Translations under genes and position numbers: made by a program
Assembly: GCA_017935245.1 (NCBI GenBank)
Contig: JAGBHZ010000015.1
Location: forward strand, 1-52,343
Direction: 5' to 3'
DNA: 52,343 nucleotides
DNA from: Alphaproteobacteria bacterium
Lineage (GTDB): Bacteria > Pseudomonadota > Alphaproteobacteria > Rs-D84
Shown here: positions 1-52,343 of the stretch, piece by piece
How positions within the stretch are numbered: position 1 is the stretch's first letter
Layout: the number at the start of each line of letters is the position of its first letter
Notes under the pieces: model-generated
Databases searched by the model: none
Told to the model about the DNA's origin: nothing
The model's input: the letters and a program-made list of their open reading frames with translations, nothing else

Positions 1-203
1 ATCGCTGTATCTGCCTTACCTAAAGACGCCTGAACTGTCGAATCCAACATTGTCTTTGTAACTGTACCGTCCCCAATTGACTGCATCGCTGTATCTGCCT
101 TACCTAAAGACGCCTGAACTGTCGAATCCAACATTGTCTTTGTAACTGTACCGTCCCCAATTGACTGCATCGCTGTATCTGCCTTACCTAAAGACGCCTG
201 AAC
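1..203 (-). repeat. 84-bp perfect tandem repeat inside the coding region
   Basis: Bases 1-84 and 85-168 are identical and a third unit matches over 169-203 before diverging. The period is 28 codons, so gain or loss of a unit keeps the reading frame. The array probably continues to the left of the window. Confidence 0.97.
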
Positions 204-566
204 ATCCGATGCCAACTTGCTCTTTTCAATTCCTGCATTTGCTGCGATACCAGCATTTGTGATTTCACCAAACGCGGCGGCTACCTTACCATTTTCCTGC
301 GAAACAGAAACAATCGGTTTTCCTGCTGCTGTAACAGTGTCCAAATCCAATTCTGCCAAAATACCACTTTCCCCAGAGATAGCTTCAATACGCGAATCCA
401 AGTTTTCAACCGCACCAGTCAGGGTTTTATTAACCAACCCAGAAACATAAGTCGATGCCGACACATTACCAGTTTTGCTGTCAACATATGTTGTTGACGC
501 GATATCTGCGCGTGCCGCCGATACGGCCATCATCGCAACCAAAGATACTGTTAATAGTTTTTTCAT
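1..566 (-). CDS. secreted repeat/coiled-coil surface protein, partial
   Basis: Leftward gene starting at 566 and running off the left edge, so its C-terminus is missing (about 188 residues seen). It begins with a classic signal peptide (MKKLLTVSLVAMMAVSAARA) followed at once by the family motif DIASTTYVDSK. The rest is Ala/Thr/Ser-rich stalk-like sequence, ending in a 28-residue unit (DNA period exactly 84 bp) that repeats without change at the window edge and contains TVTKTMLDSTVQASLGKADT. A purine-rich ribosome site (AAGGAAGG) lies 5' of the ATG. The neighbours to the right up to 5670 have the same plan: signal peptide, A-S-x-x-Y/W-V motif, then stalk. Role unknown; likely exported to the cell surface or periplasm. 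It could also be described as phage-tail-fibre-like or trimeric-autotransporter-stalk-like, but no membrane anchor is visible because the end is absent. Confidence 0.8.
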   Translation of the reverse strand, partial: MKKLLTVSLVAMMAVSAARADIASTTYVDSKTGNVSASTYVSGLVNKTLTGAVENLDSRIEAISGESGILAELDLDTVTAAGKPIVSVSQENGKVAAAFGEITNAGIAANAGIEKSKLASDVQASLGKADTAMQSIGDGTVTKTMLDSTVQASLGKADTAMQSIGDGTVTKTMLDSTVQASLGKADTA

Positions 567-678
567 TTTTCCTTCCTTTTTTTTAGTTTTTTTGTTTTTT
601 TAGTTCAATCTGTCCAATCAAACCCATTTATGCCGGGCACCCCAAATACCCAACACTATTTTCACGCGTCCCCAGGAT

Positions 679-1728
679 TTATTCCCCAGTACCACGTTCA
701 ATCACTTCCCATGCGTATGCCGATTTACCTTCTGCGTCTGTACCATATACCAACACGCATTTTGCCTCTGGATTTCCACACGCAACATCCGGCGTTGTAA
801 TTTTCTTGGCTAAATCCTCGGTCAGGCCGGTAATCTTCTCCTGTTCTACGGACTCAATCTTGTCATTTGTAACGGCACCGTCTTTAATCTTATCACCGGT
901 TACCGCATTATTCTTCAATTGCGCCGTATCAACCGAATTTTCAGCCAACATCGCCTGCGTAATTGCGCCGGTGATAATTGACACAACATTGTTTTCGACT
1001 TTAATCGCTTCCGACCCAGACAATTTATCCTGTTTCTTGTTAATTTCGCCGGTCAACACATCCGACGCCGCTGTAATCTGACTTGCAACCGATGTTTCAC
1101 CAACCAAGGCTTCGACCGCGGCAATTGCAGCGACATTTTCACCAATTGCGGTGGCATTATTCGTAACATTTTGATTTGTTGCATTCAACGATTCAATCGT
1201 CGCATATGTCGTCCCCAGGTTCAAACCCGCGATCGCATTTGAAATCTGGGTCGCAACGGCGGTTGTACCAACCAAATCACTTACCGCTTGTAAATCAGAC
1301 TGCGCCGCCTTGGCCGCCAGGTCTGTTGTCAAATTTGCGATTTTTGATTGCGCAATTGCGGCATCATCTGCAACCTGGGCATCCTTAATAGAACTTTCAT
1401 ATGCCAACGTTCCCAAATTACCCATTTCACCAGTTGTGATTTCGGCAACATACTTAGAAATCGCAGACACAGACGGATACAACACATCCGACCCCTTGTT
1501 AGTTTCTGTAATTTCTGTAGTTTTGTTATCTTCTATTGTCTTAACACGATCGGCCAAACCCGAATCCGCCGATTCCAATGCAGAAATTTTTGTATTATAA
1601 TCTGATTGTGCAACCTTGGTATCCAATTGTTGTTCAACCCATTTGGCCGACGCGACGGCCGCATCGGCAGCATTCGACGCACACAAACCCAATAAAACCG
1701 TGAAAATTCCAGCAGTTAATTTTTTCAT
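679..1728 (-). CDS. secreted coiled-coil/repeat surface protein
   Basis: 349 residues. N-terminal signal peptide (MKKLTAGIFTVLLGLCASNAADA) followed by AVASAKWVEQQLDTK, the family's conserved start of the mature part. The body is Ala/Thr/Asn-rich heptad-like sequence with repeated pieces such as AVTGDKIKDGAVTNDKIES, resembling stalk repeats of fibre proteins. The C-terminus has a Cys pair (VACGNPEAKCVLVYG) and a late Trp, a tail shared with the next paralog. No transmembrane segment apart from the signal. One of five similar leftward genes; each has its own ribosome site and this one has a promoter at 1758-1787. Function is unknown; secretion and an extended shape are inferred from composition only. 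Confidence 0.8.
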   Translation of the reverse strand: MKKLTAGIFTVLLGLCASNAADAAVASAKWVEQQLDTKVAQSDYNTKISALESADSGLADRVKTIEDNKTTEITETNKGSDVLYPSVSAISKYVAEITTGEMGNLGTLAYESSIKDAQVADDAAIAQSKIANLTTDLAAKAAQSDLQAVSDLVGTTAVATQISNAIAGLNLGTTYATIESLNATNQNVTNNATAIGENVAAIAAVEALVGETSVASQITAASDVLTGEINKKQDKLSGSEAIKVENNVVSIITGAITQAMLAENSVDTAQLKNNAVTGDKIKDGAVTNDKIESVEQEKITGLTEDLAKKITTPDVACGNPEAKCVLVYGTDAEGKSAYAWEVIERGTGE

Positions 1729-1757
1729 AGAATATTCCCTTTCCTTCCGATATTCCT

Positions 1758-1787
1758 ATTCTATCATTTTTCCCCGAATCGTGTAAA
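1758..1787 (-). promoter_or_regulatory. promoter for the 679-1728 gene
   Basis: Leftward -35 TTTACA (1782-1787), 18-bp spacer and -10 TAGAAT (1758-1763). The spacer starts with CGATTCGGGG, the GAWTCG core found in other promoters here. Confidence 0.6.
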
Positions 1788-1807
1788 GGGCAAAATTGCC
1801 CTTTACA
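1782..1807. repeat. perfect 12-bp inverted repeat overlapping a -35 box
   Basis: TGTAAAGGGCAA (1782-1793) and TTGCCCTTTACA (1796-1807) with a 2-base centre. It overlaps the leftward -35 box; on the rightward strand it is followed by a T-run, on the leftward strand it is not, so it fits an operator or a 3'-end hairpin for antisense transcripts better than a terminator of the leftward gene upstream. Confidence 0.8.
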
Positions 1808-1831
1808 TAATTTTTTTAAAATCAAGAAAAT

Positions 1832-2791
1832 TTATTGCAATGGTGCGGTAATATCAACCCACTGAATAGTACCACCAATCACAGACAGAACACAATTTCC
1901 ATTCGCCTGGGCACATGCGGCCGTTGGCGCCGGAAGTGCCGCAGCGGCCTGGGTAACGGCCGTATCATATGTGGCACGCAATTCTGCGGTAATACCGGAA
2001 TTAACGGCCTTCAACTGATTTTCGGTCAATTCATCCTGCTTGCCTGCAATTGCGGTTTCATTTGCAGCGGCCTTGGCTTCTACTGCATCCATATCTGATT
2101 GCAGTGTATCAATTTCACCTTCGGCGGTTGTTACACGTTCACCCAATGCAGTTACATCAGATGCCGCAGCCTTAGTTGCAACATCGCCCTGCAATGTTGA
2201 AATCGCACCTTCGTTTGCGGTTACTTTTGCGCTGATACCATCAACCGTACCAGACAACGTATTAACATTTGCCTGAACCTTGGCTGCTTCGCCCTTGACT
2301 TCATATGTATCTGCCAATTTTAAATCTGTAATAGCGGATGAAATCTTTGCGGCAACCGAGCCTTCACCAGTACCGGTCATTGCCGTCTTCAACGAAGTGA
2401 TATCCCCCTGGGCGGTGGTCATATCGCCCTGCAACGTGTCAATATCACCTTCGGCGGTTGTCATTTTACCTTCCAGGGCTGTAACCTTTCCTTCGGCGGC
2501 GGTTACACGACCAGACAACTCTGTCATTGCACCTTCTGTTGCAATACCTGCGGTTTTTTCCTGGATATACCCAACGATATCAGTAGCGGTAATACCAGTC
2601 GGCAAAGTACCAACATATGACTGATCTGCCTTTTTCCCCAATTCGGTGGCAACGGTTGTTGTGTCGGCGATATCAACACGACCATCAACGTATGCCTTAC
2701 TTGCGATCTGGACGGCGGCCGATGCATTACCGGCAACACCCATCAAAATCACCGCCATGAAACCACTGAACATAATATTTTTAACTTTCAT
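1832..2791 (-). CDS. secreted coiled-coil surface protein (MKVKNIMFSGFM paralog 1)
   Basis: 319 residues. The signal peptide MKVKNIMFSGFMAVILMGVA is nearly the same as that of the next gene at 4085. The mature part starts AAVQIASKAYVDGRVD. Long heptad-type stretches follow, with TAEGxIxTLQxDM units repeated around residues 85-225 (for example TTAEGDIDTLQGDMTTAQGD), typical of a long parallel coiled coil. The C-terminal tail has two cysteines and a Trp (CAQANGNCVL, then IQWVDI), matching the tail of the 679-1728 protein. No anchor sequence. Likely an exported fibrous protein; function unknown. Confidence 0.8.
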   Translation of the reverse strand: MKVKNIMFSGFMAVILMGVAGNASAAVQIASKAYVDGRVDIADTTTVATELGKKADQSYVGTLPTGITATDIVGYIQEKTAGIATEGAMTELSGRVTAAEGKVTALEGKMTTAEGDIDTLQGDMTTAQGDITSLKTAMTGTGEGSVAAKISSAITDLKLADTYEVKGEAAKVQANVNTLSGTVDGISAKVTANEGAISTLQGDVATKAAASDVTALGERVTTAEGEIDTLQSDMDAVEAKAAANETAIAGKQDELTENQLKAVNSGITAELRATYDTAVTQAAAALPAPTAACAQANGNCVLSVIGGTIQWVDITAPLQ

Positions 2792-2858
2792 CTTTTTTTC
2801 CTTTCGTTTTATTTATGCCATTGCCCACGACGGTGATTGGCATGTTTATTTATTGTTA

Positions 2859-4085
2859 TTATTGTTGTGCCTTACCTATGACGGTATCACCATTTCCATC
2901 AATAACAGATACTTCGGAATAAACAACATTACCCGAGCTATCCTTGGTTACCAGGTATGCAGAACCATTTGCCAAACCGGCATCTTCCAAGAACTGTGTA
3001 TCGGCCTCTGATTTGGTGTAATAGTTGTTCAGGTCCGCATCATCAACCTTACCATTCAATACCGATGTCACTTCGCCTTTGTAGGTATTCAATGCTTCGG
3101 CGGCATCTGTACCAGCCTTCTTCGCTTCTGCAATTGCTTCGGCATTTACTGTTTGTTGGAACGTAGTAAATGTTGCCGCTGGCAGGGCTAGATCTGCTGT
3201 TGCTTTTGCTGCATCTGCAACGTCGCTAACCGCATCCAATTCACCATCGGTTGCATATCCGGCCAATTCTGACTTGGTTGCATATGTTGCCGCAATACCC
3301 GTGGTTTCATTGGTCCATCCATCAACCGTCGTTTGCAATGATTCTACATCAGACGCGGCCGCTTTTTCACCCAACGCTGTATTCAAACCTGTAACCTGGC
3401 TCATTGCAATATCTGCATTTCCGATTGCTGTGGTTACATCGCCCGCGGTCTGATAACCCATGCCTGACAATGCCTCTGATGTTACATAAGCACCCAATGC
3501 TGTTTTATCTGCTTTGCTTGATTGCAGTCCTGTAATAGCCTGAGCATTTGCCGTAATATTTGCTTCGTTCGCACTTACACGACCCGCCAATGCATTATGT
3601 TCAGCATCCGTTGTATATCCTTCTAATGTTGTTGTTAACGAGGTATTTGTTACCTTATCAGAAACCGCATCTGCAATTGCTTCGGCAACTGTTGTATCCG
3701 CTGGCAAACCAACCATCGCTTCTTTCAAATCAGAAACATCATTTGTCAATGTTGCAACACCATCGGCATCACCCAACGTATCGATAACATCTTTGATACC
3801 CGCAACTTCTTTTACCAACCCGCCTTCGGCATTACCAATCGTTGTTTCCAAATTCGTTACTTTCTGACTCAACGCAGAATCATTATATTCATACGTCGAA
3901 GAAATCGTATTTGTTGTTGGGTCAATCGCGATATTTGTACCCGCGGTCAGTGTATCTTGTTTCTTGCCTAATTCGGTGGTAACAAATTCTTTACTGGCCA
4001 AGACGGTTGCTGCATCGGCTGCGCCACATGCGCCGGCCAAAACCGCCGCCATAAAGCCACTGAACATAATATTTTTTACTTTCAT
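2859..4085 (-). CDS. secreted coiled-coil surface protein (MKVKNIMFSGFM paralog 2)
   Basis: 408 residues. Signal peptide MKVKNIMFSGFMAAVLAGAC, almost identical to its neighbour at the DNA level too. The mature part begins ATVLASKEFVTTELGKKQDTL, and the LGKKQD/GKKAD element is shared with paralog 1. Composition is Ala/Thr/Asp-rich with many short helices and turns; there is no lipobox or second membrane segment. The tail (SAYLVTKDSSGNVVYSEVS) corresponds in position to the paralogs' tails but lacks the Cys pair. Gap to the previous gene is 67 bp with a clear AAGGAAA ribosome site. Role unknown; family membership is well supported. Confidence 0.8.
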   Translation of the reverse strand: MKVKNIMFSGFMAAVLAGACGAADAATVLASKEFVTTELGKKQDTLTAGTNIAIDPTTNTISSTYEYNDSALSQKVTNLETTIGNAEGGLVKEVAGIKDVIDTLGDADGVATLTNDVSDLKEAMVGLPADTTVAEAIADAVSDKVTNTSLTTTLEGYTTDAEHNALAGRVSANEANITANAQAITGLQSSKADKTALGAYVTSEALSGMGYQTAGDVTTAIGNADIAMSQVTGLNTALGEKAAASDVESLQTTVDGWTNETTGIAATYATKSELAGYATDGELDAVSDVADAAKATADLALPAATFTTFQQTVNAEAIAEAKKAGTDAAEALNTYKGEVTSVLNGKVDDADLNNYYTKSEADTQFLEDAGLANGSAYLVTKDSSGNVVYSEVSVIDGNGDTVIGKAQQ

Positions 4086-4179
4086 TGTTTTTTCCTTTCT
4101 TTCGTTTTGTTTTTTGTTTTGCGGGTTTTATGCCGCGGTTTTTCTTTTTCAGAATCCCAAATGATTACATATCAACGAC

Positions 4180-5670
4180 TTATTCAACCGCATATGCAAC
4201 CCATGTTAATCCCCCATTACCATCGGATACCAACATCGCCAATTCACCATCCAACAATGGTTCCGCCAGGCCATCCGTCGTCAATTTTTCCGCCGTAATT
4301 GATTTATCCGCAATCTTGGCGGCAATCATTTCCGATGTTATTGAATTTGACACATATGATGAAACCTGGTTCGTTGGAACGTAATTTTCCAATTCGCTTA
4401 TGTCGGCCTTGTTCGTTTCCAATGCGGCAATCGCATCGGCATTGGTGTCAATATCCTTGGCATTTTGTTCAATCGCGGCGGCATTACTGGTCGTATATTC
4501 CAACAATTCGTCATAATGGTCTTGAACCGTTTTTTCCAATGCCGCAATCAGTTTTGAATTCTCTTCGGCCATTAACTTAATCGCACCAACCGATTTTGTA
4601 ATACGTTCGTCCAACGCATCAATTTCCGATTCTGTATAGTAAATATCGTTAAAACGAACAACACCACCAACACCACCATCAACCAACCATTTCAATTCAT
4701 TGGTGGCTTCATCGAAACTAATTTCTACTTCGCCCACGGTAACATCGGCAATTTCTTGTTTAATCTTGGCCATGTCCAAGATAATCTGGTTCGCGGCATT
4801 AACCGACGCATATTCACCTTCGATAATCTTGTCCTGTTTGCCGGCCAACAATAACGCATTGTTATCAACATCCGTACGCAATGTCGCAACCGATGATTCC
4901 AGTGTCGAAACCGCCGAATTTATCGCACCAACCAACAACTGTAAACCTTCTACGGTTTCGGCATCGGCAATTTCGCCATTACCCAATTTTTCCGCAATAG
5001 ATGATACACGGGAATCCAAACTGCTAATCGCGGCATCAACAACCGTTTTATCCGCAACATCATCCGGCAGTTCCGCAATCAATTCATCAATCTTTTTGAT
5101 ATCTGTTTCAATCGACAAAACCATTTCCTGGACCGTGGCAAAATCTTCGCCATCAACCATCGTATCAACACGCGCAACCAACGCGTCTATATCCTGGCGC
5201 AGGCCCGAATCCCCAATCGCACCAATAAATTTTTCCAAATCAACAATACGACTCTGTAAATTACCAAATTTATCATTGGTTACAAAATCCATATTTTCAT
5301 CATCTGATGGTTTATTCGTTGATGATGAACCCGCCGCAACAACACGATGTGGCAAATATTTACCAATTGACAAACGTGGCGATGTCGCCGCGCGCGTCGC
5401 CGTTACCGTACCACCGGCCGCACCGGTTGTGGTTGTGGAACCGCTTGCCGCGTTATTTGTCGTCTTGGACGATGTCGGCAGAACACGCAACGCCCCCGCA
5501 CGGGTTGATGCCGACGCGGCCGATTTTGATGCCGACGCACTGGACGCGCTGTTATACGTGCCGGCCCCACCCAGCACACGTACCGGCGCCGCAGAAATTG
5601 CCGGCGTCGCCACCAGCGTGCACAACGCACAGATTATTGCCAATTTTGATGTTTTTGTTTCGGTTTTCAT
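4180..5670 (-). CDS. secreted Ser/Ala/Thr-rich coiled-coil surface protein
   Basis: 496 residues, largest of the five. Signal peptide (MKTETKTSKLAIICALCTLV) ending at ISA, then APVRVLGG and a low-complexity Ser/Ala/Thr/Gly region to about residue 105, then long heptad-like helices (about 130-300 and 350-440) and a C-terminal tail LAMLVSDGNGGLTWVAYAVE resembling the other family tails. The piece SITSEMIAAKIADKSITAEK is the same kind of K-[IL]-x-D-x-[SA]-[IV]-T unit as in the 679-1728 protein. First gene of the leftward group, with its own promoter at 5692-5721. Probably an exported fibre; function unknown. Confidence 0.8.
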   Translation of the reverse strand: MKTETKTSKLAIICALCTLVATPAISAAPVRVLGGAGTYNSASSASASKSAASASTRAGALRVLPTSSKTTNNAASGSTTTTGAAGGTVTATRAATSPRLSIGKYLPHRVVAAGSSSTNKPSDDENMDFVTNDKFGNLQSRIVDLEKFIGAIGDSGLRQDIDALVARVDTMVDGEDFATVQEMVLSIETDIKKIDELIAELPDDVADKTVVDAAISSLDSRVSSIAEKLGNGEIADAETVEGLQLLVGAINSAVSTLESSVATLRTDVDNNALLLAGKQDKIIEGEYASVNAANQIILDMAKIKQEIADVTVGEVEISFDEATNELKWLVDGGVGGVVRFNDIYYTESEIDALDERITKSVGAIKLMAEENSKLIAALEKTVQDHYDELLEYTTSNAAAIEQNAKDIDTNADAIAALETNKADISELENYVPTNQVSSYVSNSITSEMIAAKIADKSITAEKLTTDGLAEPLLDGELAMLVSDGNGGLTWVAYAVE

Positions 5671-5691
5671 GTTTTCTCTCTACTGATATAT

Positions 5692-5721
5692 ATAATACCA
5701 CATTTTGCGAATCGGGGTCAA
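5692..5721 (-). promoter_or_regulatory. promoter for the 4180-5670 gene
   Basis: Leftward -35 TTGACC (5716-5721), 18-bp spacer beginning CCGATTCG, -10 TATTAT (5692-5697). Confidence 0.65.
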
Positions 5722-5743
5722 ACCCTTTTTTTCTTATTTTCCC

Positions 5744-6448
5744 TTAGAACTTATAGCGAATACCCAACGCGAACGAATTTTCCCAAATCCATCCAATATC
5801 GTTGGTCATCATATAACCATCGCTGAACATACGTTTGTGTTCGGTCCCCATAAATGTCGCCAGACGATATCGTAAATCCAGCGCCAATTGTTCATCCAAA
5901 TCATATGACCAACCAAACATCAGCGCGAACATCGGTGAAATACCACGTTCACTGCGATCACCATCGGCAAAGAACACATTATCTAATTCGGTCTTTGGCA
6001 ATGCGATACCCAATCCAGCACCAGCATACCAACCATCACGCAACCAACCGTCTGTAAAATCATAGTATGCATTTGCAATCAAATATGGCACGGTCATTTT
6101 GAATTCAAAGCCTTGGTCCTGGTCAGAAAACCGGCCCAACATCCCACCTTCGACTTCGCCACGCCAAACCATATCAAACGCGGTAAAGTTCGCACCGGCA
6201 TAGATATTGCCACCAAAAATCGTTTCAAACGAAAATTCGTCCTTGGAACTGGCCGCCAATGCCCCTGGATCGCCACCATAATCATATTCGTTTGTCCAAC
6301 TTAACATATTCAGTGCAACACGGCCACCAATATACCAATTGGAAAATTCAAAACCATTGCCACCATTATTCGGCATCGCAACCGGTGCCGCATTGGCCAT
6401 GGACGTTGCCATGATTGACAATAAACCAAATGTCGCTAATTTTTTCAT
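5744..6448 (-). CDS. outer-membrane beta-barrel protein
   Basis: 234 residues. Signal peptide MKKLATFGLLSIMATSMANA; mature protein rich in aromatic residues with alternating strands (for example NWYIGGRVALNMLSW, GWYAGAGLGIAL, LDLRYRLATF) and a C-terminal phenylalanine in SFALGIRYKF, the recognition signal for BAM-dependent insertion. The length and pattern suit an eight-stranded OmpA/Omp25-like or opacity-type barrel. It lies alone between the surface-protein cluster and ftsE, with its own TATAAT promoter. Substrate or partner unknown. Confidence 0.85.
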   Translation of the reverse strand: MKKLATFGLLSIMATSMANAAPVAMPNNGGNGFEFSNWYIGGRVALNMLSWTNEYDYGGDPGALAASSKDEFSFETIFGGNIYAGANFTAFDMVWRGEVEGGMLGRFSDQDQGFEFKMTVPYLIANAYYDFTDGWLRDGWYAGAGLGIALPKTELDNVFFADGDRSERGISPMFALMFGWSYDLDEQLALDLRYRLATFMGTEHKRMFSDGYMMTNDIGWIWENSFALGIRYKF

Positions 6449-6474
6449 GAAATACTTCTCCCTTTTTTTCCTAG

Positions 6475-6503
6475 ATTATACCAAAAATCGCCCCCCGTTC
6501 CAA
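6475..6503 (-). promoter_or_regulatory. promoter for the outer-membrane barrel gene
   Basis: Leftward -35 TTGGAA (6498-6503), 17-bp spacer, -10 TATAAT (6475-6480). Confidence 0.7.
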
Positions 6504-6540
6504 ACAGAAAAAAAATATCAAATGCATTTTTTTATTTCAT

Positions 6541-6569
6541 TTGACGGAATAAAAAAAATTTACTAGGCT
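6541..6569 (+). promoter_or_regulatory. possible promoter for ftsE operon, near-leaderless
   Basis: -35 TTGACG (6541-6546), 17-bp spacer, weak -10 TAGGCT (6564-6569). The expected start of transcription is at or next to the ATG at 6577, and no purine-rich ribosome site precedes that ATG. Confidence 0.45.
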
Positions 6570-6576
6570 TTTTCAC

Positions 6577-7356
6577 ATGGAAGATAATACCGCAATTTCA
6601 TTTGCAAACGTCGCCGCCCAGTACGACGGAACCCCCGAAATATTAACCGACGTATCGTTTAATATTGGTGGTGGCTCGTTCTATTTTTTATCGGGTGCGT
6701 CGGGCGCGGGTAAAACAACACTACTGCGATTAATATACCAATTACACAAACCATGTCGCGGTATGATTAAGTTATTTGGAAAATCAACAAATGAAATGAC
6801 CCGCGATGAAATTAACAAAATTCGCCAGAAAATGGCAATTGTTTTCCAGGAATATTCATTACTGTCGCATTTGACGGTGTTTGATAATGTGGCCCTGCCC
6901 CTGCGGGTGCGCGGCGTGCCCGAAAACAAGATAAAACCCCTGGTGGCCAAGGTGCTGGATTGGGTTGGCCTGGGGAAATACGCAGACGCAAATCCAAAAT
7001 CACTGTCCGGCGGCCAACAGCAGCGTGTATCCGTTGCCCGCGCAATTATTATTCAGCCATCCATATTATTGGCGGACGAACCATCGGGAAACCTGGACGA
7101 TGAAAATGCGTCCCGCCTGATGGACCTGTTTATCAAAATGAACAAGACATTTGGCACAACAATCATACTGGCAACACATAACAAGAAATTAATGGAAACC
7201 TATAAATTTCCGGTAATCAGTGTCGAAAACCATCGCGTATCATTTGTTGGTCAAAAAACGGCACAAACCGAATCGAAAAAGATATGGAAAGGACCCAAAC
7301 CACAAAACTATTTTACCGAACTGTCCAAACAATTTGATGATATTGGAAACGCATAA
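6577..7356 (+). CDS. ftsE: cell-division ATP-binding protein FtsE
   Basis: 259 residues, slightly longer than typical FtsE (about 220-230). It powers the FtsEX complex, an ABC-type system that does not transport but activates peptidoglycan hydrolysis at the septum from the inner face of the membrane. Visible ABC motifs: Walker A GASGAGKTTL (about residue 40), Q-loop VFQEYSLLSHLTVFDNVALP, signature LSGGQQQRVSVARA, Walker B ILLADEPSGNLD, and H-loop ATH. The extra length is a Lys-rich tail of about 35 residues after the H-loop. The stop codon abuts the ftsX start, so the two are coupled. A lipoprotein-type LolD is the main alternative by sequence, but the ftsX neighbour settles it. Confidence 0.93.
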   Translation: MEDNTAISFANVAAQYDGTPEILTDVSFNIGGGSFYFLSGASGAGKTTLLRLIYQLHKPCRGMIKLFGKSTNEMTRDEINKIRQKMAIVFQEYSLLSHLTVFDNVALPLRVRGVPENKIKPLVAKVLDWVGLGKYADANPKSLSGGQQQRVSVARAIIIQPSILLADEPSGNLDDENASRLMDLFIKMNKTFGTTIILATHNKKLMETYKFPVISVENHRVSFVGQKTAQTESKKIWKGPKPQNYFTELSKQFDDIGNA

Positions 7357-8196
7357 ATGAAAAAGGCAACTGTATTTTCACTGGTTCGCGAACAATCTAT
7401 GTTTATGACGATAATCATGGGATTGTTGACATTTTTATCTGTGTTGGCATTGGGGATTGCATTATCAATTGGCACAGGTGTTGTACGCTGGAATACCCAG
7501 TGGGATAACTTTGCCACAATCCAGGTTACCGATTCGAAAAATATCGACACTGTTACAAAAATAATCGAAACGAATCGGGATAAAATGAAATCTATCCATC
7601 GGGTCAGTACTGAAAAAATGAACGAATTATTGGGGCCATGGATATCAAACGGCGGAAATGCGTTGAAAAACTATCTGCCGACGATGTGGGAAATTGAATT
7701 TAATTCGGCCCCAGATATGGCATCTGTTCAAACCGCGGTTGAAAAGTCTGCACGCTTTTTATCGCATGCATCGGCATTAAAAAATTCAACATCGGCCGGC
7801 TGGAAAATGATTGCGATATCCGTGTTTATTTTGATATTGGCACTGGGGGCAATTGGTATATCTATTTCATATATTGCGCAAAATACGGCGATGTTGCATA
7901 AACGCGAACTGGAAATTTTGACCCAGATTGGTGCGTCTGATGAATTTGTTGCCCGCCAAATGCAGATTATTGTTGCAAAAATCGCCGCCATGGCCACAAC
8001 ATGCGGATTTATTGCCGCGACACCGGTTTTATTACTAATATTGTCGGTTGCACATTCTGCGCGTGTTGGATTAATGGCAATGATGGGATTGACTGGATAT
8101 GGATGGATTGCATTGATATCCATGCCAATATTAATAATAGTATTTGCAATTATTGTAACCCGCCGCACAACATTAAATATTTTAAAAGCCCAATAG
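7357..8196 (+). CDS. ftsX: cell-division protein FtsX
   Basis: 279 residues. Membrane partner of FtsE. One N-terminal membrane helix (about 17-40), an extracytoplasmic domain (about 45-145), then three helices (about 150-172, 205-232, 245-270), the usual four-helix FtsX/permease plan. The segment before the second helix and the charged MLHKRELEILTQIGASDEF stretch, where FtsX/MacB permeases contact the ATPase, are present. The ATG directly follows the ftsE stop. The periplasmic domain presumably recruits a hydrolase activator, but none is encoded nearby. Confidence 0.9.
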   Translation: MKKATVFSLVREQSMFMTIIMGLLTFLSVLALGIALSIGTGVVRWNTQWDNFATIQVTDSKNIDTVTKIIETNRDKMKSIHRVSTEKMNELLGPWISNGGNALKNYLPTMWEIEFNSAPDMASVQTAVEKSARFLSHASALKNSTSAGWKMIAISVFILILALGAIGISISYIAQNTAMLHKRELEILTQIGASDEFVARQMQIIVAKIAAMATTCGFIAATPVLLLILSVAHSARVGLMAMMGLTGYGWIALISMPILIIVFAIIVTRRTTLNILKAQ

Positions 8197-8706
8197 ATGC
8201 GATTTCTAACCCCTTCTTTTTTGCTGGTTGCGATATTTGTCCTGGGGGGCATGATATTCAAGGTGTCATCACCAAACACATGTGGGGTTATCTTGCCCGA
8301 CGACAGTATTTTTGTCCTAACTGGGGACGCGCGCCGCATCCCATTTGCCATGCGCCAAATGCAAAAATATCCCGACACAGACCTTTATATCATCGGGGCG
8401 GGTGCGCCATTGGTTGGCGACATTACCCAACGTGCATCAATTGAATCTGAATCGAAATCAACATACCAAAATGCACGCGCAATAAAACAAATTGTAACAA
8501 ATGCAGGCCTGGACCGAATTGTCGTCATCACAACCGAAGAACACATGCGCCGTGCAACACACCTGATACGCCATGAATTACCAAACACTGAAATTATTGC
8601 GTGTCCGGCCACACTGGTTGGGATGCCGGCATCAAAAAGACTTGAACGATGGACCACAGAATATATAAAATACATCGTAACATTAATGGGAATCAAAGAA
8701 AGTTAA
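8197..8706 (+). CDS. YdcF/DUF218-family protein
   Basis: 169 residues. An N-terminal membrane helix or signal anchor (about 5-22) is followed by a DUF218 domain: SIFVLTGDARRIPFAMRQM, YIIGAGAP, ESKSTYQNARAIKQIV and VVITTEEHMRRATHLIRHEL match the order of conserved blocks (first strand with GG/TG, the E-x-x-S-x-x-T-x-x-N-A helix, then S/T-x-x-x-H-M-x-R-A). This family includes ElyC and SanA, linked to envelope integrity in E. coli; the reaction is not established. The start codon touches the ftsX stop, placing it in the same operon, which agrees with an envelope role. Confidence 0.8.
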   Translation: MRFLTPSFLLVAIFVLGGMIFKVSSPNTCGVILPDDSIFVLTGDARRIPFAMRQMQKYPDTDLYIIGAGAPLVGDITQRASIESESKSTYQNARAIKQIVTNAGLDRIVVITTEEHMRRATHLIRHELPNTEIIACPATLVGMPASKRLERWTTEYIKYIVTLMGIKES

Positions 8707-8730
8707 TAAAAAAAAGCCAAGGAAGAAAAA

Positions 8731-9438
8731 ATGTTTCGTACAATAATATTTAAAATTGCCCTGCCCATATATTTTGCATTGTGGATGCCATTGTTGCTGG
8801 TTGGGCTGGTATCAAAAAGATTAAGTCGCATATTGGTATTTACCGACGCAGCGGGCGTATTGGTATTGGCCCGATTAATCTGTGGCATAAAATATCGTGT
8901 GCATTACCCCACCCCCGACGATGCAGACATTCCCCAAATGCCAAACGGCAACGAACGCCTGGACGGGAAATCGATTGTGGCGGCCAAACACATGTCTATA
9001 TTAGAAATCGCGGTCATATCACGCGTATTTCCAAATTCCTTCTTTATTATGAAGCGTCAATTACTGTGGATACCGATTTATGGTTGGGCATTTTGGCGCT
9101 GTGGCATGCTGGGGGTAAATCGCGCCCGCGGTAAAACAAATATGGCCAAATTGGCATCAGACGTTGAAAAACGCGTACTGGATGGATATACCCTGGTCAT
9201 ATTCCCAGAGGGCACACGTGCCAAACCCGGCGAAAAGATTCCATTAAAGCGCGGCCTGCTGCTGCTGGCATATAAATTAAAGTTACCAATTTTACCGGTT
9301 GGCACAGACGCAGGACTGTATTGGCCCAAACATGGCCGCATGAACCCGGGCACCGCGAACGTATATTTTGAACCATTATTGCCATCAAACGCATCACTGG
9401 ACGAAATATCAGAGGCAATAAATCGCCACAGCGTATAA
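8731..9438 (+). CDS. plsC: 1-acyl-sn-glycerol-3-phosphate acyltransferase
   Basis: 235 residues. Converts lysophosphatidate to phosphatidate in phospholipid synthesis at the inner membrane. N-terminal membrane helix (about 5-30), then acyltransferase motifs: KHMSILEI (H-x4-E, the form common in alphaproteobacteria instead of H-x4-D), GVNRARGKTNM, VIFPEGTRAKPGEK (motif III) and LPILPVGTDAG (motif IV). Last gene of the ftsE-ftsX-DUF218 operon, 24 bp after its neighbour with an AAGGAAG ribosome site. plsY, the enzyme making its substrate, is at 34364-34954. Confidence 0.9.
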   Translation: MFRTIIFKIALPIYFALWMPLLLVGLVSKRLSRILVFTDAAGVLVLARLICGIKYRVHYPTPDDADIPQMPNGNERLDGKSIVAAKHMSILEIAVISRVFPNSFFIMKRQLLWIPIYGWAFWRCGMLGVNRARGKTNMAKLASDVEKRVLDGYTLVIFPEGTRAKPGEKIPLKRGLLLLAYKLKLPILPVGTDAGLYWPKHGRMNPGTANVYFEPLLPSNASLDEISEAINRHSV

Positions 9439-9449
9439 CACAGAAAAAG

Positions 9450-9541
9450 AAATAAATTAGAATGATTTAGATAAAAAGAAATCGGGAATCGTAGTGTACA
9501 AGTCGCTACATGAGATTCCCGATTTGTTTTTAGATGAATTA
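9450..9541. repeat. hairpin element, copy A (behind SNase gene)
   Basis: Conserved flanks AGAATGATTTAGATAAAA and TTTTTAGATGAATTA surround a 12-bp stem AAATCGGGAATC (9479-9490)/GATTCCCGATTT (9514-9525), with an inner stem GTAGTG (9491-9496)/CGCTAC (9504-9509). It lies between the convergent plsC and SNase genes. Read leftward, the stem is followed by T-rich sequence, so it can act as terminator for the SNase/tolB transcript. Confidence 0.9.
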
Positions 9542-9949
9542 CTTACACCAACTACGTCTTTTACCACCCTTGTACGGTCGTCCCAAACCAGAATCAATCA
9601 AAATCAGGCCAACATCACGACCATCGGGCAAGAAAACATTTGCATTTATCCGCCCCAGGTATTTATCATCTTTGATATTATCCAGTTCAACCACGGTTCC
9701 ACGCGGAATCAGTGCCGACAACACATCGCGTGCACGTGCGGCCATTTGCTTCTCGGCGGCACATTTCCCGTTCATTTCCGGCGTATCTATGTTAATCAGG
9801 CGCACACGCACCGTTACATCAACATCATCACTTAACGCGACCTGGGCCGAAAATGTATCACCATCAAATATATAATCCACCCGTGCCGGCACGGCATCCG
9901 CCGCACCAACAACCAAACATCCCAGAATCAAAAACAATAACTTTTTCAT
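9539..9949 (-). CDS. secreted thermonuclease-family (SNase) protein
   Basis: 136 residues from the chosen start, which gives signal peptide MKKLLFLILGCLVVGAADA; an in-frame ATG nine codons earlier lacks this logic and overlaps tolB. SNase-domain features: FDGDTF near the start, VRVRLINIDTPEMNGKCAAEKQMA with the catalytic Arg and the Asp/Glu pair, and KYLGRINANVF for the second catalytic Arg. Expected to hydrolyse nucleic acid in the periplasm or outside, using calcium. Six bases separate it from the tolB stop and no ribosome site is seen, so translation is probably coupled. The stop codon lies inside the downstream hairpin element. Confidence 0.85.
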   Translation of the reverse strand: MKKLLFLILGCLVVGAADAVPARVDYIFDGDTFSAQVALSDDVDVTVRVRLINIDTPEMNGKCAAEKQMAARARDVLSALIPRGTVVELDNIKDDKYLGRINANVFLPDGRDVGLILIDSGLGRPYKGGKRRSWCK

Positions 9950-9954
9950 ATCGT

Positions 9955-11274
9955 TTATGGCAATTTCGGCGACCATGTTGGTTCAACACCATTAATATCT
10001 TCGGGTAATTCAATATCATATATATTCTGGCCGGTGATATCGACACTGCGAATATGACTGACGCGTTCGATACCGTCAATGGCACGTTCTGTTTCATAAT
10101 ATACCAGTCTGCGCGACCCCGGCGCCCATGATGGGGCCTCCATAAACCAGCCACCGGCCAAGATTTTTTCATTACGTCCGCGCGGATTCATTATACCGAC
10201 ATAGAACGTATCGTCCGCGATTTTTGTAAATGCAATAAACTGGCCATCGGGCGACCACGCGGGTGTTGCATATCGCCCTGCCCCATATGTTATACGATTT
10301 TCTTCGCCTGTTTCCAAATCCAGAACGTGAATCTGTTGACGTCCAGAACGGTCGGAATTAAACGCCAATTTTTTTCCATCCGGTGAATAAGACGGACTGG
10401 TATTCAATGAATTTCCAAAGGTTAACTGGCGCAATTTCTTAGATTCTATATCATATTCATATATATGGGAAATTCCGCGTTTAACCAGCGACAACGCCAC
10501 CCGCGATCCATCGGGCGAAAAACGTGGCGCATATGTCATGCCATCAAATTGCCCCAATCGTCTTTGTTCACCTGTATCCAGATCCAGCATCCAAATCATC
10601 GGGTCATCATCATGATATGACAAAAACACAATCGATTGCATATTTGGTGAAAAATGTGGCGACATCACATAATCATCCTTGTCCGACAGATAACGCATCC
10701 CATATCCATCCTGGTCCATGATTGCCATACGTTTAGCCCGATTGTGCACCGGCCCCGTTTCAGCAATAAAAACGATTTGTGTATCAAAGTATCCGATTTC
10801 CCCGGTCAATCTTTCATAAATTGCATCTGCCATAATATGGGCCATACGACGCGCCGATTTTCGCGATGCAACCAACGATTGTGCTTCTATCTGTTCGGTA
10901 CCATCAACATCCCAAACATAGAATTCCAGTTTATATGAATTATCTGCTTCTTTGAATAACTTGGCCTGGACCAGAACCTGGGTCTTGATTGCCGCCCATG
11001 ATTTAAAGTTCGGCATTTTACCCATTTTTACATATTCCGGGAACGCATTACGGTTCACAATTCGAAACAGTCCTGTACGCTTCAAATCATTTTCAACCAC
11101 ATCACGCATCATTGCGGCATCTTTTTCTGATGCACCACCCACCAATTCAAATTTCTGGACTGCGATTGACGTCGGTTTTAACGCGCCGGCCACAATATCA
11201 ACCTTTAATTCTGCATGCACCGGCGAGATGTTCAGCACACAAATAATAAACAAAGACAAAATCTTTTTTAACAC
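9955..11274 (-). CDS. tolB: Tol-Pal system protein TolB
   Basis: 439 residues. Periplasmic beta-propeller that links Pal and TolA in outer-membrane constriction at division. GTG start at 11274 chosen because it gives a signal peptide (VLKKILSLFIICVLNISPVHA read with Met) and has GGAAAGGA seven bases upstream; the longer open frame adds 26 unlikely residues. N-terminal domain about 22-160, then WD40/PD40-type blades with repeated SPDG motifs (RFSPDGSRVALS, SYSPDGKKLAFNSDRSG, AWSPDGQFIAFTK). No tolQ, tolR, tolA or pal is in the window. It is followed by the SNase gene, probably co-transcribed. Confidence 0.95.
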   Translation of the reverse strand: MLKKILSLFIICVLNISPVHAELKVDIVAGALKPTSIAVQKFELVGGASEKDAAMMRDVVENDLKRTGLFRIVNRNAFPEYVKMGKMPNFKSWAAIKTQVLVQAKLFKEADNSYKLEFYVWDVDGTEQIEAQSLVASRKSARRMAHIMADAIYERLTGEIGYFDTQIVFIAETGPVHNRAKRMAIMDQDGYGMRYLSDKDDYVMSPHFSPNMQSIVFLSYHDDDPMIWMLDLDTGEQRRLGQFDGMTYAPRFSPDGSRVALSLVKRGISHIYEYDIESKKLRQLTFGNSLNTSPSYSPDGKKLAFNSDRSGRQQIHVLDLETGEENRITYGAGRYATPAWSPDGQFIAFTKIADDTFYVGIMNPRGRNEKILAGGWFMEAPSWAPGSRRLVYYETERAIDGIERVSHIRSVDITGQNIYDIELPEDINGVEPTWSPKLP

Positions 11275-11405
11275 ATCTAAATCCTTTCCAATATATACGC
11301 CAATTTTATATGCACAAAAACCAAAAATCAAACCCAAATACACACAACACACCCGCCATCACAACCATATACCCAAACGCCTATATTTACGCCAACATAT
11401 TTGTA

Positions 11406-11433
11406 TTGACAATTGTATTTACAATGGTATAGT
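11406..11433 (+). promoter_or_regulatory. promoter with internal operator for the RHH-dinD pair
   Basis: -35 TTGACA (11406-11411), 16-bp spacer, -10 TATAGT (11428-11433). The spacer contains the inverted repeat ATTGTA-TT-TACAAT (11412-11425), and an overlapping TTGTATTGACAA lies at 11401-11412. A dimeric ribbon-helix-helix repressor bound here would block RNA polymerase. Confidence 0.75.
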
Positions 11434-11478
11434 TCCTTGTAAGTACGCCGGTATTGTCCAAGGTATAGGAGTTTGCAT

Positions 11479-11703
11479 ATGCCAAACGTAATGCAGCAAT
11501 TATTTATAATGAACATTGAATCCCTGTTGCGGGAATACGCCGCATACAAGGCATTTAATAAATCCGACTGTGTAATCAATATGCGAATCCCGCGCCCTAT
11601 TCTGGATAAAATCAAAGAACTAGCGGACGAACAACACGTACCATATCAATCATTAATATCATCGGTGCTGTTTTCACTTGCCAATCTGGATGAAAAGAAA
11701 TAA
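11479..11703 (+). CDS. ribbon-helix-helix DNA-binding protein (antitoxin-like)
   Basis: 74 residues. The C-terminal half, CVINMRIPRPILDKIKEL followed by ADEQHVPYQSLISSVLFSLA, has the beta-strand, helix and helix of BrnA/CopG-type antitoxins, with the VPYQ-S/T-LI turn typical of the group that binds DNA as a dimer. ATG at 11479 is preceded by AGGAG at a good distance; a TTG two codons earlier is less likely. The next gene starts 15 bp after its stop. The promoter carries a palindrome that this protein probably binds, giving autorepression. It could be a plain transcription regulator rather than an antitoxin. Confidence 0.8.
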   Translation: MPNVMQQLFIMNIESLLREYAAYKAFNKSDCVINMRIPRPILDKIKELADEQHVPYQSLISSVLFSLANLDEKK

Positions 11704-11718
11704 ACAACGGGGGACATC

Positions 11719-12627
11719 ATGGCACAACCAAGCAAGGAATATATATTCAAAACCCTGACCACGATGCGCCACAGCACCGCCGAAGAATACGATTTATTCA
11801 CCACCGGCAATAACAACACCGAATATTGGACCTATACAGATTTATATAATATATTTTTACATCCCATGTTCGACCCAGACAACATGTTCGAACACGCATA
11901 CCAGGCATTTGACACAACCCCCGCCAAGAAACAAAAAATTGCCCCATACGAATTTTTCAAAAATCACGTTACCGTATATCAACGCAAATACACAATCCAC
12001 AGCCCCCATCCACCATACAATCAAATATCCAAAACGGGCCCAGACATTAAATTAAGTCGTTATGCATGCTATTGCATATTTCGCAACAAACCCAATCTGA
12101 TATTTACCCGCACATATTTTATGATGCCAAACGCAGATTTCAAAACCATCTATGACACATCATATCGATTTGCCCGCATTTATCAGCGTCAAAAATTACG
12201 CGAATCTGAACGCAATCTCCAGGGGGTACTAAAAACCCTGGGGGCGAACTATGCCTTGTTTCATAACGAAACAACAAAATGTTTTTATGACGAACGCGAC
12301 CCAGGCCTTGTTCGCGATGCATACAACCTGGGGTACAATAAACCATTGGCCGATAACATGGGCGCAATATCGATGTACTATCGCCGACACGCAATTGATA
12401 ACGCGATACATAAATTTGATTTTGCACATGCGCGCGACCTGCGATCATTTGCACAAATACTGTTTCGGGAATTAACCATCGCGCGCCAGAAAATGATATC
12501 CGAATATAAAATAACACCCGAAAAAGACATCCATAAAACATCAATCCAACAGATTGAATCAGAATACAAAACAATGGAACGCGAATTTATAAAAACATAC
12601 GCCACACAAAATTTAAACGCACGATAA
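11719..12627 (+). CDS. DinD-like protein (DNA-damage-inducible protein D family)
   Basis: 302 residues, near the length of E. coli DinD (about 275). Recognised by DinD-type blocks in order: YWTYTDLYNIF near residue 36, a middle AYQAF...FFKNHV block, IKLSRYACYCIFRNKP (about 112-128), a helix ending QKLRESERNL, YALFHNETTKCFYD (the FAIFQNHGYQGLY position), ADNMGAISMYYRRHAI, then FDFAHARDLRSFAQ. DinD of E. coli is SOS-controlled and disassembles RecA filaments; whether that holds here is unknown. Preceded by a ribbon-helix-helix gene in one operon, ribosome site GGGGGA, terminator at 12630. The pair looks like a two-gene regulatory or toxin-antitoxin unit; toxicity is inference. Confidence 0.75.
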   Translation: MAQPSKEYIFKTLTTMRHSTAEEYDLFTTGNNNTEYWTYTDLYNIFLHPMFDPDNMFEHAYQAFDTTPAKKQKIAPYEFFKNHVTVYQRKYTIHSPHPPYNQISKTGPDIKLSRYACYCIFRNKPNLIFTRTYFMMPNADFKTIYDTSYRFARIYQRQKLRESERNLQGVLKTLGANYALFHNETTKCFYDERDPGLVRDAYNLGYNKPLADNMGAISMYYRRHAIDNAIHKFDFAHARDLRSFAQILFRELTIARQKMISEYKITPEKDIHKTSIQQIESEYKTMEREFIKTYATQNLNAR

Positions 12628-12629
12628 AA

Positions 12630-12654
12630 AATCCCGCATAACGCGGGATTTTAT
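12630..12654 (+). terminator. terminator of the RHH-dinD operon
   Basis: Stem ATCCCGC/GCGGGAT (12631-12637, 12643-12649), then TTTTATCTTT. Flanking A-run makes it usable from the other strand too. Confidence 0.8.
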
Positions 12655-12667
12655 CTTTAAATTTATT

Positions 12668-13033
12668 TTACCATCCTGTTGCCAAAATATCGCAACCCAT
12701 ACCCTTTAATCCGGCTGCACTTGTAATAATGGTCAAGAACGTACCAATACTAAACAACAATACAAACCCAACCAACAAACTTACACCCTTTTTCTTTACG
12801 TCGTCCATTTTAATATCATCTGGCTTGGAAATATAACCCCATGCCCAACCGGCAATAATAAACCCAGCGCCCAAGAACGCCAATGTACGCAGCAACTTAA
12901 ATACACCAATAAATTCTTCAATCAATCCACACACACTGACCCCTTCTGTCAACTGGGCGGCCGCAGATGCATTTGCAACCGTTAGAAACGCCATCATTGC
13001 GGCAAAACCAATCATTTTCATCTGTTTTTTCAT
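12668..13033 (-). CDS. VirB2/TrbC-like small membrane pilin subunit
   Basis: 121 residues from the ATG with AAGGAG upstream. Signal peptide of about 30 residues (ending ANASAAA), a short loop with a Cys, then two hydrophobic helices (about 46-70 and 90-113) separated by a charged loop KPDDIKMDDVKKKG. This is the plan of TrbC/VirB2 pilins of type IV secretion systems. No other virB-type gene is in the window, so it is either an orphan subunit of a system encoded elsewhere or a different two-helix membrane protein. Cysteines near the first helix and at the end (KGMGCDILATGW) could form a disulfide. Confidence 0.55.
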   Translation of the reverse strand: MKKQMKMIGFAAMMAFLTVANASAAAQLTEGVSVCGLIEEFIGVFKLLRTLAFLGAGFIIAGWAWGYISKPDDIKMDDVKKKGVSLLVGFVLLFSIGTFLTIITSAAGLKGMGCDILATGW

Positions 13034-13058
13034 AAAAAACTCCTTATTCTTTTTTTGT

Positions 13059-13087
13059 ATTTTATCACAAAAATCACATTGTTTCAA
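13059..13087 (-). promoter_or_regulatory. promoter for the VirB2-like gene
   Basis: Leftward -35 TTGAAA (13082-13087), 17-bp spacer, -10 TAAAAT (13059-13064). Confidence 0.6.
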
Positions 13088-13100
13088 ATAATATTAAAAA

Positions 13101-13128
13101 AAATCCCCGCAACCGCGGGGAATTTTTT
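13101..13128 (-). terminator. terminator of the 13127-13453 lipoprotein gene
   Basis: Stem CCCCGC (13105-13110)/GCGGGG (13115-13120) with a T-run on the leftward strand. It sits upstream of the VirB2-like promoter and separates the two genes. Confidence 0.75.
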
Positions 13129-13453
13129 AATTAACCTTTACATACTTGCACGAAGCCTTGCAACCACATGATTTTTTTGCCGCCGGGACAACAATCTTGC
13201 GATCATGACGTGGGGCCATGCCCATCATATCAATATTGTACAACGTTTCACACTTTGTGTTCTTGTACACAACCTTTTTATCCGCGTCCAGTGAACGAAT
13301 TTCATCATTAAAATAGCGCCCACGTTCCGCACTGTAAAAAATACAATCTTCGCCATCTTGGGTATAGCGAACACCACTTTTATAATAATCATAGTATCCC
13401 GCACACCCCGACAACACAACCAACGCAAAAACAGACATCAAAATTTTTTTCAT
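13127..13453 (-). CDS. small Cys-rich lipoprotein
   Basis: 108 residues from the ATG at 13453. Lipoprotein signal MKKILMSVFALVVLSGC with lipobox LSGC. The mature part has four further cysteines toward the end (SCGCKASC) and no recognised domain; the piece YTQDGEDCIFYSAERGRYFN precedes a KKVVYKNTKCETLYN block. The open frame extends 32 codons upstream, but those residues look like promoter sequence. Probably an envelope lipoprotein of unknown role; the paired cysteines suggest disulfides or metal binding (inference). Confidence 0.7.
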   Translation of the reverse strand: MKKILMSVFALVVLSGCAGYYDYYKSGVRYTQDGEDCIFYSAERGRYFNDEIRSLDADKKVVYKNTKCETLYNIDMMGMAPRHDRKIVVPAAKKSCGCKASCKYVKVN

Positions 13454-13555
13454 CAAAAACACCCTTTGCTTATATTGCCATCTCTGCCCGCGCCCCCAGC
13501 TTAAACCAATTGTTGCAAAAGAGATAAAAAAGTCAAGTTTTTGCAGCAATTATGA

Positions 13556-13561
13556 TATAAT
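13556..13561 (+). promoter_or_regulatory. -10 box for fba
   Basis: Perfect TATAAT 20 bp before the aldolase ATG, with AAGGA ribosome site at about 13570. A convincing -35 (GTCAAG at 18 bp) is not seen. Confidence 0.5.
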
Positions 13562-13563
13562 AA

Positions 13564-14538
<975 letters not shown>

Positions 14539-14582
14539 CGCCGGGAACAAAATAAAAGATAACGGTATAGATAAACGGGTTA

Positions 14583-14752
14583 GAAATGGCGTAGTGTACA
14601 AATGCCACATAAGATGCCCAAAACACCCAACCCCTTGCACTGGATAAAAATTAAATAGAATGATTTAGATAAAAGCAAACCCGATGGCGAAGCGTACAGA
14701 AGTTACGTGAGTCCATCGGGTTTGCTTTTAGATGAATTATTATATTTTATTT
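14583..14752. repeat. hairpin element, copy B (behind efp), with a degenerate extra unit
   Basis: Full unit 14641-14752: a 17-bp perfect stem AAAAGCAAACCCGATGG (about 14672-14688)/CCATCGGGTTTGCTTTT (about 14713-14729) around GCGTA/TACGT-type inner pairing, ending in TAGATGAATTATTATATTT three bases before the efp stop. To its left, 14583-14640 is a damaged second unit (GGCGTAGTGTACA, then CCACATAAGATGCCC) joined through CCCCTTGCACTGGATAAA. Confidence 0.9.
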
Positions 14753-14754
14753 TT

Positions 14755-15324
14755 TTATTTGGCGCGTTCGACGTATTCCAATGTTTCTGTGTTTACAACA
14801 ATACGTTCGCCCTGTTCAATAAACAACGGAACCTGAACACGGACACCGTTATCCAAGATTGCTGGTTTGCCACCACTGGATGAAACGGTCTGACCTTTTA
14901 AGGCCGGTTCGGTTTCTTCGACCGTTGCAATAACCGTCTTTGGCAGGGAAATCGATACCGGCTGACCTTCTACAAAGTTTGCCTTGACCGACATTTCCGG
15001 CGCCAAGAATTTCATCATATCACCCAATGAATCAACCGGCATTGTGAACTGTTCATAATCAGACAGATTCATAAAGAACGCATCACTGCCATCGGAATAC
15101 AGATATTGACATTCAAAATCTTCGACCATTAATTTTTCAACCTTGTCTTCGGCACGCCAGCGATCACCACCCTTGTTCCCAGAATCAATATCACGCAGGT
15201 CCGCCTGAACAAATGCGCCACCCTTGCCCGGTTTAACCTTGGTAATTGATGTTACTGAATAACGTTTACCATTGTGTGAAATCACCCAACCCACACGCAT
15301 ATCATTTGCAATATAAGATGCCAT
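14755..15324 (-). CDS. efp: elongation factor P
   Basis: 189 residues, normal EF-P length. Binds between the P and E sites of the ribosome and rescues stalls at proline runs. Three domains: KOW-like N-terminal (1-65), OB domain II (about 66-128) and OB domain III (about 130-189), with KPGKGGAFVQADLRDI holding the tip-loop lysine that is modified in many bacteria, and the end NGVRVQVPLFIEQGERIVVN typical of domain III. A modification enzyme (EpmA/YmfI type) is not in the window. Own promoter at 15356. Confidence 0.95.
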   Translation of the reverse strand: MASYIANDMRVGWVISHNGKRYSVTSITKVKPGKGGAFVQADLRDIDSGNKGGDRWRAEDKVEKLMVEDFECQYLYSDGSDAFFMNLSDYEQFTMPVDSLGDMMKFLAPEMSVKANFVEGQPVSISLPKTVIATVEETEPALKGQTVSSSGGKPAILDNGVRVQVPLFIEQGERIVVNTETLEYVERAK

Positions 15325-15355
15325 AATTTATACCCCTTGTTAAATTTCTGAATTG

Positions 15356-15383
15356 ATTATAAAAATATCACGCCCCAACGCAA
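15356..15383 (-). promoter_or_regulatory. promoter for efp
   Basis: Leftward -35 TTGCGT (15378-15383), 16-bp spacer, -10 TATAAT (15356-15361). Confidence 0.7.
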
Positions 15384-15389
15384 GTTTTT

Positions 15390-15932
15390 TTATTGCATTT
15401 CGCGTTTACGCGCCCAATATCTGTCGATACTTTCCATAATCAGTTTATCTGCGGTTTCCCGATCTGCCCATCCCAAAATCTTGGACCAAGAATTTGGCTG
15501 CAAATCTTTATAGTGCTGGAAAAAATATTCGATTTTAGAACGCAAAATTCCCGGCAATTGTTCGATAAATTCTGTTTTTTCGTAATATGGATCGATTTTA
15601 TCACGTGGCACACAGATAATTTTTTCATCACCACCGGCCTGGTCTTCCATCAAAAGCGCACCGATTGGACGCACTTCAATCAAAACACCGGGACGCAACG
15701 GCGCATTACAAACAACCACACAGTCCAACGGGTCCCCATCATCCCCCAGCGTTCCCGGAAAATACCCATAGTTCGCCGGATACGCCATTGGCGCATGCAG
15801 GATACGGTCCACCTTTAACAGGCCTGTTTCTTTGTCAATTTCATATTTTACATGTCCATTTTCCGGGATTTCGATAATTGCATTCATCTTTTTCGGTGGC
15901 AATTTACCCGGCGACAGTTTTTCCAACGTCAT
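15390..15932 (-). CDS. ppa: inorganic pyrophosphatase
   Basis: 180 residues, the normal size of family I soluble pyrophosphatase. Hydrolyses pyrophosphate to phosphate with Mg2+. The catalytic signature DDGDPLDCVV (D-x-D-P-x-D) is present, along with IEIPENGHVKYEIDKETG near the start, YPANYGYFPGTL and AGGDEKIICVPRDKIDPYY. Its own promoter is at 15960; efp lies 65 bp downstream with a separate promoter. Confidence 0.95.
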   Translation of the reverse strand: MTLEKLSPGKLPPKKMNAIIEIPENGHVKYEIDKETGLLKVDRILHAPMAYPANYGYFPGTLGDDGDPLDCVVVCNAPLRPGVLIEVRPIGALLMEDQAGGDEKIICVPRDKIDPYYEKTEFIEQLPGILRSKIEYFFQHYKDLQPNSWSKILGWADRETADKLIMESIDRYWARKREMQ

Positions 15933-15959
15933 AATAAATCCTTTGATTTCGCAGGCCAG

Positions 15960-15987
15960 ATTCTAGCACAAAAAAACCTAATTGCAA
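15960..15987 (-). promoter_or_regulatory. promoter for ppa
   Basis: Leftward -35 TTGCAA (15982-15987), 16-bp spacer, -10 TAGAAT (15960-15965). Confidence 0.65.
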
Positions 15988-16011
15988 TTTATTAAACACC
16001 CCCGCACCCGA

Positions 16012-16214
16012 TAAAAATTAAATGTAATGATTTAGATAAAAACAAACCCGATGGCGAAGCGTACAGAAGTTACGCGAGATACAAAAACCACCCAACTCCT
16101 TGCACTGGATAAAATTAAATAGAATGATTTAGATAAAAGCAAACCCGATGGCGAAGCGTACAGAAGTTACGCGAGTCCATCGGGTTTGCTTTTAGATGAA
16201 TTATTATATTTAAT
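16012..16214. repeat. hairpin element, copy C (behind dnaN): truncated plus full unit in tandem
   Basis: The first unit (about 16012-16082) has the left flank and loop but breaks off at GCGAGATACAAAAA, without the right stem arm. After CCACCCAACTCCTTGCACTGGATAAA comes a complete unit (about 16107-16214) with the 17-bp stem AAAAGCAAACCCGATGG/CCATCGGGTTTGCTTTT. Its right end is three bases before the dnaN stop codon. Confidence 0.92.
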
Positions 16215-16217
16215 TTT

Positions 16218-17336
16218 TTACATGCGCATTGGCATAAGGACGTATAACGCATCCGTATCCGCATTTGTCGATTTAAATATTGTCGGCGACAACGGATCCT
16301 GCATTTCCATCTGGAATTTTTCGCCCTCAATCTGTCCGGCAACATCCAGCAAGAATTTAACATTAAACATAACTGTGAATGATGCATCACCATTGTATTC
16401 AATATCTAATTCCTGGGTTGCGGTACCGGCATCTGGGCTGGACGCATTAACAACCAATTTATTCATACTGAACGTTAATTGTACAGATTTTGTTTTATCA
16501 ACACTGGCCACCGAAACCAGGTCAACCGCATTAATAAATGATTTTCTGTCCAGGATTGCAATCTTGTCATTACCCTTTGGAATAACAACGCGATAGTTTG
16601 GATATTGCGCATCAACCAATTTGCTGGTCAATGTTGCGGCGCCAACTGTAAAGCGTGCCTTGGTATCTGATAATTCAACCATTACGTCATCAACATTGGC
16701 ATCTTCTAATAACTTAGACAATTCGCCAATTACGCGACGTGGCAATATAACCGATGGCATTTCGCTGCTTCCCACCGGGGCCGCCATTGCGCACAATGCC
16801 ATACGCTGTGCGTCGGTCGCAACCGCCGTCAGACGTTTTTCGCCACTGTCATCAGAAATATGGAAATAGATACCCCCCAAATGATAACGAACATCATCGG
16901 TTGGAATCGCAAATTTTGTCTGATTAATCAGGTGCGCCAAATCCCCTGTTGTCATCTGGAACTTAGTGGTCAGATTACTGCCCGCCATGGCCGGGAAATT
17001 TTCCGCCGGCAACGTTGGCAGACGAAATACCGCACGACCACTGGAAACAATTAACTGATCCCCAGACTGTTTAAAACTAATTTCTGCATCATCTGGCAAT
17101 TTACGAACAATGTCATATAACATCTGAACCGGCACAGTAATTTTACCACCCAGTGTGATATCGGCCGCAACATGTTCAACCAATTCCAAATCAACATTTG
17201 TCGCAGACATAATTAAATCATCTGCAACCTCTAACTTCACGTTCATCAATATCGGCAATGTCGCGCGTTTTTCCACAATGGATTGCATATGCCCCAGCGC
17301 ACGAATCAACACCTGACGAAATACTGAAAACTCCAT
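16218..17336 (-). CDS. dnaN: DNA polymerase III beta sliding clamp
   Basis: 372 residues. The dimeric ring that tethers DNA polymerase III to DNA. Three DnaN domains (about 1-120, 130-250, 252-372); typical pieces are MQSIVEKRATLPILMNV, LSSGRAVFRLPTLPAENFPA-type sequence (here SSGRAVFRLPTLPAENFP), FHISDDSGEKRLTAVATDAQRMAL, YPNYRVVIP and the C-terminal YVLMPMRM. dnaA lies 13 kb away, so the common dnaA-dnaN pair is split. Own promoter; hairpin element C serves as its 3' end. Confidence 0.96.
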   Translation of the reverse strand: MEFSVFRQVLIRALGHMQSIVEKRATLPILMNVKLEVADDLIMSATNVDLELVEHVAADITLGGKITVPVQMLYDIVRKLPDDAEISFKQSGDQLIVSSGRAVFRLPTLPAENFPAMAGSNLTTKFQMTTGDLAHLINQTKFAIPTDDVRYHLGGIYFHISDDSGEKRLTAVATDAQRMALCAMAAPVGSSEMPSVILPRRVIGELSKLLEDANVDDVMVELSDTKARFTVGAATLTSKLVDAQYPNYRVVIPKGNDKIAILDRKSFINAVDLVSVASVDKTKSVQLTFSMNKLVVNASSPDAGTATQELDIEYNGDASFTVMFNVKFLLDVAGQIEGEKFQMEMQDPLSPTIFKSTNADTDALYVLMPMRM

Positions 17337-17391
17337 AATACGCTCCTGTTTCCTTTATGTATGTGTAATATCCTACACTCCTGTTGCTTAG

Positions 17392-17421
17392 ACTTTACCA
17401 AAAAACCCCGATTCGGTGCAA
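17392..17421 (-). promoter_or_regulatory. promoter for dnaN
   Basis: Leftward -35 TTGCAC (17416-17421), 18-bp spacer beginning CGAATCGGGG, -10 TAAAGT (17392-17397). Confidence 0.6.
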
Positions 17422-17461
17422 GGGTTAAAACACCCTATTAAAAAATCGATTACTAAGTATT

Positions 17462-19525
17462 TTAATTTAAAATTCCAGAAACCAAATCTGCCATTGGTGC
17501 ATTTATCCAGGCTTCGTCATCCCGATATGCCGGTGCACCACGTTCCAGCGCCGTTTCACATGGCGTACCATCCGCCAACCAATTTTCCAACAAATCACCC
17601 GCCAGCCATCCAACCCCGGCCCCTGCGACCAATCCGATACCACCTGTAAATGGCGCCAACAGCAACCCAATACCGGTGGCCGACGCAACCTTGCCTGCGA
17701 CGGCGGCCCCACTGATTGCGATATTTGGTTCGGCCAGATTACCCGACACTTCGATTGAGTTCACAACCTTGCCCGTCAGGGACAATTTAATTCCACGCAC
17801 CGGCACCGTGGTTAATGCCATCCGCATTTCTTCTTCGCCCAGGTCCAGATTACCCGCCAAACGCATATTTACTGCATTTGTTTCAATTGCGACCCCCTGT
17901 TCGGTTTCAATTCGTCCATCACGTAACTTAACATTAATCGCCGCACACGAAATTTTGATTTGATCATGTTTTTTTTCAGACCGAAATAAATCTTGGATAC
18001 TATGTCGCAATGACGTTAGAAAATCCGTACCATACATATACGCAACCAGCGCAGAATGTGCATACCCCGATCCAACTGAATACACACGCACCGGCCCCGT
18101 AATTGTTTTCATTATTTCCGATAAATTTGACCCATTTGCCCGAACATACAATTCGAAATTCATTGGCAATTCTGAAATTAAATCAGAAGAATCCAACTGG
18201 TCCAACAGATCGCCAACAAAAATCCGTTCGCCAATCCCCCCCATTATCATATCAATATGACCATCTGGGGAAATATCTAAATCTGCGGCCAAACGCACCC
18301 CACCATCGGCCACCCCAGAATTTAATTTAATCGTACCATGATTATCCGCAATATTGATGGCCAGTTTTAAATCTTTTAATACCAATTCACGATATATGAC
18401 CAGTCCACCCACATCCACATTAATATTCACATTGCGATTTACAAAGAATTTACCATGCAGTGGGATATCTTTGAACACGTTCAAATCGCGCTTTGGTCGC
18501 ACCCATGATTTACCATACAATCCCGGGAACAAATCCATCAGCGCGATCACACCACCATTTATATTTAAACTGATTCTTGACGCATCACGCCCCCAATCAT
18601 ATTCCCCTGAAAAATCAACATTAGCCCCATTAAATGCAACCGAAGATTTACGAAACACAACCCGTCTTCTATCGAACCCACCGGCCATATTTACAGCAAC
18701 ATCCGGCCACTTTTTTAAATCCATATTAAATATTTTTCCCAACGCATCCACGTTTGGCACATCCCCTTTGACAATAAAATCGATTGGGGTTTTACTGGTC
18801 CCTTCCAGGGCCACATTTGCAATCAACGCATCGCCCCCCGTTGAAATTGCGATTCGCATTGGATAAATTTTACGTTCTGGGTTATATTCAGAAAAGTCTA
18901 TAATAAATGGAAAAACAACATCATCAATCGATTTAAACCACCCTGCATATTCACGATTATCTTTGCGTTTTATATAGCGTACCGACACCCCCGCCAAATC
19001 ATATGTTTCTTCGAACACATGCGCACGCAGATTTTTAATTTCTATCCCACCCAATCCCATTTCACGAAAAGGATACTTTGTCTGGGGCATATTTTGACCA
19101 TCTGTATTATTTGCAATTTTGGCCGGTGTAATCGAATATACGCCATCTGCATTTGTTTCTATACATGTTGTCGCATTATAAATAACAATATTTTGAATTG
19201 TTGGTCGATTACGAAATAACGAAACCAAGTTTAATGTAACATCAATTTTTTCTGCATGAAACGCATCCTTGTGCTTTGCCCAATCTGCATTTGCGATACG
19301 AACCTGATTTAGTTCAATTTGTGGTCGCAGTGAAAATTTCCACGACACCGCCCCATCAATTTCAACCGGCAAACCGGTTGCATCACGCAAAACCGAAACA
19401 ATATCCCCACGCAGCGATTCCAAATCAACCTGGCTTAACGCGACAATAATCGCCACCACCAGTCCCATTAAAAACAGGCCTGTTACACGTAAAATCTGTA
19501 AAAACACACTACGTCTTGCAACCAT
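17462..19525 (-). CDS. AsmA-family envelope protein
   Basis: 687 residues. One N-terminal membrane helix (about 12-30), then a long periplasmic beta-rich part. The AsmA N-terminal pattern LRGDIVSVLRDATGLPVEIDG followed by SWKFSLRPQIELNQVRIAN is clear, and the C-terminal AsmA block contains MALTTVPVRGIKLSLTGKV. AsmA-like proteins are thought to move phospholipids or assist outer-membrane assembly. A Gly/Ala-rich hydrophobic hairpin near the end (LLLAPFTGGIGLVAGAGVG) is unusual enough to note. Third gene of a likely pilin-rluC-asmA leftward run, 18 bp after the synthase. Confidence 0.85.
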   Translation of the reverse strand: MVARRSVFLQILRVTGLFLMGLVVAIIVALSQVDLESLRGDIVSVLRDATGLPVEIDGAVSWKFSLRPQIELNQVRIANADWAKHKDAFHAEKIDVTLNLVSLFRNRPTIQNIVIYNATTCIETNADGVYSITPAKIANNTDGQNMPQTKYPFREMGLGGIEIKNLRAHVFEETYDLAGVSVRYIKRKDNREYAGWFKSIDDVVFPFIIDFSEYNPERKIYPMRIAISTGGDALIANVALEGTSKTPIDFIVKGDVPNVDALGKIFNMDLKKWPDVAVNMAGGFDRRRVVFRKSSVAFNGANVDFSGEYDWGRDASRISLNINGGVIALMDLFPGLYGKSWVRPKRDLNVFKDIPLHGKFFVNRNVNINVDVGGLVIYRELVLKDLKLAINIADNHGTIKLNSGVADGGVRLAADLDISPDGHIDMIMGGIGERIFVGDLLDQLDSSDLISELPMNFELYVRANGSNLSEIMKTITGPVRVYSVGSGYAHSALVAYMYGTDFLTSLRHSIQDLFRSEKKHDQIKISCAAINVKLRDGRIETEQGVAIETNAVNMRLAGNLDLGEEEMRMALTTVPVRGIKLSLTGKVVNSIEVSGNLAEPNIAISGAAVAGKVASATGIGLLLAPFTGGIGLVAGAGVGWLAGDLLENWLADGTPCETALERGAPAYRDDEAWINAPMADLVSGILN

Positions 19526-19543
19526 ATTTTGTATATAACACCC

Positions 19544-20509
19544 CTATGGCATCTTTAATTCCAGGAACTTAATCACAGGCATCATAAATTCTGGCACCAT
19601 CGCACGCATGGTAATCATGCGCCCCGATGACGGATGCTGAAAAGTTAATTTATACGCAAACAAGAACAGATTATTTGTTACCAACATTGAACGCAATGCA
19701 TCATCTTCCTTATTATTACGACCATACAAATTATCCCCAACAATTGGTGCATTTAATGTGAACGCGCTGTGCAATCGCAATTGATGCGTACGCCCCGTTT
19801 TCGGCGAAAACAAAACCCACGATAAATTTCCTGCACTGGACAAAACCTGATAGTGTGTTACAGCACGCTGTGGCCGTTGTCCTGTACCATTATTAACGCG
19901 TTCTGGATTATCAAAAACCTGACCTTTTAACATATAATTGTCAATTACACCACGCAACGGCTTTACCGCACCATTTAGTAATGCTAAATACTCCTTGTGT
20001 GCATCCTTGTTTTGAAATTGCGCACTCAGATGCTGTGCCGCCCGCTGATTCTTTGCGACAACCAACAGACCACTGGTTTCACGATCCAAACGATGCACCA
20101 ACGAAATCTTGTCATATGGGAACAACGCCGCCGCCATTTTATCAACAGATTTTTTAATTCCCGTACCACCCTGCACCGCCAATCCCGCCGGTTTATTAAA
20201 CACAACAATATCGGAATCATTATGAACGATACATTTACGCAGCATTTCTAAATCTGCCAGTGAAAATTTATCCCCCGACGATGATTTATGTAATTGTGTT
20301 GCGAACCCCGCCATGGTTGGCGGCACGCGCACAACATCATCTGCATTCAAAATTTCACGTCCATGAACACGCTTGGAATTAACACGTATCTGACCGCCGC
20401 GGCACAGTTTATAAAATTCCCGCTGTGGCAGCGATGGAAATTGACGCATAAACCATCGCATCAGACGCGTTCCATCATCCGTTTTTGAAATCGTAATTAA
20501 TTCGGCCAT
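19544..20509 (-). CDS. RluC/RluD-type 23S rRNA pseudouridine synthase
   Basis: 321 residues. N-terminal S4 RNA-binding domain (about 12-60: LPQREFYKLCRGGQIRVNSK) and a catalytic domain with FNKPAGLAVQGG, the active-site motif HRLDRETSGLLVVAKN (catalytic Asp), GRTHQLRLHSA and the closing LFLFAYKLTFQHPSSG. It isomerises uridine in 23S rRNA; the family member (RluC versus RluD) and target positions cannot be fixed from sequence. The start at 20509 lacks a strong ribosome site (GGGGGATTGGT). The neighbouring pilin ends 29 bp upstream. Confidence 0.9.
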   Translation of the reverse strand: MAELITISKTDDGTRLMRWFMRQFPSLPQREFYKLCRGGQIRVNSKRVHGREILNADDVVRVPPTMAGFATQLHKSSSGDKFSLADLEMLRKCIVHNDSDIVVFNKPAGLAVQGGTGIKKSVDKMAAALFPYDKISLVHRLDRETSGLLVVAKNQRAAQHLSAQFQNKDAHKEYLALLNGAVKPLRGVIDNYMLKGQVFDNPERVNNGTGQRPQRAVTHYQVLSSAGNLSWVLFSPKTGRTHQLRLHSAFTLNAPIVGDNLYGRNNKEDDALRSMLVTNNLFLFAYKLTFQHPSSGRMITMRAMVPEFMMPVIKFLELKMP

Positions 20510-20538
20510 ACCAATCCCCCGGCAACTATCCGAAAAAA

Positions 20539-21003
20539 TTATTCACCATACGTTATCTGAACCGTGTTTTTACCATTGCCATTTGTACACGTCCCAGATG
20601 CGCCACTGCTTTTACCGTTTGACATTTTGTACCCAATCGAATCGGACCATGCCTTGGTTATAAACGTTTCGCATTCATTCTTGCTAAGCCCTGTGATACT
20701 AACCACAAATTGACGTGGATTTGAAGAATCAACAGCCACTTCGTACTTGCCACCATATGGATTTGTATCCGACATACCAATTGCATTAAATATTGTCGAA
20801 TTATTTATATTCGAAAAATCATCATATTCCCCGTGAATATTGCGTACCTGGGTTACAATTTGCAGAACTTCTTCGTTAACAGTATTGCGTTTTTGTGTAT
20901 TCATTGCCAATTGAATCATTTCAATTGCCCCGACGGTAATAACCCCCATAATTGCCAACACACCCAACATTTCAATCATTGAACGTCCAGATTCTTGTTT
21001 CAT
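20539..21003 (-). CDS. type IV prepilin-like protein
   Basis: 154 residues from the ATG at 21003, which has GGAGGT in front; the ATG at 21018 overlaps that site and would add five residues. The prepilin signature is complete: short charged leader KQESG, cleavage after Gly, then RSMIEMLGVLAIMGVITVG with Glu at +5 and the hydrophobic N-helix. Two cysteines near the C-terminus (CETF, GTCTNG) can form the pilin D-loop. Sequence style resembles type IVb pilins such as PilS; the secretin and TcpQ-like genes at 35707-38321 are the likely partners, 15 kb away. Confidence 0.85.
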   Translation of the reverse strand: MKQESGRSMIEMLGVLAIMGVITVGAIEMIQLAMNTQKRNTVNEEVLQIVTQVRNIHGEYDDFSNINNSTIFNAIGMSDTNPYGGKYEVAVDSSNPRQFVVSITGLSKNECETFITKAWSDSIGYKMSNGKSSGASGTCTNGNGKNTVQITYGE

Positions 21004-21018
21004 ACGTATTACCTCCAT

Positions 21019-21047
21019 TTGCTATTTATTTTTTATTATTCTATCAT
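21019..21047 (+). promoter_or_regulatory. promoter for uvrC, leaderless
   Basis: -35 TTGCTA (21019-21024), 17-bp spacer, -10 TATCAT (21042-21047). Transcription would start one or two bases before the ATG at 21055, and no ribosome site precedes that ATG. Confidence 0.6.
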
Positions 21048-21066
21048 AAAGATTATGAATATTCAA
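21038..21066 (-). promoter_or_regulatory. promoter for the prepilin gene
   Basis: Leftward -35 TTGAAT (21061-21066, inside the uvrC start), 17-bp spacer, -10 TAGAAT (21038-21043). It faces and overlaps the uvrC promoter. Confidence 0.6.
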
Positions 21067-22482
21067 TTTTCTGATTTAATTACGAACGCGCCCCATGCCC
21101 CCGGTGTGTACAAGATGTACGACATCGATGACAACCTGCTTTACGTGGGCAAGGCACGTGATTTATCAAATCGCCTGAATCAATACATTGACATCTCAAA
21201 ACTAGAATTACATAAACAGGTTATGCGCACCCTGGTCGCGCGTGTTGATTGGGAAACCGTTGCAACCGAATCGGACGCATTATTGCGCGAACAAGAATTA
21301 ATAAAAACCCAAAAGCCTAAATACAACATAATGCTAACCGACGGCAAAATGTACCCAATGTTGGCATTAACATCGGGCGAATTTCCACGTCTGTTAAAAT
21401 TTCGCGGCAAAATTTCCCAGCGTCGTGATGTATATGGTCCATACCCATCGGTCAGTAGCCTTAACGAAACAATAAAAATAATTCAAAAGGTTTGCGGTCT
21501 GCGCACGTGCACCGATACATTTATGCGCAATCGCACACGACCATGCCTGTTACATCAAATTGGCCGTTGCAACGCGCCATGTTGCTTCCCAGACCACGAA
21601 AAATACGCAGAAAGCGTGCGTATAGCGCGAAAAATTTTAACCGGGGACAGTCGCCCAATAATAAACGACCTGACCCAGCAAATGCAAAAATATTCCGACA
21701 CCAACGACTTTGAATCTGCGGCGGTTATCCGTGATAAAATCATCGCACTAACCCACACATCAAACCGCGGAAAGCGCCAAAACAATGCATATAGCGCGAT
21801 TTCAGACTGGGACAAAAACGTATCTGACCTTGAAAAATGGTTGGGGATAAAAATTGAACGCGCCGGTGTATTCGATAATTCACATCTGTTTGGGAAACAA
21901 CCTGTCGGTGCCATGATAACATTTGGACACAGCGGATTTGATAAATCTGGATATCGACACTTTAAATTGATTGACAAATCACGTGCCGGCAATGACATTG
22001 CCATGATGGCCGAATTTGTCCGACGCGCAATTGAACATGGTCCAAAATTGGATTTAATAATTGTGGATGGCGGCCCGGCCCAATGGAACATTGCCAATCG
22101 CAACGCGGGCGACATACCCGTCATGGGCGTAACCAAGGGCACCGTGCGCGATGGCGACGAACATTTTATTTTACCAGACGGCACTGTTTATCACGACCTG
22201 CCCAAGGACAGTCCACTGTTTCTAATGTTACGTGCCGTCCGGGACGAAGCGCACCGATTCGTAATAACATATCATCGCACCACCCGTGCAAAACAAATGA
22301 CGGCTTCTGTTTTGGATGAAATTGATGGCATTGGTCCAACCCGCAAACGTGCCCTGCTGCAACATTTCGGTTCGGTTCGCGCAATCATGGACGCAGACAT
22401 CAACGCGCTAAGACATGTACCCGGCCTGGGGAAATATGCCGCCGAAAAAATATATGCCCATTTCCATTCAGAAGTGTTATAA
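21055..22482 (+). CDS. uvrC: excinuclease ABC subunit C, short form
   Basis: 475 residues against about 600 for most UvrC. Makes both incisions in nucleotide excision repair with UvrA and UvrB. Seen: GIY-YIG domain (APGVYKMYDIDDNLLYVGKA; residues 1-90), Cys cluster (CGLRTCTDTFMRNRTRPCLL), UVR helix DFESAAVIRDKIIAL (about 222-236), then directly the RNase-H-type nuclease with FDNSHLFG, NDIAMMAEF, VDGGPAQ and RDEAHRF carrying the Asp/His set, and two helix-hairpin-helix motifs at the end (IDGIGPTRKRALL, VPGLGKYAAEKI). About 100 residues between the UVR helix and the FDxSH strand of usual UvrC are absent. The start was set at MNIQFSD; upstream codons look like promoter. Confidence 0.93.
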   Translation: MNIQFSDLITNAPHAPGVYKMYDIDDNLLYVGKARDLSNRLNQYIDISKLELHKQVMRTLVARVDWETVATESDALLREQELIKTQKPKYNIMLTDGKMYPMLALTSGEFPRLLKFRGKISQRRDVYGPYPSVSSLNETIKIIQKVCGLRTCTDTFMRNRTRPCLLHQIGRCNAPCCFPDHEKYAESVRIARKILTGDSRPIINDLTQQMQKYSDTNDFESAAVIRDKIIALTHTSNRGKRQNNAYSAISDWDKNVSDLEKWLGIKIERAGVFDNSHLFGKQPVGAMITFGHSGFDKSGYRHFKLIDKSRAGNDIAMMAEFVRRAIEHGPKLDLIIVDGGPAQWNIANRNAGDIPVMGVTKGTVRDGDEHFILPDGTVYHDLPKDSPLFLMLRAVRDEAHRFVITYHRTTRAKQMTASVLDEIDGIGPTRKRALLQHFGSVRAIMDADINALRHVPGLGKYAAEKIYAHFHSEVL

Positions 22483-22483
22483 T
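22478..22483 (+). promoter_or_regulatory. possible -10 box for pgsA
   Basis: TATAAT overlapping the uvrC stop codon, 43 bp before the pgsA ATG. No clear -35 box. Confidence 0.35.
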
Positions 22484-22525
22484 TACCATATTCATATATT
22501 TATTAACCCAAAGGAGAAAAAACAT

Positions 22526-23158
22526 ATGAAATCTTTTGTTAACTTTTTATCCGCATTTCGCATTGCATCTGCATTTGCGATTATTCCGACATTATTACTG
22601 GGGTGGTATTGGACATCATTTATCCTGTACGTCTTGGCATCATTATCTGATTTCTTTGACGGATACCTGGCCCGCAAATATAATTGTGTCAGCAAATTGG
22701 GCGGCGTAATGGATCATATCGGCGACAAATTATTGGTTGCGAACACATTGATTGTATTATCATTGGTCTTGACATTTTTCTTACCAATGTTTATTCCAAA
22801 CTTTCCCGCATGGACAATTATCATCCCGGTAATATTGATGATTTCACGTGAATTATACATCAGTGGCCTGCGCGAATTCCTGGGCACCCAGAAAATTGAA
22901 ATGCCGGTGCCCAAGGCACGCTTTTCCATGGGCAAAATAAAAACAACACTGCAAATGGTTGCAACATGCGCCCTGTTACTGGGGTTATGTATGCCACAAT
23001 TGGTATTGTTACCAAACATGGAAATGTTCGCAATTTATGCGTTCTTTGGCCTGTCATACGGCGGCGTAATTTGCCTGTGGTTGGCACTGGTGGCCAGTCT
23101 GTGGTCCGCAACCCAGTACACAATTACATTCTTGGGACACCTGAAAAAAATCAAATAA
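22526..23158 (+). CDS. pgsA: CDP-diacylglycerol-glycerol-3-phosphate 3-phosphatidyltransferase
   Basis: 210 residues. Makes phosphatidylglycerol phosphate, the first committed step to phosphatidylglycerol and cardiolipin, in the inner membrane. The CDP-alcohol phosphotransferase signature is complete: DG-x2-AR-x8-G-x3-D-x3-D, beginning DGYLARKYN and closing GGVMDHIGDK (about residues 54-76). Five to six membrane helices. The ATG at 22526 follows AAGGAG at ideal distance; the open frame reaches upstream into uvrC but is not needed. Terminator at 23179. Confidence 0.94.
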   Translation: MKSFVNFLSAFRIASAFAIIPTLLLGWYWTSFILYVLASLSDFFDGYLARKYNCVSKLGGVMDHIGDKLLVANTLIVLSLVLTFFLPMFIPNFPAWTIIIPVILMISRELYISGLREFLGTQKIEMPVPKARFSMGKIKTTLQMVATCALLLGLCMPQLVLLPNMEMFAIYAFFGLSYGGVICLWLALVASLWSATQYTITFLGHLKKIK

Positions 23159-23178
23159 AAATCTTGCTATACGCACAT

Positions 23179-23206
23179 AATCCGGCATTTTTGCCGGATT
23201 TATTTT
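23179..23206 (+). terminator. terminator of pgsA
   Basis: Stem AATCCGGCA/TGCCGGATT-type (23179-23187, 23191-23200), then TTATTTTT. CTATACGCA lies just upstream. Confidence 0.8.
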
Positions 23207-23218
23207 TAGCACAAACAC

Positions 23219-23246
23219 TTGACATTAACATTTTTTGTCTTACAAT
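23219..23246 (+). promoter_or_regulatory. promoter for the 23284 gene
   Basis: Consensus -35 TTGACA (23219-23224), 16-bp spacer, -10 TACAAT (23241-23246). Confidence 0.75.
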
Positions 23247-23283
23247 AATAATACAAAAAATTACTAAACAAAGGAAAGATTAA

Positions 23284-23697
23284 ATGAAAATCAAAACCGA
23301 CGACATAATCAGTTTCATTTTGATTGCTGCCATTACATCAACAATACCACTGGCAATGTCTTGCGAACAACGGGCAAAAGACGAACACGACAAAACATTT
23401 AAACCGACCACAGAAAACGTTGACACAATAAAAATAGAAACCAAACGGGATACAGTATTGGTTCTGGATTATAAACCACGTGCCAAATATTGCAAAAGCA
23501 CTACATACGCTACAAACAAATCTGGCTATGAATATGAAATACGTAAATTTACAAACCTTCCTGTGGAACGTGGCGATGAAATCGTTATTGAGATCAAAAC
23601 AACAACACCCCCAGAAGGGAAATCACAGACTGAATACGAACTTGTTAAAAATATGACCACTGAAAAATTAAAACAAGAATATATAAAAAAACATTAA
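23284..23697 (+). CDS. small envelope protein, possible lipoprotein
   Basis: 137 residues, not recognised. A hydrophobic N-terminal segment (about 9-25) ends in LAMSC, a weak lipobox, so it may be lipid-anchored. The mature part is highly charged and beta-like, with ENVDTIKIETKRDTVLVLDY: the D-T-[IV]-x-[VI] pattern recurs in the facing small-gene cluster. ATG preceded by AAGGAAAG. It stands alone with strong promoter and terminator, converging on the 23738-24851 operon. Confidence 0.7.
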   Translation: MKIKTDDIISFILIAAITSTIPLAMSCEQRAKDEHDKTFKPTTENVDTIKIETKRDTVLVLDYKPRAKYCKSTTYATNKSGYEYEIRKFTNLPVERGDEIVIEIKTTTPPEGKSQTEYELVKNMTTEKLKQEYIKKH

Positions 23698-23713
23698 AAC
23701 ACTCTATACGCAT

Positions 23714-23740
23714 AAAAACCGGCATTTCGCCGGTTTTTTA
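23714..23740. terminator. bidirectional terminator
   Basis: Stem AAAACCGGC/GCCGGTTTT-like (from 23715, loop ATTTC), flanked by A-run and T-run; serves the convergent genes on both sides. Preceded by CTATACGCATAA (23704-23715). Confidence 0.75.
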
Positions 23741-23944
23741 TCTTTGTCTTTTATAATACTGTTTTCGTATTTCTTGTAACTGTTTATACTCTTTCTCTAG
23801 CAACTTTTGTTCTTCTCTTTCATGCATTTTCACAACGCCAAACACCAATACCGCCGCCATAGCAACCGTTGCCATTAATGCAATATTTGATCTTCTAACC
23901 AATGCGCCATGTAATTCTTTATGTTTCCTTTCCCAATTACTCAT
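23738..23944 (-). CDS. small single-helix membrane protein
   Basis: 68 residues, not recognised. Charged N-terminus (MSNWERKHKELHGALVRR), one membrane helix (about 20-38), then a charged coiled-coil tail rich in Glu, Lys and Gln. Last gene of a four-gene leftward run with gaps of 6-11 bp. Confidence 0.65.
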   Translation of the reverse strand: MSNWERKHKELHGALVRRSNIALMATVAMAAVLVFGVVKMHEREEQKLLEKEYKQLQEIRKQYYKRQR

Positions 23945-23952
23945 TTCAAATC

Positions 23953-24165
23953 CTATCTATTTTTCTGTAAATTATACATATACAACGAGTCAACTTTATT
24001 TGTTGTCTCACACTGCGCATCCAATATTGCCTTTTTTGATGTTTCCGCATCATTCCCAAAGCACTTATTAAACAACCATTGCGCACCAAACGCACCCCCA
24101 ACCGTTAATAAGCCAGTCATCAGCAGCACACATATTTGATTCTTTGTTTCTTTTGTTACCTTCAT
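23953..24165 (-). CDS. small single-helix membrane protein
   Basis: 70 residues, not recognised. One hydrophobic segment (ICVLLMTGLLTVGGAFG, about 11-27), two cysteines, and the tail TTNKVDSLYMYNLQKNR, which shares the D-[ST]-[LI] plus aromatic pattern with its neighbours. Start placed at ATG 24165; a GTG two codons earlier is possible. Confidence 0.6.
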   Translation of the reverse strand: MKVTKETKNQICVLLMTGLLTVGGAFGAQWLFNKCFGNDAETSKKAILDAQCETTNKVDSLYMYNLQKNR

Positions 24166-24176
24166 AATCACAAGCC

Positions 24177-24614
24177 CTAGCGTTGTTTTTCCATATTACG
24201 CTGTGTAATATTTTTCATTAAAAATTTATGTTTCGGATGAACAACGATTGTATCACCGGATTGAACCTTATCTGCCCCCACAATTTTACTTTTTTGAAGG
24301 CTGCCATGCACTGGCTTTAAAAGTAAAAAATCCCGTTTTACATCACGGCCATACACATAAAAAGTATCCCCCGTATTAGTTCGTGGCGGCAAATCAACAC
24401 ATGTACCATCACGGGGCACAAAGTCATCCACTAAATCTTTTGCACCTGGCTTATCTTCTATTTTTTCACATCCCGGAACAATACCCGTTAGCAAACAAAA
24501 GACCAAAACACCACCAACTACTGTTGTTAAAGCAGCAAGATAAATAATCTGCCCCTTATCATAAGGGTTCAAGTTTCTCCACCAATCAGCAATGTTTTTA
24601 TTCTGTTTCATCAT
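24177..24614 (-). CDS. small membrane-anchored protein
   Basis: 145 residues, not recognised. A charged N-terminus, one membrane helix (about 25-46) ending at GIVPGC, then a beta-like domain with TNTGDTFYVYGRDVKRDF and SGDTIVVHPKHKFL; the D-T-[FI]-x-V pattern is shared with the other genes of the cluster. Second gene of the run; ATG or the next ATG after AGGTGG. Confidence 0.65.
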   Translation of the reverse strand: MMKQNKNIADWWRNLNPYDKGQIIYLAALTTVVGGVLVFCLLTGIVPGCEKIEDKPGAKDLVDDFVPRDGTCVDLPPRTNTGDTFYVYGRDVKRDFLLLKPVHGSLQKSKIVGADKVQSGDTIVVHPKHKFLMKNITQRNMEKQR

Positions 24615-24620
24615 CCCCAC

Positions 24621-24851
24621 CTATTTTTGTTTTCCAGAAATCAAATCCAAAATATTTACTTCTTGTACATTAATCGTATCACGTTCAGACTTTATTTTAT
24701 CTAAAATATTTTCTTTTTTTGGCATGGGTTTGACGGCATTCCCATTTCTCCCCATTGCAACCACCGCACCAATTCCCATCATAATCAATACAGCGAACGC
24801 AAAACACAGTGCGTCTTTATCAACATTTGCTAAAAACCTTTTGTCCTTCAT
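24621..24851 (-). CDS. small single-helix membrane protein
   Basis: 76 residues from the ATG at 24851 (AAGGG upstream). Short charged start, one membrane helix (about 16-34), then the linker NAVKPMPKKENILDKIK and the tail SERDTINVQEVNILDL. First gene of the four-gene run with its own promoter. Function unknown. Confidence 0.65.
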   Translation of the reverse strand: MKDKRFLANVDKDALCFAFAVLIMMGIGAVVAMGRNGNAVKPMPKKENILDKIKSERDTINVQEVNILDLISGKQK

Positions 24852-24877
24852 AACGTTTTCCCTTCTTTGTGCGAACC

Positions 24878-24905
24878 AATATATCAAAATTTATTTAACA
24901 CGCAA
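24878..24905 (-). promoter_or_regulatory. promoter for the small membrane protein operon
   Basis: Leftward -35 TTGCGT (24900-24905), 16-bp spacer, -10 TATATT (24878-24883). The -35 abuts the dnaJ terminator. Confidence 0.65.
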
Positions 24906-24932
24906 TAAAAAATCCCGCGACCACGGGACCTT
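24905..24932 (-). terminator. terminator of dnaJ
   Basis: Stem TCCCG (24913-24917)/CGGGA (24924-24928), with TTTTTTATT following on the leftward strand. Confidence 0.7.
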
Positions 24933-24938
24933 TTATCA

Positions 24939-26060
24939 TCAGAACCAACCCTTTTTATCAGATTTTGTTCCCGCAAATTCATTTAAAATCTTTTTTTGTT
25001 TTTCTGTCAGTTTTGCTGGAATATTTATTGCAATATCGACATACAAATCCCCAAAGCCCCCACGACGTGTTGGCATACCATGCCCCCGCACACGCAGTTT
25101 TTCACCAACCTGGGTTCCACTTGGCACCTTGACTGCTAATTTTTTATCATCAATTGTTTCAATTTCTATTTCACCCCCCAACGCCAGTGTTGTGAACGGC
25201 ACATCAACACGCATAATCAAATCATTTCCCTGGCGCACAAAGCGTTTGTCTGGTCGCACACGAATGTCTAAATAGAAATCCCCCGCGGGTGCGCCGGCAC
25301 TGCCTGCTTCGCCCTGGCCCGCCAGACGCAGTCGCGTACCATCTTCGACGCCGGCGGGAATTTTCACATCCAACGTCCGTTGTCTATGAACCGCACCGGT
25401 TCCATCACACGACGAACACTTTTTATCAATCTTGTGTCCCAATCCATTACAATCTGGGCATGGTCGTTCCACTGCAAAGAATCCCTGGCGTGCATGAACA
25501 ACCCCGGCCCCACCGCATGTTGGACATACCGGCGCGGCCGACCCATCGGCCGTACCATTTCCATGACATTTTTCGCATTCTACATTACTTGAAAATTTTA
25601 CAGTATGTGTTGTACCGAAATAAGCGTCCCGCAAATCAATTACAACCTCGTCCAGCAAATCACGTCCCGCCCGCTGGGACGCGCCACGTGATTGTCCGCC
25701 ACCAAATCCATCGAATCCGAATCCACGCATTGCTTCGCGCAATATATCTTCCATACCGGCCGCGCCACCCATATTAAAATGAAACGCACCATCACCAAAT
25801 GGGTTACCACCAAATCCCGCACCCGATGCATTACCCCCGGCAAACGCCGCATCACCAAATCTATCATATGCCGCACGCTTTTGGGGATCTTTCAGGATAT
25901 CGAACGCATTATTTACTTCTTTAAATTTTTCTTCTGCGTCTTTGTTGTCTGGATTTCTGTCGGGATGATATTTCATAACCAGTTTATGATACGCCTTTTT
26001 AATGTCGACATCCGACGCATCACGTGCCACGCCCAAGACTTCATATGGATTTTTATTCAT
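24939..26060 (-). CDS. dnaJ: chaperone protein DnaJ
   Basis: 373 residues from the ATG at 26060; an open frame extending upstream is not needed. Co-chaperone that stimulates DnaK ATPase. J domain 1-70 with HPD in [11 protein letters not shown], Gly/Phe-rich region about 72-120, four CxxCxGxG zinc motifs ([32 protein letters not shown]) and the C-terminal substrate domains. dnaK and grpE are not in the window. Its promoter at 26094 lies back-to-back with that of parE. Confidence 0.97.
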
Positions 26061-26093
26061 ATTAATGTGCCTATTGTAATTTTCGTTACAGGA

Positions 26094-26122
26094 TATATAA
26101 GATTCCGCCACAAAAAAATCAA
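26094..26122 (-). promoter_or_regulatory. promoter for dnaJ
   Basis: Leftward -35 TTGATT (26117-26122), 17-bp spacer, -10 TATATA (26094-26099). No CIRCE-like repeat or clear heat-shock sigma box was found. Confidence 0.55.
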
Positions 26123-26157
26123 GTCCCAAATACGTTTTAGGTTTAAATTCTTTGGAC

Positions 26158-26186
26158 TTGCCAAAAATTTAAAAATGTTCTAATAA
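26158..26186 (+). promoter_or_regulatory. promoter for parE, near-leaderless
   Basis: -35 TTGCCA (26158-26163), 17-bp spacer, -10 TAATAA (26181-26186). The start of transcription would fall about four bases before the ATG at 26197. Confidence 0.5.
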
Positions 26187-26196
26187 TATCATCATT

Positions 26197-28176
26197 ATGA
26201 CAGAGAAAAATACACACACATATGACGCATCGGATATCCAGGTATTAGAGGGGCTTGAACCCGTACGCCTGCGTCCGGGGATGTATATCGGCGGCACCGA
26301 TGAAAAGGCATGGCACCACCTGCCGATTGAAATTATGGACAATTCTATTGACGAAGCCGTCGCCGGCTTTGCCAAGAAGATTACGGTTAACTTAATCGAT
26401 TCCAAGACGATTGAAATCACCGATGATGGTCGTGGTATCCCGGTTGATGAACATCCAAAGTATCCTGGCAAATCCGCATTAGAGGTTATTTTAACCACCC
26501 TGCATTCGGGCGGAAAATTTAATAATAATGTTTACAAGACCAGTGGCGGTCTGCACGGTGTAGGTTCGGCGGTTGTAAATGCATTATCATCTGAAATGAT
26601 TGTTGATATTGCACGCGACGGATACAATTGGCATCAAACCTTTTCCCGCGGAATCACGACATCACCAATGACACGTGGGGACGCAACCAACAAACACGGC
26701 ACAAAAATCCGCTTTACAATTGATGATGAAATTTTTGGCACATCGGCCACATTCAAGCCGGTAAAAATTTACCGTATGGCCCGGGCCAAGGCATTTTTGT
26801 CCCGCGGCGTTAAAATAGATTGGCAATGCAATCCCGAATTATTGACCGAGGATATGGGAATTCCGACCACAACAACTTTCTTTTATCCAAATGGCGTGGC
26901 AGATTTCCTGGCCGAAAAAACAGATTCCAAGCCACGCATTTTGCCACGCATTTTCAGTGGCAGCGTTGATTTCCCAGACGATTCGGGTCGTGTTGAATGG
27001 GCCTTAACATTTTTAACCGATGAAAATGGCGCGGCATCTGACGATGGATTTTTTTCGTCATACTGTAACACGATTGCAACAATCGATGGTGGCACACACG
27101 AAACCGGGTTTAAATCCGCAATTACCAAGGGGATAAAGGCATACGGTGAAAAGGTTAATAACAAAGCCGCCGCAACCATTATCGGCGAAGACGTATTTGA
27201 TTCGGTCGCCGCAATTGTATCTGTATTTTACAAAACGCCGCAATTCCTGGGCCAGACCAAGGAAAAATTATCTAATCCAGAGGTTGCACGCTATACCGAA
27301 AATGCATTGCGCGATCCATGGGAAATGTTTTTGGCATCCGACCCCAAGACGGCAAACGCATTACTGGAATTTGTAATTAATTTGGCCAACGCCCGTATCA
27401 AGACCAAGGCGGTCAAAGACGTTGCCCGCAAAACCCCGACAAAACGTATTCGTATGCCGGCAAAATTGGCGGACTGCTCTAAACACGGTATTACAGGAAC
27501 CGAATTATTTATTGTAGAGGGGGAATCGGCCGGTGGCACCGCCAAACAGGCACGCGACCGCGCAACCCAGGCAATTATGCCCCTGCGTGGCAAGGTTTTA
27601 AACGTTATATCAAATTCCGACGAACGATTCGGCAATAACAAAGAATTAAATGACCTAATCGATATCATCGGTGCCGGCACGGCCAAAGATTGGAACGAAG
27701 ATAAATTACGCTATGAAAAAATAATCGTTATGACCGATGCCGACGTCGATGGCAGTCATATTGCATCATTACTTATGGCGTTTTTCTATCAATTCATGCC
27801 GCAATTAATTTATGGGGGGCATCTGTACCTATCATGTCCACCGTTGTACAAATTAACATGTGGCACCGAATCTATTTACGTTGATACAGATGAAGAACTG
27901 GAACAATTAAAGGCAACAAAATATAAAAACAAAAAAATTGAAATTTCGCGATTCAAAGGATTGGGTGAAATGATGCCGAACCAGTTAAAAGAAACGACCA
28001 TGTCGCCAAAAACGCGCCGCCTGATACGTGTTGACTTGCCGCCACGCACCGAAGATGGTGCCGAAGACACCGAAAAAACACGCACAATTGTTTCCGAACT
28101 GATGGGTAAAAAACCTGAATTTAGATTTAAATTCATAACCGAACACGCCCAGTTTGTAAAAGATTTATTTGTGTAA
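26197..28176 (+). CDS. parE: DNA topoisomerase IV subunit B
   Basis: 659 residues, the ParE length (GyrB is usually near 800 in proteobacteria). ATPase subunit of topoisomerase IV, which unlinks daughter chromosomes. GHKL ATPase motifs: EIMDNSIDEAV, DDGRGIPVDEH, TSGGLHGVGSAVVNALS; TOPRIM: LFIVEGESAGGTAKQARDR, the NSDERFGNN region and MTDADVDGSHIASLLMAFF. The end FKGLGEMMPNQLKETTM matches the B-subunit C-domain. GyrB is the alternative, less likely on length. parC is not in the window. Confidence 0.9.
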   Translation: MTEKNTHTYDASDIQVLEGLEPVRLRPGMYIGGTDEKAWHHLPIEIMDNSIDEAVAGFAKKITVNLIDSKTIEITDDGRGIPVDEHPKYPGKSALEVILTTLHSGGKFNNNVYKTSGGLHGVGSAVVNALSSEMIVDIARDGYNWHQTFSRGITTSPMTRGDATNKHGTKIRFTIDDEIFGTSATFKPVKIYRMARAKAFLSRGVKIDWQCNPELLTEDMGIPTTTTFFYPNGVADFLAEKTDSKPRILPRIFSGSVDFPDDSGRVEWALTFLTDENGAASDDGFFSSYCNTIATIDGGTHETGFKSAITKGIKAYGEKVNNKAAATIIGEDVFDSVAAIVSVFYKTPQFLGQTKEKLSNPEVARYTENALRDPWEMFLASDPKTANALLEFVINLANARIKTKAVKDVARKTPTKRIRMPAKLADCSKHGITGTELFIVEGESAGGTAKQARDRATQAIMPLRGKVLNVISNSDERFGNNKELNDLIDIIGAGTAKDWNEDKLRYEKIIVMTDADVDGSHIASLLMAFFYQFMPQLIYGGHLYLSCPPLYKLTCGTESIYVDTDEELEQLKATKYKNKKIEISRFKGLGEMMPNQLKETTMSPKTRRLIRVDLPPRTEDGAEDTEKTRTIVSELMGKKPEFRFKFITEHAQFVKDLFV

Positions 28177-28180
28177 CAAA

Positions 28181-28208
28181 AAACACCGAATTTTCGGTGT
28201 TTTTTATT
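28181..28208 (+). terminator. terminator of parE
   Basis: 10-bp stem AAACACCGAA (28181-28190)/TTCGGTGTTT (28193-28202) with a T-rich tail. Confidence 0.9.
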
Positions 28209-28217
28209 TTTACACAC

Positions 28218-28245
28218 TTGACCATGCATTTTTCCGTACTATAAT
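28218..28245 (+). promoter_or_regulatory. promoter for the 28275 gene
   Basis: -35 TTGACC (28218-28223), 16-bp spacer, perfect -10 TATAAT (28240-28245). Confidence 0.75.
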
Positions 28246-28274
28246 CTAACACGACAAAAGACAAGGAATTAAAA

Positions 28275-28769
28275 ATGCAAAAACAACAATTATCAACGAA
28301 CCACAAAAGTCATAAAAAGAAAAACACATATACAATTTCTTTTTCATCGCTAATGCCATATTCAGTATTTCGTCTAAGCAAGAATACACCATTGGCCATA
28401 GTGAAAAAGAACGGTCAACAAACCCAATCCACCGGCGGTTGGATGCGCGCAACCGAATTTCCCAACCCATTGGCCTGTGAAACAGGCGCCCAGCACAAAA
28501 TATTCAAAGACATCCTGGGCGAAAAAATTTCAAGCCAGATTATCGAATACCTGGATAAAACGACAAATGAACCGGTTGTATTATTATTCCCGCACGGTAT
28601 ATATGTTTATGATAAATTTGATGGCGATTATATGTCGCACCTGAATCATGCATCACGCAACGATTTAAACAGACAGATTAAATTACGCGAACAATTGTTT
28701 GAAAGATTTTCACAGGAATTAGACAAAAAAACAGCAACCCAAGAATCGTTACTTGAAAACTGTAAATAA
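28275..28769 (+). CDS. hypothetical protein
   Basis: 164 residues, not recognised. No signal peptide or membrane helix; a Lys/His-rich start (NHKSHKKKNTY), then a mixed alpha/beta body with ETGAQHKIFKDILGEKI, VVLLFPHGIYVYDKFDGDYM and a charged helix at the end (REQLFERFSQELDKKTA). Likely cytoplasmic. It has its own near-consensus promoter and a terminator shared with the facing gene, so it is an independent expressed unit (AAGGAA ribosome site). Confidence 0.7.
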   Translation: MQKQQLSTNHKSHKKKNTYTISFSSLMPYSVFRLSKNTPLAIVKKNGQQTQSTGGWMRATEFPNPLACETGAQHKIFKDILGEKISSQIIEYLDKTTNEPVVLLFPHGIYVYDKFDGDYMSHLNHASRNDLNRQIKLREQLFERFSQELDKKTATQESLLENCK

Positions 28770-28796
28770 AAAATGATTTTATTTTTGGCTCTTAAA

Positions 28797-28823
28797 AAAT
28801 CCCCGCAGTTGCGGGGATTTTTT
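28797..28823. terminator. bidirectional terminator
   Basis: Stem ATCCCCGC (28799-28806)/GCGGGGAT (28811-28818) with A-run before and T-run after; used by the convergent genes at 28769 and 28823. Confidence 0.85.
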
Positions 28824-30613
28824 TATTGAACACCAACACTAAATTCATCACCCCATCCGGCAACGCTTTGGCCACCAATCACACACTTTATATCTTCAAA
28901 GCCTTCTTCTACCTGGTGCTTCTTGACAACATGACTGGTTATTAAGCCGCCCGCTGTACCCAACACAACACCCGCAATCGTATCCGATGCCAGACGTGCC
29001 GTATTAAATTTACCATCCGCGGTTTTCCATTTGCTGACGTCTAAATCAGACAACGCAACGTCCAATGTCGAAATCGCACCTTCTATCTCTGCGGTTGCCG
29101 CCCCCACAAAAACCAGCGTATTTTTTGCACATTGTTCTGGATTTAATGCGCGCAATTGACTAACCAATGCCAAGAATCCCGCTTCTGTCCGTGTTCCATC
29201 GGTGCAATATTCCCGAATACGCGCAATCAGCGCCAAGATTTCTGAATACTTATTTTCATCTTTGCATTCTTGGGCCCACTTATTAATTTGTGCCAAAGTA
29301 TCCGCATCACAATCGTACGGTTTTTGTACACCACCATTATTCGGTACACATTTACCACACAGACACTGCACACCACTATTTGCCAACTTTGTGCATTCAA
29401 ATGTCCCCTTGCCTATGCATGATTCTTGCGTAATATATGCCTCGCTACTACCATCGGGACAAACAATTTTATCCCCACCACCATTTTCACGTGGCTTGCA
29501 GACACCACGCCCATTTTCAATTACGAAATCATTATTACCATTACATATACATTTATCATTTAATGCATCATAGCGCGCCATATTGGCCGGTATATCACAG
29601 CATGCCTTGCCCGTATCTGTCGCACGTTTTTCACGACACGTCTTGTCCAGCGGTGGTGGGGTTCCACCACCATTATCCCAATCCGTCATTAACACCCAAC
29701 GATCTGTTCCCCCAATATTTGCCTTGCACATATATCGTCTTTTTTCATTAATCTTCTCACCACCAAACACATGTCCCGGCCCCATATCTTTTATTGTTCC
29801 ATTTGGACAATGGTCGTTATCACATTCATACACAATTCCGCCCAGTTTATCTGCGCCATCTAATCTCTGCACGGACGCATTATGCGCCTTATTATATGCA
29901 GTCTGATTTGAATACAAAAATTCATCATCATCGGCCCCCTGGACGCCATCAAAACTGATATATGTTTCACCACATGTTGGCACGTCATCTGCCATAACAA
30001 TTGGCTCCCACCTATCCTCGACACCGATATAGCATCTGTATTCAACCGCATGATCAACCAATTGTCCCATAAAATAATGATTTGCCGGCATCATCTTTGT
30101 AACACGCCCCAAACAGTGCCGGTTATCACATTCAAAAACCTCACCTGGGATATTTGCACCATCCTGTCCTAAGTTACTAGCCCGTTGTGCTGCTTCGAAT
30201 GCCTCCTTACTAGAATACAAAAATTCGTTATCTGCGGCCCCTTGGACGCCATCAAAACTAATATATCCTTCGCCGCACGCAAACGGATGCCATTCATCTT
30301 CCAGACATTTATACCAGTTTGCAGACGGCTGACGAACACCCTTAAAATAATGCCCCGCCGGCATCTGAACAACCGTATGATTTGAACAATATTCATTATC
30401 ACATTCCCAAACACGTGCCGGTAAATCTGTATGCGTTCCATTTTCATCTGGTACTGCATTATAAACCGCCGAATTTTCATACAAAAATTCGTTATCATTT
30501 TTTGTCTGAAATCCTGAAATTTTTACGCCATTAATACCGCAACCTTTTTCAAAAGCGGCAAAAGACGGCATCGCAATCAACGCACAAATAATCACATATA
30601 AAATCTTTCTCAT
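28823..30613 (-). CDS. secreted Cys-rich protein with three about 90-residue repeats
   Basis: 596 residues from the ATG at 30613. Signal peptide MRKILYVIICALIAMPSFAA. Residues about 28-310 hold three repeats of one module: a start like YISFDGVQGAxDxEFLY, a middle ECDNxxC, then MPAxHYFxG and a Tyr-x-Cys, closing on Trp. Repeats two and three are close at the DNA level. Then a Cys-rich linker (CREKRATDTGKACCDIPANM, CLCGKCVPNNGG), a helical part, and a Gly-rich hydrophobic stretch (TIAGVVLGTAGGLITSHVV) near the end. The module is not recognised. Probably exported and disulfide-bonded; the closing Gly-rich helix resembles that in the 33410-34261 protein. Confidence 0.75.
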   Translation of the reverse strand: MRKILYVIICALIAMPSFAAFEKGCGINGVKISGFQTKNDNEFLYENSAVYNAVPDENGTHTDLPARVWECDNEYCSNHTVVQMPAGHYFKGVRQPSANWYKCLEDEWHPFACGEGYISFDGVQGAADNEFLYSSKEAFEAAQRASNLGQDGANIPGEVFECDNRHCLGRVTKMMPANHYFMGQLVDHAVEYRCYIGVEDRWEPIVMADDVPTCGETYISFDGVQGADDDEFLYSNQTAYNKAHNASVQRLDGADKLGGIVYECDNDHCPNGTIKDMGPGHVFGGEKINEKRRYMCKANIGGTDRWVLMTDWDNGGGTPPPLDKTCREKRATDTGKACCDIPANMARYDALNDKCICNGNNDFVIENGRGVCKPRENGGGDKIVCPDGSSEAYITQESCIGKGTFECTKLANSGVQCLCGKCVPNNGGVQKPYDCDADTLAQINKWAQECKDENKYSEILALIARIREYCTDGTRTEAGFLALVSQLRALNPEQCAKNTLVFVGAATAEIEGAISTLDVALSDLDVSKWKTADGKFNTARLASDTIAGVVLGTAGGLITSHVVKKHQVEEGFEDIKCVIGGQSVAGWGDEFSVGVQ

Positions 30614-30640
30614 CACATTCTCCCACATACTATCAACAAC

Positions 30641-30668
30641 ATTTTATCATAAAAACAATGCGCGACAA
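30641..30668 (-). promoter_or_regulatory. promoter for the Cys-rich repeat protein
   Basis: Leftward -35 TTGTCG (30663-30668), 16-bp spacer, -10 TAAAAT (30641-30646). Confidence 0.55.
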
Positions 30669-30699
30669 AATGAAAAAACCGCCAAATGGCGGTACTCTA

Positions 30700-31989
30700 T
30701 TATTTGCATTCGGCAATCAATTGATTGATTTGTGCACTTAATACCAAATCTGTTGCCTTTTGTTTTTCAATTTGTTTAATCGCATACAAAACTGTTGCAT
30801 GATCACGACCACCAACATAATTTCCAATTTCAGATAATGACAATCCCGTTGCACCCTTTAATACCGCCATCATTGTTTGACGTGCCAAGACCAGGTTACG
30901 ACTGCGTCCCGAACCACATACCGCATCATATGAAACACCCAATTTTTCACACATATTTTTTACCATTGCCAATGGTGTCTTTGCACGTTCCAATGTATCT
31001 GACAACAGGCGTGCTGCAACATCCATATCAACATTTGCACCCATTAATTCAGAATAAGTTTTGATTTTTGTCGCAACACCCGCAACCAAGTGTCCATCGT
31101 TTGCGATACGATTTGCCAATTCATTTGCAACATCCGCCGCAACACCGGCACGACGCAACAACACAGATTTTACATGTGCATTTGGTGCCACAACATCCGC
31201 AACCAATCCCGACGCCAACAATGATTGCGCACGTCTGTCAAATCCCGTCAGGCTATTTGGTGCCACATTTGCTGTAACAACAACATTTTTTCCCGCCGCT
31301 TTTAAATCCATAACCAACTGCAAGAATTCATCCATTGTCGCCTTTTTACCGGCCAGGCTTTGCACATCATCCAAGATAAAAGTATCACAATTACGGCAAT
31401 AATCTTTGAATGCAAAAACGGTACGATCATGCAAACTGCGTGTAAATTCAGAAACAAATTGCCCACCGTTCATCATGATAACGCGACCCGCAGACGCCGA
31501 TTTAATGCATTCCGCCAACAAAGATTTACCACAACCGGCGCCCCCGTGAACATACAATGGTGAAAATGCCGCCGCCCCTGCTGCAATCTTCTTACACGCC
31601 GACAGTACAAATAAATTATCATCTGTTGCAACAAATGTATCAAATGCCACCACACTTGATTCATTTGTCATGGCTGGTGAATATGTCTGGGTATTGTTAT
31701 CATTTGCAATTGGCGCAACATTAGCCACAACCGAACGCTTTGCATTTGCTACAAACAAATTTAATTGCAAACCAAAGTTACCTGCAACACCGCGCAAAAC
31801 ATTACCATATGCAGAATTTACATAGTTAAAAGAAAATTGATTCTGCACACCGCAATTTAACACACCATTTTCAATATCAAACGCAATCGGCGCAATCCAA
31901 GATGTAAAACACGCGGCATCAATTTTTTCGGCAACAGCCCCCTTGATAACATCAATGTTTACCATTTGTTTTGTTGCCATTGCCTGCAT
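30700..31989 (-). CDS. dnaA: chromosomal replication initiator DnaA, divergent
   Basis: 429 residues from the ATG at 31989, with GGAGAAAAAG upstream. Binds origin DnaA boxes and opens oriC. Domain I about 10-75 (EKIDAACFTSWIAPIAFDIE), a short linker, AAA+ domain with Walker A HGGAGCGKSLL (about 148-158; Ser replaces the usual Thr) and Walker B FILDDVQSL (about 204-212), and the C-terminal helix-turn-helix ending in LSLSEIGNYVGGRDHATVLY, the DnaA signature. Ala/Val-rich and clearly diverged in the AAA+ part: sensor region reads VVVTANVAP where most DnaA have TSD. A Hda-like paralog is excluded by the complete DNA-binding domain. Confidence 0.9.
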   Translation of the reverse strand: MQAMATKQMVNIDVIKGAVAEKIDAACFTSWIAPIAFDIENGVLNCGVQNQFSFNYVNSAYGNVLRGVAGNFGLQLNLFVANAKRSVVANVAPIANDNNTQTYSPAMTNESSVVAFDTFVATDDNLFVLSACKKIAAGAAAFSPLYVHGGAGCGKSLLAECIKSASAGRVIMMNGGQFVSEFTRSLHDRTVFAFKDYCRNCDTFILDDVQSLAGKKATMDEFLQLVMDLKAAGKNVVVTANVAPNSLTGFDRRAQSLLASGLVADVVAPNAHVKSVLLRRAGVAADVANELANRIANDGHLVAGVATKIKTYSELMGANVDMDVAARLLSDTLERAKTPLAMVKNMCEKLGVSYDAVCGSGRSRNLVLARQTMMAVLKGATGLSLSEIGNYVGGRDHATVLYAIKQIEKQKATDLVLSAQINQLIAECK

Positions 31990-32071
31990 ATCTTTTTCTC
32001 CTTTCCTTCCCGTTTGTTGTGCCGCATCCAACACCCACGTTTGGTTTGCACAAGACACCCACGCACAAACG

Positions 32072-32113
32072 CTAAATCTTTCTAAAACCTGCGGGTTTCT
32101 TGAAAAAATTTAG
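32072..32113 (-). repeat. 42-nt nested inverted repeat in the dnaA leader
   Basis: Three stacked arms: CTAAAT/ATTTAG (32072-32077, 32108-32113), TTTC/GAAA (32079-32082, 32102-32105), AAACC/GGTTT (32085-32089, 32094-32098), loop TGCG. It lies 83-124 nt before the dnaA start, in the probable transcript leader. Confidence 0.75.
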
Positions 32114-32286
32114 TGTTTATGTTTGTCTTAAACTTCCCTCTCGCTATTTTGTTTTTCGATATTGCTATCGTTTTGGATACGTCAAATAATTTATAAGATT
32201 AATTTCAATTTACAACCAAATAAAAACCAATTTTTAACATTTATTTTTTTGACAACGATTCGTTTTTTTGCCTGTTTTCTGGGCTT

Positions 32287-32307
32287 TGTATATACACTGT
32301 ATATACA
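32287..32307. promoter_or_regulatory. twin palindromes TGTATATACA, possible operator
   Basis: Two copies of the 10-bp palindrome TGTATATACA at 32287-32296 and 32298-32307, one base apart, ten bases past the dprA stop and upstream of dnaA. This arrangement is typical of a cooperative dimer-binding operator. Confidence 0.6.
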
Positions 32308-32316
32308 TTAAAAGAC

Positions 32317-33339
32317 CTAGACACGAATATATCCACCATCAACTTTTCGCACTATTCCTTGTAATTCTAATACAACCAATTGGCTCTTAATTTCCGAAAC
32401 AGATTTTTTGACAATTTCTGCCAATACAGATTCTGACACTGGAATTGTTCCCAACGCATCAATCAGACTATTTTCTGAATCGGATTTTTTTTCGATTTTT
32501 TTATTTTGATGCATATTTTTATTCTCATCAAAAAAATCGCCCGGCCCCATACACAGTTTTGCATCACCACTTTGTATCAATGAATTTGGCCCCATTGCCC
32601 GCGGATCTGATGGATGTGATGGGATTGCAAACAGTTCTCGTCCATATTCAATTGCGAATCGTGCCGTTGTCATTGACCCCGATTTCATGTCCGCTTCCCC
32701 CAGAATCAATGTATTACACAACCCCGCCACGATTCGATTTCGCTGAACAAAGTTTGTTGCAACCGGCACAAAACCAACAGGCATTTCACTAATTACACAC
32801 CCGCGTTCCACAATATCCCAATATAACGATTCGTTTTCCAGTGGCCACACATAATCCACCCCCCCGGCCAGCACCGCAATTGTTACGGCATTAACACCGG
32901 CACGCAATGCCCCACGATGCGCCGCTGTATCCGTTCCCATCGCCATCCCAGATGCGACCGCATATGAATTTTTTGCAAACACTTCGGCTAGATCAGACAC
33001 CAACCGCATACCGGCCGCCGTTGCATGACGCGTTCCAACAATTGAAACAGTTGGCCTAGACAAAGCGTCCAAATTCCCGCGTACCGTTATCAGTGGCGGA
33101 TGATTTTTCATTTCACGTAACACGCCTGGATACCGCACATCATCATCAGATATATAATGCAGCCCCAACTGTTGGGCCCGATCCATTTCACGGCGCACCA
33201 TATCAACATGCGCCACATCCGCCCCCAGACCATCGGCCGCCGCATCCACCGACCCAAATTTTTGAACCAGCGCATTAAACCGTGCCGGTCCAATCCCCGG
33301 GGTACGTAAAATCAACAACGTGTTAAACAAATCCATCAT
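32317..33339 (-). CDS. dprA: DNA-processing protein DprA
   Basis: 340 residues. Loads RecA onto incoming single-stranded DNA during natural transformation. N-terminal helix-hairpin-helix part (LRTPGIGPARFNALVQKFGS), Rossmann domain with SIVGTRHATAAGM, ASGMAMGTDTAAHRGAL, TIAVLAGGVDYVWPLEN, NFVQRNRIVAGL and SGSMTTARFAIEYGRE, then a C-terminal winged helix (about 275-340: LIDALGTIPVSESVLAEIV) as in alphaproteobacterial DprA. Stands alone; with the type IV pilus genes it is consistent with DNA uptake, but no comEC is in the window. Its start codon (MMDLF) has no strong ribosome site. Confidence 0.95.
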   Translation of the reverse strand: MMDLFNTLLILRTPGIGPARFNALVQKFGSVDAAADGLGADVAHVDMVRREMDRAQQLGLHYISDDDVRYPGVLREMKNHPPLITVRGNLDALSRPTVSIVGTRHATAAGMRLVSDLAEVFAKNSYAVASGMAMGTDTAAHRGALRAGVNAVTIAVLAGGVDYVWPLENESLYWDIVERGCVISEMPVGFVPVATNFVQRNRIVAGLCNTLILGEADMKSGSMTTARFAIEYGRELFAIPSHPSDPRAMGPNSLIQSGDAKLCMGPGDFFDENKNMHQNKKIEKKSDSENSLIDALGTIPVSESVLAEIVKKSVSEIKSQLVVLELQGIVRKVDGGYIRV

Positions 33340-33380
33340 GCCACCAGTATAGTGAATTTATATATAATGATAAAAGATAA

Positions 33381-33407
33381 AAATTAAATCCCCCATGCGG
33401 GGGATTT
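33381..33407 (-). terminator. terminator of the 33410-34261 gene
   Basis: Stem ATCCCCC (33388-33394)/GGGGGAT (33399-33405), loop ATGC, T-rich on the leftward side. Confidence 0.8.
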
Positions 33408-33409
33408 TT

Positions 33410-34261
33410 TTAACATTTTAACAATGCATCATAATCGTACTTTTCACAATTTTTATTAACCGCATCGCTTTTTGGTGCATTTGCCCACTGTGTATCATTA
33501 CATTGATCACGCAAAGTGCGTAACGCATCCATAATATCGTTATACTTTGATGACTTTTCTTGCTTTAACACCTTTAGTTGGGAACACAGCAGTTCTTCGT
33601 CTTCTAATGCGGCCTGGCCTTCTACCTTGCCGCCAATTAATTCATTACCAAACAATTCCATTGCACCAACACCAATTCCCGCGCCACCAACCGCGCCACC
33701 AACGGTCGCCCATGTACGTCCTTTTTTCTTGGCGTCCAGAATGCGTTCACGCAATGTATTTTCATTTGCCCACGCGCCACATTTAATTGTTTCGCCCATA
33801 ACGAAATATTTTGTTGGCACATCCGACACATCAATACGTGCATCATCTGACTTTAACCCAACCTTAACAAAACAAACATTATTTTCCGGGAATTCAACAT
33901 CTTCAATCATCGAAGAATAATTTCCTGTATTACTATACTTTGACGCCCAAACAAACGTTGCCCCAACACCGATATTATTTTGAATACATGCCGCCTTTTC
34001 GCGTTCACGCATATCTTTTGGTTTTTCTTCTTCGGGTTTAACCGAATCTGGTACTTCGGGTTTTGTGGTATCTTCCACTTCTGGCTTTTGCTCATCCCCA
34101 CCATTGACCGCGGCCAAATTACCAATATACTTCTTAGACACCGCCGCACGTCCATCCATTTGATTTGCCATTGACGCACGTCCCCGTCCCGTGACCGGCG
34201 TTGCAGCAAACGCTGGAACTGAAATCGACAAAATTGCAATAAACGCAAATAAAGCCCTCAT
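33410..34261 (-). CDS. secreted protein with glycine-zipper segment
   Basis: 283 residues from the ATG at 34261. Signal peptide MRALFAFIAILSISVPAFAA. A charged Pro/Glu/Lys-rich linker (about 50-85: EVEDTTKPEVPDSVKPEEE) leads to a Cys-containing domain (KAACIQNNIGVGATFVWASK, VCFVKVGLKSDDARI, VMGETIKCGAWANEN), then a Gly-zipper TWATVGGAVGGAGIGVGAM (about 190-210), then a helical tail with three more cysteines. The Gly-zipper could insert in a membrane or self-associate. Layout is similar to the end of the Cys-rich repeat protein at 28823-30613. Not recognised. Confidence 0.7.
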   Translation of the reverse strand: MRALFAFIAILSISVPAFAATPVTGRGRASMANQMDGRAAVSKKYIGNLAAVNGGDEQKPEVEDTTKPEVPDSVKPEEEKPKDMREREKAACIQNNIGVGATFVWASKYSNTGNYSSMIEDVEFPENNVCFVKVGLKSDDARIDVSDVPTKYFVMGETIKCGAWANENTLRERILDAKKKGRTWATVGGAVGGAGIGVGAMELFGNELIGGKVEGQAALEDEELLCSQLKVLKQEKSSKYNDIMDALRTLRDQCNDTQWANAPKSDAVNKNCEKYDYDALLKC

Positions 34262-34288
34262 AACTCCCATCCTTGTGATATCGGATAC

Positions 34289-34317
34289 ATTATACCACAA
34301 AATACATTAAAAATAAA
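34289..34317 (-). promoter_or_regulatory. promoter for the 33410-34261 gene
   Basis: Leftward -10 TATAAT (34289-34294); -35 TTTATT (34312-34317) at 17 bp is weak. Confidence 0.5.
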
Positions 34318-34330
34318 GCCATAAAATACA

Positions 34331-34356
34331 AAAGGACCGTTTACCACGGTCCCTTT
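34331..34356 (-). terminator. terminator of plsY
   Basis: Stem GGACCGT (34334-34340)/ACGGTCC (34346-34352) with TTTTGTATTTT on the leftward side. Confidence 0.8.
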
Positions 34357-34363
34357 TTTTAAA

Positions 34364-34954
34364 TTACTTTTTCCATTTCCATTCTATCTTTGATTCTGTA
34401 CCATGAATCAATCGACCGATATTTGCGCGATGCCGCCACATACACAGCAGCCCAATCGCCAAAAAAGGCCACCCCACAGAATACGAAATCGCAAACCCCA
34501 GCACTGGAATTAAACAAAAAACAATTACCGCCCCCAATGATGAGATACCAGATGTTAGCGCAACCAACAACCATTCAATCCCACAAACAACAAATGACAG
34601 TGGACTGACCGCCAACAACACACCAAACAGCGAAGATATCCCCTTGCCCCCGCGGAAACGCAACCAAATTGGATAGCAATGTCCAACAATTGCGGCAAAT
34701 CCACACCATGCGCCAAATGCCACGCCACCAATGGCATTACCAATGAACACGGCCACAATTGCCTTGGCCATATCCAAAATCCAAACCAGTCCCGCCATAC
34801 GCAGTCCACCCACGCGCATAACATTTGTTGCGCCGATATTACCACTGCCCACCTGTCTCAGGTCGCCCTTACCCATTAATCGTGTAAATAATAACCCCAT
34901 TGGGATAGACCCCAGCAAATAGGCAATAATTATTGCAAATACGTAAAATATCAT
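34364..34954 (-). CDS. plsY: acyl-phosphate glycerol-3-phosphate acyltransferase
   Basis: 196 residues. Multi-pass inner-membrane enzyme that moves the acyl group from acyl phosphate to glycerol-3-phosphate, the first acylation of phospholipid synthesis; PlsC (8731-9438) does the second. The three PlsY motifs are visible: YLLGSIPMGLLF with SGNIGATNVMR, VGHCYPIWLRFRGGKG, and the C-terminal LLCMWRHRANIGRLIHGTES. Five membrane helices. The gene runs leftward, back-to-back with rpsT. No plsX in view. Confidence 0.95.
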   Translation of the reverse strand: MIFYVFAIIIAYLLGSIPMGLLFTRLMGKGDLRQVGSGNIGATNVMRVGGLRMAGLVWILDMAKAIVAVFIGNAIGGVAFGAWCGFAAIVGHCYPIWLRFRGGKGISSLFGVLLAVSPLSFVVCGIEWLLVALTSGISSLGAVIVFCLIPVLGFAISYSVGWPFLAIGLLCMWRHRANIGRLIHGTESKIEWKWKK

Positions 34955-34965
34955 GTTATTTTTCC

Positions 34966-34993
34966 TTGCTTTTGTGTTTCTTTTCTATAAAAT
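34966..34993 (+). promoter_or_regulatory. promoter for rpsT
   Basis: -35 TTGCTT (34966-34971), 16-bp spacer, -10 TAAAAT (34988-34993). Confidence 0.55.
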
Positions 34994-35027
34994 AACAAAA
35001 ACATGACGAAAATAAAAGGAAAATAAA

Positions 35028-35288
35028 GTGGCAAATCACAAGTCATCTGAAAAAAGAGTTTTGGTATCAGCCAAAAAGAACGCAATTAACACAGCCCGTC
35101 GCAGTGCGGTTAAAACAGCGGCCAAGAAAGTATTGGTTGCCGTTGAATCTGGCGACAAAGCCGCCGCGGTTGCAGCGGCCCGCAATGCAGAAAGCAAAAT
35201 TATGAAATCCGCTGGCAAGGTTATGCCAAAAAAGCGTGCCGCGCGTAAGATTTCACGTCTGACCAAGAAAGTATCTGCAATGGCTTAA
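35028..35288 (+). CDS. rpsT: 30S ribosomal protein S20
   Basis: 86 residues, normal size. Binds 16S rRNA in the small subunit. GTG start with AAAGGA upstream gives MANHKSSEKRVLVSAKKNAI, the usual S20 opening; NTARRSAVKTAAKKVL and the end KRAARKISRLTKKVSAMA follow the family. A GTG start is common for rpsT and limits its translation. Confidence 0.96.
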   Translation: MANHKSSEKRVLVSAKKNAINTARRSAVKTAAKKVLVAVESGDKAAAVAAARNAESKIMKSAGKVMPKKRAARKISRLTKKVSAMA

Positions 35289-35309
35289 TATGCGTTAACG
35301 CAAACAAAT

Positions 35310-35334
35310 TTGTGCGCCGTGTGCGCACTTTTTG
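35310..35334 (+). terminator. terminator of rpsT
   Basis: Stem GTGCGC (35312-35317)/GCGCAC (35323-35328) and T-run. A separate perfect 12-bp palindrome TGCGTTAACGCA lies just before it at 35291-35302. Confidence 0.8.
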
Positions 35335-35345
35335 TCGTAATAAAA

Positions 35346-35368
35346 CGCCCCATATTGGGGCAATTTTT
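35346..35368. terminator. hairpin terminator between rpsT and the following leftward open frame
   Basis: Stem GCCCC (35347-35351)/GGGGC (35357-35361) followed by AATTTTTAA; it can end transcripts from both sides. Confidence 0.6.
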
Positions 35369-35513
35369 AATCCAACTTGAAACAGGCCGAACGTGATTCT
35401 TTGGCACGCCGACGCAATTTCCGAAATATACGTGTATTTCGTGCCATTTTAAACGCCATTGTCATCGGGGTTATTGGCTGATTGGGCGACAAATACATGC
35501 TGCTGGTACGCAT
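35367..35513 (-). CDS. possible small basic protein
   Basis: 48 codons, leftward, beginning MRTSSMYLSPNQPITPMT and followed by a strongly basic stretch with NTRIFRKLRRRAKESRS. A hairpin lies directly after its stop. Against it: no ribosome site, start uncertain (next Met five codons on), and hairpin element D abuts its upstream side. Listed because the 418-bp interval 35289-35706 has no other gene; it holds the rpsT terminators, this frame and element D. Confidence 0.3.
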   Translation of the reverse strand: MRTSSMYLSPNQPITPMTMAFKMARNTRIFRKLRRRAKESRSACFKLD

Positions 35514-35530
35514 TTGTTGCAATGAGTTTA

Positions 35531-35704
35531 AATTGGCAAAATGGCGAAGCGTACAGAAGTTACGTGAGATACAAAAATCGCCTACCCCCCTTGCACTGGA
35601 TAAAATTAAATAGAATGATTTAGATAAAAACAAATCGGGCATCGCAGTGTACAGACGCTACATAAGATGCCCGATTTGCTTTTAGATGAATTATTATATT
35701 TAAT
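35531..35704. repeat. hairpin element, copy D (behind the secretin gene), with truncated unit
   Basis: A broken unit (ATGGCGAAGCGTACAGAAG, then TTACGTGAGATACAAAAA, about 35541-35578) is joined via CCCCCCTTGCACTGGATAAA to a full unit (about 35598-35704) with stem CAAATCGGGCATC/GATGCCCGATTTG. Stem bases differ from copies A, B and C but pair internally. The right end lies three bases before the secretin stop codon. Confidence 0.9.
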
Positions 35705-35706
35705 TT

Positions 35707-37335
35707 TTAATTTAATGGGGCGCCCCAATGCTGCTGAATACTACGTTCTGAATCCATTGGGCTGACCAATACCTGGGGCGTCAAGATAACAACCAAAACC
35801 TCACGCGTGGATGCGGTTTCGCGCGACCCAGACAGCGCCATAAAGTCCGGATCCCCCAAACCATAGCGCGTATCTTCATTGGTCTGCTTTTCAAAGCCCG
35901 AAACAACCAGCATCTGACCCGATTCCATAATGACTTCTTGCATAAAGGAACGTTCTTCAACCTCTGGCAATTGCAATGTTACTTCGCCAATTGTCTGGGT
36001 TGACATACGCAGCAATTCGCGAACCGACATACGGAACAGCAACAATATACGTCCATTTTCCAGAACATTTGGCAACAATTGCATTGTGAATCCTGTTTCC
36101 AAATCATCTTGGTCAACGGTACTGGATTCTACGGTTGTAAAATTACGCGATTCAAAACGTTTAATATAGCCGGTTGTGCGGGTATTGCTGACCGGGGCGA
36201 CACGATTCGAACGCGTTGTAACACCAACATTTGTAACCAGTGAAACCTTGCCCTGCTTGGCCAGTGCTTCTATTAACGCATTACTGCCTGCGGCGGCCGA
36301 CAACGAACCATTCATGATTTGATCATTTGTATATGCGCCTTCGACTGTATTGCTGCCTTCCATATGGGTGGCACCGGTCAATGCAGACACCGTATTAGAC
36401 AAAACCGCAATGTTCATAGAACTGGCCTCGGTCGATGCCAGGTTATTTTTCGGATTTGCAACAATATTCAATCCCGACGTTGAATTAATTGCCGCGGCCA
36501 GATTTAATCCAAACGCCGTATCATTTGATAACGTAACCTGTAACACCTTAACATCAATCGTTACCAACTGCGACAGACGTTTATTTTGCTTATCAATATA
36601 TTCGCCAATACGTGCCAAAATCGATGGTGGCGCGGTAACTGTAATCGTGCCTAAACTGCGCGACACGGTAAATTCTGCATTATCCGCCTTGCCAATAATG
36701 GATGAAATTGTACTTTCAACTTCGTCCCATTCCTTTAATGTTGATTCCAAAGACACCTGGTTTCCATCATCGGTTGCAACCGCGGTCTGGTACGACACAT
36801 CCGTCCCCAGTGCATATAATGTATATGTACGTGTTTCTGTTTCATAGAACACAATTGCATTATTATCATAGTACCACAGCAAATCTAAATCTGTCGCAAT
36901 CTGGGACAACAGCCCCGACAGGCGTCCCGTATATGCAACATTTACCGTTTTGCGTAATTTTTCAGAATTAACCTGGCTATCGATACGAACCGGGATACCC
37001 GTTACCGAATAAATATCATTTGCCAAAACCTGTAACGAGACTGGTTCATTTAACAAAATCGTAACCCCGGTATCTGTTTCAAATTTTGCCGGTAAATTAT
37101 TACGATGTTCCAACACCGTTGATGTATCCCCCAGCCAAACCCCTTCGGACATAGAAACGGTATCACCCGTTGCCACCTTGGCACGTGGATTTTTTGCCAT
37201 TTCAAATGCATCATATGCATTAATAAAATCTTTATCCACCGATGCGGCAACCTTGGCTGATTCTTTGGTTGCGCATCCCGCAACCAACACACAAACCGCC
37301 CCACACATCGTCAAAATTTTAAACAGATTTTTCAT
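35707..37335 (-). CDS. type IVb pilus secretin (PilN/BfpB-like lipoprotein)
   Basis: 542 residues. Outer-membrane ring through which a type IV pilus is extended. Lipoprotein signal (MKNLFKILTMCGAVCVLVAGC), N0/STN-like domain about 85-165 (LNEPVSLQVLANDIYSVTGI), N1-type domain (SLGTITVTAPPSILARIGEY) and a secretin domain (about 265-530) with VTIDVKVLQVTLSNDTAFG, LETGFTMQLLPNVLENGRI and the closing VLVVILTPQVLVSP. Type IVb assignment rests on the lipoprotein form and the TcpQ-like gene upstream in the same operon. Hairpin element D forms its 3' end. Confidence 0.88.
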   Translation of the reverse strand: MKNLFKILTMCGAVCVLVAGCATKESAKVAASVDKDFINAYDAFEMAKNPRAKVATGDTVSMSEGVWLGDTSTVLEHRNNLPAKFETDTGVTILLNEPVSLQVLANDIYSVTGIPVRIDSQVNSEKLRKTVNVAYTGRLSGLLSQIATDLDLLWYYDNNAIVFYETETRTYTLYALGTDVSYQTAVATDDGNQVSLESTLKEWDEVESTISSIIGKADNAEFTVSRSLGTITVTAPPSILARIGEYIDKQNKRLSQLVTIDVKVLQVTLSNDTAFGLNLAAAINSTSGLNIVANPKNNLASTEASSMNIAVLSNTVSALTGATHMEGSNTVEGAYTNDQIMNGSLSAAAGSNALIEALAKQGKVSLVTNVGVTTRSNRVAPVSNTRTTGYIKRFESRNFTTVESSTVDQDDLETGFTMQLLPNVLENGRILLLFRMSVRELLRMSTQTIGEVTLQLPEVEERSFMQEVIMESGQMLVVSGFEKQTNEDTRYGLGDPDFMALSGSRETASTREVLVVILTPQVLVSPMDSERSIQQHWGAPLN

Positions 37336-37370
37336 CACTACATTCCCCCTAAAAATATATGCCTGGGCAT

Positions 37371-38321
37371 TTATTGTTCAGACGTTGAAATTACCAACAC
37401 ACGATTCCCCTTATAGAATTTCGCATATGGCACCGGTGTTGCACGCCCAAAATTACGCACCAACGCCGACGCCACATCAACAAAACGTCCCTTGAACACG
37501 GCACTGGCCTGGATTGGATATTCGCGCGATGTTGCCCACACCAAATCCCAGCCTTCTTTATCACACCAAGACTGCAACACATCACGCAACGTCTGGCCAT
37601 TTGCAACAACCCACGAACGCACCTGGTCTTTGATAACTTTGGGTGCTTCTGCATCGGCTGATTCGGCCACCATAATTTCTTCGCCTGATTCATCTGTAAT
37701 AACTTCGGCCACTTCGGCTTCTGACACAACATTACCATTTGCGTCCACGGTTGTTTTTATGCCCGCACGTTGTGCAAACGCCGCATAACCATCGGCATAT
37801 TTGCCACAATTTTTGCGATTACTGCGTGATACGGTCAAAACCGTTCCGCCGTCATCCTCTAACATTTCGCGGGACAATAACGGCATTTCTGTACCACTGG
37901 CACATTCGTCATCAAAACCGGCCGGAACCTGTAACCCGTGCAGCATATTTGCCCCACCCGACCATGTACCTTCCATACTGCGGGCTGGCACATTAAAGTT
38001 ATTTTCAACCACTAAATCTGAACCTATCTTTGAAACGATGCGAATATTATCAGATTGCTTATCTTTTTTAATTGAATCGCAACCAATTGTAACATCGGCA
38101 TCCGAACCCGCCAATGGCCACGCCGGCACATCCATATACTGGTCCACCGTTTGAACTTCGTCAATCTGAACAGATTCTTGAACCTCTTCTATCCCGCCAT
38201 CAACAATTTTATCCTGGGAATAAAAGACCTCTGATGTAACGACCTGTGGTAAATTTTCAGCGGCAAAGCAGTACCCGGCCGCGGTTGCACACATTGCTGC
38301 AAACAATACTTTGCGGAACAT
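37371..38321 (-). CDS. TcpQ/PilL-like type IVb pilus accessory protein
   Basis: 316 residues. Signal peptide MFRKVLFAAMCATAAGYCFA, a long variable region, then a TcpQ-type C-terminal domain (about 235-312: WVVANGQTLRDVLQSWCDKE, followed by a PIQASAVFKGRFVDVASALV block). TcpQ proteins help the secretin reach and assemble in the outer membrane. Co-transcribed with the secretin gene (35-bp gap). Other pilus genes (ATPase, platform) are not in the window; the prepilin is at 20539-21003. Confidence 0.8.
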   Translation of the reverse strand: MFRKVLFAAMCATAAGYCFAAENLPQVVTSEVFYSQDKIVDGGIEEVQESVQIDEVQTVDQYMDVPAWPLAGSDADVTIGCDSIKKDKQSDNIRIVSKIGSDLVVENNFNVPARSMEGTWSGGANMLHGLQVPAGFDDECASGTEMPLLSREMLEDDGGTVLTVSRSNRKNCGKYADGYAAFAQRAGIKTTVDANGNVVSEAEVAEVITDESGEEIMVAESADAEAPKVIKDQVRSWVVANGQTLRDVLQSWCDKEGWDLVWATSREYPIQASAVFKGRFVDVASALVRNFGRATPVPYAKFYKGNRVLVISTSEQ

Positions 38322-38353
38322 ATTTGTATCCTTCCTTACTTTAATTAATAATT

Positions 38354-38382
38354 ATTATATCAATTTGACCGAATCTGTGCAA
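38354..38382 (-). promoter_or_regulatory. promoter for the tcpQ-like/secretin operon
   Basis: Leftward -35 TTGCAC (38377-38382), 17-bp spacer beginning AGATTCGG, -10 TATAAT (38354-38359). Confidence 0.75.
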
Positions 38383-38432
38383 GGGCTAAAACACACATAA
38401 AACAAACAAAAATTTATCCGCCCAAGATAAAA

Positions 38433-38461
38433 TCGCACGAATCGGCAAAAGGTGCTATACT
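38433..38461 (+). promoter_or_regulatory. promoter for the 38496-sufB-sufC operon
   Basis: -35 TCGCAC (38433-38438), 17-bp spacer beginning GAATCGG, -10 TATACT (38456-38461). No IscR-type or Rrf2-type palindrome was recognised next to it. Confidence 0.6.
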
Positions 38462-38495
38462 GGCATACGAACACAACATTATTGGGGGATAAAAC

Positions 38496-39038
38496 ATGGA
38501 AGATTGGTTAATTTTGGGCGCATTTGTTATAATTATCGGTATCTGTATTGCAATATCTGTATTCATATATCGCATAAATGGCCGCATAAATGACATGAAC
38601 AAAACACTAAGTCATCAATACAACCTGATTGTAAAAATTCAATCTGTACTTAAAAACAAATCTGCAACACATGCGGTTGCCGAAAATGCAGAAATGATTT
38701 ACCAAGACCTGCTGCAAAACCTGATTCCAATTATGGCGTCCATTGACATTATGCCACGCGCCACATCGGAACATCCACTGTGGCGTGCATTGGGTGGAAT
38801 AATGGACGAATACGCACGCAATCCATTTGCCCTTGAAAAATTACGTCGTGCAATAAAACTGGATTCTGAAATCGCCCGCAGTGTTGACAACTATATGCAT
38901 CGTGCCGATGCATTTTTGGCACACCTGAACGCGACCGAACCCGACGGAATATTGTCTGCAACATTTACAGATGGCCTGCTTGGCAAATCGTTAACATTTT
39001 TTGCCCAGGCAAAGCAACTGGCAACCCAGGGTGATTAA
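38496..39038 (+). CDS. hypothetical membrane-anchored protein upstream of sufB
   Basis: 180 residues, not recognised. One N-terminal membrane helix (about 5-27), then a soluble helical part with DLLQNLIPIMASIDIMPRAT, GGIMDEYARNPFALEKLRRA and an end helix LTFFAQAKQLATQ. First gene of the operon; its TAA is directly followed by the TTG start of sufB, so translation is coupled. GGGGGAT ribosome site. A role with SufBC is suggested only by position. Confidence 0.7.
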   Translation: MEDWLILGAFVIIIGICIAISVFIYRINGRINDMNKTLSHQYNLIVKIQSVLKNKSATHAVAENAEMIYQDLLQNLIPIMASIDIMPRATSEHPLWRALGGIMDEYARNPFALEKLRRAIKLDSEIARSVDNYMHRADAFLAHLNATEPDGILSATFTDGLLGKSLTFFAQAKQLATQGD

Positions 39039-40367
39039 TTGCCAAAACTAAACGAACATCTTATTCGTGAAATTTCGCAGAAACGCGATGAACCCGCGTG
39101 GTTACTTGATTGGCGCATATCGGCATTTAATGCATGGAAAAAAATGACCGAACCCCACTGGGCAGAATTTGATTACTCACCAATTGATTACGACGCATTA
39201 AATTATTACAACGAAGCAAAACCAATTGACAATTCAGACCTGGCGCATGTGTACGACAAAATGGGATTACCAGAATCTGAAAAGCGCGCCCTGATGGGTA
39301 TGGCAACCGACACCGTAATCGACAGTCGTTCTGTACACACATCATACATGGACGAATTAAAGAAACACGGAATAATATTTTTACCCTTTTCAGACGCGGT
39401 AATTCAGCACCCAGACCTGGTCAAAAAATATCTGGGCACGGTGGTGCCGGCAACCGACAATTTCTTTGCGGCACTAAACGCCGCCGTATTTTCAGACGGC
39501 ACATTTGTATATATTCCACAAAACGTAACATGCCCCATCGATTTGGCCAGTTATTTTAGAATAGAAACTGCAAAAATCGGACAATTTGAACGCACACTCA
39601 TTATTGCAGACCGTGGCGCAAAATTAACCTATATGGAAGGGTGCAGCGCCCCCCGCCGCCCCAATCACCAATTACACAGTGGTGTTGTTGAAATTATTGC
39701 ACACGACGACGCAACTATAAAATACGCAACGGTTCAAAATTGGTTTGGTGGCGATTTCAAAGACGGAAAAAATACCGGCGGCATATTAAATTTTGTAACA
39801 AAACGTGGCCGCTGTGATGCACGCGCAAAACTATATTGGACCCAGGTTGAAATTGGTTCGGCCATAACATGGAAATACCCATCAACAATTCTGGCGGGCA
39901 ATGATGCGGCCAGTGATTTTTATTCCCTGGCCATCACACGCGGTGGTCAATTGGCCGACACCGGCACAAAAATGATTCACATTGGCAACAACACCAAATC
40001 CAATATTGTTTCATATGGCGTCGCAACCGACGCATCCCAACAAACATTTCGGTCCCTTGTATCATTTACCGGCACTGGATGCGCCAACGCGTCCAAGTGC
40101 GACACACGCATAATTGGCACAAACGCGGTTGCAAACACGATACCCCGAATAATACATGGCGCGCCAAACAACACCCAATCCCACGAAGCAACCACCGGTG
40201 CCATCGACGAAAAACAAATAACCTATCTTGAAATGGCGGGGATTGATCGTGATACTGCAATTGCACTAATTGTTGGCGCAATGGCGGCACCGGTTATATC
40301 ACGCCTGCCAATGGAATTTTTGGTTGAATCAAAACAGTTAATTCAAATGGCATTATCAAAGGATTAA
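39039..40367 (+). CDS. sufB: Fe-S cluster assembly scaffold SufB
   Basis: 442 residues. Scaffold on which Fe-S clusters are built with SufC. TTG start directly after the upstream stop; LNEHLIREISQKRDEPAWLL opens the family homology, and ITWKYPSTIL, ADTGTKMIHIGNNTKSNI, EATTGAIDEKQITYL and LPMEFLVESKQLIQM are all SufB rather than SufD. Cys in KRGRCDAR matches E. coli Cys254. The second key cysteine (Cys405, in RCGAHT of E. coli) is replaced: here the stretch reads IIGTNAVANTIPRI. No sufD, sufS or sufE lies in this operon. The family is certain; the missing Cys is seen directly. Confidence 0.92.
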   Translation: MPKLNEHLIREISQKRDEPAWLLDWRISAFNAWKKMTEPHWAEFDYSPIDYDALNYYNEAKPIDNSDLAHVYDKMGLPESEKRALMGMATDTVIDSRSVHTSYMDELKKHGIIFLPFSDAVIQHPDLVKKYLGTVVPATDNFFAALNAAVFSDGTFVYIPQNVTCPIDLASYFRIETAKIGQFERTLIIADRGAKLTYMEGCSAPRRPNHQLHSGVVEIIAHDDATIKYATVQNWFGGDFKDGKNTGGILNFVTKRGRCDARAKLYWTQVEIGSAITWKYPSTILAGNDAASDFYSLAITRGGQLADTGTKMIHIGNNTKSNIVSYGVATDASQQTFRSLVSFTGTGCANASKCDTRIIGTNAVANTIPRIIHGAPNNTQSHEATTGAIDEKQITYLEMAGIDRDTAIALIVGAMAAPVISRLPMEFLVESKQLIQMALSKD

Positions 40368-40369
40368 AA

Positions 40370-41047
40370 ATGCTAAAAATAACAAATCTGAACGTATCAC
40401 TGGACGGAAAAAAATTATTAACAAACATTAACCTGAACATTGCACATGGCGCACGTCATTTATTGGCGGGCCATAACGGTTCTGGAAAATCCAGTCTGGT
40501 CCAAACAATCGCCGGAAATCCTGCGTATAGCGTCGATTCAGGCAGCATAATTTTTGATGGTCATGAAATTACAAATGAAAACACAACAACACGCGCATTA
40601 ATGGGTATTTTTCTGGGCGCCCAAAACGTACCCGAAATCCCCGGATTAACAGTGTTAAGTTTTTTAAAACACTCATGCATTGCACATACACATTTTAATA
40701 CCGGACATGATTTATCAATGGGTGATTTTTTACAGCGTCTGGAATCTGCGCGCGAAAAACTGGACATTCCAAAAGATTGGCTAAATCGATACATTAATGT
40801 TGGTTTTTCCGGTGGCGAACGAAAGCGGTTAATGTTATTACAACTGGTTCTGACACAACCCAAACTGGCCATATTAGACGAGCCCGATTCCGGCGCCGAC
40901 ACCGCGACCCAAGACCAGATTGCACAAACAATCGCGTCTATGCCCAACACAACGTTTTTATTTATATCGCACCAACCCACCTTTACCAATCGCGTTAATC
41001 CAACCGACATAACAACTTTATCATCGGGACAAATTGTGATAGAATAA
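40370..41047 (+). CDS. sufC: Fe-S assembly ATPase SufC
   Basis: 225 residues. Soluble ABC-type ATPase that partners SufB. Walker A AGHNGSGKSSLV, Q-loop IFLGAQNVPEIPGL, signature FSGGERKRLMLLQLV, Walker B LAILDEPDSGAD and H-loop ISHQP are present. Two bases separate it from sufB. The E/D-x-S-GAD after Walker B is characteristic of SufC. Confidence 0.95.
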   Translation: MLKITNLNVSLDGKKLLTNINLNIAHGARHLLAGHNGSGKSSLVQTIAGNPAYSVDSGSIIFDGHEITNENTTTRALMGIFLGAQNVPEIPGLTVLSFLKHSCIAHTHFNTGHDLSMGDFLQRLESAREKLDIPKDWLNRYINVGFSGGERKRLMLLQLVLTQPKLAILDEPDSGADTATQDQIAQTIASMPNTTFLFISHQPTFTNRVNPTDITTLSSGQIVIE

Positions 41048-41083
41048 TGATATAATCTAATCAAACAATGGGGAAACAATAAA

Positions 41084-41932
41084 ATGAACAAAAAAAACAC
41101 ACTTAAATCATGGCTATTGTCGGGACCAATCTTCTTTGCGACCATATCATTTTTATTTATGGTAATCGTTACAATTGTTGTTGGCATGTTCGCACGCGAC
41201 AATGGCACCGGCTTTACACTAATCGGAACATTAATTACATTATCTACAATTTGCGCGGCAATTTTAACCCTGCGCAGATTGCCGGGCAAAAACATGGACC
41301 GCACCAGTTTTATTAACATACACAACGCCCAGGCATTAATTGTTGCGCTTGCATCACTGGCCTCACTAATTACTGCAATCTATATCATACCGATTCGATT
41401 TTGGTTATTTTCGCTAATGCAGTCCCAGACCGGCGTAATATTATCAATTATAATTGCCATTTTATTAGTATTCGTATCATTGTACATTGCGGGCGTTGCC
41501 CTGTGTGGATTTTGGGCTAAATTCTGGCGCGCAATTGATATAAAAATCCCAATGTGGAAAATTATTTTATCGATACCATTTGGTTTTTCGATGACATGGA
41601 TACCGGGTTATTTTCTGCCCACAAAAGCGGTAAAGAATCCAACAATTGTCGCGCACACATCATGGTATGCAAAAATAACAAATTGGGTATTATCACGCCC
41701 ATCCAACGCCGGTTTTGCATTTGCAATTTTGCTTGGCCTATCTGGATTTTTTGCAGGTCCCGCACCTGTGTTGTTAACATTAACGTTAACAATGCTGTTT
41801 GCGATATGGGCGATTCGCATTGGCCCCAAAGCGTTTACTAAAAACATTGGTGGCGCATATGCAAATACCGCAATAATTATCAATATTATAATGCTGGCAT
41901 ATACTTTGTTGACGACATACATGCTGCATTAA
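41084..41932 (+). CDS. multi-pass membrane protein, unknown
   Basis: 282 residues, not recognised. Six to seven hydrophobic segments (about 12-33, 45-62, 84-104, 117-140, 158-180, 212-240, 255-278). No nucleotide or substrate motif. ATG with GGGGAAAC upstream; a TATAAT at 41051 may give it some own transcription. It sits between sufC and an AI-2E-type transporter, all rightward. Confidence 0.65.
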   Translation: MNKKNTLKSWLLSGPIFFATISFLFMVIVTIVVGMFARDNGTGFTLIGTLITLSTICAAILTLRRLPGKNMDRTSFINIHNAQALIVALASLASLITAIYIIPIRFWLFSLMQSQTGVILSIIIAILLVFVSLYIAGVALCGFWAKFWRAIDIKIPMWKIILSIPFGFSMTWIPGYFLPTKAVKNPTIVAHTSWYAKITNWVLSRPSNAGFAFAILLGLSGFFAGPAPVLLTLTLTMLFAIWAIRIGPKAFTKNIGGAYANTAIIINIIMLAYTLLTTYMLH

Positions 41933-41940
41933 ATATCCCA

Positions 41941-41949
41941 GGGGGGGGG
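41941..41949 (+). promoter_or_regulatory. G9 homopolymer forming the ribosome site of the AI-2E gene
   Basis: Nine consecutive G residues six bases before the ATG at 41956 take the place of the Shine-Dalgarno sequence. Slippage here would change spacing and thus translation. Confidence 0.7.
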
Positions 41950-41955
41950 AATAAA

Positions 41956-42999
41956 ATGAACAGAATATTAACATTTGGTTTGATTATACTTTTGCTGTGG
42001 ATTGGTCGATCAATTTTTATCCCCCTGCTGGTCGCAGCATTTGTGTGGTATTTAATTAATGCCATATCCGACTATTTCCGCCGCATATTTCCGTTCACCA
42101 ACCCCACAAACCGGCGTGAACGCACATGGGATATCGTGTTTTACACAATTGCATACATCGCATCACTGGGGGCAATATGTGGAATAATATACCTTTTTGC
42201 AACCCAGGTAAAACCAATGTTTAGCGAACTGGCAACCGCCCTGCCCGCGATTCAGTCTAAACTGGTATCATTTGGTAATTATTTATCGGGCTCGATTGGG
42301 TTAAAGTTTGACGCCAACATGATTCCCAATATTACCAAGGTTGCCGCCAACATTGGTGCATCTGCGGCGGGCTTTGCAACATCAATTGGGATGATATTTG
42401 TATATATGATATTCATGTTTATCGAACAAAGCACATTTAACAAGAAATTTACCGCATTGATTCCCAACAAATCCCGTGCCAGAAAGATGCGCTATATAAT
42501 CGACTGCATCGATAACAACATGAAAAAATATCTATTCATGAAAACTGTAATATCTGGCATTACTGGGGTCGCATCATATATATGGCTACAAATGATTGGT
42601 CTAGAATTTGCAGGTGTCTGGGCATTTATCGTATTTATAACCAGTTATATTCCAACAATCGGTGCGATTGTGGCATGTTCATTGCCGATACTGTATTCAT
42701 TTACCGTTGCCCCAGGCTGGGAATTACCATTACTGACCGCCGGTGGTTTAATTGGATTACAGATATTATTTGGCAACATCATGGAACCAAAACTGATGGG
42801 TAAAAGTTTGAACCTGTCAACCTTGGCCATATTAATCAACCTGGTATTCTGGGGCATGATTTGGGGCATTGCCGGTATGTTTTTCAGTGTTCCAATCCTG
42901 GTCGGTTTATATATTGTGACGGCCCAGTTTGACAACACCCGTTGGATTGCAATATTGTTGTCTGCGGATGGAAAAATTCCAGATAAAAACGAAGACTAA
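41956..42999 (+). CDS. AI-2E family transporter (PerM/TqsA-like)
   Basis: 347 residues. Permease-like protein with about eight membrane segments in the family arrangement: a three-helix N-terminal group (about 3-35, 62-85), a cytoplasmic/linker region (AARKMRYIIDCIDNNMKKYL type; here SRARKMRYIIDCIDNN) then the C-terminal group with GLEFAGVWAFIVFITSYIPT, IGAIVACSLPI, and GNIMEPKLMGKSLNLSTL, a PerM hallmark. Substrate unknown. Follows the unknown membrane protein at 23 bp, with a G9 ribosome site. Confidence 0.85.
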   Translation: MNRILTFGLIILLLWIGRSIFIPLLVAAFVWYLINAISDYFRRIFPFTNPTNRRERTWDIVFYTIAYIASLGAICGIIYLFATQVKPMFSELATALPAIQSKLVSFGNYLSGSIGLKFDANMIPNITKVAANIGASAAGFATSIGMIFVYMIFMFIEQSTFNKKFTALIPNKSRARKMRYIIDCIDNNMKKYLFMKTVISGITGVASYIWLQMIGLEFAGVWAFIVFITSYIPTIGAIVACSLPILYSFTVAPGWELPLLTAGGLIGLQILFGNIMEPKLMGKSLNLSTLAILINLVFWGMIWGIAGMFFSVPILVGLYIVTAQFDNTRWIAILLSADGKIPDKNED

Positions 43000-43021
43000 A
43001 AAAATCAATCTATACGCATAA

Positions 43022-43049
43022 AAACCGGAACTTTTTTTAGTTCCGGTTT
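43022..43049. terminator. bidirectional terminator between the AI-2E gene and ruvX
   Basis: Perfect 11-bp stem AAACCGGAACT/AGTTCCGGTTT (43022-43032, 43039-43049). Overlaps the ruvX stop. CTATACGCATAA at 43010-43021 precedes it. Confidence 0.85.
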
Positions 43050-43483
43050 ATTAATGCGATGGCATTTTCCAGTATCACGCGTGCGGATTCTGAATCCAGC
43101 CTTTCTTTGATATCACGAACCCGAACACGGCCCATTGATTCCTGGGCCGAAACAGATGTCAGGTTTTCTTCAACCGTTACAATTGGCAAATCTGTTTTCT
43201 GCGACAAAGCATTTATAAATTCACGAACCATTTTTGTTGTGTCGCTTTCCGCGCCATCTGGATACAGTGGCAACCCTACAACAATACCACCCACCCTTTC
43301 ATCGGTTGCCACACGTGCAACAACTGCGGCCACATCATCACCAGGCCCAACATTTATCGTGGGACGCGCAAAAACGAAACAGCGCGTTTTATCAGATACC
43401 GCCACACCAACGCGACGTGCGCCCCAGTCAACACCAATAATGCGCCCCACGCGCGGAAAAGCCTTGAAATCTGGCAAAATCAT
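43037..43483 (-). CDS. ruvX: Holliday junction resolvase-like RuvX (YqgF)
   Basis: 148 residues. RNase H-fold protein needed for 16S rRNA 5'-end maturation (YqgF). GVDWGARRVGVAVSD carries the first catalytic Asp, GGIVVGLPLYPDG follows, then VTVEENLTSVSAQ (usually DERLTT) and RLDSESARVILENAI with the last Asp (usually DAxAAxxIL). The motif variants are mild, but the DER to EEN change removes the usual Arg. Divergent from gatC with overlapping promoters. Confidence 0.88.
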   Translation of the reverse strand: MILPDFKAFPRVGRIIGVDWGARRVGVAVSDKTRCFVFARPTINVGPGDDVAAVVARVATDERVGGIVVGLPLYPDGAESDTTKMVREFINALSQKTDLPIVTVEENLTSVSAQESMGRVRVRDIKERLDSESARVILENAIALINRN

Positions 43484-43490
43484 TGTATAA
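43463..43490 (+). promoter_or_regulatory. promoter for gatC-gatA
   Basis: -35 TTGAAA (43463-43468), 16-bp spacer, -10 TATAAT (43485-43490), next to the ruvX start codon. Confidence 0.65.
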
Positions 43491-43505
43491 TTCCTTTACT
43501 TTGTA

Positions 43506-43534
43506 AATATAGGATTGAAAATGGCATTTAGCAA
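43506..43534 (-). promoter_or_regulatory. promoter for ruvX
   Basis: Leftward -35 TTGCTA (43529-43534, inside gatC), 17-bp spacer, -10 TATATT (43506-43511). Confidence 0.6.
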
Positions 43535-43817
43535 GCAACAATTACAAAAATTCGCAGATTTAATCAAAATCGAAATTACGGACGAAAAACTGGCCGAAAT
43601 GAATATCGATTCGGTCGTTGAATGGCTGGACAAACTACAAAAAATTGACACCACCGGTGTTGAACCAATGCTAAACCCTGCGGAATACAAATTACCGCGT
43701 CGCGCCGACGTGGTGACCGATGGCAACATTCGCGACTTGGTTTTGGCTAACACACCCGACAATGCCGGCACATCCCGCGGTTATTTCGCAGTACCAAAAG
43801 TTATGGACGGAGAGTAA
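43521..43817 (+). CDS. gatC: Asp-tRNA(Asn)/Glu-tRNA(Gln) amidotransferase subunit C
   Basis: 98 residues from the ATG at 43521 (AGGATT upstream). Wraps around GatA and GatB and stabilises them. Family pieces: KFADLIKIEITDEKLAEM near the start, a middle helix ending KLQKIDTTGVEPML, and the end NTPDNAGTSRGYFAVPKVMD. Five bases from gatA. Confidence 0.92.
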   Translation: MAFSKQQLQKFADLIKIEITDEKLAEMNIDSVVEWLDKLQKIDTTGVEPMLNPAEYKLPRRADVVTDGNIRDLVLANTPDNAGTSRGYFAVPKVMDGE

Positions 43818-43821
43818 AATT

Positions 43822-45288
43822 ATGATAAACCTGACCCTTACCGAAGCATTAAAGAAATTAAACAGTGGCGAAATTAGCGCCGTGGAATTAACACGGTGCT
43901 ATCTGGATCGCATTGAACAATATGGTGCGGATTTGAATTGCTATATCACCACAACACCGGAACGCGCCATGGCCGATGCAGCCGCATCTGATGCACGACG
44001 GGCGGCGGGCGATGCAAAATTCTTGGACGGTGCACCAATCGCGATGAAGGATTTATTTGCCACACGCGGTATCCGCACAACGGCGGCATCACGCATGCTG
44101 GAAAACTTTGTTCCCGAATACGAATCGACTGTTTCCCAGAAATTTATTGATGCCGGAACTGTTTTACTGGGCAAGGCCAACCTGGACGAATTCGCAATGG
44201 GAACGTTCAGCAAGACCAGTTTCTTTGGTGCCCCAATCAATCCATGGCAAATGGAAAATCGTTTAACCGCCGGCGGTTCTTCGGGCGGTTCAACGTCCGC
44301 GGTCGCATCCGGTTTGGCCATTGCGGCGACCGGTACCGACACGGGTGGTTCAATTCGTTTTCCGGCCGCGATTACCGGATTGGTTGGCATGAAACCAACA
44401 TACGGTCTGTGTTCACGTTGGGGATGCGTTGCATTTGCGTCGTCCCTTGATACACCGGGTCCAATTGCACGCACGGTTGATGATACTGCATTAATGTTGT
44501 CCGCCATGGCGGGTCATGATCCAAAAGATTCAACCAGCAGCAAACACGGCTTTACATGCACCGCACCACTGGAACCAATCCTGGGCGAAGGCAAAAAATT
44601 ACGCATTGGCGTTATCCGCGAATTTAACGATGTTAAAATTTCAGATGATATGAAAACATTATTTGAAAAACGCATCAACGACCTGAAATCAATGGGCGCC
44701 GAAATTGTTGAGGTTTCAATTCCAAACATCTTGGATGCATTGGCGGCATATTATATCATTGCCCCGGCCGAGGCATCATCGAATCTCGCCCGTTATGACG
44801 GCATGCGTTATGGTCTGCGTGTCGAAGGTAAAGATATCTATGACACATTCAAAAAGACACGCGCCGCCGGTTTCGGTGACGAGGTTAAACGTCGCATGAT
44901 TATCGGCACCGCCGTATTAAGCAGTCAATCATACGATGTGTACTTTATGCAGGCCGCCCGCGTTCGTCGCATGATTGCAGACAGTTTTAATACCGCATTT
45001 ACCCAGTGTGATTTGATTGTATGCCCGTCATCTGCCGGCACGGCAATGCCATTAGATTCTGGATTATCACCATTGGAATTCTATGCATTGGATTTATTCA
45101 CGGTTGCGATGAACCTGGCGGGTGTACCAGCATGCAGTGTCCCATGTGGATTGGGACAAAACGGTCTGCCCCTGGGGATGCAGGTTGTAGGGAATCGTTT
45201 TGACGACATGCGCGTTCTGCAATTGGCGAAACATATTGAAACCGCGGCCGCAATTGACAACCGCCCAACAACAATTATGGGGAAATAA
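43822..45288 (+). CDS. gatA: Asp-tRNA(Asn)/Glu-tRNA(Gln) amidotransferase subunit A
   Basis: 488 residues from ATG 43822 (GGAGAG upstream). Glutaminase subunit releasing ammonia for conversion of mischarged Glu-tRNA(Gln) (and Asp-tRNA(Asn)). Amidase signature intact: catalytic Lys in IAMKDLFAT, TAGGSSGGSTSAVASGLAIA, and Ser in TDTGGSIRFPAAITGLVG. Presence implies that glutaminyl- or asparaginyl-tRNA is made indirectly, as in most alphaproteobacteria. A tRNA-Phe gene on the other strand separates it from gatB. Confidence 0.96.
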   Translation: MINLTLTEALKKLNSGEISAVELTRCYLDRIEQYGADLNCYITTTPERAMADAAASDARRAAGDAKFLDGAPIAMKDLFATRGIRTTAASRMLENFVPEYESTVSQKFIDAGTVLLGKANLDEFAMGTFSKTSFFGAPINPWQMENRLTAGGSSGGSTSAVASGLAIAATGTDTGGSIRFPAAITGLVGMKPTYGLCSRWGCVAFASSLDTPGPIARTVDDTALMLSAMAGHDPKDSTSSKHGFTCTAPLEPILGEGKKLRIGVIREFNDVKISDDMKTLFEKRINDLKSMGAEIVEVSIPNILDALAAYYIIAPAEASSNLARYDGMRYGLRVEGKDIYDTFKKTRAAGFGDEVKRRMIIGTAVLSSQSYDVYFMQAARVRRMIADSFNTAFTQCDLIVCPSSAGTAMPLDSGLSPLEFYALDLFTVAMNLAGVPACSVPCGLGQNGLPLGMQVVGNRFDDMRVLQLAKHIETAAAIDNRPTTIMGK

Positions 45289-45294
45289 AAAATG

Positions 45295-45310
45295 ACCGTA
45301 AAAACGGCCG
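45295..45310 (-). terminator. terminator of tRNA-Phe
   Basis: Leftward stem GGCCGT/ACGGTC (45295-45309, one G-T pair) followed by ATTTTTTATTT. Confidence 0.6.
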
Positions 45311-45322
45311 CTTTGATTAAGA

Positions 45323-45398
45323 TGGTGGCTAGGGACGGAATCGAACCGCCGACACAGGGATTTTCAGTCCCTTGCTCTACCAACTGAGCTACCTAGCC
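45323..45398 (-). tRNA. tRNA-Phe (GAA)
   Basis: 76 nt leftward, with encoded CCA end (45323-45325). Acceptor GGCTAGG/CCTAGCC, D-loop AGCTCAGTTGGTAGAGC, anticodon arm GGGACTGAAAATCCC with anticodon GAA, T arm GGCGGTTCGATTCCGTC. All arms pair. Own promoter at 45411-45439. Confidence 0.98.
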
Positions 45399-45410
45399 AA
45401 CGCGAGGTCA

Positions 45411-45439
45411 ATAATAAGATACTAAAAACAAAAAAGCAA
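45411..45439 (-). promoter_or_regulatory. promoter for tRNA-Phe
   Basis: Leftward -35 TTGCTT (45434-45439), 17-bp spacer, -10 TATTAT (45411-45416), 12 bases before the tRNA 5' end. Confidence 0.7.
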
Positions 45440-45453
45440 GGGAAAAAGACAAA

Positions 45454-46974
45454 ATGTTTACGATAAAAGGCAAAACATGTGATTGGGAACTGGTAATTGG
45501 ACTTGAAACACATATCGAAGTACTGTCCAATTCTAAATTATTTAGTGGCGCATCCGCCGACTATAATCCGACCGTTTCCCCAAATACCCAGGTTTCCATG
45601 GTTGACGTTGCAATGCCCGGTATGTTACCGGTATTAAATGAATATTGCGTCGAACAGGCCATCAAATTCGGTCTGGGGATAAATGCAGAAATTTCACGCC
45701 ACAGTCGATTTGCACGTAAACAGTATTTTTACCCTGACCTGCCCCAGGGGTATCAGATTTCACAACCCGCCGACGAAGCGCCCGTTGTCGGTCGTGGCTG
45801 GGTTGAAATTATGGGTGACGACGGCAATCCAAAGAAGATTTTTATTGAACGCGCCCACATGGAACAAGACGCCGCAAAAAACAAACACGACATGCATCCA
45901 ACAAAATCATTTGTTGACTTTAACCGTACGGGGGTAATGTTGCTTGAAATCGTGACTTTCTTGGACACAAAAAATCCTGAAAACAATTCTTATATCACAT
46001 CCCCAGACGAAGCGGAACGTTATCTGCGTGCAATTCGTGAAATTGCACGTGCCTTGGGCGTATCACGTGCAAACATGGAAGAAGGCTCTATGCGTGCCGA
46101 TGTAAATGTATCTGTCCGTCCGGTGGGTTCAACAGAATTCCGCACACGCACCGAAACGAAAAACATGGTATCGTTCAAATTTATTAAAACTGCGATTGAG
46201 TATGAGGCACGCCGTCAAATTGAAATCTATGAAAACGGCGGCACCGTCACCCAAGACACAATGCGTTTTCACCAAGACGACGGCACAACATCTGTTGAAC
46301 GCAGCAAAGAAGACGCACTGGATTATCGTTATTTCCCAGATCCAGATTTATTGCCACTGGAAATATCTGATGAACAAATTGAACGCATACGCAGCACCAT
46401 GCCGGAATTACCATCCGCAACACGCGCGCGCTATACGCATGATTTCGGGCTGTCTGAATATGATGCGGCGCGCCTGACCGAAACAACGGATATTTCAAAA
46501 TGGTACGACACGGCCGTTGCCGGTAACGCATCTCGTGCCAAGGGGGTTGCCAACTGGATGATAAGTGAATTATTCGCACACCCTGAAAACTGGGATGTAA
46601 AAAACGAAAAATCAGGCATCGTTAATGAAATGCGTATTATTACGCCATCAGATTTGGCCGAACTGGTTGATATGCTGGGCGAAAACACAATTAACGGCAA
46701 ACAGGCCAAGGAAATATTTATCAAAATGCTGGACGGAGAATCTGGCACACCACGCGAAATCGCAGATAAATTTGGCATGAAACAAATGACCGACACAGGT
46801 GCAATAGAAGCAATCGTTGACGAAGTTATCGCTAAAAACCCGGCCCAGGTTGAACAATATAAATCTGGCAAGGTGGGATTGCTGGGCTTCTTTGTTGGCA
46901 ATGTCATGAAGGCAACCGGTGGCACCGCCAATCCAGCTGTTGTAAATGAAATGTTGCGAAACAAACTGGCATAA
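45454..46974 (+). CDS. gatB: Asp-tRNA(Asn)/Glu-tRNA(Gln) amidotransferase subunit B
   Basis: 506 residues. Kinase/amidotransferase subunit that activates and amidates the mischarged tRNA. WELVIGLETHIEVLSNSKLF (usually VIGLEVH), MVDVAMPGMLPVLNEYCVEQ, RKQYFYPDLPQGYQISQ, EEGSMRADVNVSVRP, TETKNMVSFKFIKTAIEYE, RSKEDALDYRYFPDPDLLPL and a YqeY-type tail (KVGLLGFFVGNVMKATGGTA) are all present. Start has AAGGGAAAAAG upstream. Confidence 0.96.
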   Translation: MFTIKGKTCDWELVIGLETHIEVLSNSKLFSGASADYNPTVSPNTQVSMVDVAMPGMLPVLNEYCVEQAIKFGLGINAEISRHSRFARKQYFYPDLPQGYQISQPADEAPVVGRGWVEIMGDDGNPKKIFIERAHMEQDAAKNKHDMHPTKSFVDFNRTGVMLLEIVTFLDTKNPENNSYITSPDEAERYLRAIREIARALGVSRANMEEGSMRADVNVSVRPVGSTEFRTRTETKNMVSFKFIKTAIEYEARRQIEIYENGGTVTQDTMRFHQDDGTTSVERSKEDALDYRYFPDPDLLPLEISDEQIERIRSTMPELPSATRARYTHDFGLSEYDAARLTETTDISKWYDTAVAGNASRAKGVANWMISELFAHPENWDVKNEKSGIVNEMRIITPSDLAELVDMLGENTINGKQAKEIFIKMLDGESGTPREIADKFGMKQMTDTGAIEAIVDEVIAKNPAQVEQYKSGKVGLLGFFVGNVMKATGGTANPAVVNEMLRNKLA

Positions 46975-46976
46975 CA

Positions 46977-47195
46977 ATGACTATACGGGATTTTGCACTA
47001 AAACTAATAAAACAAAGCGAGGTCGAAGTGTATTCAATGTTGCATATCTTAAACGAAATGAAAACAGACGAAGCGCGCGCCCAGGTACGCGCCCGCGAAC
47101 GTGAATACGCGGCCAAAAACGCATGGCGCAATTGCAACGCAAAATATCGCCAAATCCAACATCAATTCAAACACACACATACAAAAAAAATATAA
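46977..47195 (+). CDS. hypothetical small basic protein
   Basis: 72 residues, not recognised. Starts two bases after the gatB stop without a ribosome site, so it would be translationally coupled. A helical, Arg/Glu-rich middle (DEARAQVRAREREYAAKNAW) and a basic His/Lys end; no membrane segment. Could be read-through noise, but the gap to the next ribosome site is filled neatly by this frame. Confidence 0.5.
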   Translation: MTIRDFALKLIKQSEVEVYSMLHILNEMKTDEARAQVRAREREYAAKNAWRNCNAKYRQIQHQFKHTHTKKI

Positions 47196-47214
47196 ACTAA
47201 AAAAGGGGTAAATT

Positions 47215-47397
47215 ATGGCTAAAAAAAATACAATAAACGTAATTGTTGCAACAACAGATCCAATCTTGGGAACGACATATAAATCACAACCTGTTGCAAC
47301 CATACCCGAAGACATCGTACACGCGCAAAAACAATATAAAAACTTCAAAACACAGCAAACACACAAAGTACGTGGTGAACGCACTAAACACAAATAA
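47215..47397 (+). CDS. hypothetical small basic protein
   Basis: 60 residues, not recognised. ATG with AAAAGGGG upstream, the best ribosome site in this stretch. MAKKNTINVIVATTDPILGT followed by a Lys/Gln/Thr-rich tail (TQQTHKVRGERTKHK). It resembles a ribosomal-protein-like start (L33 proteins open with short basic strands) but lacks the L33 cysteines and conserved blocks. Immediately upstream of miaB. Confidence 0.55.
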   Translation: MAKKNTINVIVATTDPILGTTYKSQPVATIPEDIVHAQKQYKNFKTQQTHKVRGERTKHK

Positions 47398-47399
47398 TA

Positions 47400-48710
47400 A
47401 TGCCAATGAAAAAATTCTATATTCAAACATTTGGTTGTCAGATGAACGTCTATGACGGATGGCGCATTGCGGCAATGCTGGAACACCACGGTTTCGTGCG
47501 TACAGACGATGTTTCTGATGCTGACATCATTATATTGAACACATGTGCCGTCCGCGCCAAGGCAACAGACAAAGTCTATTCTGCACTGGGGCGTATCAGA
47601 CGCGCAAAAAAGCCATCTGCATTGATGGGGATTGTTGGATGCGTTGCGCGCGAATCGGGCGCCGATGCATTTCGTCGCGTACCCGATTTGAATTTTGTTT
47701 TGGGGCCACAATCCTATCATAAACTGCCCGAAATTCTGAACAATCCAGATGCAAGATTATTGAATATAGATTTAGGGGGCCTTGAAAAATTCGATTCCCT
47801 GCCCCAGATGGTAAAATCACCCACTGTCACATATATTCCAATCCAAGAAGGCTGTAATCACTGTTGCACATACTGTATCGTTCCATACACACGTGGCCGC
47901 GAAATATCACGCAAATTCGAAGATTGTGTACGTGATACAATTCACGCCGCAAAAACAGGCGCGGTGGAAATTTGTTTCCTGGGGCAAAATGTTAACGGAT
48001 ATAAATACACCGACGAAAACGGGCATACATATCGCCTGTCTGATTTGATTCGCGAAGCGGCAAAAATCCCAGAAATCATGCGTATACGCTTTACATCCAG
48101 TTATCCAACAGAAATGACGGACGACCTGATTGAAATGTTTCGAACAGAACCAAAATTATTACCATTTTTAAATATGCCAATTCAAAGTGGCGCCCCCGAT
48201 GTATTGCGTCGCATGAATCGTCCATATGATCTTGAACAATATATGGCAATAATAAACAAGTTACGCAACGCACGTGCGGACATTCAAATATCGTCTGATT
48301 TTATTGTTGGATTTCCCGGTGAAACCGATTCGGATTTTGAACAAACGGTCGATATTGCAAAACGCGTTGGATATATAAATTCATACTGCTTCAAGTATTC
48401 ACCGCGCCCGCATACCGGCGCCGCCATTATGCCCAATCAAATCCCAGAAAACATTAAATCGGCGCGCCTGGCAATCCTGGACACAACATTAAATGAAATT
48501 CAACGCGCCTTTAACGAAAGTTGCGTGGGCAAAACATTATCATGCCTGTGCGAAGGGACCGACAAAACGGGCCGTCATTTGGTTTATCGCACACCATATA
48601 TGCAACAATGCATTGTGGCCCGCCCCGACACGGGTGATGTACCAACATTGGCCAATATTGAAATCACCGCCGCGAACAAGGCATCCCTGCGTGGTAAAAT
48701 TGCCAAATAG
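47400..48710 (+). CDS. miaB: tRNA-2-methylthio-N6-dimethylallyladenosine synthase MiaB
   Basis: 436 residues. Radical-SAM methylthiotransferase adding the 2-methylthio group at A37 of tRNAs, often including tRNA-Phe. UPF0004 domain with KFYIQTFGCQMN and NTCAVR; radical SAM motif CNHCCTYC in EGCNHCCTYCIVPYTRG (an extra Cys next to the second cluster Cys), and a C-terminal TRAM region (VGKTLSCLCEGTDKTGRHLV). Start is the ATG two bases after the 47397 stop; a second ATG two codons on is possible. No ribosome site seen. Confidence 0.94.
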   Translation: MPMKKFYIQTFGCQMNVYDGWRIAAMLEHHGFVRTDDVSDADIIILNTCAVRAKATDKVYSALGRIRRAKKPSALMGIVGCVARESGADAFRRVPDLNFVLGPQSYHKLPEILNNPDARLLNIDLGGLEKFDSLPQMVKSPTVTYIPIQEGCNHCCTYCIVPYTRGREISRKFEDCVRDTIHAAKTGAVEICFLGQNVNGYKYTDENGHTYRLSDLIREAAKIPEIMRIRFTSSYPTEMTDDLIEMFRTEPKLLPFLNMPIQSGAPDVLRRMNRPYDLEQYMAIINKLRNARADIQISSDFIVGFPGETDSDFEQTVDIAKRVGYINSYCFKYSPRPHTGAAIMPNQIPENIKSARLAILDTTLNEIQRAFNESCVGKTLSCLCEGTDKTGRHLVYRTPYMQQCIVARPDTGDVPTLANIEITAANKASLRGKIAK

Positions 48711-48715
48711 ACAAA

Positions 48716-50188
48716 TTAAAATTTAAAATCTATACCGGCGGTGATTTTATATCCCCGCCCTATTTTATTATCTGTATAGTCAAAATCTAAATGCCCACCA
48801 ATCATATCCATATTGGACATAAACCGCATACCACCACCCAGAATCAGATTACCAAGTGCATTTGTCGCAACCCTTAACGAATAATTATAATTAATCCCCA
48901 GAACATCAAATCTATATCCCGCATCTATACCAACGCGGCCAACAAAATCCGATTCGTTTTGATACAGAATTTTAATACCTTCATACATCGCACCAACAAA
49001 TGGCGCAACATATCCGCCATGCTTTGAATCAAAACAATAACCAACATCTAGCGCGGCATATGTGGACATTCCCACCGGCCCAGAAACTGCACGCGTTCCA
49101 TCAAAGACATGATCCATATTAAATTTTGTAAAATTCATACCAAACAAACCACGAACAAAACCATATTCATGAATATATTTTGCATGAATAGCACCGCCAT
49201 ACATAATACCGGTTGCTTTATCATATCCATCGGTCTGATTTAGATAATTCAAATAACCACGAATTCCAAAATCAAAATCCCCACTATGGATTCCAACATT
49301 AAATTCCGGACCATACATATACAAATCATCTGTCATTATATACGTCGCGCCAAAACCTGTATCAGAATCAAAATCAAACAAACTAAACGCATTAAACATA
49401 CGAACCGGCCGCATCAGATTAATTGGCGCTATACGCATGGAATCCGCCATTATTTGATTCAGTTCATACCGCGTATTTGCACCATCCAGTGCATATAAAA
49501 CCGATTCGCCATCCCGTGTTCCACGCAAAGAATTTATAAACCCACCAATATCGTGTGGCATAAATTTTGTATAATCTGTTTCACGAACCATTTTCACATA
49601 TAAATCATCATCATCCACATATGATACAACTGAAAACATTGGGTTTGATATATCGGCATCAATATATGCAAACACATCTGATTTAATATTATTTAGAATT
49701 GGCCGTCCCAGGAATTCATCAAGATTATCAATCCGCAAACCAACCACACCATCAAATCTTAGTTTTGTCGCATCTATGTTTGCCACATCAATGTCAACAA
49801 CGGAATTTTTTATTGTTATTGTTTCTGCCCCATCCCCAGCATCAACCACACGCCTCAAATTTATATTATTTGCACCATCAACAACAACAGCATAATTTGT
49901 ATTAAATCCAACATGTGTCAAATCATCACCTGAATTGACTAATTGAACAATTTCTGCATTATCGCCCAAATCAAAGGTCGCATTAAACACACCTGCGTTT
50001 TCTATTGTCAGCGTACAATTATCACAAACATTTATTGTTCCAACAATCTTTCCATGATTTTCAATCGTCAGTGTATCATCAACATAAACAATTGGCGCAT
50101 CCAACACCCCACCATCTGCAACAAATATATTTTCATATATTGTCAATGGCGTATCAAAGTACATTGGGATATCAATTGGTCCAAACAA
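48716..50188 (-). CDS. autotransporter-type protein lacking a signal peptide
   Basis: 490 residues. N-terminal half (about 1-215) is a beta-strand-rich passenger-like region with repeated TLTIENHGKIVGTI and TLTIENAGVFNATF strands; C-terminal half (about 225-490) is a complete outer-membrane barrel domain ending in TAGIDFKF. The frame opens with a TTG start (AAGG upstream) and no signal peptide; an in-frame stop lies six codons upstream. Either the 5' end was lost or the start is elsewhere, so export is doubtful. A piece of passenger appears missing at the N-terminus. Convergent with miaB, stop codons five bases apart. Confidence 0.75.
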   Translation of the reverse strand: MFGPIDIPMYFDTPLTIYENIFVADGGVLDAPIVYVDDTLTIENHGKIVGTINVCDNCTLTIENAGVFNATFDLGDNAEIVQLVNSGDDLTHVGFNTNYAVVVDGANNINLRRVVDAGDGAETITIKNSVVDIDVANIDATKLRFDGVVGLRIDNLDEFLGRPILNNIKSDVFAYIDADISNPMFSVVSYVDDDDLYVKMVRETDYTKFMPHDIGGFINSLRGTRDGESVLYALDGANTRYELNQIMADSMRIAPINLMRPVRMFNAFSLFDFDSDTGFGATYIMTDDLYMYGPEFNVGIHSGDFDFGIRGYLNYLNQTDGYDKATGIMYGGAIHAKYIHEYGFVRGLFGMNFTKFNMDHVFDGTRAVSGPVGMSTYAALDVGYCFDSKHGGYVAPFVGAMYEGIKILYQNESDFVGRVGIDAGYRFDVLGINYNYSLRVATNALGNLILGGGMRFMSNMDMIGGHLDFDYTDNKIGRGYKITAGIDFKF

Positions 50189-50260
50189 ATTTATACCTTG
50201 TATTTATTTTAACCAAGCATACAAGATATATTTCCTAAAAAACACTACAAATTAAAAAAA

Positions 50261-50280
50261 CGTCCCGTTTTATCGGGACG
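50261..50280 (-). terminator. terminator of the SodC-like lipoprotein gene
   Basis: Stem CGTCCCG (50261-50267)/CGGGACG (50274-50280) with TTTTTTTAA on the leftward side. Confidence 0.85.
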
Positions 50281-50304
50281 CTATTCTATGCACATATACT
50301 TAAA

Positions 50305-50859
50305 TTATTTTTCCAGTTTTCCCCATCCAGCCTTGTATCCGCCATCACGTTCCAGCCAGATTTTAGCACCGTTTAATTGTGCGGCACTCATACCCTGAAT
50401 CATAAATGTCTGGTCTAATTTACGGCTAACCCCGGTTTCCAGCATTGGTAATTTTACATTAATTGGTGTTTTATTACAGCAACCGGTTTCACCATATGCA
50501 CACGTGCCACACTTGGCCAATTTAACTGTATATGGCACACCTGGGCGCAGGTCTTTCAAATCAACGACCATTTTCAAGCCATTGTCCGTATCATGGAATT
50601 TGATATGCCCCATATATGATGTGCCACCATGACTGCTGCGTGTGTACATTTTTGCATAGACTTTATCAACATCGGCATTTTCATATGTCTGATAAACGAC
50701 AATTGTATCACTTTCAACCATTTCGACCGGCTGTGCATATACGGCCTTTTTATGATGGTGGTGTGCTTTTTTTTCTGGGCAACCTGCACATGCACTAAGC
50801 AGCACAGCAACACCCATTATTGATGCAAACATAAACATTTTTTTCATTGTGTTTTTCAT
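50305..50859 (-). CDS. SodC-fold-like lipoprotein without metal ligands
   Basis: 184 residues from the ATG at 50859 (AAAGGAG upstream). Lipoprotein signal with AVLLSAC, then a His-rich patch (AHHHHKK). The body follows the Cu/Zn superoxide dismutase Greek-key pattern: MGHIKFHDTDNGLKMVVDLK, DLRPGVPYTVKLAKCGTC, where SODs have a GLxPGxHGFHIHE copper site; here the histidines are gone. A Cys-rich piece follows (GETGCCNKT). So probably not a dismutase; possibly a binding or structural lipoprotein. The family reading is inference from pattern alone. Confidence 0.65.
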   Translation of the reverse strand: MKNTMKKMFMFASIMGVAVLLSACAGCPEKKAHHHHKKAVYAQPVEMVESDTIVVYQTYENADVDKVYAKMYTRSSHGGTSYMGHIKFHDTDNGLKMVVDLKDLRPGVPYTVKLAKCGTCAYGETGCCNKTPINVKLPMLETGVSRKLDQTFMIQGMSAAQLNGAKIWLERDGGYKAGWGKLEK

Positions 50860-51054
50860 AAGTATTCTCCTTTGTTTTTCCTTATGGTTACGAAACATAT
50901 TTTATTATATTTCTATCCATTTTTCGCCAGGTTTGATTCCCTAGGAATCGCCGGAAATCATGCGTATAGAACGGAAAACACACCTATAAAACAAGCATAA
51001 AAAAATTGATATTTTTATCATACATAAACAACAAAAAAAGGGAGGTCTTAAACC

Positions 51055-51414
51055 ATGTACACACTTATGCAACATTTAATCGCGTTTAAATACGCATGCA
51101 AAATAAATCATTGGTCCACCGATTCGTATTCAGAACATTTATTATTCGATCGTCTGGCCGAAGATCTTGATACATATGCCGACAACATTGCAGAATCGCA
51201 CTTTATGGCATTAAATAAAAAAGATGTCTTTAAAGCCGACTTATTAAATCCAAAATTGATAAGCAAAGATTTGGTAAAGATGTGCGACACAATTATTGAA
51301 TATCTGGAAAAGTTGCAAAACGATGACGATTTAAACGAAGGCGACCTGTCGCTGTTGGGTGATATCGAATCGGCATTTCTGGGCAAATTGGCATTGGCGC
51401 AATTAACCAAATAA
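51055..51414 (+). CDS. small ferritin/Dps-like helical protein
   Basis: 119 residues. MYTLMQHLIAFKYACKINHW followed by STDSYSEHLLFDRLAEDLDT and YADNIAES matches the H-W...H..F..L...L...AD.IAE pattern of the Dps/ferritin-like ferroxidase helices, but the protein is shorter than Dps (about 160). GGGAGG ribosome site. Iron storage or DNA protection cannot be claimed; the fold assignment is inference. Stands alone between lipoprotein and barrel genes. Confidence 0.6.
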   Translation: MYTLMQHLIAFKYACKINHWSTDSYSEHLLFDRLAEDLDTYADNIAESHFMALNKKDVFKADLLNPKLISKDLVKMCDTIIEYLEKLQNDDDLNEGDLSLLGDIESAFLGKLALAQLTK

Positions 51415-51416
51415 AA

Positions 51417-51440
51417 AATCCCCGACATGGGGATTTTATT
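51417..51440 (+). terminator. terminator of the ferritin-like gene
   Basis: Stem AATCCCC (51417-51423)/GGGGATT (51429-51435), then TTATTTT. Confidence 0.8.
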
Positions 51441-51520
51441 TTACCACGCTAAATATCCGTACATATTTAATACCATCATCCCCACACAATTGTTGTACAA
51501 TTTGAATTAGCACATAAAAA

Positions 51521-51543
51521 AACGCCGACAATTTGTCGGCGTA
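51521..51543 (-). terminator. terminator of the 51565 outer-membrane protein gene
   Basis: Stem ACGCCGACA (51522-51530)/TGTCGGCGT (51534-51542) followed leftward by TTTTTTT. Confidence 0.85.
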
Positions 51544-51564
51544 CATATGAACGGATAAACATTA

Positions 51565-52176
51565 TTAGAACATAAAGCGAATACCAACATCACCGCCAAA
51601 GTTATGTAATCCTGAATTAACATCTACATAATTATAGCGTGCCGCCAGGTCAACCGCGAAACGTTTCATATCAAACGTTACACCCATTGTACCCATTGCT
51701 GAAAATGATGTTTTGCTGTTTCCGTGGTGCGGAACATTTGTACCACTGCGTGTGATATCTGTAAATGCAACCCCGGCACCCATACCAAAGAACGGGCGAA
51801 CAACTTCATACGGCCCAAATTCCCAGTAACCATTCATTAACACGGTCTGCATTTTTGCCTTAATCTGGGCATCACCAACACTGCCAAAGTTTTCGGTATC
51901 TTCCAATTTACCGAATATAGACCATTCAACTTCGGCACGCATTTTATCACACACTTCCAGCCCCAATGCCGCACGTCCCTGTAATACTGTATCCGTCAAA
52001 GATTCCTTTTGACCATTATAGCGATAGTTTAAATTTGTGTACGACACACCACCGCGCAGTCCAACATACGGGTCCATCCCCCACATTGTCCAACTGCTAC
52101 CCTGGTTTGGGTTATTCATAGCGAACGCTGGGCACGCCAATAACACCGCCAGTGTTGATATTGCTAATTTTTTCAT
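51565..52176 (-). CDS. outer-membrane beta-barrel protein
   Basis: 203 residues. Signal peptide MKKLAISTLAVLLACPAFA, then alternating amphipathic strands: DPYVGLRGGVSYTNLNYRY, GRAALGLEVCDKMRAEVEW, RPFFGMGAGVAFTDI, VDLAARYNYVDVNS, ending in DVGIRFMF with C-terminal Phe for outer-membrane insertion. Eight-stranded opacity/OmpW-like size. Similar in style to the 5744-6448 barrel but not close in sequence. Ribosome site AAAGGAGAG; a promoter was not identified with confidence in 52177-52300. Confidence 0.85.
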   Translation of the reverse strand: MKKLAISTLAVLLACPAFAMNNPNQGSSWTMWGMDPYVGLRGGVSYTNLNYRYNGQKESLTDTVLQGRAALGLEVCDKMRAEVEWSIFGKLEDTENFGSVGDAQIKAKMQTVLMNGYWEFGPYEVVRPFFGMGAGVAFTDITRSGTNVPHHGNSKTSFSAMGTMGVTFDMKRFAVDLAARYNYVDVNSGLHNFGGDVGIRFMF

Positions 52177-52311
52177 TTTCTCTCCTTTTAGGTTTTTTGT
52201 TTTCTGTTTTATTTAGTTTCATGTCAACACCCTAATTCTATCAATGCTTTATAAATATTTGCACAGGTATGAATTCCTGGGATAAACATAATAAAAAGCA
52301 AACAAAAAAAA

Positions 52312-52331
52312 GACCACTTTCGTGGTCATTT
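52312..52331 (-). terminator. hairpin terminator at the right edge
   Basis: Stem GACCAC (52312-52317)/GTGGTC (52322-52327) with T-run on the leftward side; it would end a leftward transcript entering from the right. Confidence 0.7.
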
Positions 52332-52335
52332 TTCA

Positions 52336-52343
52336 TGGTGGAC
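52336..52343 (-). tRNA. possible 3' end of a leftward tRNA, cut by the window edge
   Basis: Read leftward the last eight bases are GTCCACCA, an acceptor-strand end plus discriminator A and CCA, followed by a terminator eight bases on, as seen for the tRNA-Phe above. Too short to be certain. Confidence 0.35.

Follow-up and report, generated by a model that had tools for sequence, protein, structure and literature searches.

A conserved cassette of putative secreted stalk proteins in alphaproteobacteria of the order Rs-D84

Among the closest described systems to the locus reported here are the trimeric autotransporter adhesins (YadA/BadA), with which its proteins would have several features in common: export, a probably trimeric state and a long coiled-coil stalk of variable length. 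However, the C-terminal YadA_anchor barrel that defines the type Vc systems is absent, and short hairpin caps stand in its place; Pfam searches gave no YadA anchor match in p2-p5 or anywhere in the genome, the E. coli control being positive. A second set of parallels is offered by phage tail fibres and needles (P22 gp26, the fibre families of PHROGs and collagen-like minor tail proteins), which present comparable heptad coiled coils as well as repeats of the SKLxxDVQxSL and DGAVTxxKI types common to the cassette stalks, with collagen segments appearing in relatives of the cassette. Against this, the cassette proteins have signal-peptide-like starts, a chromosomal site devoid of phage genes and end modules of their own. 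Bacterial collagen-like surface proteins are matched by the Pfam collagen repeats of class A and E relatives, whereas p1-p5 have none. With the fibrillar adhesins the likeness lies in the long stalks, though no Pfam family, adhesive domains included, passes the cut-off in p1-p5; many members of that group also lack a known anchor (PMC8286594). Finally, the Lpp/alanine-zipper outer-membrane lipoproteins are likewise Ala-rich envelope coiled coils, but matches to them are sub-threshold, and the cassette proteins are several times longer, end differently and show no visible lipoprotein signal. By analogy, the cassette would work like the trimeric stalk adhesins, using building blocks in common with phage fibres and lacking both anchor and phage context.

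The window, that is, the whole stretch of DNA analysed, is an entire contig of 52,343 bases from a 0.9-Mb genome in 18 contigs (estimated 92.5% complete), the source of which is probably Candidatus Enterousia of the order Rs-D84. At its left end are five consecutive minus-strand ORFs, p5-p4-p3-p2-p1 in reading direction (Table 1), in agreement with the five adjacent leftward genes of an earlier note made from the sequence alone; p1 is open at the contig end and short because the contig ends within an exact 84-bp tandem repeat. Beyond the barrel gene that heads the row, the opposite strand encodes an FtsE/FtsX-like pair, a DUF218 protein and an acyltransferase; the FtsX-like permease is named from its look and position, the ATPase alone having a Pfam match.

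Table 1. Positions in the window of the stalk protein genes, their predicted signals and their neighbours.
Feature	Position	Strand	Basis
p1, class D stalk protein, incomplete, at least 188 aa	3..566	-	ORF extends beyond contig; class D relatives occupy this position elsewhere
Exact 84-bp (28-aa) in-frame tandem repeat in p1, SKL..DVQASLGKADTAMQSIGDGTVTKTML, 2.4 copies	1..203	-	Assembly stops inside the repeat
p2, class C stalk protein, 349 aa	679..1728	-	ORF; class conserved in other genomes
p2 C-terminal cap, Cys pair and W hairpin, ending CVLVYGTDAEGKSAYAWEVIERGTGE	682..804	-	Profile A3, E 2.5e-13 (p2 itself in profile)
Predicted p2 promoter TTTACACGATTCGGGGAAAAATGATAGAAT	1758..1787	-	One of two pattern matches genome-wide
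p3, class B (Cys-pair type), 319 aa, putative heptad coiled coil	1832..2791	-	ORF; periodicity; gp26 similarity; AF2
p3 C-terminal cap, Cys pair and W	1838..1942	-	Profile A3, E 2.8e-13 (p3 itself in profile)
p4, class B (no Cys pair), 408 aa	2859..4085	-	ORF; signal peptide nearly that of p3; BLAST E 1e-15
p5, class A stalk protein, 496 aa	4180..5670	-	ORF; class A invariant columns
Predicted p5 promoter TTGACCCCGATTCGCAAAATGTGGTATTAT	5692..5721	-	Other of two genome-wide pattern matches; region conserved in relatives
Outer-membrane beta-barrel gene, cassette head	5744..6448	-	PF13505, E 1.2e-8; adjoins class A in relatives
FtsE/FtsX-like ABC ATPase and permease, fixed cassette flank	6577..8196	+	ABC_tran E 6e-33 (ATPase); synteny

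Each of the five proteins opens with a signal-peptide-like segment and continues into an Ala/Thr-rich stalk, both as claimed in the earlier note. Its proposed common start, A-S-x-x-[YWF]-V, is present in four of them, as ASTTYV in p1 (which begins MKKLLTVSLVAMMAVSA...IASTTYVD), ASAKWV in p2, ASKAYV in p3 and ASKEFV in p4; p5 departs from it, with a mature start APVRVLGGAGTY, an RLSIGKYL motif and the tail LAMLVSDGNGGLTWVAYAVE. The N-terminal modules are of the A-S-K-x-Y-V-D type in classes B-E and SVRxLGGxGTY...RLSIGKYL in class A, where the R, GG, GTY and RLS.G.YL columns are invariant or nearly so across 19 proteins. The stalk unit K-[IL]-x-D-x-[AS]-[VI]-T, put forward as another common element, has just two exact occurrences, KIKDGAVT (p2) and KIADKSIT (p5), the 28-aa unit of p1 being related to it. 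As for the claimed tail with a W and, in some, a Cys pair, the W is found in p2, p3 and p5 and the Cys pair in p2 and p3 only; p4 lacks the W, and the p1 C-terminus lies off the contig.

The paralogy asserted for the five is strong by plain BLAST for p3/p4 (E 1e-15 and 7e-19), but weak or not significant for other pairs. As a hold-out test, class B alone was used for a profile, which finds p2 (E 5e-6) and p1 (E 9e-5) and recovers all 27 class C, eight of ten class D and 15 of 22 class E relatives, and never class A, to which p5 belongs. Of 398 'decoys', 32 were also picked up by this profile, some of them at least being unclassified members, so part of the hold-out signal is that of the signal peptide; further, the N-terminal profile gives weak scattered matches in some relatives, those read being mostly other secreted families with a similar start, and the decoy counts are hence inflated. 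On the sequence evidence, what ties p5 to the other four is where it lies, the type of its stalk and its tail, the end of which, LVSDGNGGLTWVAYAV, is similar to that of a class B ortholog (L041), LVTSDGNGGLSWTSIEV.

Pfam, NCBIfam and PHROGs contain no model that names any of p1-p5, the matches being sub-threshold ones of coiled-coil or phage-fibre-like character. A match to a well-described family, which the earlier note had held out as the result that would tell against it, was thus not obtained above threshold in these profile searches, and its view of secreted stalk proteins or fibres of no named family is supported. A PDB sequence search returned nothing for p2, and the cap profile gave no match there at a meaningful E. 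Nor did we find a description of these stalk proteins in the literature.

The stalks display a hydrophobic periodicity of about 3.5 residues, which none of 100 shuffles attains for p3 or p5 and one in 100 attains for p4 and p2; it is weak in p1. In p3 the heptads give a match to gp26, the trimeric tail needle of the P22 type (E 1e-8), and the repeat stretch of p1 matches the phage minor-tail family phrog_2012 (E 5e-10). Collagen (G-X-Y) repeats are found in class A and E relatives and exceed the PF01391 cut-off in two of them (class A of L052 and class E of L059), while none exceeds it in p1-p5. In one relative (L058) the collagen run comes almost directly after ASKSYVDNLVSG. Collagen helices are trimeric by nature; hence, a trimer-capping function is most likely for the N-terminal module. 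Given the resemblance of p3 to the trimeric P22 needle and the collagen repeats in orthologs of p5 and of class E, trimeric fibres are likely. The single-chain AF2 models of p2 and p3, whose overall pTM is low (0.25 and 0.29), both consist of long helices followed by a C-terminal hairpin, a beta hairpin at residues 323-343 in p2 (pLDDT about 86) and one at residues 300-313 in p3 (pLDDT about 90). Foldseek found no confident match for either model in PDB, nor for that of p2 in BFVD; the best VIA-align Z was 5.1, a score that is uninformative for long helices.

Profiles and gene neighbourhoods from about 30 genomes reveal a syntenic cassette with the order barrel - A(p5) - B(p4,p3) - C(p2) - D(p1) - E. 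It is flanked on the left by acyltransferase - DUF218 - FtsX-like - FtsE-like genes, joined in many relatives by a gene for an OmpA-family lipoprotein (PF00691, E 5e-18), and on the right by VTT-domain - RbfA - LepA genes. The window proteins p1-p5 match classes D, C, B, B and A in this order, with the class-specific ends and the site on the barrel/FtsEX-like side; the lipoprotein gene is absent from its cassette-side place in the window, and the contig ends short of the RbfA/LepA side. Class B is represented by one to three genes and class D is optional; a cassette has four to six stalk-protein genes. Class E, sought with its cap profile, was not found in the window's genome as assembled, to the extent of its 92.5% completeness and with the RbfA/LepA side off the contig. 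The cassette extends throughout the genus and into other genera of its family (L056, L057 and L058), with a more divergent version in L059. In an order-wide sample of 201 genomes, the N-terminal profile matches 141, the class E cap 107 and the Cys/W cap 88, the last all in one family; in a class-wide sample of 385 genomes, the Cys/W cap is confined to four of the same genus, including the window's own.

Stalk turnover between species is fast. A WEVIxR-type cap ends all 27 class C proteins, and IWVE or a close variant all 22 of class E; as class E was assigned by that end, only class C provides an independent check of class-specific caps. For pairs of the same class, mean identity amounts to 0.38-0.57 in the N-terminal 48 residues and, in the C-terminal 40, to 0.40 in C, 0.46 in E and 0.22-0.29 in A, B and D; that of the stalks is 0.29-0.35 against 0.26 for shuffled stalks, and whole proteins range from 119 to 948 aa across species and classes. 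In terms of sequence, the N-terminal ends and the C and E caps are kept, whereas the stalks drift nearly to the shuffled baseline between species. From their fixed order and class-specific ends, the classes would seem to have different jobs in one structure or coat.

We propose, with roughly even confidence, that these are lineage-specific, Sec-exported trimeric fibres that would form outer-membrane fibrils binding partner cells or gut material, surface location and adhesion being inferred. Briefly, we advance the following mechanism. The signal-peptide-like starts would direct the stalk proteins through Sec, upon which they would trimerize via the coiled coil, as with collagen in the relatives. 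Each fibre would comprise a short N-terminal module, a stalk of free length and a short class-specific C-terminal cap; the stalk might be built of coiled coil, phage-fibre-like repeats or, in relatives, a collagen triple helix, and the cap would either be a beta hairpin containing W, in many cases together with a Cys pair, or end in ...ATIWVE. Placement at the outer membrane, perhaps through the neighbouring barrel, is speculative, as is contact with partner cells or gut material, a suggestion guided by the proposed partner dependence of the Enterousia lineage, which has lost much of its metabolism (PMC12306168). No contact apparatus for this lineage was found described in the literature. That 0.9-Mb genomes so divergent have retained this cassette at a single site, with its own promoter element, makes it a concrete candidate for the means by which these bacteria meet other cells; its end modules are short enough for use as markers, and its stalks provide an example of evolution by the swapping of coiled-coil, phage-fibre-like and collagen segments between fixed ends. 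A more far-reaching version, which we regard as doubtful, is that of a previously undescribed multi-protein surface fibre system of reduced-genome gut alphaproteobacteria. It would hold partner cells by means of four to six trimeric stalk proteins whose end modules match and which are made of parts recruited from phage fibres and collagen, expressed from dedicated twin promoters and anchored perhaps through the barrel of the cassette.

The main weakness of the surface reading is that no anchor was found in the proteins: there is no YadA anchor, no barrel by Pfam and, by eye, no lipobox or transmembrane tail, consistent with the earlier note, which had seen neither membrane anchor nor barrel in them. 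The lack of an outer-membrane anchor or dedicated exporter would sit well with the leading alternative, unlikely in our view, that the proteins serve as structural rods of the periplasm or envelope and, with the barrel and the OmpA-like peptidoglycan-binding lipoprotein, link the membranes or keep them spaced. This lipoprotein and the barrel do adjoin the cassette in relatives, and FtsEX-like neighbours act in the envelope; yet, the lipoprotein gene is missing from that place in the window, and the wide range of lengths and the near-complete drift of the stalks between kept ends are not what membrane-spacing rods would lead one to expect. Moreover, if the p5 stalk (433 aa) were coiled throughout, it would by our arithmetic, at 0.15 nm per residue, measure about 64 nm and exceed the usual periplasm. 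The missing anchor, together with conserved short end modules around a stalk of free length, as needed for end-to-end or co-assembly, could also indicate secreted, unanchored matrix or glue proteins assembling end to end outside the cell; with no dedicated exporter found in the cassette, we consider this improbable. We give an equally slim chance to an antigen-variation locus, in which interchangeable surface-protein cassettes recombine to evade immunity or phages. The paralogous array, the turnover of repeats, including the exact in-frame 84-bp ones of p1, and the strong divergence of stalks between species might speak for it, but paralogs within the genome are not near-identical, and species and genera agree in their gene order and class-specific ends. 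Such fixed classes argue against shuffling antigen cassettes, and kept ends with drifting stalks fit fixed roles with free stalks better than they do interchangeable antigens. The comparison with variable surface antigens made in the earlier note, taken to mean interchangeable or phase-variable cassettes, is not supported: about 30 genomes have, at a single locus, orthologous classes in a set order, each with its own ends. Although stalk motifs recur in phage tail-fibre families and the P22 needle, a prophage or tailocin remnant with tail fibres is highly improbable and largely refuted by synteny, given the signal-peptide-like starts, the fixed site between housekeeping genes in many species, the single weak match (to p2) among 50,697 phage records and the lack of phage structural genes beside the cassette in the window or in relatives' neighbourhoods.

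The outer-membrane fibrils that we favour would be expressed from two units, p5-p4-p3 and p2-p1, driven by promoters with a common CGATTCG spacer element. On the coding strand, the best sigma-70-like sites precede the barrel gene, p5 and p2, but shuffled sequences have at least as many promoter-like sites overall, so that little can be read from the scan by itself. Likewise, CGATTCG by itself is common in the window (28 occurrences against 8 expected), and thus only the full pattern is informative: TT[GT]AC-N(1-3)-CGATTCG-N(4-9)-TGnTAnnAT, in which TT[GT]AC is followed by the spacer element and an extended -10 box. In the window's genome it matches twice, before p5 and before p2, and nowhere else. 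Twenty relatives yield 18 matches in 15 genomes, with none for the reversed control; 17 of them stand upstream of called genes of class A, C or B, at a distance of 18-46 bp, and the remaining one (in G139) falls between the barrel gene and a class A gene that has been called with an internal start. Across 14 genomes, conservation of the promoter region of class A is plain to see. From these patterns, p5-p4-p3 and p2-p1 look like two transcription units under common control. A hairpin of 12 pairs is situated between p3 and p2.

Collagen triple-helix repeats are present in relatives' stalk proteins of cassette class A or E, at four loci (Table). At the window's own left end, an exact 84-bp tandem repeat (1-203) forms the contig terminus; the remainder of p1, the truncated class D stalk gene, and any class E gene are either absent from the assembly or lost. 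At the cassette head, the gap between the barrel and FtsE-like genes (6449-6576) lacks the OmpA-family lipoprotein gene which many relatives carry there, an absence shared with L034 and L054.

A signal peptide followed by a [VT][TA]S[KL]xYV start is also found in dispersed secreted-protein families of relatives (Table), with about 28 matching places in a single genome, G131. In most of the G131 matches inspected, the N-terminal half is constant and the terminus reads ...YIPQNQ; their C-terminal domains differ strongly from one another, some being similar to EYIESDGHQWIDTGI lectin-like sequences.

Collagen repeats and secreted-protein families in relatives
Feature	Location	Context	Profile match
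Collagen repeats	L058 8903-9298	Class A or E stalk protein	
Collagen repeats	L059 8311-9528	Class A or E stalk protein	PF01391, E 2.5e-29
Collagen repeats	L056 9789-10148	Class A or E stalk protein	
Collagen repeats	L052 6485-8497	Class A or E stalk protein	
Secreted families, [VT][TA]S[KL]xYV start	L061-L069	Genome G131	
Similar secreted families	L060, L070-L077	Genomes G094, G130, G115	

The heptamer CGATTCG not only forms part of both cassette promoters but is also in excess across the whole window (28 observed vs 8.2 expected from dinucleotide shuffles).

Elsewhere in the window, the only secretin (PF00263) detected in the genome adjoins a TcpQ-type pilus biosynthesis gene (PF10671; 35707-38321), and this adjacency suggests a type IVb pilus or an export system of a related kind. 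Finally, while Rs-D84 genomes have been reported to lack fructose-bisphosphate aldolase (PMC12306168), the window encodes, at 13582-14538, a member of the class II fructose-bisphosphate aldolase family (PF01116, E 1e-93).
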